DNA from: Acidobacteriota bacterium
GTDB lineage: Bacteria; Acidobacteriota; Terriglobia; Terriglobales; Acidobacteriaceae
Length of the DNA stretch: 37,161 bases
Direction: 5' to 3'
Assembly: GCA_021828835.1 (NCBI GenBank)
Contig: JAJZCY010000005.1
Coordinates: forward strand, 1-37,161
The translations under genes and the position numbers were made by a program. The notes beneath the pieces were generated by a model. That model was not told the DNA's origin. It did not search any database and was given only the letters and a program-made list of their open reading frames with translations. Positions 1 through 37,161 of the stretch are shown piece by piece. The number at the start of each line of letters is the position of its first letter. The first letter of the stretch is position 1.

Positions 1-401
1 TCGGGCCTGGCGTGGGGCAGTGCTGCTACGCGGTGGGCGAGGAGGTTGTCGCCGAGTTCACCTCCCAGTTTGCCTACGCCCCAGACCTCTTTCGCGAGGT
101 CTTCGACAGCGACCCTATCAAGACAAAATACCCCATGCTGTTCCTGACGCAGCGCGCCCCGGGCCACTCGCCGATCGGACCGCAGATCCATCTGGACCTG
201 GTGGAGGCGAACCGGCGGCAGCTCCTGGATGTGGGGCTGAAGCCGGGTGCGATCAAGATCATCGGCGGCTGCACGAGCTGTCACCGGGAGCTGTTCTATT
301 CGCACCGCGCCTCGCGTGGACACGCCGGGCGGATGATGGCGGTGGTGGGCATCAGGGCCGCCGATTCCCGTGGCAGCGGCTCGGCCCGTTCCCGGAAGTG
401 A
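1..401 (+). CDS. pgeF: Peptidoglycan editing factor PgeF (YfiH/laccase-domain family), C-terminal part
   Basis: Partial gene: the reading frame is open from the first bases (codons start at base 3) and ends with TGA at 399-401. Only the C-terminal ~130 residues are present. The fragment contains the family motif GxGxCCYxVG at its start and a late cysteine/histidine cluster, GGCTSCHRELFYSHRA, followed by GRMMAVVGI. These are the conserved metal-site and C-terminal blocks of the PgeF/multicopper-like (Cu-oxidase_4) family. In other bacteria this cytoplasmic enzyme removes mis-incorporated residues at the second position of the peptidoglycan stem peptide; older annotations say laccase or polyphenol oxidase. 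The ATG at 12 in the ORF track is internal and not the real start. The tail after VVGI is short and Arg/Ser-rich, as is common for non-conserved ends. Confidence 0.85.
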   Translation, partial: GPGVGQCCYAVGEEVVAEFTSQFAYAPDLFREVFDSDPIKTKYPMLFLTQRAPGHSPIGPQIHLDLVEANRRQLLDVGLKPGAIKIIGGCTSCHRELFYSHRASRGHAGRMMAVVGIRAADSRGSGSARSRK

Positions 402-550
402 GGGCCGCCCGGTGCGGAAGAATACGATTTTTTTCACAAGTGTTTGAAAACAAACGAAAAGCCTGAAGGCAAATTCGTAAGTGTGAGAAACAAAGGGGTT
501 ATCTCTACTCCTTTCGCAAGTGTGGAAATGATTGAACTTAGGTACAGAAA
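402..550. repeat. AT-rich spacer with three phased copies of TTCryAAGTGTkxGAAA
   Basis: Between two convergent genes lies an AT-rich stretch unlike the surrounding GC-rich DNA. Three related copies occur on the plus strand: ttcacaagtgtttgaaa (from about 433), ttcgtaagtgtgagaaa (from about 474) and ttcgcaagtgtggaaa (from about 513). Their AAGTGT cores begin at 438, 479 and 518, so the spacing is 41 and 39 bp, close to four helical turns. No credible coding frame was found; the plus-strand ORF starting TTG at 444 runs into the HU terminator. The function is unknown. A protein-binding array or the body of a small RNA are both possible. Confidence 0.5.
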
Positions 551-583
551 AGAGAAAGGCCCGGCTCAGCCGGGCCTTTCTCT
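551..583 (-). terminator. Rho-independent terminator of the HU-family gene
   Basis: A perfect 15-bp inverted repeat (agagaaaggcccggc / gccgggcctttctct) with a 3-nt loop sits about 35 bp after the stop codon of the minus-strand HU gene. Read on the minus strand, the stem is followed by TTTCTGT, a modest U-rich tail. It may also stop transcripts arriving from pgeF on the other strand, although the plus-strand side is less U-rich. Confidence 0.75.
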
Positions 584-619
584 TCAGAGTAGCCTACGTG
601 CGGATAATAACCGGCAAGC

Positions 620-922
620 TCACTCGCCGGATGCGCCTTCCGCTTCCTCAGGGTTGACCAAATCGCGCAGTTCCTTGGAGGGCTTGAAGTAGGGAACCTT
701 CTTGGCGGGAACTTCGACGCGGTCGCCGGTTTTGGGATTGCGGCCGATGCGGGGATTGCGCTGGCGGATGCGGAATGAGCCGAAGCCGCGAATCTCGATC
801 TTGTCGCCCTTCTGGAGAGCTCCGATGACGGAGCCAAAGATGGTTTCCACGATCACTTCGCCGTCACGGCGGGTGAGGTCGCCCAGGGCGGTCACCTTCT
901 CCACCAGATCTGCTTTTGTCAT
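620..922 (-). CDS. HU/IHF-family DNA-binding protein
   Basis: The 100-residue protein has the usual length and pattern of the HU/IHF family: an N-terminal helix-turn-helix body (MTKADLVEKVTAL) and the DNA-binding arm GFGSFRIRQRNPRIGRNPKTG with the proline that intercalates into bent DNA, then VPAKKVPYFKPSKELRDLVN. The arm resembles IHF-beta and HU about equally, so the exact subfamily is open. It is expected to bend and compact the nucleoid as a dimer. The start ATG is preceded by ggaggaga at good spacing on the minus strand. The acidic tail (PEEAEGASGE) is a non-conserved extension. A strong terminator follows the gene, and its leader contains an unusual nested inverted repeat (954-1013). 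Confidence 0.93.
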   Translation of the reverse strand: MTKADLVEKVTALGDLTRRDGEVIVETIFGSVIGALQKGDKIEIRGFGSFRIRQRNPRIGRNPKTGDRVEVPAKKVPYFKPSKELRDLVNPEEAEGASGE

Positions 923-953
923 GGTTGGTTCTCCTCCGCAAACAGCATATTGG

Positions 954-1013
954 GATTCTGAAGGCTCAGACTCGAAAAAGCAAGTCTGCCGGAAAAATAG
1001 CCCTTCAGGAATC
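954..1013 (-). promoter_or_regulatory. Nested inverted repeats in the leader/promoter region of the HU gene
   Basis: An outer inverted repeat gattctgaagg (954-964) / ccttcaggaatc (1002-1013, one extra base) encloses an inner repeat cagact (967-972) / agtctg (983-988). The element lies 32-91 bp upstream of the HU start codon, between the divergent HU and glycosyltransferase genes. It could be an RNA hairpin in the leader or a DNA operator; autoregulation by HU/IHF proteins is known elsewhere, but nothing here proves it. Confidence 0.4.
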
Positions 1014-1134
1014 AGCGAGTTGGCGGAGGTTGCAGGCCGGATGATTGGATGCCCGGGCAGGGCGCGCGGTGGGTTATGATGGGCAAAAGCCCCGCGAAAA
1101 TCCGGCAGGTTCGGGCTCGCGGAGACTTGCGTGC

Positions 1135-1896
1135 ATGCCTTATCCGAACTACAGCATCGTGATTCCGGCCTACAACGAGAGCGGCCGCATTCCAGCCACG
1201 CTGGAAGCGGTGGTGCGCTGCATCCGGCAGAAGAACTGGTTTGCCGAGGTGATCGTTGTGAATGACGGATCGCGGGACCGCACCGCGCAGGTGGTGAAGG
1301 AGTTTGCCGCGTGGGCGCCGGAGGTTCGGATGGTGGAGAATCCCGGCAACCGCGGCAAAGGCTACAGCGTGCGCAACGGGTTGCTGCACGCGCTGGGCGA
1401 GGTGGTCATGTTCACCGATGCCGATCTGTCGGCGCCCATCGAAGAGGCGCAGGGGCTGTTCGACGCGATCGCCGAGGGAGCGGACATCGCCATCGGTTCG
1501 CGCTGGCTGGAGAGGAACCGGCAGACCATCCGGCAGCCGCTCTATCGGCAGGTGTTCGGACGCATGTTCAACGGCATGACGCGGGCGGTGATGGGACTGC
1601 CGTTTGCGGATACGCAATGCGGTTTCAAGGCGTTTACGCGGGCGGCGGCGCAGACGGTGTTCCAGTTGCAGACCATCGACCGCTGGGGGTTCGACCCGGA
1701 GATTTTGTTCATTGCGCTCAAGCGGGGCTACACGATCCGCGAGGTGCCGGTGAGCTGGGCGCACGATGAGCGTACCCGCATCAGCTATCTGAAGGACGGC
1801 ATGCGCATGCTGGAGGATCTGGCCCAGGTGCGCTGGAACGCACTGCTGGGGCGGTACGATCGCAAGATCGAGCACATCCACCGCGCGGCGGTTTAG
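1135..1896 (+). CDS. Family 2 glycosyltransferase, dolichyl/polyprenyl-phosphate sugar transferase type
   Basis: A 253-residue GT-A glycosyltransferase. It begins YSIVIPAYNESGRI, followed by VNDGSRDRT at residues 42-50 (nucleotide binding), FTDADLSAP near 93-101 (the DxD-like metal site) and GSRWLERN, then the late block FADTQCGFKAF and DRWGFDPEILFIALKRGY typical of the dolichyl-phosphate glucosyl/mannosyl-transferase group (DPM1/ALG5-like). It has no membrane helices, so it is probably a soluble or peripheral enzyme charging a polyprenyl phosphate with a hexose from a nucleotide sugar. The ORF track starts at 1045, but the family starts near the ATG at 1135, which has ggag about 9 nt upstream; I chose that start. 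It is transcribed divergently from the HU gene and ends 118 bp before the phosphatase pair. Confidence 0.85.
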   Translation: MPYPNYSIVIPAYNESGRIPATLEAVVRCIRQKNWFAEVIVVNDGSRDRTAQVVKEFAAWAPEVRMVENPGNRGKGYSVRNGLLHALGEVVMFTDADLSAPIEEAQGLFDAIAEGADIAIGSRWLERNRQTIRQPLYRQVFGRMFNGMTRAVMGLPFADTQCGFKAFTRAAAQTVFQLQTIDRWGFDPEILFIALKRGYTIREVPVSWAHDERTRISYLKDGMRMLEDLAQVRWNALLGRYDRKIEHIHRAAV

Positions 1897-2014
1897 AGCG
1901 GCTGAGGCGGGCAAATTCCCAGAACGAAACAAGCGGGCGGCGGGCTGCATTTTCGGCCTCCGCCGCGGGCGTGTGGTGGTAGGGTGGGGGCATTGGCCAG
2001 AGGTCCTGCAAGCT

Positions 2015-4024
2015 ATGTCCCGCGGCCTGCTTCGCTCTGTCTTTCGGTGGATTGCTGCCGGGCTGCTGGCGTGCGTCATGGAAGGCGCCGCCGCGCAGAG
2101 CTTTGACGCGACCATGTTGCGTCAGCCCACCGACTTAGGGATGAATTGGCTGCTGCGGGCCGGCGACGATCCTGCCTATGCAGCGCCAGGCCTGGATGAC
2201 TCGGCGTGGATGGTGGTCGATCCCTCCCGTTCCCTGAAGACCTATTTTCCCAACTCGCGCCCGGAGGTGGTCTGGTACCGGCTGCATGTGAAGGTTGCGC
2301 CCAGCGAGACGGGTCTGGGGCTGGCGGAGTTCAACCTGGGCAGCGCCTTTGAGGTTTACGTCAACGGGGAGCGGCTGATCGCGGCCGGCCAGGTTGCGCC
2401 TTATCGCCCCTCCACGTTCAATGCCCGTCTGCTGGGGCGGATTCCCGATGCGGCTGTTTCCAGCGGATCGCTGCTGATCGCGGTGCGGATGCACATCTCG
2501 CCGAACGACTGGGTGAACGCCTTTCCCGGCTATTACCCGTACAACCTGGCGATCGGGCAGGAGGCAGCGCTGCGCAATACGATCTGGCTGACCCTGATCG
2601 GCGAGTACGCCCTGACGTGGTTTGTCCGGCTCATCGGGCTGGGGCTGGCAATCATCTCGCTGGCCTTGTTCATGGCCCAGCGGGCTCATCGGGAATATCT
2701 CTGGATCTTTCTGGTGTTTGTGATTTCGGCGCTGCAAACGCCTTTGCAAATCTACCTGATGCGGCACACCCTGCCGGCGGGGTGGGTCTATGTGCAGGGG
2801 GGATTCGAGATTGCAACCTTGAGCTTTCAGGTGCTGGCGTTTCTGGCCTTTCTGCGCATGGCAGTGGCGCGCTGGATCAAGGTGTGGCTGCTGATCGCAG
2901 CGGCTGGAATCCTGCACTCGTCGCTGCAGACGGCGCAGGGAGCCGGGTCGGCCACCAGCCTGCTGGTGAGCGGTCTTCCGGAGATGAGCCTGATCGCGGG
3001 CGCGATTCCGGTGCTGCTGCTTTTGCACTGGCGTCGCGGCAATCGCGAGGCGGGCATCCTGCTGGTGCCGGCGGTGGTGTACAGCCTGACGATTTACCTG
3101 CGGTTGGGAGTGTTCCTGGTGAGCACGGTGCCGGCTGCGGCGCCGGCGGCGATGCGCTTTCAGAGTGCGGTGCTGACGCGGATGATGGGTCCGCTTGTCG
3201 TGGACGCGGGCAGCCTGGTGGGCTGCCTGTTTGTGCTTTCGCTGACTTTGATTATTGTGCTGCGGTCCACGCGCATCGCCCACCAGCAGGCGCGGATGGA
3301 GGCGGAGTTGGCGGCGGCGCGGGAGGTGCAGCACATTCTGCTGCCGGAGCGGGTGGAGTCGGTGCCGGGGTTTGTGATTGAAAGCGCGTACGAACCGGCG
3401 CGGGAGATCGGCGGAGACTTCTACCAAATCCTGCCCAACGGCAACGGCTCGCTGCTGTTGGTGATTGGCGATGTGGAGGGCAAAGGCCTGCCGGCGGCGA
3501 TGCTGGTCAGCGTACTGGTGGGAGCCATTCGCGGCGTGGCGGAGTACACCTCGGATCCGGCGGAACTGCTGGCGAACCTGAACCAGCGGCTGGTGGGCCG
3601 GGCGGGCGGCAACCTGGCCACCGCGCTGGCCGCACGCATCGCGGCGAATGGGACGGTGGAGGTGGCGAACGCAGGCCACCTGGCACCCTATCTGGATGGG
3701 CATGAAGTGGAGATCGCCGGAGCGCTGCCGCTGGGAGCCAGGGCGGGCACGCAGTACGAGATCGCGCGATTCGAGCTGGCGCGAGGCAGCCGGATGACCT
3801 TCTTCAGCGATGGAGTGGTGGAGGCGCGTAACGCCCATGGCGAGCTGTTCGGGTTTGAGCGCTGCTGCCGTCTCTCCGCCGAGCCGGTGGCTCGCATCGT
3901 GGAGACGGCCAAGGGCTTCGGGCAGCATGACGACATCACCGCCATTGCCATCACGCGGCGCGCGGACGACGAGGCGCAGGCGTGGGAGAGCGCGGCGCCG
4001 GCTCTGCACGCGCTGCCGACTTGA
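2015..4024 (+). CDS. Membrane-anchored SpoIIE/PP2C-type serine/threonine phosphatase with extracytoplasmic sensor (copy 1)
   Basis: The 669-residue protein starts with a signal peptide (cleavage near GAAAQS). Next comes an extracytoplasmic domain of about 190 residues that looks like a galactose-binding/jelly-roll fold (VWYRLHVKV, SAFEVYVNGERL), and then about seven hydrophobic helices, an arrangement resembling 7TMR-DISM receptors. A short coiled linker (AELAAAREVQHILLPE) leads to a SpoIIE phosphatase domain. All metal-binding aspartate motifs are present: GGDFYQ, IGDVEGKGLPAAM, SDGVVEA and HDDITAIAI, so catalysis is expected. It probably dephosphorylates a serine/threonine phosphoprotein such as an anti-anti-sigma factor in response to an external ligand, but no partner-switching genes are nearby. 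I chose the ATG at 2015 over 1973 because the signal peptide begins there. It is followed 138 bp later by its paralogue. Confidence 0.85.
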   Translation: MSRGLLRSVFRWIAAGLLACVMEGAAAQSFDATMLRQPTDLGMNWLLRAGDDPAYAAPGLDDSAWMVVDPSRSLKTYFPNSRPEVVWYRLHVKVAPSETGLGLAEFNLGSAFEVYVNGERLIAAGQVAPYRPSTFNARLLGRIPDAAVSSGSLLIAVRMHISPNDWVNAFPGYYPYNLAIGQEAALRNTIWLTLIGEYALTWFVRLIGLGLAIISLALFMAQRAHREYLWIFLVFVISALQTPLQIYLMRHTLPAGWVYVQGGFEIATLSFQVLAFLAFLRMAVARWIKVWLLIAAAGILHSSLQTAQGAGSATSLLVSGLPEMSLIAGAIPVLLLLHWRRGNREAGILLVPAVVYSLTIYLRLGVFLVSTVPAAAPAAMRFQSAVLTRMMGPLVVDAGSLVGCLFVLSLTLIIVLRSTRIAHQQARMEAELAAAREVQHILLPERVESVPGFVIESAYEPAREIGGDFYQILPNGNGSLLLVIGDVEGKGLPAAMLVSVLVGAIRGVAEYTSDPAELLANLNQRLVGRAGGNLATALAARIAANGTVEVANAGHLAPYLDGHEVEIAGALPLGARAGTQYEIARFELARGSRMTFFSDGVVEARNAHGELFGFERCCRLSAEPVARIVETAKGFGQHDDITAIAITRRADDEAQAWESAAPALHALPT

Positions 4025-4162
4025 GGCGGAGCGGTCCTCCGCTGCATTCCGCTGGGGTTCAATGTCCAAACGCCGCGGGGTGGATCGGCAGCCGCCTGAA
4101 AAAGGGATCGCCATCGCGGGGCCGGCGTGCTAGCGTGGAGGGGCCTGTTTGGGGGTCAAAAG

Positions 4163-6193
4163 ATGCAATCTGGCACCGGAAGGCGCCCGCGCCGGCGGAC
4201 GCTGTTTGTCCTTGTGGCTGTCCTGGCCGGCGTTGGCTGCGCTTTCGTGGGCAGCGCGCAAGGGCAGAGCTTCGATGCCACCCAGATAAGCGCGCCGGCT
4301 GTTCTGGGCGCGAAGTGGCTGGTACAGGCGGGCGACGATCCGGCGTTTGCGCAACCCGGATACGACGATTCGCACTGGCTGCTGGTGGATCCTTATCAAT
4401 CGCTGAAGACCTATTTCCCGGGCGCGCCTCCGCGGGTTGTCTGGTACCGGCTCCACGTCAAGGTCTCGCCTGACAGCACCGGGCTGGCTCTGGAGGAATG
4501 GAGCCTGAGCAGCGCGTTTGAGATTTATGTGAACGGCGAAAAGCTCATCGCGTCGGGCAGCGTGGCACCCTATCGGGCTTCGACGTTCAGCGCGCACCTG
4601 CTGGCGAGGATTCCCGATGCGGTCATCCGGACCGGTGCGCTCACCGTCGCGATGCGGGTTTCTATCTCTTCGAACGATTGGGTGAGCCCGTTTCCCGGCT
4701 ATTATCCGGGCAACCTGATGATCGGGCCGGCGCAGCCCTTGCACGACAGCATGTGGCTGAGCGTGATCGGCCAGAATGCGGTGGAATGGTTTTCCGAATT
4801 GAGCGGGCTGGGGCTGGCGGCGATCGCGCTGGCGTTGTACCTGGTGCAGCGGGAGTACCGCGAGTACCTGTGGATTGTGCTGGGATTTGCCTGCCAGGCG
4901 GCGACCGCTCCGCAGGCGATTTATCAGTTGTTTCACAACCTGCCGGTGGGGTGGCTGTATCTGCGCGGGTGTCTTCTCAGCGGGGCGCTGATTTTTCAGG
5001 TGCTGATGTATCTTGCCTTCCTGCAGCTTCCGGTGAGGCGATGGCTGCAGATTTTCATGGCTCTGGCGGCGGCGGGGATTCTCTGGAATGAGGTGCAGAC
5101 GGCCACCGGCACGGGGTCTCCGCTGAGCGTGCTGGCGAGCGCCACGCCGGAGATGGCGCTGATGGCCAGCGTGATTCCCGCTCTGCTCATTGTGCATTGG
5201 CGGCGTGGCAATCGCGAAGCGGGCATCTTGCTGGTGCCGGCGCTGGCGGGCAGTCTGTTCCTCTATGCCGATCTGGCAACGTTCCTGATCTCGCTGGTAC
5301 CCGGGCTGGCAGCGGCTTCGGTGCGGATCGGCGACACGCTGTTCAATCTGGAGATGGGGCCGTTCAGGGTGAACCTGCAGTACCTGAGCGGGTGCCTGTC
5401 CGTGCTTGCGCTGGGCATCATCCTGGTGCGGCGGTCGACGCGGATTGCGCAGCAGCAGGCGCAGATCGACGCGGAGCTGGCGGCGGCGAGGGAGGTGCAG
5501 CAGATTCTGCTTCCCGAACGGACGGAGACGATGCCGGGGTTCGCGATTGAAAGTGCCTACGAGCCGGTGCGCGAGATCGGCGGGGATTTTTACCAGTTGA
5601 TGCCGCAGCCGGATGGTTCGCTGTTGCTGGTGATCGGCGATGTGGAGGGCAAGGGCCTGCCAGCGGCGATGCTGGTCAGCGTGCTGGTGGGCGCGATTCG
5701 CGGCGTGGCGGAGTACACGTCCGATCCGGCGGAGCTGCTGGCGAACCTCAACCAGCGGCTGGTGGGCCGCGAGGGCGGCAGCCTGGCCACCGCGGTGGCC
5801 GCCCGCATCTCCCCCGATGGAGCCGTTGTGCTCGCCAATGCCGGGCATCTGGCGCCGTATCTCGACGGGCGCGAACTGGCGGTGGCGGGGGCGCTGCCGC
5901 TGGGAGCGAAGGCGGGCACGCAGTACGCGACGGAGCACTTTCATCTGGCCCGTGGCAGCCGCCTTTTATTTGTGAGCGATGGGGTGGTGGAGGCGCGCAA
6001 TGGACAGGGCGAGTTGCTTGGCTTCGAGCGCAGCCGCAGCCTCTCTGCGCAGCCGGTGGTGCGGATCGTGGAAGCGGCCAAGAGCTTCGGGCAGAACGAC
6101 GACATCACTGCGATTGCGATTACGCGGTGCGGCGCGGCGGAGGCATCCGCATGGGAGTCCGCTACGCCGGTGCTGGATCCGCTGCTGTCGTAG
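4163..6193 (+). CDS. Membrane-anchored SpoIIE/PP2C-type phosphatase with extracytoplasmic sensor (copy 2, tandem paralogue)
   Basis: The 676-residue protein has the same domain order as the preceding gene: signal peptide (ends near GSAQGQS), jelly-roll-like outer domain, about seven membrane helices, coiled linker and SpoIIE phosphatase. The catalytic motifs are intact (GGDFYQ, IGDVEGKGLPAAM, SDGVVEA, NDDITAIAI). The phosphatase halves of the two proteins are nearly identical over long runs, with strong DNA-level similarity, while the outer domains and several helices have diverged clearly. This suggests shared downstream targets but different ligands, possibly with gene conversion in the catalytic half. 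The ATG at 4163 is preceded by ggggg at 7 nt and starts a basic-then-hydrophobic signal, so I prefer it to 4127. The pair is probably co-transcribed or separately regulated from the 138-bp gap, which holds only a weak 6-bp hairpin. Confidence 0.85.
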   Translation: MQSGTGRRPRRRTLFVLVAVLAGVGCAFVGSAQGQSFDATQISAPAVLGAKWLVQAGDDPAFAQPGYDDSHWLLVDPYQSLKTYFPGAPPRVVWYRLHVKVSPDSTGLALEEWSLSSAFEIYVNGEKLIASGSVAPYRASTFSAHLLARIPDAVIRTGALTVAMRVSISSNDWVSPFPGYYPGNLMIGPAQPLHDSMWLSVIGQNAVEWFSELSGLGLAAIALALYLVQREYREYLWIVLGFACQAATAPQAIYQLFHNLPVGWLYLRGCLLSGALIFQVLMYLAFLQLPVRRWLQIFMALAAAGILWNEVQTATGTGSPLSVLASATPEMALMASVIPALLIVHWRRGNREAGILLVPALAGSLFLYADLATFLISLVPGLAAASVRIGDTLFNLEMGPFRVNLQYLSGCLSVLALGIILVRRSTRIAQQQAQIDAELAAAREVQQILLPERTETMPGFAIESAYEPVREIGGDFYQLMPQPDGSLLLVIGDVEGKGLPAAMLVSVLVGAIRGVAEYTSDPAELLANLNQRLVGREGGSLATAVAARISPDGAVVLANAGHLAPYLDGRELAVAGALPLGAKAGTQYATEHFHLARGSRLLFVSDGVVEARNGQGELLGFERSRSLSAQPVVRIVEAAKSFGQNDDITAIAITRCGAAEASAWESATPVLDPLLS

Positions 6194-6265
6194 GCAAGGT
6201 GGCTTTGTCTGGGAATCCCAGATCTCTCCATCGGGTTCCATCGGCTTCGCGGACTGGCTCCGGCC

Positions 6266-6271
6266 TACACT
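6266..6271 (+). promoter_or_regulatory. -10-like hexamer TACACT six nt before the thpR start
   Basis: TACACT ends 6 nt before the ATG at 6278, and there is no purine-rich ribosome-binding site in between. If it is a real -10 box, transcription would begin at or next to the start codon, giving a leaderless mRNA. No good -35 box is visible, so this is weak evidence by itself. Confidence 0.3.
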
Positions 6272-6277
6272 GACTGC

Positions 6278-6820
6278 ATGCGGCTGTTTGTGGGAATCGC
6301 ACTGGAAGAGAAGATGGCGGCGCAACTGGAGCGTGCCTGCGCGCGGCTGCGGGCGCATGGCGACGGGCTGCGCTGGTCGGCGCCGGAGTCGTGGCACATC
6401 ACGCTGCAATTTCTGGGCGAGGCGAACGAGGAGCAGTTTGGGTGTCTGCTGGCACGGCTGGCGGAGGTGCGCGCGGCGGTGGTCCCGGTGCGCCTGGGTG
6501 AACTGGGCATCTTCGAGCGGCCGGGCGTGCTGCTGGTGAAGGTGGAGGCGACGGCTGAGCTTGTGGAGCTTCAGCGGAGGGTGGTGGAGGCGACCGGCAA
6601 GTGTGGGTTTCTGCCGGAGGATCGGCCTTATCAGCCGCACATCACGCTGGCGCGGGCCAAGGGTGAGGGCGGGCGGCGGCATCTGAAGGCGCTGAAGGCG
6701 CGGGCGGCCGAGCAGCCGGAGTTCGCGGCGTTCACCGCGAACGAATTCCTGCTCTACCAGAGCCACCTCGGACCGGGAGGATCGCGGTACGAGGTGCGGG
6801 GAAGGATGGGGATGAAGTAG
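6278..6820 (+). CDS. thpR: RNA 2',3'-cyclic phosphodiesterase (2H/LigT family)
   Basis: The 180-residue protein matches the 2H phosphoesterase family in length and layout. The two catalytic HxTx motifs are seen as HITLQFLG (near residue 40) and HITLARAKG (near residue 123), with the N-terminal MRLFVGIAL strand. The enzyme hydrolyses 2',3'-cyclic phosphate ends of RNA and can ligate tRNA halves in vitro in some bacteria; it is cytoplasmic. The start ATG lies 84 bp after the second phosphatase gene and has no clear ribosome-binding site but a -10-like hexamer 6 nt upstream. The gene converges with dapD; the 60-bp gap contains a copy of the dispersed GCAGCGAGTCAGC repeat. Confidence 0.92.
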   Translation: MRLFVGIALEEKMAAQLERACARLRAHGDGLRWSAPESWHITLQFLGEANEEQFGCLLARLAEVRAAVVPVRLGELGIFERPGVLLVKVEATAELVELQRRVVEATGKCGFLPEDRPYQPHITLARAKGEGGRRHLKALKARAAEQPEFAAFTANEFLLYQSHLGPGGSRYEVRGRMGMK

Positions 6821-6846
6821 CGAGCCGGCTCCGGCATGGCTCGCAA

Positions 6847-6871
6847 GCTCGCTGACCTGCTGACTCGCTGG
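6847..6871 (-). repeat. Dispersed intergenic repeat, copy a
   Basis: On the minus strand this reads ccagcgagtcagcaggtcagcgagc. It lies between the convergent ends of thpR and dapD, and matches the GCAGCGAGTCAGC(A/G)(A/G)GTCAGC consensus shared with four other gene ends in the window. Confidence 0.5.
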
Positions 6872-6880
6872 CACTCGCGC

Positions 6881-7738
6881 TCAGCGCAGCAGATCTTCCA
6901 GGGTGGTGCTGAGGTCGGTCTTCTCGTCGCGATACTTGACGATGACGGGAGCATAGAGGCTGAGGCCCCAGGCTTCACTCGCCGGATGGCCCTTGCCCTT
7001 GTTCACGGAGCGGGAGCCGGGAACCACGACGGCAGCTTCAGGAATGATGAGCGGCTGCTCGGGGGTGGCGCGCAGCACTTCGCCACGGACCAGGTCGTAG
7101 ACCGGCGTGCCGCGGGTGAGGATGGTTCCGGCGGCGAGGACCGCATTCCTGCGGACGATGGTTCCTTCATAGACGCCGCAGTTGCCGCCCACCAGGACGT
7201 CGTCTTCAATGACCACGGGGCTGGCGTTGACCGGCTCGAGGACTCCGCCGATCTGGGCCGCGGCGCTCAGGTGCACGTGCTTGCCGATCTGGGCGCAGGA
7301 GCCGACCAGGGCATGGGAATCGACCATGGTGCCTTCATCGACGTAGGCACCCACGTTCACGTACATGGGCGGCATGCAGACCACGCTGCGGGCCAGGTAG
7401 GCGCCGGCACGGACCGAGGAGCCGCCGGGGACGATGCGCACCGCGTCCGCGGCAGTGAAGTGGCGGGCGGGATAGGTGTGCTTGTCCACAAATGAGAGGC
7501 CGCCGGCGGGCAGTTCCTGGAGAGCGCCGAGGCGGAAGCCCAGCAGGATGCCGCGCTTGACCCAGGCGTTTACCCGCCAGCCGGTGGGTGCGGAGGCATC
7601 GGGCTCCGCGGCGCGCAGCGCACCGCTTTCGAGTTCGGTGCGGAGGCGGAGGAAGGCATCCATGGCGGCCTGGTCGCCGACCGCGGCCGGGCCCGCGGCA
7701 AAGTGCCGCTCGATCTGTTCGTGAAGTTGTTCGCTCAT
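6881..7738 (-). CDS. dapD: 2,3,4,5-tetrahydropyridine-2,6-dicarboxylate N-succinyltransferase
   Basis: The 285-residue protein matches DapD, the left-handed beta-helix acyltransferase that moves succinyl from succinyl-CoA onto tetrahydrodipicolinate in the lysine/meso-diaminopimelate pathway. Visible family features are [16 protein letters not shown] near the N-terminal domain, the hexapeptide-repeat helix ([29 protein letters not shown] and neighbours), [15 protein letters not shown], and the C-terminal block [14 protein letters not shown]. The ORF track extends upstream to 7858, but the family begins at [13 protein letters not shown]; aaggga lies directly before this ATG, unusually close. 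The product supplies both lysine and the cross-linking residue of peptidoglycan. It is transcribed alone on the minus strand, 132 bp downstream of a small hypothetical gene that has its own terminator. Confidence 0.95.
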
Positions 7739-7800
7739 TCCCTTCGAGTTTATCAACCTGGAAGGAGGCCAAAGCAGGGAGGAGGGGAAGTTGCGTGGCA

Positions 7801-7838
7801 AAGAAAAACGCGGTGCGAGCCATGGCTCTGCACCGCGT
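7801..7838 (-). terminator. Rho-independent terminator of the small minus-strand gene
   Basis: The inverted repeat acgcggtgc / gcaccgcgt encloses gagccatggctc, giving a stem of about 14 pairs with one bulge. On the minus strand it is followed by TTTTTCTTTG. It lies 33 bp after the stop of the 118-residue hypothetical gene and separates it from dapD. Confidence 0.75.
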
Positions 7839-7870
7839 TCACGTTGGGGGAGGGCCAACGGAAAACTTAA

Positions 7871-8227
7871 TCAGGCGGCATTCAGCGGCGGACGGCCGGG
7901 CTGGTGGGGCGTCCGGGGGTGGTGGCCGCGCAGCGCGATGGGCTGCAGGCGGAACGAATTGGGGCCGGCCGGGATCATGGCCAGGGGCACCGGGGAATCG
8001 CCGACCTTGCCGTTAAAGTTCTTGAGCTTGAGCCAGGCGCAGAGCCGGGGGTCGCGAATCTCCGGCTGTCCATTCCAGAATTCCGGCTGAAGTCCGCACT
8101 GGATGCGGAGATGATCGAGCTCCAGCTCGATGACGGAGGCTTCTTTGGAGAAATAGCGCTTTGCGTTGGATGCGCCGACTTCCAGGCCGAGGACCTCACG
8201 GCCCTTGTTGTGGGTTTTGACAACCAT
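7871..8227 (-). CDS. Small hypothetical protein (118 aa)
   Basis: I do not recognise a named family. From the ATG at 8227 the product begins [21 protein letters not shown], is soluble with mixed alpha/beta character, has a central stretch ([36 protein letters not shown]) that looks like ordered protein, and ends in a Pro/His/Arg-rich tail. Support for it being real: the chosen ATG has aggaaag 5 nt upstream, codon use is like its neighbours, and a strong U-tailed terminator follows. The ORF track extends to 8392 but the upstream portion looks like non-coding leader. It is monocistronic between dapD and the rnhB promoter region. The function is unknown. Confidence 0.6.
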
Positions 8228-8586
8228 GCTTTCCTGCCGGTCGAAGATACCGGCCTTCCGATCGATGTGGGATGTGGGTAGTGTAAGGAGTTGGTTCACG
8301 GGGGGCCGCCAGTCTGTGGAGCAAATCCACCATTTGGTTCGTTTTTGGAAAACAATTCTCCGCGCTCCCAAAGGGGGAGCTGTGGAGTTCACTCTCTTTC
8401 GGCTACGCAGATCGTGCGGAAATTACCGTCGGGGTAAATGGTGCGGAGCACTACTGTGAAATTGTTCGCCACTCCCTACGATGGCTGGGGGCGAGGGAAG
8501 GTTATCCCGCATTGAAAAAGATTTGCAGGTTTTTTCCACAGGGCCTGCGTGGGACGGCAAAATCGCGCTCTTTCTATACTCGAACT
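8228..8586. other. 359-bp intergenic region between divergent genes; no gene seen
   Basis: This gap should hold the promoters of the minus-strand small gene and of rnhB. Visible elements: TACACT on the minus strand at 8280-8285, about 50 nt before the small gene's start; a short hairpin gtgga/tccac near 8326; a gctccc/gggagc hairpin near 8368; the DnaA-box-like string ttttccaca near 8533; and TATACT at 8575-8580 just before rnhB. No open frame of convincing quality was found. A small RNA is possible but unsupported. Confidence 0.4.
8575..8580 (+). promoter_or_regulatory. -10-like TATACT six nt before the rnhB start
   Basis: TATACT (5 of 6 matches to TATAAT) ends 6 nt before the ATG at 8587, with tcgaac between and no ribosome-binding site. 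This is the expected geometry for a leaderless transcript. The -35 region is poor. Confidence 0.4.
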
Positions 8587-9228
8587 ATGGCGAAATCCCC
8601 GGTATGCGGCTGGAAGCTGGAGCGTGCAGCGCGCGCTCTGGGTTTTTTGCGCATTGCCGGACTGGACGAAGTGGGCCGGGGCCCGATGTTTGGGCCGGTG
8701 GTGGCGGCGGCGGTGATTCTGCCGCTCGGCATCCGGCTGCCGGGGCTCACGGATTCGAAGCAGTTGAGCGAAAAGCTGCGCAACGAATTCGAGGCGGAGA
8801 TCAAGGCCAGCGCCATCGCGTGGTCGGTTGCCGCCATTGATGTAGAGACGATTGATCGCATCAACATTCGCCAGGCATCTCTGCTGGCCATGCGCACGGC
8901 CGTGGAGCGGCTGGCGCTGAGCCCGGACTACCTGCTGATCGATGGGTCCGACACCATCGACTGGCCTTGTCCGCAGCAGTCGGTGGTGCAGGGCGACGCA
9001 ACCAGCAAGTCGATTGCGGCGGCGAGCGTGCTGGCCAAGGTGCACCGCGACCGTCTGCTGGTGGAACTGGATGCGGTGTATCCGGGCTACGGGCTGGCGC
9101 GGCACAAGGGCTACTGCTCGCAGGAGCACCTGGAGGCGCTGGCGCGGCTGGGTCCGACGCCGCTGCACCGCAAGAGCTTTGCGCCGGTGGCGCAGACGGT
9201 GCTGCAGTTCGACGAGGCAGCGAGTTAG
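8587..9228 (+). CDS. rnhB: Ribonuclease HII
   Basis: The 213-residue protein has all the RNase HII marks: IAGLDEVGRGPMFGPVVAAAV with the first catalytic acidic pair (DE), LTDSKQLSEKLR, the aspartate in LLIDGSD, ATSKSIAAASVLAKVHRDR, and the C-terminal HKGYCSQEHLEAL / GPTPLHRKSFAPV. It nicks the RNA strand of RNA-DNA hybrids and removes single ribonucleotides from DNA, with Mg or Mn. The ORF track starts at 8512, but the conserved domain begins soon after the ATG at 8587, which sits 6 nt after a TATACT hexamer and has no ribosome-binding site. The last codons overlap one copy of the dispersed repeat. It converges with msrQ, only 26 bp away. Confidence 0.95.
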   Translation: MAKSPVCGWKLERAARALGFLRIAGLDEVGRGPMFGPVVAAAVILPLGIRLPGLTDSKQLSEKLRNEFEAEIKASAIAWSVAAIDVETIDRINIRQASLLAMRTAVERLALSPDYLLIDGSDTIDWPCPQQSVVQGDATSKSIAAASVLAKVHRDRLLVELDAVYPGYGLARHKGYCSQEHLEALARLGPTPLHRKSFAPVAQTVLQFDEAAS

Positions 9229-9233
9229 CGAGT
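9216..9233 (+). repeat. Dispersed intergenic repeat, copy b (degenerate)
   Basis: The sequence ggcagcgagttagcgagt includes the last codons and stop (TAG) of rnhB. It matches the first half of the repeat consensus with one change and shows the element can contribute a gene's stop codon. Confidence 0.35.
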
Positions 9234-9254
9234 TCTGAGCTGGCGGTTTGCTGC

Positions 9255-9896
9255 TTACCCGCGCACCGTGGCCGGCGCACCCGCTGCGCGGGCGGCGGCT
9301 TTGCGGCGCTGGAGCCAGACCTGAACGGGGCGGGCGATGAGAAGCGCGGCCAGGATCAGCGTCTCGTCCAGGGGCTTGAGAACGCCGGGCTTCACCTGCC
9401 ACCAGTAGTGAATGATTCCCGCAACCGCGGCGATGTAGACCAGGCGGTGCAGGCGCGCCCATTTCTTGCCGCCCATCTTGCGAATGGCCCAGTTGGTGGA
9501 GGTGGCGGCCAGCGGCAGCATCAGCAGCCATGCGGCCATGCCCGCAGTGACGTAGCGGCGCTTGACCACGTCGCCGAGCATGGCGTCGGGCTGAAAGCCG
9601 CAATAGAGGCCCATCCAGGTAAGCAGATGCAGCGAGGCGTAGAAGAAGGCGAAGAGGCCGAGCAGGCGGCGGAACTTGATGAGCCAGCCGAGGCGCGGCG
9701 ACAGTCGCCGCACCGGCGTGACGGCCAGGGAGATGAGCAGGATCTCCAGTGTGGCGGTGCCGGTGGTGAAGGTGATGGTCTTGGTGGGATCGGGGCCGAG
9801 CGTGTTGGTGGCGGCGCACCACAGCAGCCACAGGAAGGGCGAGAGGCAGGCGATCCAGGTAAGGGTCTTGAGCAGGATGAGGGCTTTGCGATTCAT
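9255..9896 (-). CDS. msrQ: Protein-methionine-sulfoxide reductase heme-binding subunit MsrQ
   Basis: The 213-residue polytopic membrane protein is of the YedZ/MsrQ ferric-reductase-like family. About six hydrophobic helices are visible, including LTWIACLSPFLWLLWCA, LGLFAFFYASLHLLTWMGLY, YVTAGMAAWLLMLPLAAT and RLVYIAAVAGIIHYWWQV. The helix histidines in ASLHLL, KKWARLHRLVY and GIIHYWW are the expected heme ligands. In the MsrPQ system it passes electrons from the respiratory quinone pool or flavin to periplasmic MsrP for repair of oxidised methionines. It follows msrP by 79 bp on the same strand, so the two are probably one transcript, though the gap holds a copy of the dispersed repeat. Its length and order are usual for the family. 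Confidence 0.92.
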   Translation of the reverse strand: MNRKALILLKTLTWIACLSPFLWLLWCAATNTLGPDPTKTITFTTGTATLEILLISLAVTPVRRLSPRLGWLIKFRRLLGLFAFFYASLHLLTWMGLYCGFQPDAMLGDVVKRRYVTAGMAAWLLMLPLAATSTNWAIRKMGGKKWARLHRLVYIAAVAGIIHYWWQVKPGVLKPLDETLILAALLIARPVQVWLQRRKAAARAAGAPATVRG

Positions 9897-9904
9897 GCGT
9901 GACA

Positions 9905-9934
9905 GGTCAGCGAGTCAGCAAGTCAGCGAGCCGG
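9905..9934 (+). repeat. Dispersed intergenic repeat, copy c
   Basis: ggtcagcgagtcagcaagtcagcgagccgg contains three tandem (a)GTCAGC units. It lies in the gap between msrP and msrQ, inside what should be one operon. Confidence 0.5.
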
Positions 9935-9975
9935 CAGGGTGCAGTGGCCGACTCGGCTGATTGCGCGGACGAGCT

Positions 9976-10962
<987 letters not shown>

Positions 10963-10999
10963 GATGGACCTCGCGCGGGGGGGAAGACCGCTGTTGTCC

Positions 11000-11029
11000 A
11001 TTAGACACCGCGGGGCGGGGGATGGTCAC
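11000..11029 (-). promoter_or_regulatory. Candidate sigma-70 promoter for msrPQ
   Basis: On the minus strand GTGACC (-35) and TCTAAT (-10) are separated by 18 bp. The predicted start of transcription leaves a leader of about 30 nt containing gagg before the msrP ATG. This is a consensus match by eye only. Confidence 0.4.
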
Positions 11030-11079
11030 TGTTTCTGTATGTCAGAAGAATGAATTGTTTGCGGCTGCATCAACGGCAT

Positions 11080-12525
11080 TCAGGAGGACAGCGGTGAGTT
11101 GATGTTCTGGTGCGATGCCGGTGCGAAGGGCCATTGGCGCAGGCGGCGGGCGCGAAGCAGATAAACGGCGGTGCCGGTGACGGCGATGAGTGCAGCGCCG
11201 CCAATGCCGAGCATCGCGTTGGGCCGCGCAAGAAGGATGAAGACGAATCCGCAGATCGCCACCAGCGGCGGCAGCGGGTAGAGCGGAATTTTGAAGGGCC
11301 GGGGCAGGTCGGGGCGGCGCGCCCGCAGGATCATGACGCCGAACTGTTGCAGGAAGAACTGCAAGAGGATGCGCACAATCACCAGCATGGTGATGACTTC
11401 CGCCAGCGAGAAGAAGCAGAAGACAGTAGCCACCAGGCCGAGGGCCACCAACGAGCGGTGCGGAATGCCGTGCCGGGGATGGACGGCGGCGAGGAAGCGG
11501 AAGTAGTTGCCGTCGCGGGCCGCGGCATAGGGGACGCGCGAGTAGCCGAGCAGCAGGGAGAAGACGCTGGCGAAGGCGGTCCACATGATGAGGGCGGCGA
11601 TGGTGTAGCCGGCCCAGCGGCCGAAGGCGGAGCGGGCGATGTCGGCCACCAGCTGCACGCGAACCGAGTCGCTTTGCGCGGCGTGGGTGGCCGCGTTGGG
11701 CAGCGAGGGCAGGGCCGCGAGGTTCAGCAGGATGTAAAAGCCGGCGACCGCGACGACGGAGATGAGGATGGCGCGGGGAATGGTGCGCTCGGGCTGGCGC
11801 ACCTCGCCGCCCAGAAAGCAGATGTTGTAGTAGCCCCAGTAATCGTAGGTGGCGATGAGGGTGGCATGACCGAGCCCGGCGAGCGCGAGGGCACCGCTGG
11901 CCGCGGGATGGGTGGGCAGATGCCATCCCCCAGTGGCCGCGGCGTTGGTGAAGCCGGAGGCGATGGCGCCGACGAGCGCGCACATCACACCTCCGAAGAG
12001 CACCCAGGCAGTGCGGGTGATGGAGCTGATGTTGCGGTAGAGCAGCGCGGTGACCAGCAGGCAAGCCGCGGCGGCAGCGAAGCTGGTGTAATGCAGCCCA
12101 GGCAGCGCATGCAGCGGCGCCCCGAGCAGGGCAGGGAAGAAGTAGGCGAGAAAGCTGGCCAGGCCGATGCAGCCGGAGGCGATGGAGAGCGGGGCGGAAA
12201 AGCTCAGTTGCCAGACGAAGAGAAAGCTGAGCCAGTTGCCGGCGCGCTCCGGTCCGTAGATCTCGCGCAGAAAGGCGTAGCTTCCGCCGGCGCGGGGGAA
12301 CATGGCTCCCAACTCGGCCCAGACCAGGCCGTCGGCTACCGCCATGAGGCCGCCCAGCACCCAGGCCCATACGGAGAGCCGCGCGCCAGCCGCGGCGATG
12401 ATGAGCGGGAGGGTGATGAAGGGACCCACACCAATCATCTCGAGCATGTTGAAGAGCACCGCCGGGCGGAGCCCGATGCGACGCTGAAGTGCTTCGCTCG
12501 ACGTGGTTTGTGCAGGGAAAATCAT
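11080..12525 (-). CDS. APC-family amino acid permease
   Basis: The 481-residue integral membrane protein has about twelve hydrophobic helices and the APC superfamily pattern: LFNMLEMIGVGPFITLPLIIAAAG in helix 1 (the substrate-site GxG region), WAELGAMFPRAGGSYAFLREIYG after helix 2, and a helix 6 region ATYDYWGYYNICFLGGEVRQPERTIPRAI. It likely imports an amino acid or related amine with protons or by exchange; the specific substrate cannot be read from the sequence. The start is uncertain: ATG 12525 is preferred, with GTG 12555 as an in-frame alternative ten codons upstream. It is divergent from the PIG-L gene with a very short gap, so the two share a promoter region. It ends 117 bp before the msrP start on the same strand. 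Confidence 0.85.
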   Translation of the reverse strand: MIFPAQTTSSEALQRRIGLRPAVLFNMLEMIGVGPFITLPLIIAAAGARLSVWAWVLGGLMAVADGLVWAELGAMFPRAGGSYAFLREIYGPERAGNWLSFLFVWQLSFSAPLSIASGCIGLASFLAYFFPALLGAPLHALPGLHYTSFAAAAACLLVTALLYRNISSITRTAWVLFGGVMCALVGAIASGFTNAAATGGWHLPTHPAASGALALAGLGHATLIATYDYWGYYNICFLGGEVRQPERTIPRAILISVVAVAGFYILLNLAALPSLPNAATHAAQSDSVRVQLVADIARSAFGRWAGYTIAALIMWTAFASVFSLLLGYSRVPYAAARDGNYFRFLAAVHPRHGIPHRSLVALGLVATVFCFFSLAEVITMLVIVRILLQFFLQQFGVMILRARRPDLPRPFKIPLYPLPPLVAICGFVFILLARPNAMLGIGGAALIAVTGTAVYLLRARRLRQWPFAPASHQNINSPLSS

Positions 12526-12550
12526 GGGTGGCAAGGCGCTCCCAGGATTG

Positions 12551-12556
12551 TACACT
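12551..12556 (+). promoter_or_regulatory. -10-like TACACT nine nt before the PIG-L gene
   Basis: TACACT ends 9 nt before the ATG at 12566 with only gcgaagaa-type sequence in between, so the transcript would have almost no leader. The site overlaps the alternative GTG start of the divergent permease. No -35 is evident. Confidence 0.3.
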
Positions 12557-12565
12557 GGCGAAGAA

Positions 12566-15415
12566 ATGTTCTCTTTTCTTTCCTCACGATCTCAATTTCT
12601 GGCGGTAAGTACGGCGATGGCGGGACTGCTTGCCGCGAGCGGTTCTGTGGGTGTGCGGGCGCAGGCGGACGCGAAGGCGGTTGCGGAGCTGCAGGCGGTG
12701 CCGCTGCCGCAGCCCTCGATGTATGCGCAGCCGCTGCCGGAGGATCGCGGGCAGGCGGAACTGGTGCGGGCGCTCAAGCAGCTGAACACCACGGCCAGCG
12801 TGCTCTACATTGTGGCGCATCCGGATGATGAGGATGGCGGATTGCTCACCTATCTGACGCGCGGCCTGGGCGCGAGGGCCACGCTGTTCACACTGACGCG
12901 CGGCGAGGGCGGCCAGAACGCGATGTCGGCGGAGCAGAACGACGCTCTGGGCCTGATCCGCACCGAGGAACTGCTGAAGGCTGACGAATATTATGGCGTC
13001 TCGCAGCTCTTTGGAACCGAGGCGGACTTCGGCTTCTCGAAGACCAAGGAAGAGTCGATGTCGCAATGGGGCCACGACCGCGTGCTGTACGACACGGTTC
13101 TGGCCATCCGGAAGACGCGGCCGGAGATTATCGTTGCCACGTTTGTCGGCGGGGTGTCTGACGGGCACGGGCAGCACCAGGTCTCCGGCGAGATCGCGCA
13201 GGAGGCGTTCAAGGCGGCGGCCGATCCCAAGGTCTTTCCCGATCAGTTGAAGGACGGCCTGGAGCCGTGGCAGGCGCAGGCGGTGTACTCGCGCATTCCG
13301 TTCGCGCGGGTGACGGCGCGGGGCATCTTCGACTACGCGACCGGTCACTGGGCTCCGGCGCGCTTCCATAACTATTTGACCGGGCAGTGGACGAATGGAC
13401 CGCTCTCGACGGACGTGACGGTACCGGTGGGGACGTGGGACCCGGTGCTGGGGCGGACCTACGTGCAGATCGCGCGGCAGGGCTGGGGCATGCAGAAGTC
13501 GCAGAACGGCGGCGCGAATCCCACGCTGGATGGGCCGGCGGAGTCGTCGTTCCATCTGTGGGGCGTGGCGCCGGGGGTGAGCGCGGGCAGCGGCGATACG
13601 AGCCTGTTCGACAACGCGCACGTGAAGATCGATACCAGCGTGGCAGGGCTGGCGCGGCTGGCGGGGAAGAATCTGCCGGCATGGCTCAGGAGCGGTCTGG
13701 GCCAAATCGACAGTGGGTTGCGCAATGTGGAGAGCGACTGCCGCGAGCAGGGCGGGGTGAACGGCGCGAAGGCGCTGGCGCCGATCTACCGCGAGACGCT
13801 GGACCTGTATGCACAGGTGGAGAAGAGCGATCTGAGCGGGGAGGCGAAGTCCGATCTAGGGTTCGAATTGGGCGCGAAGATCAATGAGTTTCAGACGGCG
13901 TTCCAGGAACTGCTGGGGCTCGACGTGATTGCGTTCCGCACCAAGGGCGAACCGCGACAGGGCATGGGCCCGCGCGGTGAGGGGGCCGACGAGACGCTGC
14001 GGGCGGTGACGCCCGGCGAAAGCTTCAAGGTGCAGGCGCATGTAGCGCAGGCGGGAACGGCGGCGCAGATCGACAATATCTGGCTAGCGAGCCACAGCGG
14101 ATCGCCGTGGCAGGCGAAGGCTGAGGAAGGCGTGCTGCCGGAGAATGCGCGGGTAGCGGATCGCATCTTCGATGTGCAGACGCCGGAGAGTGCGCAGTCC
14201 ACCAAGCCGTACTTCACGCGGCCGAACAGCGAGCAGCCATACTACGACATCTCGAATCCCGCGTGGCGGCTGCGGCCGTTGATGCCCTGGCCGCTGGATG
14301 CGTGGGTGGAGTTCAGCTTCGAGGGGCTGCCGATCCGCATCGGCGGAGTGGTGCAGACGTTGCAGCGCGAGACCGGACCGGGGGGCATCTACGCACCGCT
14401 GGTGGTGACGCCGAAGGTGGGAGTGAGCGTGCAACCAGAGGCGCGGCTGCTGCCGCTGGATGGCTCGCCGCTGCCGGTGCACGTGACGGTACAGACGCAG
14501 CAGGCGGCGCAGGGTACGGTGACGCTGAAGCTGCCGCAGGGGTGGACGGCGACACCTGAGCAGGCGCAGTTTGCACGCAGCAGCGCGGGCGATACGGCTC
14601 CGCTGGACTTTCTGGTGAAGCCGGCCAGTGCGGGCGTGGGGGCTTATTCGATCGAGGCCGTGGCCCAGGTGAACGGAACGAGCTACACGACGGGCTGGCA
14701 CAACGTGAGCTATGCGGGACTGCTGCCCTACAACCAGTTCAAGCCGGCGGTGCTGCGCACGCGCAAGGTGGACGTGAAGGTAGCGCCGGGGCTGCGCGTG
14801 GGTTACGTGATGGGCACCGGCGACACGGTGCCGGATGCCATCCAGCAACTGGGCGTGACGCCGCATCTGCTCACCGACGCGGAGTTGCAATCGGCCGACC
14901 TGTCGCAGTGGAACACCATCGTGATCGGCATTCGCGCCTACTCGTCGCGGCCGGTTCTGGCGATGGTGCAGCCGCGGCTGAACGAATACGTGCGCAACGG
15001 CGGGACGCTGGTGGTGCAGTACCAGAGCGCGAACTTCCCGGCGCCGCTGCCGCTGGCGATGGGGCGGATTCCGGAGCGGGTGATCCAGGAGAACGATCCG
15101 GTGAAGATTCTGGATGCTTCGAGCAAGGTGCTGAATTGGCCGGACAAGATCACCAGCGCCGACTTCAATGGGTGGTACGAGGAGCGGGGCCACTCGTTCC
15201 TGGATAGCTGGGCACCGGGGTACACGGCGCTGACCGAGACCGCCGATCCGGGGCAGTCGCCGCAGCGCGGCGGCTGGCTGGTGGCACACCCGGGCAAGGG
15301 CACATATATCTACATTGCCTATGCGCTCTACCGGCAACTGCCGGAGCTGGTGCCGGGGTCGTATCGGATTCTGGCCAATCTGCTGAGTGCCGGGCACGAA
15401 GGCGCCGGGCAATAG
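12566..15415 (+). CDS. Large exported PIG-L (LmbE-like) deacetylase-family protein
   Basis: The 949-residue protein has an N-terminal signal peptide (cleavage near VRAQA, residue 33). The PIG-L domain follows, with the zinc motif AHPDDED at residues 84-90, TRGEGGQN and RTEELLKADEYYGV, and the third ligand region DGHGQHQ near 198-204. PIG-L enzymes remove acetyl groups from N-acetylglucosamine-type substrates. The middle part (about 480-740) is beta-rich and probably holds immunoglobulin-like domains (VTVQTQQAAQGTVTLKLPQGW). The C-terminal ~200 residues, from about 744, look like a class-I glutamine-amidotransferase-like/ThuA-like fold (TDAELQSADLSQWNTIVIG, RNGGTLVVQYQ). This long form is a periplasmic or surface protein, perhaps acting on cell-envelope or polymer glycans; the exact substrate is unknown. 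I chose the ATG at 12566 because the signal peptide begins there. Confidence 0.85.
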   Translation: MFSFLSSRSQFLAVSTAMAGLLAASGSVGVRAQADAKAVAELQAVPLPQPSMYAQPLPEDRGQAELVRALKQLNTTASVLYIVAHPDDEDGGLLTYLTRGLGARATLFTLTRGEGGQNAMSAEQNDALGLIRTEELLKADEYYGVSQLFGTEADFGFSKTKEESMSQWGHDRVLYDTVLAIRKTRPEIIVATFVGGVSDGHGQHQVSGEIAQEAFKAAADPKVFPDQLKDGLEPWQAQAVYSRIPFARVTARGIFDYATGHWAPARFHNYLTGQWTNGPLSTDVTVPVGTWDPVLGRTYVQIARQGWGMQKSQNGGANPTLDGPAESSFHLWGVAPGVSAGSGDTSLFDNAHVKIDTSVAGLARLAGKNLPAWLRSGLGQIDSGLRNVESDCREQGGVNGAKALAPIYRETLDLYAQVEKSDLSGEAKSDLGFELGAKINEFQTAFQELLGLDVIAFRTKGEPRQGMGPRGEGADETLRAVTPGESFKVQAHVAQAGTAAQIDNIWLASHSGSPWQAKAEEGVLPENARVADRIFDVQTPESAQSTKPYFTRPNSEQPYYDISNPAWRLRPLMPWPLDAWVEFSFEGLPIRIGGVVQTLQRETGPGGIYAPLVVTPKVGVSVQPEARLLPLDGSPLPVHVTVQTQQAAQGTVTLKLPQGWTATPEQAQFARSSAGDTAPLDFLVKPASAGVGAYSIEAVAQVNGTSYTTGWHNVSYAGLLPYNQFKPAVLRTRKVDVKVAPGLRVGYVMGTGDTVPDAIQQLGVTPHLLTDAELQSADLSQWNTIVIGIRAYSSRPVLAMVQPRLNEYVRNGGTLVVQYQSANFPAPLPLAMGRIPERVIQENDPVKILDASSKVLNWPDKITSADFNGWYEERGHSFLDSWAPGYTALTETADPGQSPQRGGWLVAHPGKGTYIYIAYALYRQLPELVPGSYRILANLLSAGHEGAGQ

Positions 15416-15827
15416 GCGCGTCCCTGGAGCGGTAGACGTGCCGTTCCGTCTTGCGGCGGCTGTTCCCAGCGGTGTTGCGGGGCTGCGCTTGGTTGGCCGC
15501 CAATGATCCTCCTGAATTGCCTCTGCGCGCAGGGGTGCGAGGAGCGTCTCAGCTCCGCGCGGGACGGGCTTCGTGTGCAAAAGAGGCTCTGTTGGACCCT
15601 GTCGCCAATTGTGAAAAATGCGTGAATTCGTCATCTATTCACAATTCTTTGCAACTCTGGATGCGGAACAAAGCAGTGATATCCGATTGCTTCGGAATGC
15701 CCTCGGAGTCTCCGTACCTGATATGGACCTGAATCGTGTTTCGATGTTCGACAAGTTCCGGACGCCGCGTAGCGGCGCATCGGCAACCCAGATCCAAGAT
15801 TCTTCCCAACGCAAAGAGAGAGGCCTA
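15416..15827 (+). other. 412-bp intergenic region upstream of the porin-like gene; contains a 9-bp inverted repeat
   Basis: No convincing gene is present. The ORF-track extension of the next gene to 15618 has non-protein-like composition in this part, and the real start at 15828 has a strong ribosome-binding site. The most distinct element is aattgtgaa (15607-15615) / ttcacaatt (15638-15646), a perfect 9-bp inverted repeat with 22 nt between arms, about 180 bp before the start codon. It may be an operator or a hairpin. Confidence 0.45.
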
Positions 15828-17627
15828 ATGAACTTTCGATGGAAGGCAGCTGCAGCAACCCTGTTGGCGGCCAGTGTTGTTGTTTCGTACGCGCAGAGTG
15901 GCGATAGCGCTGCCGCTCAGAAGAAACACACGGCCCGCAAAAGCCAGAAGCCTGCCCAACCCTCGGTGCAAGACCAGATCGACGCGCTGCGCATGCAGTT
16001 GCAGACCGAGATCGACAGCCTGAAGACCGAGTTGCAGCAGAAGGACCAGCAACTGAAGCAGGCCCAGGACACCGCCAGCCAGGCGCAGACGGCGGCGCAG
16101 AAGGCGCAGCAGGCCGCCGATGAGCAACAGCAGGCGGTGACGGAGAACAAGCAGTCGGTCTCGGCGCTGCAGTCCTCGGTGTCGGATATGAAGGGCACGC
16201 AGGCGTCGCTGGCCTCGACCATCTCGGACGAGACTTCCAAGATCAAGAAGGAAGTGAACAGTCCGGAAGGGATCCACTACAAGGGCATCACCATCTCGCC
16301 GGCGGGCAGCTTCCTGGCGGCCGAAACCGATTGGCGCAGCGGCGCCACGGGCGGCGGCCTGAACACCGCATTTACGGGGGTTCCGCTGCAGAATTCCCAG
16401 GCCTACCAGATGAGCGAGTTCACCGGCACGGGACGCCAGTCGCGCATTGCCCTGCGGGCGACCGGCAAGCTGGCCAACATGATCCTGACCGGCTACTACG
16501 AGATGGACTGGCTGGGTACCGGGATCACCTCGAACAACAACCAGTCGAACAGCTACGTAGTGCGCATGCGCCAACTGTGGGCGGATGCGGCGCTGAGCAA
16601 CGGCTGGGACTTCTCCGGCGGCCAGGGCTGGTCGCTGGTGGCGGAGACCACGCAGGGCCTCAAGCGCGGCACAGAGATTCTGCCGGCCACCATCGACCCG
16701 CAGTACGAAGCCGGCTTTGTGTGGACGCGGCAGTACAGCTTCCGGGTGACGAAGTCGATCGACAACCGCTACTTCATGGGCGTTTCGGTGGAGAACGCGC
16801 AGACGCTGAATCCGGCCGGGCAGAACCTGCCCGCCAACTATCTCTTTGGCTCGACCGGCACCGGCGGGGGTCTGCTCAACCCGACGGCGAACTACTCCTT
16901 CAACTACACGCCGGATTTCGTGGCCAAATTGGCGATGGAGCCGGGCTGGGGCCACTGGGAACTGTTCGGCCTGGGCCGCTCGTTCCGCGATCGCATCTAT
17001 CCGACCACTGGCTCGCCTTACAACAAGGTTGTGTGGGGCGGCGGGGTAGGCGGCGGCGTGCGCGGACCGGTGCTTAGCAGCAGGAAGGCCTTCGTCTACC
17101 TGAAAGGACTGTATGGGCAGGGGGTAGGCCGTTACGGCTCGTCGACGATCGCCGATGTTACGGTCCGTCCCGATGGCTCACTGTCGCCGCTGCACGGTTT
17201 TTCGAGCCTGGGCGGTGTGGAGCTTGACCCGATCAAGCGGCTGATGATCTACATCGACTACGGCGGCGACTACATCGGCCGTGACTGGACGATGGCGAAC
17301 GGCAAGGAAGTGGGCTACGGCACCTACAGCGCCGACATGTCGGGCTGCACGACCGAGCCGACGACGGTCAGCGCGGCGGGAGCCTCGGGCGGCGCGCCCA
17401 CCACTCCGGCCCATTGCACCGCCAACAACAAGGACGTGCAGGAGTTCACCTCCGGCTACTGGTACGACCTCTACAGCGGACCGAAGGGCCGGCTGCGCCA
17501 GGGTCTGCAATACAGCTACATCCGCCGCGATCTGTGGTCCGGCAACGGCGGCGCGACGAACCCCGGCGGCGGCGCTTACGGTGGCGACAACATGGTGTTC
17601 ACCTCGTTCCGCTACTACCTGCCATAA
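15828..17627 (+). CDS. Outer-membrane porin-like beta-barrel with N-terminal coiled coil
   Basis: The 599-residue protein has a signal peptide (cleavage near VSYAQ, residue 23), a basic Ala/Lys/Gln-rich linker, then about 95 residues of heptad-patterned coiled coil (DALRMQLQTEIDSLKTEL through AQKAQQAADEQQQ to SKIKKEV). From about residue 150 it consists of alternating short hydrophobic strands rich in Gly, Tyr, Trp and Asn, ending FTSFRYYLP, as expected for an outer-membrane beta-barrel. The coiled coil may trimerise and anchor to peptidoglycan or span the periplasm, as in porins with SLH-like or coiled-coil stalks. I cannot name a transported substrate. The ATG at 15828 is preceded by gagagagg at ideal spacing. 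A perfect 16-bp hairpin follows the stop. Confidence 0.75.
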   Translation: MNFRWKAAAATLLAASVVVSYAQSGDSAAAQKKHTARKSQKPAQPSVQDQIDALRMQLQTEIDSLKTELQQKDQQLKQAQDTASQAQTAAQKAQQAADEQQQAVTENKQSVSALQSSVSDMKGTQASLASTISDETSKIKKEVNSPEGIHYKGITISPAGSFLAAETDWRSGATGGGLNTAFTGVPLQNSQAYQMSEFTGTGRQSRIALRATGKLANMILTGYYEMDWLGTGITSNNNQSNSYVVRMRQLWADAALSNGWDFSGGQGWSLVAETTQGLKRGTEILPATIDPQYEAGFVWTRQYSFRVTKSIDNRYFMGVSVENAQTLNPAGQNLPANYLFGSTGTGGGLLNPTANYSFNYTPDFVAKLAMEPGWGHWELFGLGRSFRDRIYPTTGSPYNKVVWGGGVGGGVRGPVLSSRKAFVYLKGLYGQGVGRYGSSTIADVTVRPDGSLSPLHGFSSLGGVELDPIKRLMIYIDYGGDYIGRDWTMANGKEVGYGTYSADMSGCTTEPTTVSAAGASGGAPTTPAHCTANNKDVQEFTSGYWYDLYSGPKGRLRQGLQYSYIRRDLWSGNGGATNPGGGAYGGDNMVFTSFRYYLP

Positions 17628-17648
17628 GCAGCGAGTCAGCAGGTTCGC
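17628..17648 (+). repeat. Dispersed intergenic repeat, copy d
   Basis: gcagcgagtcagcaggttcgc starts one base after the porin-like gene's stop codon and precedes its hairpin terminator. It matches the repeat consensus. Confidence 0.5.
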
Positions 17649-17655
17649 AAGAAGT

Positions 17656-17687
17656 ACGAAGGGCAGCCCGGCCGGGCTGCCCTTCGT
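17656..17687 (+). terminator. Perfect 32-bp palindromic hairpin after the porin-like gene
   Basis: acgaagggcagcccgg and its exact complement adjoin, giving a 16-bp perfect palindrome, 28 bp after the stop. There is no U-rich tail, so it may act as a U-less terminator or protect the mRNA 3' end. Confidence 0.5.
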
Positions 17688-17798
17688 GCGTTGGGAGCAG
17701 GGGGCGCACTGCATATGGGCTGGGAGCCCGGGGAAGGCGAGCGCAACCCAGGCTGGTGCGAATCGGGTAGACTGCTCAAGTTGAGGGTTGCGTTTCGA

Positions 17799-19148
17799 AT
17801 GGCAATCAATTTCAAGCACTCTCCGAGGGGGCACGATTTGAAGGACTTGGATCAGCAGAGCAGCCGGCGGACATTTCTCAAGCTGGCGAGCGGGAGCGCC
17901 GCGGGTGCAGTGCTTTCTCCCATGTGCCAGGCGGTGGGGCAGGGTGCGCACGCCGGGCGGCAGCTTTCCGCCAGCCAGGCAGGCGCACTGGGGGACGGCA
18001 AGACGTTGAACACCGGGAAGCTTCAGGCGGCCATCGATCGCCTTGCGGCGCAGGGCGGCGGCACGCTGGTGATTCCCGCGGGGACGTTTCTCTCGGGGGC
18101 CCTCTTTCTGAAGCCAGGAGTGCATCTCCGCCTGGAAAAGGGCGGAGTGCTCAAGGGCTCGACGGAGGTGCGCGACTATCCCATGCGGCGGACGCGCATC
18201 GAAGGCCACTTTCAGCAGTGGCTGCCTGCGCTGATCAACGCTGACGGTTGCGATCAGCTGCGCATTGGCGGAGAGGGCACATTGGACGGCAGCGGAGCGC
18301 CCTTCTGGCAGGCCTTCTGGACGCGTTATCATGCGGACCGCCGGACGACCAACCTGGACGTGCCGCGGCCGCGACTGGCGTTCATCGAGAACTCGCGAGG
18401 CGTGCAGATCTCGGGCATCACCTTCAAGGACTCGGGGTTCTGGAACCTGCATCTCTACCGCTGCCAGCAGGTGCTGGTGGAGAATGTGCGCTTCGAGGTG
18501 CCGGACGGGGTGCGCTGCCCGAGCACCGACGGGACGGACATCGATAGCTGCCAGCATGTGACGATTCGCGGCTGCACCTACCGCGTGGACGACGACTGTG
18601 TTTGCCTGAAGGGCTCCAAGGGGCCGTTTGCGATGAACGACCACGACAGCCCGCCGGTCGAGCACATCCGCATCCAGAACAACACCTACCTGCGGGGCGG
18701 CGGTGTCGCGACGCTGGGCAGCGAGGCGACCATCGTCCGCGACGTTGTGGTGGAGAACTGCAAGGTGCAGGGCCGGGTGCCGGTGGTGCATCTCAAGCTG
18801 CGTCCGGATACGCCGCAGCTCTACGAGGATATTCATTACCGGAACATTACGGTGGACGGGGAGGGGCCGATCTTCGAAGTGCGGCCGTGGAAGCAGTACT
18901 TCGACCTGAAGGGGCAGGCGCCGCCGAAGTCGACCGTGCGCAATGTGACGGTGAACGGAATCAAGGGAAGCTTCGGCTCGTTTGGCGTAATCGAGGGAAC
19001 TCCCGGCCAGACCAGCTTGAGCGGCTTCACGCTCAAGAACATCGACGTGCAACTGAAGAGCCCGGAGCTGAAGGTAGCCCAGGGCATCGATGTGACGGTG
19101 AAGAACGTGACCGTCAATCAGAAGCCGTTTGTGCTGACCCGCGCCTGA
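17799..19148 (+). CDS. Tat-exported glycoside hydrolase family 28-like protein (polygalacturonase-like)
   Basis: The 449-residue protein has a twin-arginine signal (SRRTFLKLASGSAAGA) and a right-handed beta-helix of the GH28/pectinase type: QAAIDRLAAQGGGTLVIPAGTF at the N-terminal cap, GEGTLDGSG, FKDSGFWNLHLYRC, CPSTDGTDIDSC and DDDCVCLKG. These correspond to the family blocks that carry the catalytic aspartates, which are present here. The block that is normally GHG reads GGGVATLGSE, so the usual histidine is missing, and the normal RIK block reads HLKLRP. It may be a divergent hydrolase acting on an uncommon pectin or rhamnogalacturonan-type sugar, or have altered activity. The ATG at 17799 is preferred because it precedes the Tat signal; the ORF-track start at 17691 overlaps the upstream hairpin. 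A 10-bp hairpin follows. Confidence 0.82.
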   Translation: MAINFKHSPRGHDLKDLDQQSSRRTFLKLASGSAAGAVLSPMCQAVGQGAHAGRQLSASQAGALGDGKTLNTGKLQAAIDRLAAQGGGTLVIPAGTFLSGALFLKPGVHLRLEKGGVLKGSTEVRDYPMRRTRIEGHFQQWLPALINADGCDQLRIGGEGTLDGSGAPFWQAFWTRYHADRRTTNLDVPRPRLAFIENSRGVQISGITFKDSGFWNLHLYRCQQVLVENVRFEVPDGVRCPSTDGTDIDSCQHVTIRGCTYRVDDDCVCLKGSKGPFAMNDHDSPPVEHIRIQNNTYLRGGGVATLGSEATIVRDVVVENCKVQGRVPVVHLKLRPDTPQLYEDIHYRNITVDGEGPIFEVRPWKQYFDLKGQAPPKSTVRNVTVNGIKGSFGSFGVIEGTPGQTSLSGFTLKNIDVQLKSPELKVAQGIDVTVKNVTVNQKPFVLTRA

Positions 19149-19157
19149 CCCGCTTTT

Positions 19158-19181
19158 CCCATCCTGCTCGCGCAGGATGGG
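19158..19181 (+). terminator. Hairpin after the GH28-like gene
   Basis: cccatcctgc and gcaggatggg form a perfect 10-bp stem with loop tcgc, 10 bp after the stop codon. It lacks a U-tail on the plus strand. It separates the GH28-like gene from gltX. Confidence 0.5.
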
Positions 19182-19233
19182 CCGCGCAGAGCGACCCCGC
19201 TCAAAGCGCGAGATAGCGTTACGCCCCAGGCGC

Positions 19234-19239
19234 TAGAAT
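19234..19239 (+). promoter_or_regulatory. -10-like TAGAAT upstream of gltX
   Basis: TAGAAT (5 of 6 to consensus) ends 13 nt before the gltX ATG. A purine-rich gaaggtag lies between them, so a very short leader with a ribosome-binding site is possible. No -35 match. Confidence 0.3.
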
Positions 19240-19252
19240 CGAAGGTAGAACG

Positions 19253-20746
19253 ATGCCCGATTCGACGCCTTCCGCCCTGTCTCCGCGCGTACGCTTCGCC
19301 CCTTCGCCGACCGGCTTTCTGCACGTGGGCAGCGCGCGCACCTTCATCTTCAACTGGCTGTTTGCACGCCACCATCACGGCACTATGGTGCTGCGCCTGG
19401 ACGATACCGACGTGGAGCGCAACACCGAGGCCAGCGTGCGGTCCATCTTCGAAGGGCTGCGCTGGCTGGGGCTTGACTGGGACGAGGAGTACAAGCAGTC
19501 GGAGCGGCTGGACCTGCACCGCAAGGCGGCCGAGGCCATCTTCGCCCGGGGTCTGGCTTACCGCGATTTTACGCCGGCGCACGCCGGCGAGGACACGCAG
19601 TCAGGCACGCAGGGAGCAGCCTCCCGTGAGGGAGCCTGGTTGTGCAATCCCGGCATGCGCGAGATGTCGCGCGAGGAGAGCGATCGCCGCGCCGCCGCGG
19701 GCGAGCCGTTTGCGCTGCGCTATCGCGTGCCTCGCGGCCAGGGGCGCATCTTGAGCTTTCAAGACGGTGTCTATGGCCCGCAGTCGAAGATGGCGGACGA
19801 GGTCGAGGACTTCGCGTTGCTGCGCTCGGACGGCATGCCGACCTACCACCTGGCCTCCTGCTTCGACGATGCCGATCTGCGCATCACCCATATCATTCGC
19901 GGCCAGGATCACCTGACCAACACCTTTAAGCACTTGCTGATTTTCGAAGGACTGGATGCCGCGGCCCCGCAGTTCGCCCACCTGCCGCTGCTGGTGGCTC
20001 CGGACGGCGCCAAGCTCTCCAAGCGCAAGCACGGGCCGGTGGTGAGCGTGACCACCTATCGCGATGCCGGTTTTCTGCCGCAGGCGTTCATCAACTTTCT
20101 GTGCCTGCTGGGCTGGTCGCCGAAGAACGACCGCGAGTTTCTGGCCGTGGATGAGATTCGCGAGCTGTTCAGCCTGGATGGCGTCAACCGCGCGAACGCG
20201 GTGGTGAACTTCAAGGAAGACGACCCCTTCGATCCCAAGGCGGTGTGGCTCAACGCGGAACACCTTCGCGCGCTGCCGGTAGAAGAACTGGCGCGCTGCA
20301 TCGAGCCGTTCTTGAAGCAGGCCGGGTTCCAGGCTGCGCCGGAGAAGGTGGCCGCGGTTACGCCCCTCATCCGCGAACGCATCAAGCTGCTGAGCGAAGC
20401 GGTGAGCGCTGCCGACTTTTTCTTTGTTGCGGAGCTGACGCCGTACGATCCGGCAGAGCTCATTCCGCAGAAGGGGGACGCGGCGCTGGCGCGGCGCGTG
20501 CTCGAAAAGGCGCAGGAAGTGCTGGCAGCTACGCCGTTCGATCACGACTCGCTGGACAAGGGGCTGCGCGAGGCGGCGGCTGCGCTGGGCCTGAAGGCCG
20601 GCCCGATGTTTCAGCCGATTCGGGTGGCCGTGTGCGGGCGCAAGAACGCGCCGCCGCTGTTTGAGACACTGGTGGTGCTGGGACGGGAGACCTGCCTGGA
20701 ACGGATCGGGCAAGCCGAAGCCCGCCTCGCCTCCTTGCAGGTTTGA
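19253..20746 (+). CDS. gltX: Glutamate--tRNA ligase
   Basis: The 497-residue class-Ic aminoacyl-tRNA synthetase charges tRNA-Glu with glutamate. The HIGH-type signature is [17 protein letters not shown] (residues 15-31) and the KMSKS-type loop is KLSKRKHGP near residues 253-261. Other GluRS blocks are [52 protein letters not shown] and [12 protein letters not shown]. The C-terminal helical part is the anticodon-binding region. The insert around residues 104-140 ([20 protein letters not shown]) is hydrophilic, lacks the zinc cysteines found in some GluRS, and probably loops out. The start at 19253 has gaaggtag upstream. A toxin-antitoxin pair and glnS follow on the same strand. Confidence 0.95.
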
Positions 20747-20772
20747 TAGCATAGGCGCGAAAGTGCTAGCAT
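20743..20772 (+). promoter_or_regulatory. Promoter of the toxin-antitoxin pair
   Basis: TTGATA (-35) and TAGCAT (-10) are spaced by 18 bp, overlapping the end of gltX. The predicted transcript starts about 20 nt before the antitoxin ATG, where ggtgagag serves as a ribosome-binding site. This gives the module its own transcription apart from gltX. Confidence 0.5.
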
Positions 20773-20799
20773 TGCATGCGAAGGTTGAATGGTGAGAGC

Positions 20800-21042
20800 A
20801 TGGCGAACCTGACAATCCGCAATCTCTCCGAAGAGACTCACCGGGCTTTGCGCATGCGCGCCGCCCGGCATGGCCGGTCCACGGAGGCCGAGGTCCGCTT
20901 CATTCTCGAAGAAAATGTCCGGCCTGCCAATCGCCTCAAAATCGGCTCGGAGATTCATCGCATCGCCAGCGAGATCGGCAACATGGACGACTTGGAGATC
21001 TGCCGCAAGCGAAGCCCTATCCGGGGAGCGGATTTCGAGTGA
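20800..21042 (+). CDS. FitA/VapB-like ribbon-helix-helix antitoxin
   Basis: The 80-residue protein starts MANLTIRNLSEETHRALRMRAARHGRSTEAEVRFILEENV, the ribbon-helix-helix DNA-binding pattern of FitA-type antitoxins (short beta strand with NLTIRNL, then two helices). The acidic C-terminus (ASEIGNMDDLEICRKRSPIRGADFE) is the expected toxin-wrapping tail. The dimer should bind the promoter at about 20743-20772 and repress the operon, more tightly when bound to the toxin. Its stop codon overlaps the toxin start by 4 nt (GTGA), which couples translation. The ORF track starts at 20776 (MRRLNGES...), but the ATG at 20800 matches the family start and has ggtgag upstream. Confidence 0.85.
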   Translation: MANLTIRNLSEETHRALRMRAARHGRSTEAEVRFILEENVRPANRLKIGSEIHRIASEIGNMDDLEICRKRSPIRGADFE

Positions 21043-21452
21043 TCGTCCTCGATACCAACGTGGTTTCGGAGCCGCTCAAGTCTCAGCCGTCGCCGAAGGT
21101 AATGGAGTGGCTGGACAGCCAGGCGGCCGAAACGCTTTTTCTTACCGCCGTCAGCCGCGCCGAACTCCGCTTTGGCGTGTTGAAGCTGTCGGACGGCAAG
21201 CGCAAAAACGCTCTTGCCGTTCACATCGACCGGGTGCTCAAGCTGTTTGAAGATCGCACGCTCAGCTTCGATGCGGCCGCTGCCGATCAACTGGCCATGA
21301 TCGCGGCGCGTTGCGAACAGGCCGGCAAACGGGCGGTTGCGCCCGACGCTTACATTGCGGCATGCGCCGCAGCGCGGGGCTTTGCCGTGGCCACGCGCAA
21401 TGTAACCCACTTCGAGCACACCGGCGTGCGCGTCATCAACCCCTGGGAGTGA
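21039..21452 (+). CDS. vapC: PIN-domain toxin, FitB/VapC family
   Basis: The 137-residue protein is a PIN ribonuclease. It begins (GTG start) MIVLDTNVVSEPLKSQPSPKVMEWLD, with the first acidic residue in LDTN, a second in SRAELRFG, and the later acidic pair/asparagine in APDAYIAACA and TRNVTHF; these are the metal-binding residues of the fold, all present. PIN toxins cut specific RNAs, often tRNA or rRNA, when the antitoxin is degraded. The start overlaps the antitoxin stop by 4 nt. A strong rho-independent terminator follows, so the module is a self-contained transcription unit placed between gltX and glnS. Length and order are typical of FitB-type systems. Confidence 0.88.
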   Translation: MIVLDTNVVSEPLKSQPSPKVMEWLDSQAAETLFLTAVSRAELRFGVLKLSDGKRKNALAVHIDRVLKLFEDRTLSFDAAAADQLAMIAARCEQAGKRAVAPDAYIAACAAARGFAVATRNVTHFEHTGVRVINPWE

Positions 21453-21463
21453 TCTCATTCGAA

Positions 21464-21492
21464 GGCAAGGCTGCGGCCTTGCCCGACTTTTT
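21464..21492 (+). terminator. Rho-independent terminator of the toxin-antitoxin pair
   Basis: The 8-bp perfect stem ggcaaggc / gccttgcc with loop tgcg is followed after three bases by TTTTT. It lies 12 bp after the toxin stop codon. Transcription reading into glnS is therefore expected to stop here. Confidence 0.8.
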
Positions 21493-21541
21493 CGCCGCAT
21501 CCCCCGGGATGCTTTGCCAGGCCTGACAAGGAATCGCAGTG

Positions 21542-23251
21542 ATGAATACGAATGCAAATCCGGAGGCGGCAGAGGCCCGCACCAACTCGAACTTTCTGCA
21601 CGACATCATCGCCGAGGACGTGCAGACCAAAAAGTACGGCGACGCCGTTATTCAGACGCGCTTTCCTCCCGAGCCCAACGGCTATCTGCACATCGGCCAT
21701 GCCAAAGCCATCTGTCTCGACTTTGGACTCGCGGATGAGTTTGGCGGCAAGACCAACCTGCGCTTCGACGACACCAACCCCGAGAAGGAAGAGCAGGAGT
21801 ATGTCGATTCCATCATGGCGGACGTGCGCTGGCTGGGCTTCGAGTGGGACCGGCTGTGCTACGCCTCCGACTACTTCGGCCAGCTCTATGAGTGGGCGCT
21901 CAAGCTGATCCAGGCCGGGAAGGCGTATGTGGACGATCTGACCGCCGACCAGATTCGCCACTACCGCGGCACGTTGACCGAGCCGGGCAAGGACAGTCCG
22001 TTCCGCAACCGGACGGTTGAGGAGAACCTCGACCTGTTCCAGCGCATGAAGGCTGGCGAGTTTCCCGATGGCAGCCGCGTGCTGCGCGCCAAGATCGACA
22101 TGGCCTCGCCCAACCTGAACATGCGCGATCCGGTGATGTATCGCATTCTGCATGCCACGCATCACCGCACCGGCGACCAGTGGTGCATCTATCCGATGTA
22201 CGACTACGCGCACGGGCAGAGCGATTCGATCGAGAACGTCACGCACTCCATGTGCACGCTGGAGTTCGCCGACCATCAGCCCATCTACCGCTGGTATATC
22301 GAGCAGCTAGGCATCTTCCCCTCGCAGCAGATCGAGTTCGACCGGCTGAACCTGACCTATACGCTACTTTCGAAACGCAAGCTGCTGCAACTGGTGCAGG
22401 AGAAGCGGGTCAGCGGCTGGGACGATCCACGCATGCCCACGCTCAGCGGCTTCCGCCGCCGGGGGTTTACGCCGGAGGCGATCCGCGCCTTTGTGGCATC
22501 GGTGGGCGCATCGCGCACCAACGGGATCGTTGATTTCGAGATGCTGGAGCACTTCCAGCGCGACGACCTGAACCGCCGTGCCCGGCGGGCGATGGCGGTG
22601 CTGCGGCCGCTCAAGGTGATCATTGACAACTACCCGGAGGGCCAGGAGGAGATGGTCGAGGTGGCCAACAATCCCGAGGATCCGGCCGCGGGCGTGCGCC
22701 GAGTACCCTTCGCGCGCGAGATCTACATCGAGCAGGACGACTTCCGCGAGACACCGCCGCCCAAGTACTACCGCCTGTCGCCGGGCAAGGAGGTGCGGCT
22801 GCGCAACGCCTACTTTGTGACCGCGCAAAGCGTGGTGAAGGACGAGGCCGGCAATGTCGTCGAGGTGCATTGCACCTACGATCCGGCCAGCCGTGGCGGC
22901 AACTCGCCGGACGGGCGCAAGGTGAAGTCCACCATCCACTGGGTCTCGGTGAAGCATGCGCTTAGCGCGGAGATCCGGCTGTATGACAAACTCTTCACCA
23001 AACCCGACCCCAACGATCACCCGGAGGGTGGCAGCTTCCTCGACAATCTGAATCCCAACTCACTGGAGAGGATCGCGGACGCCAGGCTGGAGCCCTCGCT
23101 GGGCGAGGCCAGGGTGGAAGAGCGTTACCAGTTTGAGCGCGTGGGGTACTTCTGCCTTGACCCGGAGGCGAAACCGGGTAAGCTGGTGTTCAACCGGACG
23201 CTGGCGCTCAAGGATAGCTGGGCGAAGATCGAGAGAAAAGCCGGAGCCTGA
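21542..23251 (+). CDS. glnS: Glutamine--tRNA ligase
   Basis: The 569-residue class-Ic synthetase joins glutamine to tRNA-Gln. It has [17 protein letters not shown] (HIGH motif), [11 protein letters not shown] (KMSKS-type loop), [48 protein letters not shown] and, at the C-terminus, the two-barrel anticodon-binding part ([42 protein letters not shown]), all as in GlnRS. Its presence beside gltX suggests that this organism charges tRNA-Gln directly, so the GluRS may be the discriminating type. The start is ATG 21542 (GTG 21539 is an equal-frame alternative), with aagga about 9 nt upstream. The toxin-antitoxin terminator lies 50 bp before it; no own promoter is obvious. Confidence 0.96.
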
Positions 23252-23389
23252 TCGCGGTATTCCGCAGAACAGATGATTCCTTCTGGGAGATCGGCGCGTC
23301 TATCAATCGGGACTCGGCAGGAATTGGAATAGGGGCGGGTTGCGCCGCTCCTGTCGGCGATGTTTCTTTCAAACAGGAAGGAAATCGGG

Positions 23390-23395
23390 TATACT
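23390..23395 (+). promoter_or_regulatory. -10-like TATACT upstream of the one-helix hypothetical
   Basis: TATACT lies 34 bp before the ATG at 23430. The -35 region (tttcaa at about 17 bp) is poor. It is a plausible promoter for the next gene. Confidence 0.3.
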
Positions 23396-23429
23396 CGGCT
23401 CACAGTATCCCCCAAGAGTACGGCCAATA

Positions 23430-23888
23430 ATGCTCGCCTGGAAATCAAGCACGGCCAGGAATCCGGAAGCGAGGGCGACCTCTGCCCACCCGCTGGAGGA
23501 AGCTGCGTCCGCGTTTTCCAGGTGGAGGCAGACCTTCCGGCCCACCGCGCTGGGGTTCATCGCCCTGGCGCTGGCGGTGGTGATCTGGGGCTATGGCTAC
23601 AAGCTTTCGCTCTACTTCACCGCTCCCGATTCCCAAGACGAAATTCCGGCCGCGAAGCTGTGGATCGAGCATCGCAACGGGTACTCCGTTGAATTCCGCG
23701 TCACCGCGGAGCGGCAGTTTCTCCGTGACCAGCACTGGCATTCCACGTCGATGCTGGCCACCGCGCAACTGCCGGACTTGGTTTCCATCTGGTCGGCCTT
23801 CGTTCCCGCTGTTCCTCCTGCCGCTGCGCTTGCGTTCTTCCATTCCGGCGCGCAGCTCCGTGCTCCTCCTTCCTCCTCCTTGTGCTGA
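23430..23888 (+). CDS. Hypothetical protein with one membrane segment (152 aa)
   Basis: I do not recognise the family. From ATG 23430 the product has a basic N-terminal cytoplasmic part, one clear membrane helix (ALGFIALALAVVIWGYGYKLSLYF, near residues 45-68), then an outer part of about 85 residues with mixed composition ending in a Pro/Ala/Ser-rich tail (VPAVPPAAALAFF...APPSSSLC). No zinc motif typical of anti-sigma factors is present. It lies 164 bp before an ECF sigma factor on the same strand; co-regulation is possible but not shown. The ribosome-binding site is weak. The ORF-track start at 23340 is unlikely because it runs through the promoter-like region. Confidence 0.55.
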   Translation: MLAWKSSTARNPEARATSAHPLEEAASAFSRWRQTFRPTALGFIALALAVVIWGYGYKLSLYFTAPDSQDEIPAAKLWIEHRNGYSVEFRVTAERQFLRDQHWHSTSMLATAQLPDLVSIWSAFVPAVPPAAALAFFHSGAQLRAPPSSSLC

Positions 23889-24052
23889 TCTAGCTCACTT
23901 GCATCCGCGGATCTGAGGCCCTGGGTAAGGCTGCATACCTGCATCCGCGATGCTGCGCTTTGTCGAGCAGATCCAGGCCGTGGCAAGTTTCAGGACAACT
24001 TCGCTTGCTGCGGCGCGCACCGGGAAGAGCATAGCCAAGGAGTCATATCTTT

Positions 24053-24643
24053 ATGGCAAGCACTACGGTTTCAGCGCACTTCGCGCCCGATCCCTCTGTG
24101 TGGGACGATCGGGTGGCGACTTTTGTGCAGACCGCTGAGCGCCGCCGCGAGCACTTTCTGCGGCTGGCGAGGCGGGTAACGCCTTGCAGGGAAGAAGCAG
24201 AAGACATCGTTCAGGAAGCCATGTTGCGCGCTTTCAGGAGCCTGCCCCGGTTCCGGGGCGACGCGCAGATGAGCACATGGCTGCAGACCATCGTGCAGAA
24301 CGCGGTACGCGAATGGCTGCGGCAAAACCGCGGAACCATCCTGGTCTCCATCGAATCCTCCGGAGACGAGGACAGCGCGCCGCTGGATCTGCCCGACCGG
24401 CGGAGAAGCCCCGAAGACTGGTGCGAACACTCGGAGATGCAGGCCATCCTGCTCGGCGAGATCGAGAAGCTGGGGGCGATCTACCGGCAGGCCATCCGCA
24501 TGTGCGCGCTGGAGCAGATCTCGCAGGAGGAGACCGCTCAGGCACTCCAGGTGACGGTGCCAGCCGTCAAGACCCGGGTCTTCCATGCCAAGCGCCGGTT
24601 GAGGGGCGCACTGGAAAAGCGCCTGGCCAACCGCAACAACTAG
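24053..24643 (+). CDS. RNA polymerase sigma factor, ECF (sigma-70 group 4) family
   Basis: The 196-residue protein has sigma region 2 (EEAEDIVQEAMLRAFRSLPRF, with STWLQTIVQNAVREWLR) and region 4 (YRQAIRMCALEQISQEETAQAL, VPAVKTRVFHAKRRLRGAL with the helix-turn-helix), joined by a short linker rich in Asp and Pro, and lacks region 3. It should direct RNA polymerase to a dedicated set of stress or envelope promoters. The ATG is preceded by aaggag 10 nt upstream. No anti-sigma gene follows; the next gene is convergent, and the upstream one-helix protein is the only candidate partner, with no direct evidence. The ECF subgroup cannot be assigned by eye. Confidence 0.9.
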   Translation: MASTTVSAHFAPDPSVWDDRVATFVQTAERRREHFLRLARRVTPCREEAEDIVQEAMLRAFRSLPRFRGDAQMSTWLQTIVQNAVREWLRQNRGTILVSIESSGDEDSAPLDLPDRRRSPEDWCEHSEMQAILLGEIEKLGAIYRQAIRMCALEQISQEETAQALQVTVPAVKTRVFHAKRRLRGALEKRLANRNN

Positions 24644-24651
24644 ACCACAAC

Positions 24652-24685
24652 CTGCGCGCCGCGCTCACAACCGGCCGGCGCGCAG
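24652..24685. terminator. Inverted repeat between convergent sigma factor and MurU-like genes
   Basis: ctgcgcgccg (24652-24661) and cggcgcgcag (24676-24685) form a perfect 10-bp stem with a 14-nt loop. It covers the 3' end of the minus-strand gene and lies just after the sigma factor. There is no U-tail, so bidirectional termination is only possible, not certain. Confidence 0.3.
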
Positions 24686-25405
24686 ATCCTCCTCCGCAGC
24701 CAATAAACTTTCTGGACGGCCCAGGTCGCGCCAGCGGCATCCGTCCGCCCGAAAGGCCGCGATCTTTTCTCCGCGCCCGGCCAGGCGCAGGTACGCGGGG
24801 ATAATCGGGAACTCACCGTCTTCCTCGAGCAGCGAGAGCAGGCGCGGTGAGACCGCGTGGATGCCGCAGAAGGCGAGCGCGTCGGGGCGATCGGCCGGGC
24901 GAGCCAGTTCCGGTTCACCGTCCCGCCCGGCGCGCCGCCCGCAGAGAAGCCCGTCCTGATCGAAGAGCAGATAACGGGAGGTGGAGCGCTCCTGCACGGC
25001 CAGCGTGGCCAGCGCGCCGCTTTCGCGGTGCTGCTGCAACAGCAGGGCCAGGTCGATGTTGCTTATGACATCCACGTTGTGAAGCAGGAAGGGCTGATCG
25101 CGCTCTGTACCCTCAAGAAAGAACCACGCCGCCTGCTTAAGTCCGCCGCCGGTGTCGAGCAGCAGTTCTTCGCGCGAAATCTCGATGCGCATGCCGAAGT
25201 TGCGATGCGCCGCCAGAAAGTCCTCCACCAGATCGGCGAAGTGGTGGGTGTTGACGATGGCTTCGGTGACGCCGAAGCTGCGCAGCCGCTCCAGGCAGAT
25301 CTCCAGCAGGGTTCGGCCGTTGAGCGTCACCAGGGCCTTGGGCCGGTCGTTGGTGAGGGGGCGCAGGCGGGTGCCCAGGCCGGCTGCGAGGACCATGGCC
25401 TTCAT
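24665..25405 (-). CDS. Sugar-1-phosphate nucleotidyltransferase, MurU-like
   Basis: The 246-residue protein is a nucleotidyltransferase of the GlmU/RmlA superfamily. The activating signature is at the start: MKAMVLAAGLGTRLRPLTNDRPKALV; later blocks are IVNTHHFADLVEDFL, LDTGGGLKQAAWFF, LLHNVDVISNIDL (metal-binding Asp) and the C-terminal WRDLGRPESLL. In Pseudomonas putida the similar MurU makes UDP-MurNAc from MurNAc-1-phosphate in cell-wall recycling; a mannose-1-phosphate guanylyltransferase is an alternative. The assignment as MurU-like rests on the gene directly upstream, whose stop overlaps this ATG by 4 nt (ATGA) and which encodes a predicted anomeric sugar kinase. The length is close to MurU, with no C-terminal left-handed helix as in GlmU. 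It converges with the ECF sigma factor. Confidence 0.8.
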   Translation of the reverse strand: MKAMVLAAGLGTRLRPLTNDRPKALVTLNGRTLLEICLERLRSFGVTEAIVNTHHFADLVEDFLAAHRNFGMRIEISREELLLDTGGGLKQAAWFFLEGTERDQPFLLHNVDVISNIDLALLLQQHRESGALATLAVQERSTSRYLLFDQDGLLCGRRAGRDGEPELARPADRPDALAFCGIHAVSPRLLSLLEEDGEFPIIPAYLRLAGRGEKIAAFRADGCRWRDLGRPESLLAAEEDLRAGRL

Positions 25406-26829
25406 CGTCCGATCTTCTCCTGTTCGATGTGCCGGACTTCAATCTGGAGCCCTGCGCGCCCGCGCAAGTGCTGTGCGAGCTGCTCGGCCAGGTAAACGGA
25501 GCGGTGCTGGCCGCCGGTGCAGCCGAACGAGATCATCAGGTTGGCAAAGCCGCGCCGCTGATACTCCGCCACGCTCATGTCGGCCAGCGAGAAGACATGC
25601 TCCAGATATTGGCGGACGCGCGGGTCGGGGGCTAGATAGTCGATCACGCACTGATCTTTGCCGTTGAAGGCGCGGAAGCGCTCTTCGCGGCCGGGGTTGG
25701 GCAGGCTGCGGGCGTCGAAGACGAAGCCGCCCCCGTTGCCGGACGGGTCGCGGGGCATTTCGCGATGGAAGGAGAAGCTGAAGATGCGCACGGTGAGCGG
25801 CGTAGAAGACGGGGCCAGCGATTGCAGCTTCTCCGAGGCGGCGATGCGGTCCAGAGCCTCGAGGAGCGCGGGCAGCGCGATGGGTAACTTCACATGGCCG
25901 GCCAGCCAGCGCAGGTTCTGGAGCGCGAAGGGCACGCTCTCCAGGAAGTGCGGCTTGCGCTCGTAGAAGCCGCGGAATCCATAGGCGCCCAGCGCCTGCA
26001 GGATGCGCACGTAGACGTAGGCGTAGTAATGATCCAGGAACGCGGCGCGGTCGACGGGGATGTAGGCGGCCAGGCAGTCGAGATAGTGGTCCAGCAGTTC
26101 CTGGCGGAGCTTCGGCGGCAGGTTGGCTTTGGCGTCGTAGAGCAGGGAAGCGATGTCGTACTGGAGCGCGCCCTTGCGGCCTCCCTGGTAGTCGACGAAC
26201 CACGGCTTGCCCTCGCGCAGCATCACATTGCGGGATTGGAAGTCGCGGTAGAGAAAGAAGTCATGCGGCGCGGCCAGCAGGAAGCGGGTGAGAGCGCCGA
26301 AGTCGTCTTCGAGCGCCTGCTCGTTGAAGGGCACCCCGGCCAGGCGCAGGAAGTAGTACTTGAAGTAGTTGAGATCCCAGGCGATGGACTGGCTGTCGAA
26401 GCTCGCGCGGGGGTAGCAGACGCTGTAATCGAGATCGCGGCCGGCCTCCACCTGAAAGCGGGGCAGGGCAGCGACGGTCTTGCGGTAGGCTTCCACAGCC
26501 TCGGGAGCGATCGCATCGCCGGAGCGGTGAGCGCCGAGGAAATCAAAGAGCGTGGTATCGCCGAGATCCTCTTCGAGATAAGCGCCGGCTTCGAGGTCCT
26601 GCGCGTAGATCTCCGGCACGGGCAGGCCATGCTGGCGGAAGTGGCGGGAGAACTCCAGGAAGGCGAGATTTTCTTCGCGCACCGCATGCAGAACCCCAAT
26701 GGCGGTGACGCCGCGGCCGCTGAGGCGAACGATGGCGCGGCCGGAGCCGCCGAGCTGGCCTTGCAGGGGGACGGCGCTCTCCGGCGCGTAGTGAAAGCGC
26801 TGCTCAAAGAGGCGCTCGAGAAGGTTCAT
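25402..26829 (-). CDS. Fusion protein: APH/AmgK-like sugar kinase plus RapZ C-terminal domain
   Basis: In this 475-residue protein, residues 1 to about 330 are an aminoglycoside-phosphotransferase-fold kinase: catalytic loop FFLYRDFQSRNVMLR (the HxDxxxxN-type motif) and the metal-binding aspartate in FVDYQGGRKGALQYDIASLLYDA. AmgK, which phosphorylates MurNAc and GlcNAc at the anomeric carbon, has this form. Residues about 345-475 match the C-terminal domain of RapZ/YvcJ: FVFDARSLPNPG, DYLAPDPRVRQYLEH and the phosphate-binding signature SFGCTGGQHRSVYLAEQLA. The P-loop domain of RapZ is absent and replaced by the kinase. In E. coli this C-terminal domain binds glucosamine-6-phosphate and small RNAs. 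The start at 26829 is the first internal ATG; no strong ribosome-binding site is seen. The gene overlaps the MurU-like gene by 4 nt, which argues for a joint function in amino-sugar salvage. Confidence 0.85.
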   Translation of the reverse strand: MNLLERLFEQRFHYAPESAVPLQGQLGGSGRAIVRLSGRGVTAIGVLHAVREENLAFLEFSRHFRQHGLPVPEIYAQDLEAGAYLEEDLGDTTLFDFLGAHRSGDAIAPEAVEAYRKTVAALPRFQVEAGRDLDYSVCYPRASFDSQSIAWDLNYFKYYFLRLAGVPFNEQALEDDFGALTRFLLAAPHDFFLYRDFQSRNVMLREGKPWFVDYQGGRKGALQYDIASLLYDAKANLPPKLRQELLDHYLDCLAAYIPVDRAAFLDHYYAYVYVRILQALGAYGFRGFYERKPHFLESVPFALQNLRWLAGHVKLPIALPALLEALDRIAASEKLQSLAPSSTPLTVRIFSFSFHREMPRDPSGNGGGFVFDARSLPNPGREERFRAFNGKDQCVIDYLAPDPRVRQYLEHVFSLADMSVAEYQRRGFANLMISFGCTGGQHRSVYLAEQLAQHLRGRAGLQIEVRHIEQEKIGR

Positions 26830-26909
26830 CTGGTTTGCGGGTGTGTGGCTCACGCTCTTCAAACCATACCGGCGGGGAGGAAAGCGGCGCAAGGCGAGGC
26901 GGAGTTGAA

Positions 26910-27923
26910 TCAGTGGGCGAGCGGAGACTCGTTGGCGAGGATGCGGTAGAGCGTGGAGCGGGAGATCTGCAACTGGCGCGCGGCGCGGAGTTTGTTGCCG
27001 CGATTCAGGTCAAGGACGTACTGAACGTGGTGGCGGATGACGGCGTCGAGGGAGAGGTCGAGGGGATTGCCGGCCCAGCCGGGATTGCCGGCCGAGCCGG
27101 GATGGGCGGCGGGGCCGGGCCGGGCGGCGAAGGCTGCTTCCAGGGACGAGCTGAATGGGGATGCGCCGGGCTCGGGCAGGGCCAGGTCGACGGGGCGGAT
27201 GGTGCCATTGGCGGCTTCGAGCAGCGCGGCTTCGAGTACGGAGGCGAGCTCGCGGACATTGCCCGGCCAGTTGTGCTGGAGCAGGCGGGCGAGGGTGCCG
27301 GGGCCGAGCGCGACGGGGCGCTGCTGATAGCGGAGGCAGAGGCGCTCGAGCAGGAACTGAGCGAGCGGAGCAATATCTTCGCGGCGCTGGCGCAGCGGCG
27401 GCACGGCGAAGCGGATGGCGGTCAGGCGGAAGGCGAGATCGGGCAAAAAGAGGCCCTGGCCGGCCATCTGGCGGAGCGAGGATTGCGCGGAGGCCAGCAC
27501 CACGGCCCGGCCCGGAGGACGATCCTGCAAGCTCTTCAGCACTCCCAGCAGCAGGTTCTGTCCGGGCGGGGCGAGCAGGTCGACGCGGTCGAGATAGGTG
27601 TAGCCGGCCAGGGTGCCGGGATCGGCGTCGGTGGCCAACCACTCGCGGGCATCGCGGCGCTGAAAGCTGGTTGCCGCCAGCGGCGAGCGCGCAAACAGGT
27701 AGCGCGCCAGGGTCTGCTTGCCCGAGCCGGCCTCGCCTTCGAGAGCCGCCACCCACAGATGCGGCGCCGCCATCTCGGCCTGCGTTAACAGCTTGCGCCA
27801 GGCGGGGCTGATCCCGACTGCCGGCGGAATGGAGCGATCGACGCCCGGGTGGGGGGGCGGTGCGGTGGAACTCACGGTGGCGGGCGAGGGCTGGCGATCG
27901 AAATGCGCGGAGTCCTGCATCAT
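26910..27923 (-). CDS. Degenerate sigma-54-type AAA+ regulator with C-terminal Fis helix-turn-helix
   Basis: The 337-residue protein has an AAA+ domain related to sigma-54 activators: Walker A GEAGSGKQTLAR, the sensor II-type region FRLTAIRFAVPPLRQRREDIAPLAQFLL, and NWPGNVRELASVLEAALLEA. The C-terminus is a Fis-type helix-turn-helix (NRGNKLRAARQLQISRSTLYRIL). Three parts are altered: the GAFTGA loop that touches sigma-54 is missing (the protein is shorter there by roughly 25-30 residues), Walker B reads YTYLDRVDLL with Arg in place of the Glu, and the sensor I region reads ASAQSSL. It therefore probably cannot activate sigma-54 and may act as a repressor or ATP-binding switch. A Gly/Pro/Asn-rich linker (PGSAGNPGWAGNP) precedes the DNA-binding part. 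The gene is 80 bp upstream of the kinase-RapZ gene on the same strand. The ATG is preceded by gaggga. Confidence 0.8.
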   Translation of the reverse strand: MMQDSAHFDRQPSPATVSSTAPPPHPGVDRSIPPAVGISPAWRKLLTQAEMAAPHLWVAALEGEAGSGKQTLARYLFARSPLAATSFQRRDAREWLATDADPGTLAGYTYLDRVDLLAPPGQNLLLGVLKSLQDRPPGRAVVLASAQSSLRQMAGQGLFLPDLAFRLTAIRFAVPPLRQRREDIAPLAQFLLERLCLRYQQRPVALGPGTLARLLQHNWPGNVRELASVLEAALLEAANGTIRPVDLALPEPGASPFSSSLEAAFAARPGPAAHPGSAGNPGWAGNPLDLSLDAVIRHHVQYVLDLNRGNKLRAARQLQISRSTLYRILANESPLAH

Positions 27924-28043
27924 CCGGGTCCCTCGTCTCCAGGATTCTGGGCGGTCTGTCCGCCCACGAGGGATCTATCGGCGGCCCGGGTCAAAACATG
28001 AAGAGAAAGCCAGCAGCCAATGGCTCGACGCAGGTTTCTAGGC

Positions 28044-28544
28044 TCAGGGAAGCGGATCGAGAGTTTGTTCGCTGGATGGCGCGGCCTGCCGGCTGCGGCG
28101 GGCGCGCAGGGCAAGCGTGGCCGAGCGGTGGCAGCGCAGGCACAGGGTGCGGATATTGGCGAGGTCGCACTGGCCGCCGCCCTCGGCGACGGGCAGGATG
28201 TGATCGGCGTCCCAGAGCGACTTGCGGGAGCGGCGCTTGAGCCCCCAGTAGGCAAGCAGGGCCTGGCGGCGAATACCGCCCGAGGCGCGCAGGCGGCGCT
28301 CGGCGGCAAGCGTATCGAGGCCGCAGCCGGCGCAGATGCCGCGGTCGCGGCGGAGCACCTGTTCGCGCAGATAGGCCGGCTGGGAGCGCAGCTTCCACTC
28401 ATGCACGCAGAACTCGGAGCAGAAGGTGTAGCGGCCGCGCGGCACCTCCAGCGAACACCAGCGGCACAGGCCGCGGCCGTTGGGGCCGCGGGGGATCGAC
28501 TTGCGATCGACCCATCCGCCCGACATGGTGCGCTCAGTGCTCAT
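28044..28544 (-). CDS. HNH endonuclease family protein
   Basis: The 166-residue protein carries two zinc-finger-like Cys pairs (LCRWCSLEVPRGRYTFCSEFCVHEW and GICAGCGLD) and a C-terminal HNH motif: DADHILPVAEGGGQCDLANIRTLCLRCHRSAT, with the DH pair, the Asn and a CxxCH. The fold binds and cuts DNA with a metal ion; the biological role is not clear, and such stand-alone HNH proteins are found in phage defence, mobile elements and DNA repair. It starts at ATG 28544 with aaaaagg upstream. It is first in a minus-strand series (HNH, AAA+/Fis, kinase-RapZ, MurU-like) with a 120-bp gap to the next gene, so it may be separate. No mobile-element signs are seen. Confidence 0.85.
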   Translation of the reverse strand: MSTERTMSGGWVDRKSIPRGPNGRGLCRWCSLEVPRGRYTFCSEFCVHEWKLRSQPAYLREQVLRRDRGICAGCGLDTLAAERRLRASGGIRRQALLAYWGLKRRSRKSLWDADHILPVAEGGGQCDLANIRTLCLRCHRSATLALRARRSRQAAPSSEQTLDPLP

Positions 28545-29060
28545 GCCTTTTTTCTACATGAGCGCCCAATCGACGCGGCAGTGCCGGCGGAGGGGAGGAA
28601 TAAACAACGTCACGAGCGCGGCTGAGCCGGCTCTGTCCAGCAGGCGGGGGCAAATCTTTCCTGTCGGTGCAGTTCTGTATCGGAACAGCCTGTGGAGGCG
28701 GGCTCCGCATCTGATGAACCGAGGATGAGAATGGGCCGCGAGGAGGAACCCTGAGCAGTTTCCGCAAGCATCGTGCCCGGGGGCGGCTTGCACTGCAAAG
28801 GGCTTGGCGGCACGCACTCGACAAAGAACGAACGCCACAGGGCATGGCTGCCCGGCACACGGCTGCCTGGCAGGCTGCTGCCGGCTGGCTGCCTGCAAAC
28901 ACCACGACCGGCCGACGAGCGGCTGAGCGCACCGGCAACGGCGCCGCCCGGTGCTCTACGCACGAGCACAACTGAAAACTCGCCTGAGCTTGGCCGGGCC
29001 GCAATGCGCTTCTCTGCGGCGGTCCCGTATCGAGGGGCAGAGAGGGACCATTGCTCATTC
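28545..29060. other. 516-bp intergenic region before recQ; no gene recognised
   Basis: The ORF track shows only shadow-type frames here (minus-strand Ser/Arg/Pro-rich, plus-strand Gly/Thr-rich) with no homology I can see. The part near 28855-28910 is a low-complexity run of gctgcctgg/ggctgctgc units with a short palindrome gcctggcaggc. The region separates divergent HNH and recQ genes and must contain their promoters, but I cannot point to clear -35/-10 pairs. It is unusually long for this gene-dense window. Confidence 0.35.
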
Positions 29061-30530
29061 ATGAAAAGAACTTTTGACGTCAACGAGATCGCCGCCGCGG
29101 CCAAGCGGCTTTTGGGCTTCGAACATCTGCGCTCCGGCCAGGAAGAGGCGATCCGCTCCCTGCTGGAAGGACGGGACACGGTGTTGGTGGCGCCCACGGG
29201 GTCGGGCAAGTCGGCGGTCTACCAGATTGCGGGGAGCCTGCTGAAGGGCACCACGGTGATCGTCTCGCCGCTGCTGGCGCTGCAAAAGGATCAGGCGGAG
29301 TCGATCGAGGCGAGCCGCCTGGCCGATCCGGCGGTGGTGAACTCGACGCTGAGTGCGAGCGAGCAGCGCCATGAGCTGCAGCGGATTGAAGACGGGGATG
29401 CGGAGTTCTTATTCCTGGCACCGGAGCAATTTCACCGCGAGGAGATCAAAGAGCGGCTGAAGGCGGCGCAGGTCGCGCTGTTCGCGGTGGACGAAGCCCA
29501 CTGCGTCAGCCAGTGGGGCCATGACTTCAGGCCCGATTACCTGGAGCTGGCCGGAGCCATCGAGGCGCTCGGCCGGCCGGTGACGCTGGCCATGACGGCG
29601 ACCGCCTCCAACGAGGTGCGGAGCGAGATGGTGGAGAGACTGCGGCTGAGAGACCCCAAGGTGATTGTGCGCGGCTTCGACCGGCCCAACATCTCTCTGC
29701 GCGTGGACAGCTTCGCAAGAGAGCCGGAGAAGCTGGAGGCGGTAATGCGGCGGGTGGGCTTCGCCGATAAGCCGGGCATCGTCTATGTGGCGACGCATCA
29801 CCACGCCGAGTCGCTGGCGGCGGAGCTCAAGGACCGCGGCGTGGAGGCGCTGGCCTACCACGGCGGCATGAAATCCAAGGATCGCGACTCCATCCAGGAC
29901 CGGTTCATGAGCGGTGAGGTGCCGGTGATCGTGGCCACCAATGCTTTTGGCATGGGCGTGGACAAGCCCGACATCCGGTTTGTGTATCACGCCGATGTGA
30001 GTGAATCGCTGGACGGTTATTACCAGGAGATCGGCCGGGCCGGCCGGGATGGCCAGCCGGCCGAGGCGGTGCTGTTCTATCGCACCCGCGACATCGCCGC
30101 ACAGCGCTACAAGACCGGCGCCGGCAAGGTGGATCCGCAGCAACTGGAGTCGGTGGCCAACGTATTGGCGAGCCCGGACAAGACCAAGACCTCGGAGGAT
30201 GTGAGCCGGGAAACCGGCATCTCGGCACGCAAGCTGACCAACATTCTGCACAAGTTCGAGGAGGCGGGGGCGGCGCGCAAACTGGCTTCGGGGCAGATTC
30301 GGCTGGAGAGCGAGCAGTCGGCCGCGGAGATGGCCGAGGCGGCGCGCCGCCAGCAGGAGTCGCTGAAGGAACAGCGCATCCGCCGCCTGGAGCAGATGCG
30401 CGAATACGCGGAGACGCGCGGCTGCCGGCGGGAGTTTCTGATGCGCTACTTCGGCGACGACTACACCGGTCCGTGCGGGAACTGCGATCGCTGCGAGGCG
30501 GCAGGGGCGTTGCAGGCGCGGCGCGCCTGA
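29061..30530 (+). CDS. recQ: RecQ-family ATP-dependent DNA helicase with rearranged C-terminus
   Basis: The 489-residue superfamily 2 helicase includes: motif 0/I GFEHLRSGQEEAIRSLLEGRDTVLVAPTGSGKSAVY, DEAH box and the aromatic-rich loop FAVDEAHCVSQWGHDFRPDY, MTATAS, and motifs IV-VI (YHGGMKSKDRD, VATNAFGMGVDKPDIRFVYH, YYQEIGRAGRDGQ). After motif VI a winged-helix-like segment (KLTNILHKFEEAGAARKL) and a basic coiled helix come before the zinc site CRREFLMRYFGDDYTGPCGNCDRC, which is at the very C-terminus. In E. coli RecQ the zinc site directly follows the helicase core, then the winged helix and HRDC domain; HRDC is absent here. It unwinds 3'-5' branched DNA during repair and fork processing. 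I chose ATG 29061 (upstream gaggga at 12 nt); the ORF-track start at 28773 gives a low-complexity extension. Confidence 0.9.
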   Translation: MKRTFDVNEIAAAAKRLLGFEHLRSGQEEAIRSLLEGRDTVLVAPTGSGKSAVYQIAGSLLKGTTVIVSPLLALQKDQAESIEASRLADPAVVNSTLSASEQRHELQRIEDGDAEFLFLAPEQFHREEIKERLKAAQVALFAVDEAHCVSQWGHDFRPDYLELAGAIEALGRPVTLAMTATASNEVRSEMVERLRLRDPKVIVRGFDRPNISLRVDSFAREPEKLEAVMRRVGFADKPGIVYVATHHHAESLAAELKDRGVEALAYHGGMKSKDRDSIQDRFMSGEVPVIVATNAFGMGVDKPDIRFVYHADVSESLDGYYQEIGRAGRDGQPAEAVLFYRTRDIAAQRYKTGAGKVDPQQLESVANVLASPDKTKTSEDVSRETGISARKLTNILHKFEEAGAARKLASGQIRLESEQSAAEMAEAARRQQESLKEQRIRRLEQMREYAETRGCRREFLMRYFGDDYTGPCGNCDRCEAAGALQARRA

Positions 30531-30720
30531 GGACCGGCCTCTCGTCTCGAAGGGCTCAGCCTGACAAGAGCAGCCTTGCCCGCGATGCCGGCGTCGCGGG
30601 CGAGGCACGTGTGGGGCGGCAGCTCCCAGCACAGCCTGCCGCGAGGCCGGCGCCGCGTCGCCGGCGGGCGAGTATCCTAAAGAGAGCAGGACGATTCTCA
30701 TTCCCAACAAGGTTTTCGAT
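30531..30720 (+). other. 190-bp intergenic region with GC-rich hairpins, between recQ and proC
   Basis: Besides the hairpin at 30575-30604, a second short inverted repeat ccggcg/cgccgg occurs near 30651. TATCCT near 30673 could be a -10 for proC. No ORF is supported. Confidence 0.35.
30575..30604 (+). terminator. GC-rich hairpin after recQ
   Basis: cttgcccgcga and tcgcgggcgag form an 11-bp stem (one G:U pair) with an 8-nt loop, about 45 bp after the recQ stop. There is no U-tail, as with other hairpins in this genome segment. Confidence 0.35.
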
Positions 30721-31575
30721 ATGGAAGAGATGGCCGTCGAGGCAAATCAGACGCCGGCGCAGTTGCCGCAGGTGCGGGTAGCGGTGTTGGGCGCGGGCAA
30801 GATGGGAGGCATTCTGCTGCAGGCCTTCCTGAAGCAGAACCTGTTTGCGCCCGAGCAGATCCACGCTACCGTGGCCCACGAAGAGCGGGCGGTGGCGCTG
30901 AGCACGCAGTGGGGAGTCGATGTCAGCGTCGATAACCTGGCGGCCGCGCAGCAGGCGGACCTGATCATGGTCGGCGTGAAGCCGTTTCAGGTGCCGGACC
31001 TGATCGAGCAGATCAGGCCGGCGCTGACGCCGAAGAAGACCATCGTTTCCTTTGCGGCCTCGGTGAAGACGCGGGCCATCGAGGAGGCAGCGGGGATGGA
31101 GATCGCGGTGATCCGCGCCATGCCCAACACGCCTTCGGCGCTGGGTGCGGGCGTGGCCGCACTGTGCCGCGGGCGGTTCGTCTCTGAGCCGCAGATGGAG
31201 CTGGCGCAGCGGATGTTCGAGACGGTGGGCCGCACCGTGACCGTGGACGAAAAGCACATGGACGCGGTGACCGGCCTCTCCGGCTCGGGTCCGGCCTATG
31301 TGTACATCATCATTGAGGCGCTGGCGGAGGCGGGCGTGAAGGTCGGCTTGCCGCGTGATGTCGCCACGCAACTGGCGGCGCAGACGGCCTTTGGCGCGTC
31401 GAAGATGGTGCTGGAGACGGGCTATCATCCGGCGTTGCTGAAGGACGCGGTGACCACGCCCGCGGGGTGCACCATCGACGGCATCCTGGAGCTGGAGGAG
31501 GGTGGACTGCGCGTGACCCTCATCAAAGCGGTCATGCGGGCCACCGAGCGGGCGCGGCAATTGGCAGCAGGATAG
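30721..31575 (+). CDS. proC: Pyrroline-5-carboxylate reductase
   Basis: The 284-residue NAD(P)H-dependent enzyme makes the last step of proline synthesis. It has the dinucleotide fold VAVLGAGKMGGILLQAFLK, the conserved IRAMPNTPSALGAGVAALC, and the C-terminal signature VTGLSGSGPAYVYIIIEALAEAG, DAVTTPAGCTIDGILELEEGGLRV. The start is ATG 30721 with aagg at short spacing; the first 15 residues (MEEMAVEANQTPAQL) are a hydrophilic extension, and an ATG nine nt later is possible. The acyltransferase gene follows 11 bp later on the same strand, so they may share a transcript. Confidence 0.95.
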   Translation: MEEMAVEANQTPAQLPQVRVAVLGAGKMGGILLQAFLKQNLFAPEQIHATVAHEERAVALSTQWGVDVSVDNLAAAQQADLIMVGVKPFQVPDLIEQIRPALTPKKTIVSFAASVKTRAIEEAAGMEIAVIRAMPNTPSALGAGVAALCRGRFVSEPQMELAQRMFETVGRTVTVDEKHMDAVTGLSGSGPAYVYIIIEALAEAGVKVGLPRDVATQLAAQTAFGASKMVLETGYHPALLKDAVTTPAGCTIDGILELEEGGLRVTLIKAVMRATERARQLAAG

Positions 31576-31586
31576 CCACGAATCGC

Positions 31587-32723
31587 ATGGGGTACGCTAC
31601 GAGAGCGACGCAGACGAAAGAGATCGCGAAGACGCTCTCGGCCGAGCCCGAGGGACGCAGGCTCACGCGTCTCTCGATGCGGCGGCCCCAGTGGCTGCCC
31701 TCCTATATTCCCGAGTTGCAGGGGCTGCGCGGGCTGGCCGTGCTGGCTGTCGTGCTCTACCACTGCAACCCCCGCCTGAAAGGTACGTGGATCTACGGCG
31801 CATCGCTGTGGGGGTGGGCCGGCGTCAACCTCTTCTTTGTGCTCTCCGGTTTCCTGATTACCAGCATCCTGCTGGAGTCGCGGAACAAGCCGAACTACTT
31901 TCGCAACTTCTACGGGCGGCGGGTGCTGCGCATCTGGCCGGTGTACGTTCTGCTGCTGGTGGTGGTGTACCTGGAAGCGCCGTGGTTCATCGGCCCCAGC
32001 ATCGGCACCGCGATCCGCACCGCGCCGTGGTGGGCCTACCTGTTGTTTTTGCAGAACCTGTTTCATCTGGACCTGCCGCCGGCGCTGGGGCCGACCTGGT
32101 CGCTGGCCATCGAGGAGCAGTTCTATTTTGTGTGGGCGCCGCTGGTACGTGTGCTGAAGCGCCCGTGGATGCTGACGGGCGCTGCGGCTGCCACCCTGAT
32201 TGCATCACCGCTGGTGCGGCACGCGGACTTCCGCTGGATGACGCCGACGCATACGCTCATCCATCTGGACGGCATCGCATGGGGCTGCCTGCTGGCGCTG
32301 GGCCTGCACCGGTTGCGCTGGAGGCGCCGCACCTGGGTGCTGCTGGGCGTGGGAGGCATGGCGGCGGGATTCTGGGCGACCGCGACGGTGGCGGGCGGGA
32401 CTGCCTTTCTTGATTCCGCGCTGGGCATCGCCTTCGCCGGCGCGGTGCTGGCGGCGATCGCCTCGACGGGCGCGCGCAATCCGCTGAATGCGGCTCTCGG
32501 CCGGGGGCCGCTGGCCTTCTACGGGCGCATCAGCTATGGGCTCTACATGATCCACATCAGTGTCTTCATCTTCTTTGGCTGGTTCGATGCGCACATGGAT
32601 CGTTACGGGATTCCCGGCAATCTGGCGGTGGTGGGCTTCCGGTTGCTTACCTCGACGCTGGCCGCCATGCTGCTGTGGTACGCCTTCGAATCGCAGATTC
32701 TGAAGTTGAAGAAATACTTCTAG
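31587..32723 (+). CDS. Acyltransferase 3 family membrane protein
   Basis: The 378-residue protein has about ten membrane helices and matches the acyltransferase-3 (OafA/NolL/OatA-type) family: the catalytic histidine block RGLAVLAVVLYH near residue 60, FFVLSGFLITSILLE, FYGRRVLRIWPVYVLLL, and PTWSLAIEEQFYFVWA. Such proteins transfer an acyl group, often acetyl, to a surface sugar, lipid or peptidoglycan. No extra SGNH domain is present, so it is the simple form. The substrate cannot be read. The start is uncertain: ATG 31587 (overlap-free, 11 bp after proC) or ATG 31677; neither has a strong ribosome-binding site. The ORF-track start at 31467 lies inside proC and is not the real one. Confidence 0.88.
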   Translation: MGYATRATQTKEIAKTLSAEPEGRRLTRLSMRRPQWLPSYIPELQGLRGLAVLAVVLYHCNPRLKGTWIYGASLWGWAGVNLFFVLSGFLITSILLESRNKPNYFRNFYGRRVLRIWPVYVLLLVVVYLEAPWFIGPSIGTAIRTAPWWAYLLFLQNLFHLDLPPALGPTWSLAIEEQFYFVWAPLVRVLKRPWMLTGAAAATLIASPLVRHADFRWMTPTHTLIHLDGIAWGCLLALGLHRLRWRRRTWVLLGVGGMAAGFWATATVAGGTAFLDSALGIAFAGAVLAAIASTGARNPLNAALGRGPLAFYGRISYGLYMIHISVFIFFGWFDAHMDRYGIPGNLAVVGFRLLTSTLAAMLLWYAFESQILKLKKYF

Positions 32724-32726
32724 CAA

Positions 32727-32757
32727 GGCAGCGAGTCAGCGAGTCAGCAGGGCAGCG
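32727..32757 (+). repeat. Dispersed intergenic repeat, copy e
   Basis: ggcagcgagtcagcgagtcagcagggcagcg begins 3 nt after the stop codon of the acyltransferase gene. It holds the full repeat consensus with tandem GAGTCAGC units. Confidence 0.55.
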
Positions 32758-32853
32758 CGCCCCGGCGCAAGAACTCGCGGGCGTGGCTTGGCGGATTCGC
32801 GGCGGTGCGGAATCGGCCGCCGGCGCCGCTGTGGCATGCGACAATCCAGAACG

Positions 32854-33360
32854 ATGGCAGGCGGGCGCAAACCGGTGGTGGTTCGCAGGTTCTCGCGCGA
32901 CTGGTTTGCGGGTTACGCGGAGCAGTCACTGGGAGAGAACCGGTCGGAGCTGGAGATTCTGGATCCGGCCGGCAAGGTGCTGCACCTGGGTTGGGAGCAG
33001 GTGAAGTGGGTCTGTTACGTGCGCGAACTGCCCGCCCCTTCTTCCGATTCCTCGAATCCGGAGCGGCTGGTGCAGAAGCGGTTTGCGGTGCGGCCGCGCA
33101 CCGCCGGGGTGTGGCTGCGCATGACGCTGAACGACGGCGAGGAACTGGAGGGGCTGGCGGCGAATGATGCGTCGCTGGTGAACGGCGCGGGCCTGCTGCT
33201 GACGCCGCCCGACACGCGCTCCAACACCCAGCGCATCTACGTGCCCCGGCAGGCCATTCAGGCGCTGGAGGTGGTCAGCCTGATCGGGGCTTCGGCGCGC
33301 AAGCGGACGGAAAAAGTCGAGCAGCCCGAGCTATTTGCGGAGCGGGAACCGGGAGTCTGA
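32854..33360 (+). CDS. Small conserved-looking protein of unknown function (168 aa)
   Basis: I do not recognise an experimentally characterised family. The product is soluble: it begins MAGGRKPVVVRRFSRDWFAGYAEQSLG, has strands such as ELEILDPAGKVLHLGWEQVKWVCYVREL and a second block GVWLRMTLNDGEELEGLAANDASLVNGAGLLLTPPDTRSNTQRIYVPRQAIQALEVVSLIG. This twofold pattern (strand, gly-rich turn, PRQAI helix) resembles the PilZ-like/DUF6982-type proteins seen in Acidobacteriota; I am not sure of that. The ATG at 32854 lies 8 nt after GACAAT with no ribosome-binding site. The ORF-track start at 32788 adds an Arg-rich stretch that looks non-coding. It precedes the membrane protein by 35 bp. Confidence 0.7.
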   Translation: MAGGRKPVVVRRFSRDWFAGYAEQSLGENRSELEILDPAGKVLHLGWEQVKWVCYVRELPAPSSDSSNPERLVQKRFAVRPRTAGVWLRMTLNDGEELEGLAANDASLVNGAGLLLTPPDTRSNTQRIYVPRQAIQALEVVSLIGASARKRTEKVEQPELFAEREPGV

Positions 33361-33382
33361 AGGCCTGGCGCGCGTTTTCTCC

Positions 33383-33388
33383 TACAAT
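33383..33388 (+). promoter_or_regulatory. -10-like TACAAT seven nt before a GTG start
   Basis: TACAAT (5 of 6 to consensus) ends 7 nt before GTG 33396. There is no spaced ribosome-binding site apart from gggga touching the start. The geometry fits leaderless transcription. No clear -35 is seen. Confidence 0.35.
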
Positions 33389-33395
33389 ATGGGGA

Positions 33396-34325
33396 GTGCC
33401 GCCGACTGTCCCCCATCGCGCGCAAGCCAATCTCACTGACACTTGCCTGCCGCTCCGCGAGAGCGTGCGCACCGTGGTTCATGCCGCTGTGGTGCGCCGC
33501 CGCGAGGCGCCGGCGGCGGTGCGCTACTGGCACCTGCTCAGCCTGGACGCGCCCACGGTAGCCGTCGTGTGGTCGCTGGCCTTTGCCTGGCTCGCCCATG
33601 TGCGATTGCCGCTGTGGCTTTTGCTGTTGCAGGCCCAGGTGGTGTGGGCCGTATATGTGGGCGACCGGCTGCTTGATGCGCGTACGGGATTGCGCCAACG
33701 GGATGGCGAGGAGCTGCGCGAGCGGCACTTCTTCCACTGGCGGCACCGGGCGGTGCTGACGCCGCTGGCGGTGCTAGCTTCGGGCGCGGCTGCCTGCATC
33801 ATTTGGCGCTGGATGCCGGTGATGGCGAAGGAGCGCAGCTCGATGTTGGGCGCGGCTTCGCTGGCCTACTTTGCGCGTGTTCATACCGGCGGGGCGGCTT
33901 CGCGGCTACGGCGGTTCGCGACCAAAGAGTTGCTGGTTGGAGTACTGTTCACCACCGGCTGCGCGCTGCCGGCCTGGTCGCGCGGTGGATCGTCCTGGAC
34001 GCTGCTGGCCGCCGCCTTCTACTTCGCGGCCCTCGCCTGGCTGAACTGCCGGGCCATCGAAGAGTGGGAGTCGGGTGCCTTGCCGAGTGGAATCTGGCGC
34101 AAGGCGCAATGGATCGCCGCGGTGGGCTTCACGGCTGCCGGGCTGGTGGTCTGCTTCGACGCGCGCACCGCAGTGCTGCTGGCAGCCGGCGCGGCGAGCG
34201 CATTTCTGCTGGGCGCGCTGGACCGCATGCGCCCGCGCATGACGGCTGTGTTGCTGCGCGCCGCCGCCGACCTGGTGCTGTTGACGCCGGCGCTGGTGCT
34301 GGCCGCGCAATGGGTGCGGAGGTGA
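33396..34325 (+). CDS. Polytopic membrane protein, possibly UbiA-like
   Basis: The 309-residue protein (GTG start) has about seven to eight hydrophobic helices (VAVVWSLAFAWLA, LPLWLLLLQAQVVWAVYVG, VLTPLAVLASGAAACIIW and others). The stretch YVGDRLLDARTGL after the second helix resembles the first Asp motif (DxxxD) of UbiA-type prenyltransferases, but the second conserved Asp motif is not evident, so I call it only UbiA-like at most. It lies between a small unknown protein and a methyltransferase; the three could be an operon, because this gene overlaps the methyltransferase reading frame by 4-16 nt depending on the start. A prenyl- or lipid-modifying pathway is an attractive but unproven idea. 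Confidence 0.6.
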   Translation: MPPTVPHRAQANLTDTCLPLRESVRTVVHAAVVRRREAPAAVRYWHLLSLDAPTVAVVWSLAFAWLAHVRLPLWLLLLQAQVVWAVYVGDRLLDARTGLRQRDGEELRERHFFHWRHRAVLTPLAVLASGAAACIIWRWMPVMAKERSSMLGAASLAYFARVHTGGAASRLRRFATKELLVGVLFTTGCALPAWSRGGSSWTLLAAAFYFAALAWLNCRAIEEWESGALPSGIWRKAQWIAAVGFTAAGLVVCFDARTAVLLAAGAASAFLLGALDRMRPRMTAVLLRAAADLVLLTPALVLAAQWVRR

Positions 34326-35029
34326 ACTCCGCCGTGTCTGGAGTCTGCGATGCGGAGCGCACGCACCGCATCGAGAAGCCCGCGAACTTCGATCGCCTTG
34401 CCGCGCTCTACCGCTGGATGGAGTGGTGCAGCTTCGGGCCCTTCCTGAGTTGGTGCCGGTGCGCATTTCTTTCTCATCTGAGAGATCGCCGGCGCGGCCT
34501 GGTGCTCGGCGACGGGGACGGCCGCTTCACGGCGCGGCTGCTGCGCGAGAATCCTCATATTCGCATTGACGCCGTGGACGCCAGCGCTGCCATGCTGCGC
34601 AGGCTCGCGCGCAGAGGCAGCCGGCAGGGAGCAGGGCGGGTGCGAACCTTCCGCGCCGATGCGCGGACTTGGCAGCCGGCGAGCGACGGCTACGATCTCA
34701 TCGCCACGCATTTCTTTCTGGATTGCCTGACCACCGAAGAGGTCCGCGCCCTGGCGTTGAAGCTGCGCGCCGCCGCTGCGCCGGGCGCGGTGTGGGTGGT
34801 GTCGGAGTTTGCCGAGCCGGCAAACGGCTTGGGGCGTCTGTTCGCGCGTCCCGTGGTGGCGTCGCTTTATTGGGCCTTCGCCTGCATGACGGGCCTGCGC
34901 GTGCGGCGCTTGCCGCAGCACGGCGCGGCCTTGCGCGAGGCCGGCTTCGCGCTGGCGCGGCGCAAAACCTGGCTGGGCGGAATGCTGGCGAGCGAACGAT
35001 GGACGCCAAGCAGTTCGACAGGCTCTTGA
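34310..35029 (+). CDS. Class I SAM-dependent methyltransferase
   Basis: The protein is about 239 residues, with a Rossmann-type methyltransferase core: motif I LVLGDGDGRFTARLL, the acidic end of strand 2 IDAVDASAAMLRRLA, motif around RTFRADARTWQPASDGYDLIATHFFLDCL, and a late strand GAVWVVSEFAEP. It methylates a small molecule or lipid of unknown kind. The start is uncertain: ATG 34310 (used here), GTG 34322 (overlapping the upstream stop by 4 nt) and GTG 34334 are in frame; ggagg sits at 34318-34322. Translational coupling with the membrane protein is likely in any case. A membrane-linked substrate is suggested by that neighbour. Confidence 0.78.
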   Translation: MGAEVNSAVSGVCDAERTHRIEKPANFDRLAALYRWMEWCSFGPFLSWCRCAFLSHLRDRRRGLVLGDGDGRFTARLLRENPHIRIDAVDASAAMLRRLARRGSRQGAGRVRTFRADARTWQPASDGYDLIATHFFLDCLTTEEVRALALKLRAAAAPGAVWVVSEFAEPANGLGRLFARPVVASLYWAFACMTGLRVRRLPQHGAALREAGFALARRKTWLGGMLASERWTPSSSTGS

Positions 35030-35055
35030 TCTACACTGCTGGCAATACTTCAATC

Positions 35056-36897
35056 GTGAGAAGGAAGCCTGTCTTGATCAGAACCTCCCGCCCAGCCCTC
35101 CTTGTTTCGGCCCTTTTCCTGCTCGGATGTTTCCCCGCTCTCCATGCGCAGAAGCTGCCGCTGGCGCAGCCCAGCGCCGCGCCGGCCTCGCTTGCGGATC
35201 GCCGCCAGGCGCTCAACCAGATATTCCATGACTTCTGGGAGGACACGCTCAAGCACGATCCCGAGTTCGCTTCGACGCTGGGCGACAAGCGGTACAACGA
35301 TCAGATCTCCGACTACTCGGTGGCCGCCTATAATGATCAGCTCGCCCGCGAGCAGGGCTTTCTGATGCGGCTGCTGGCCATCGATCCGAGCGGATTCACG
35401 GAGCAGGAAGCGCTCAGCCAGCGCATGCTGGAGCGCCGCTTCGAGGACGACGAGGCGGCCGCGCAGTTCAAGGAATGGGAGATGCCGATCACCCAGATGG
35501 GCGGCATCTATTCGGTATATCCGCAACTGGTGGCCGAGCTGAGCTTTACCACCGAGAAGGATTACGACGACTGGATCGCGCGCCTGCATGCGCTGCCCGA
35601 GGCCTTCGCGCAGGTGATGACGAACATGTCGATCGGCATGCAGGATCACCGCGTGCCGCCGCGCTATCTGCTGGAGAAGGCGCTGACCCAGGTGAGCGAG
35701 CTGGCCCACGAGAAGCCGGAAGATTCGCCGCTGGCCGCGCCGCTCCAATCATTTCCCGCCTCCATCACGCCGGCCGAGCAGCAGCGCATCCGCACGGAGA
35801 TGCTGGAGGCAATCGCCAAGGAAGATCTGCCCGCCTATCAGCGGCTCGAGCGCTTTATGCGTGTGAGTTACGTTCCGGCGGGCCGCACCGAGCCCGGCCT
35901 CTGGGCGCTCCCCGACGGCGCAGCCTATTACCGCTTCCTGGTGGAGCGGGTGACCGACACCAACCTCACGCCCGATCAGATTCACCAGATCGGGCTGGAT
36001 GAGGTGAAGAAGGACGAGGCGGCGATGCTGGCCATCGCCCAGAAGCTTGGCTTCAAGGATCTGGCCAGTTTCGAGGCAAGTCTCAAGACGAATCCCAAGC
36101 TGCATCCGGCCTCGGGGCAGGCGCTGCTCGATGCCTACAAAGGCTATCTGGGACCCATGCAAGCCAAGCTGCCGCAGTTGTTCGGCCATCTGCCCAAGGC
36201 CAAGTTCGAAGTAGAGCCGGTGCCCGCGTACATGGCGAAGACCGCTCCGCCGGCCTACTACGAGCCGGGCGCGCCAGATGGCAGCCGGCCGGGGCGGCTG
36301 CGCATCGATACCTACGACGCCGCGCAGCGCAACCTCTATGACGTAGAGGCGATTGCCTATCACGAGGGGCTTCCCGGGCACCATCTCCAGATCTCGCTGG
36401 CGCAGGAGATGCAGGGGCTGCCCGAGTTCCGCCGCTACCTGGGCGACTACACCTCCTACACCGAAGGCTGGGCGCTCTATGCCGAGCAACTGGGCAAGGA
36501 TGTGGGCTTCTACCAGGATCCCTACTCGGATTACGGGCGGCTGGAGAGCGACATGTGGCGCGCCATCCGCCTGGTGGTGGATACCGGCGTTCACTCGCAG
36601 CACTGGACGCGCCAGCAGATGGTGGATTACTTCCACCAGCATTCGGCGATCGATGAGGCCAGCGTGCAGGCGGAGGTGGACCGCTACATTGCCTGGCCGG
36701 GACAGGCGCTGGCTTACAAGATCGGGCAACTGGAGATTCTAGGCTTGCGCGACAAGGCGCGGAAGGCGCTGGGTCCGAAGTTCGATCTGCGCGCCTTCCA
36801 CGACGAAATTCTGGATGCCGGGGCGCTGCCGCTGGACATGCTGGATGCCCGCGTGACGGCCTGGATTGCAGCACAGAAGGGGACCGCGGCACAGTAA
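35056..36897 (+). CDS. DUF885 family exported protein (putative metallopeptidase)
   Basis: The 613-residue protein belongs to the DUF885 family, recognised by the late zinc-metalloprotease-like motif AIAYHEGLPGHHLQISLA (HExxxxxHH form) with the downstream glutamate block YTEGWALYAEQLGKDVG and the C-terminal WPGQALAYKIGQLEILGLRDKA. Known members are exported and some have peptidase activity; the substrate here is unknown. A signal peptide is at the N-terminus (LLVSALFLLGCFPALHAQ); the LLGC could be a lipobox, so it may be a lipoprotein. I chose GTG 35056 because it directly precedes the basic and hydrophobic signal; ATG 34999 is in frame but overlaps the methyltransferase by 31 nt and adds 19 residues. 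The ORF-track start at 34669 is wrong. Confidence 0.85.
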   Translation: MRRKPVLIRTSRPALLVSALFLLGCFPALHAQKLPLAQPSAAPASLADRRQALNQIFHDFWEDTLKHDPEFASTLGDKRYNDQISDYSVAAYNDQLAREQGFLMRLLAIDPSGFTEQEALSQRMLERRFEDDEAAAQFKEWEMPITQMGGIYSVYPQLVAELSFTTEKDYDDWIARLHALPEAFAQVMTNMSIGMQDHRVPPRYLLEKALTQVSELAHEKPEDSPLAAPLQSFPASITPAEQQRIRTEMLEAIAKEDLPAYQRLERFMRVSYVPAGRTEPGLWALPDGAAYYRFLVERVTDTNLTPDQIHQIGLDEVKKDEAAMLAIAQKLGFKDLASFEASLKTNPKLHPASGQALLDAYKGYLGPMQAKLPQLFGHLPKAKFEVEPVPAYMAKTAPPAYYEPGAPDGSRPGRLRIDTYDAAQRNLYDVEAIAYHEGLPGHHLQISLAQEMQGLPEFRRYLGDYTSYTEGWALYAEQLGKDVGFYQDPYSDYGRLESDMWRAIRLVVDTGVHSQHWTRQQMVDYFHQHSAIDEASVQAEVDRYIAWPGQALAYKIGQLEILGLRDKARKALGPKFDLRAFHDEILDAGALPLDMLDARVTAWIAAQKGTAAQ

Positions 36898-37005
36898 GTT
36901 GCGCGCCGCGCCTGCTATCCTTTTTCCGTCTCGTCAGGCACATCAAAAAGTGACCTGTGGCGGAAGCCTTCGCAGGAGGGCGATCTCAACGAGAGTTGGA
37001 GTGCT

Positions 37006-37161
37006 ATGAAGAGGTATTTTGGATTGACTTTATTTTTTGCCGTTGCGGCTTGCGCTGTGCATGCGCAGACGGTGACGACTACAGTATGTAACGTGCTGAA
37101 TAACCCCAAGGCCTTCGACGGCAAGATGGTGCAGATCAAAGGCACGGTGATCGCGAGTTTC
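37006..37161 (+). CDS. Small exported protein, cut by the window end
   Basis: Not in the ORF track because it has no stop inside the window. The frame from ATG 37006 is open to the last base (52 codons). It begins with a clear signal peptide (MKRYFGLTLFFAVAACAVHAQ) followed by TVTTTVCNVLNNPKAFDGKMVQIKGTVIASF, a beta-strand-rich start with one cysteine that may pair in the periplasm. The ribosome-binding site gagttggag lies 4-5 nt upstream of the ATG. The product is likely periplasmic or surface; I do not know the family. It is 108 bp after the DUF885 gene on the same strand and may be independently transcribed. Confidence 0.75.
   Translation, partial: MKRYFGLTLFFAVAACAVHAQTVTTTVCNVLNNPKAFDGKMVQIKGTVIASF

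Follow-up and report, generated by a model that had tools for sequence, protein, structure and literature searches.

Recycling of N-acetylmuramic acid (MurNAc) in Pseudomonas follows an anabolic route in which AnmK converts anhydro-MurNAc to MurNAc-6-phosphate, MupP converts this to MurNAc, AmgK converts MurNAc to MurNAc-1-phosphate, and the uridylyltransferase MurU acts last; the route gives Pseudomonas intrinsic fosfomycin resistance (PMC5371407). A second described system is the E. coli protein RapZ (YhbJ). The C-terminal domain of RapZ dimerizes by itself (PMC5737377), and by itself it binds glucosamine-6-phosphate (GlcN6P) with nanomolar affinity, while the RNA-binding tail of RapZ has been reported as restricted to the Enterobacteriaceae (PMC7073468). 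His190 lies in the pocket that holds sulphate or GlcN6P, and the H190A substitution abolishes both RapZ activity and GlmZ binding (PMC9841335). Khan and Goerke pointed out a homology between this pocket and the loop that cysteine-dependent tyrosine phosphatases carry, and proposed that RapZ might hydrolyse GlcN6P (PMC7199280). Islam et al. showed that C247S RapZ is inactive and suggested a catalytic thiol; the density in the pocket of their GlcN6P crystal is likely to be a transformed product (PMC9841335).

An AmgK-like kinase fused to a RapZ C-terminal domain

Elements of both systems are joined in a single gene of an Acidobacteriota bacterium from soil. The window, which is the whole stretch of DNA analysed (37,161 nucleotides of contig JAJZCY010000005.1), comes from an Acidobacteriota-like draft genome of 334 contigs that is 87.6% complete. 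Its nearest named relatives, among the matches listed, are Acidobacteriaceae, Terracidiphilus and Sulfotelmatobacter bins. The relevant features are as follows.

25402–26829, minus strand: fusion gene, AmgK-like kinase plus RapZ C-terminal domain, 475 residues (ATG at 26829, TGA at 25404–25402)
25825–26829, minus strand: kinase part, residues 1–335, aminoglycoside phosphotransferase fold (Pfam APH, 50–253)
26227–26250, minus strand: catalytic loop YRDFQSRN, residues 194–201 (D196 and N201 invariant)
26185–26196, minus strand: metal-binding VDYQ, residues 212–215 (D213 invariant)
25405–25797, minus strand: RapZ C-terminal domain, residues 345–475 (Pfam PapZ_C, 346–469)
25726–25740, minus strand: Gly-rich insertion GNGGG, residues 364–368, found neither in E. 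coli RapZ nor in the RapZ of the same genome
25687–25698, minus strand: NPGR, residues 378–381, with Gly380 aligned to the His190 position of E. coli RapZ
25492–25521, minus strand: GCTGGQHRSV, residues 436–445, containing the phosphatase-type loop C437-x5-R443-S444
25402–25405, minus strand: ATGA, where the fusion's stop overlaps the next gene's start
24665–25405, minus strand: MurU-like sugar-1-phosphate nucleotidyltransferase, 246 residues (domain present; MurU is the best NCBIfam match)

The original prediction was that kinase motifs and a RapZ signature share one reading frame and that the usual RapZ ATPase domain is missing. Both statements hold, and the strand, which was not named, is the minus strand; the plus strand of 25402–26829 is interrupted by stops. 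The mechanical open reading frame begins at an upstream TTG, which was dropped in favour of the conserved ATG at 26829. A Pfam search of the 475-residue protein found APH (residues 50–253, E = 3.9e-14) and PapZ_C, the RapZ C-terminal domain (residues 346–469, E = 3.1e-33), and neither the N-terminal P-loop ATPase domain of RapZ nor a HAD domain. The AlphaFold2 model has a mean pLDDT of 91.7 for the whole chain and 93.2 for the C-terminal domain. In Foldseek searches the C-terminal domain superimposes on 5o5s, the structure of the same domain of E. coli RapZ, with an rmsd of 1.6 and a TM score of 0.92 (by target length), and the front part falls on phosphotransferases. By sequence, the nearest proteins of solved structure are the phosphotransferase 3csv and RapZ of E. 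coli.

The possibility that the fusion arose from a frameshift near residues 335–345, or from misassembly at the junction, was ruled out. The fusion is kept in 30 of 35 genomes of the same genus, where the proteins align end to end at about 70–78% identity, in a single open frame across the junction. A scan of named genomes gave at least 579 confirmed relatives, and the best 80 of these belong to Acidobacteriota, Bacteroidota, Elusimicrobiota, Calditrichota, Ignavibacteriales/Chlorobiota, Neomarinimicrobiota and Opitutia (Verrucomicrobiota). Given this conservation within the genus and across at least seven phyla, the fusion is real. The relatives' alignment points to strong constraint on both domains, with the catalytic residues of both halves invariant. 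The papers searched gave no earlier account of a RapZ C-terminal domain fused to an AmgK-type kinase. The architecture and the pocket changes described below set the protein apart as a variant within known kinds; it would be of a new kind only if phosphatase activity were proven. Orthologues include those of Labilibacter marinus and Labilibaculum filiforme. In one draft genome (L093, 3935–5893) the fusion frame runs into MurU after GCTGG, an apparent frameshift in the RapZ-C part.

Gene neighbourhood and the salvage setting

The MurU-like gene starts within the stop codon of the fusion gene, in a 4-base ATGA overlap. In a survey of the fusion beside MurU homologues, 69 of the 78 fused loci with enough room have a MurU-like gene directly downstream on the same strand. 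Most kinases of the same family that lack RapZ-C also have a MurU-like neighbour. Fusions with no adjoining MurU are those of L082, L083, L087, L089, L094, L095, L099 and L105; near the last of these (L105, 537–1352, minus strand) lies a gene that resembles glucosamine-6-phosphate deaminase, by eye only.

Like AmgK, an anomeric MurNAc/GlcNAc kinase, the front half has the kinase fold, the catalytic D..N, the metal-binding D and a MurU partner. Unlike the fusion, AmgK has no RapZ domain, and against the two NCBIfam AmgK models the fusion scores only 58 bits (cut-off 500) and 47 bits (cut-off 550), both below the equivalog cut-off. The adjoining gene has the domain of the MurU family, and MurU is its best match, but at 116 bits it falls below the equivalog cut-off of 250. 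Against the RapZ model the fusion scores 105 bits, where the equivalog cut-off is 244. Judged by these scores, the fusion protein is an outlying relative of both RapZ and AmgK. Because an AmgK-like kinase adjoins a MurU homologue, matching the AmgK-MurU route of Pseudomonas, MurNAc salvage is the likely pathway of the gene pair.

Other genes of the window were also considered. The upstream gene (26910–27923, minus strand) encodes a short protein resembling sigma-54-dependent activators, with a Walker A motif, an AAA lid and a Fis-type helix-turn-helix; it has no clear GAFTGA loop and may be an odd or degenerate regulator. It was dropped as a member of the unit, not being conserved in the relatives looked at. 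An ECF-type sigma factor gene (24053–24643, plus strand) is convergent with the MurU-like gene, the two frames ending about 20 bases apart. Further away are genes for a hexapeptide succinyltransferase with a DapD-type N-terminus (6884–7858, minus strand) and a molybdopterin oxidoreductase (9979–11001, minus strand).

A remodelled RapZ C-terminal domain, fused, split and lost

The fused domain resembles that of RapZ and of its Bacillus counterpart YvcJ in its fold and in the C-x5-R-S loop. It differs in having a kinase in place of the N-terminal ATPase, and in two changes within the domain. In all 81 fused domains aligned, the position of E. coli RapZ His190 is Gly, followed by Arg or Lys, and a 5-residue G-[NH]-GGG loop that is absent from E. 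coli RapZ is inserted. The other pocket residues (C, T, G, H and R) are intact, and C-T-G-G-x-H-R-S is invariant in 62 diverse fused sequences. These alignments indicate that fused RapZ-C is a distinct, remodelled subfamily.

The genome of the window encodes a separate, canonical RapZ, with a GMSGAGK motif and a score of 356 bits that passes the RapZ model; it has His at the His190 position and no Gly-rich insertion. The fused domain might be thought to act as a partner of this RapZ, but the Bacteroidota, which carry the fusion and lack RapZ, make that unlikely. In 118 sampled Bacteroidota genomes no canonical RapZ was found, and only fused or split RapZ-C domains were matched; the domain therefore does not need RapZ. 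About one fifth of this sample carries an AmgK-like kinase without RapZ-C. The family search for RapZ-C gave no match in the Bacillus subtilis control although B. subtilis has YvcJ, so some true members may be missed.

In three Bacteroidota genomes (G133, G115 and G197), RapZ-C is encoded by a separate gene, starting at its own ATG, that lies between adjacent kinase and MurU genes, which suggests that RapZ-C functions as an independent unit.

L174 1158–2603; L182 1216–2724; L183 1271–2773: split kinase and RapZ-C genes before MurU, Bacteroidota; in L174 the standalone RapZ-C gene occupies 2205–2606

In a tree, the kinases with RapZ-C fall into what is essentially a single clade, within which the domain was lost twice. 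The two members that lack RapZ-C (L025, 3796–4947; L127, 3084–4079) have kept their MurU neighbour, and both of their genomes, G059 and G112, are without AnmK.

Possible functions of the fused domain

Presence of the domain tends to go with presence of AnmK. Among Bacteroidota with an AmgK-like kinase, AnmK was found in 11 of the 14 genomes with RapZ-C, versus 0 of 26 without it; for Acidobacteriota the corresponding figures are 5/5 and 5/70. AnmK is also present in 37 of 44 further fusion-bearing genomes. Fisher tests on this co-occurrence (p values of 1.5e-5 and 1.6e-7) were set aside as invalid because of the tree of one clade and two losses. The association is statistically weak, since there are only two independent contrasts and a sign test with two pairs cannot reach significance. 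AnmK adjoined the fusion in none of 80 loci, and the AnmK match in the genome of the window is cut by a contig end.

In six genomes with AnmK and a RapZ-C domain (G108, G189, G119, G115, G197 and G056), MurQ was not found. The last four of these gave nothing against the MupP model at E = 1e-15, and G108 and G189 have only HAD matches below the model's cut-off. None of 33 genomes passed that cut-off, and the best MupP match (101 bits) is below the score of E. coli phosphoglycolate phosphatase (109 bits). The cut-off is a strict one that excludes all the control genomes, even Caulobacter, and the many HAD phosphatases have broad specificities; another phosphatase may therefore exist in the genomes without a MupP match.

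In the Pseudomonas route, a phosphatase carries out the sole step between AnmK and AmgK; the domain joined to the AmgK-like kinase in the fusion has a phosphatase-type loop. It is quite possible, if somewhat short of probable, that the RapZ-C part feeds the kinase by acting as a phosphatase on MurNAc-6-phosphate. The substrates in this scheme are inferred, as are the channelling and the chemistry of the phosphatase. RapZ-C would be a cysteine-dependent phosphatase that takes the 6-phosphate off MurNAc-6-phosphate, the product of AnmK, by means of Cys437 and Arg443, and would hand the freed MurNAc to the kinase half. The kinase half would then act like AmgK and phosphorylate C1 of MurNAc, and the product would be converted to UDP-MurNAc by the MurU homologue whose gene overlaps that of the fusion. 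RapZ-C would thus stand in for MupP, sharing its proposed reaction and its place in the pathway, but as an unrelated, cysteine-dependent enzyme where MupP is of the HAD family. As in cysteine-dependent protein tyrosine phosphatases, a C-x2-G-x2-R-S loop follows a strand and precedes a helix, with C437 and S444 invariant in the fusion. The overall fold is not that of these enzymes: Foldseek with the C-terminal domain found no phosphatase fold and only RapZ above noise, so the resemblance is one of loop, not fold.

Three points lead us to favour the phosphatase reading over a sensor: the invariance of the cysteine, the existence of stand-alone genes for the domain, and a gap in the pathway that such an enzyme would fill. 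Other observations count against it. RapZ-C is present in four genomes in which AnmK was not found (G051, G121, G218 and G133). In addition, MurQ occurs in the genome of the window and in most genomes of its genus, so MurNAc-6-phosphate already has an outlet there. The mutual exclusion of MurQ and the fusion that was expected from Proteobacteria was not seen, genomes of this genus holding both.

A broader proposal, on which we are more doubtful, is that the protein is a bifunctional MurNAc-6-phosphate phosphatase/MurNAc kinase and that the fold of the RapZ C-terminal domain began as that of a cysteine-dependent phosphatase of amino sugars, which serves peptidoglycan salvage as an enzyme in Acidobacteriota and the Bacteroidota-related phyla and was recruited as a sensor in RapZ. 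If the phosphatase reading is true, a new kind of sugar phosphatase would fill the phosphatase step that anabolic MurNAc recycling lacks in several phyla without a recognised MupP. The reading would then also touch on the question why the RapZ pocket has a phosphatase-type loop in which a cysteine is essential (PMC7199280, PMC9841335). Both the fused and the split proteins offer material for testing the chemistry of the RapZ pocket free of RNA binding.

The main rival is a form of the original prediction, which held that one polypeptide serves both salvage and amino-sugar-phosphate sensing or RNA-level control. The AmgK-like kinase, RapZ-C and the MurU neighbour bear out the first half of that claim; GlcN6P sensing and small-RNA binding of the E. 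coli type found no support in that form. In the rival model, RapZ-C binds MurNAc-6-phosphate, MurNAc-1-phosphate, GlcN6P or GlcNAc-6-phosphate without turnover and tunes the kinase allosterically, giving feedback on salvage. Regulatory domains are often fused to the enzymes under their control, and the phosphate-binding loop of the fused domain is intact. The model also draws on the GlcN6P binding of isolated E. coli RapZ-C (PMC7073468), and the AnmK association would suit MurNAc-6-phosphate as the signal. However, the His190 equivalent is replaced throughout, binding alone gives no obvious role to the invariant Cys437, and GlcN6P as the signal, being a compound that all these bacteria have to produce, would leave the AnmK association unexplained. 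Split genes are also less natural for an allosteric domain, although contacts between subunits remain conceivable. Sensing of another sugar phosphate is possible, but as a whole this model is rather unlikely.

A scaffold role is improbable. RapZ-C would dimerize as in E. coli (PMC5737377) and do nothing more than dimerize the kinase or dock it to MurU, the pocket being a relic. This would agree with the invariance of D372, the equivalent of the Asp182 needed for self-interaction, and with the persistence of the kinase without RapZ-C in the G059 and G112 lineages. A relic pocket, however, would not hold C437, T438, G439, G440, H442, R443 and S444 invariant across phyla.

There is a slim chance that the pathway concerns another sugar, the kinase making a different sugar-1-phosphate (for example GlcNAc-1-phosphate or that of a surface-polymer sugar) for the nucleotidyltransferase to activate. 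The AmgK and MurU scores, well under the equivalog cut-offs, would allow this, but AmgK and MurU are still the best NCBIfam matches in their classes, the loci examined have no other recognised sugar-pathway genes around the pair, and the pair travels with AnmK.

For the fused domain, a role in RNA binding and GlcN6P sensing as in E. coli is unlikely in that form, and binding of a small RNA or mRNA to regulate salvage or glmS is very improbable: the fold is homologous to an RNA-binding domain and the R184 and K194/R196 positions are still Arg in the window protein (R374, R384 and R386), but the residue whose H190A substitution kills RapZ activity and GlmZ binding (PMC9841335) is Gly throughout, the Gly-rich loop is inserted, the RNA-binding tail is reported to be confined to the Enterobacteriaceae (PMC7073468), and the same genome encodes a canonical RapZ of its own.
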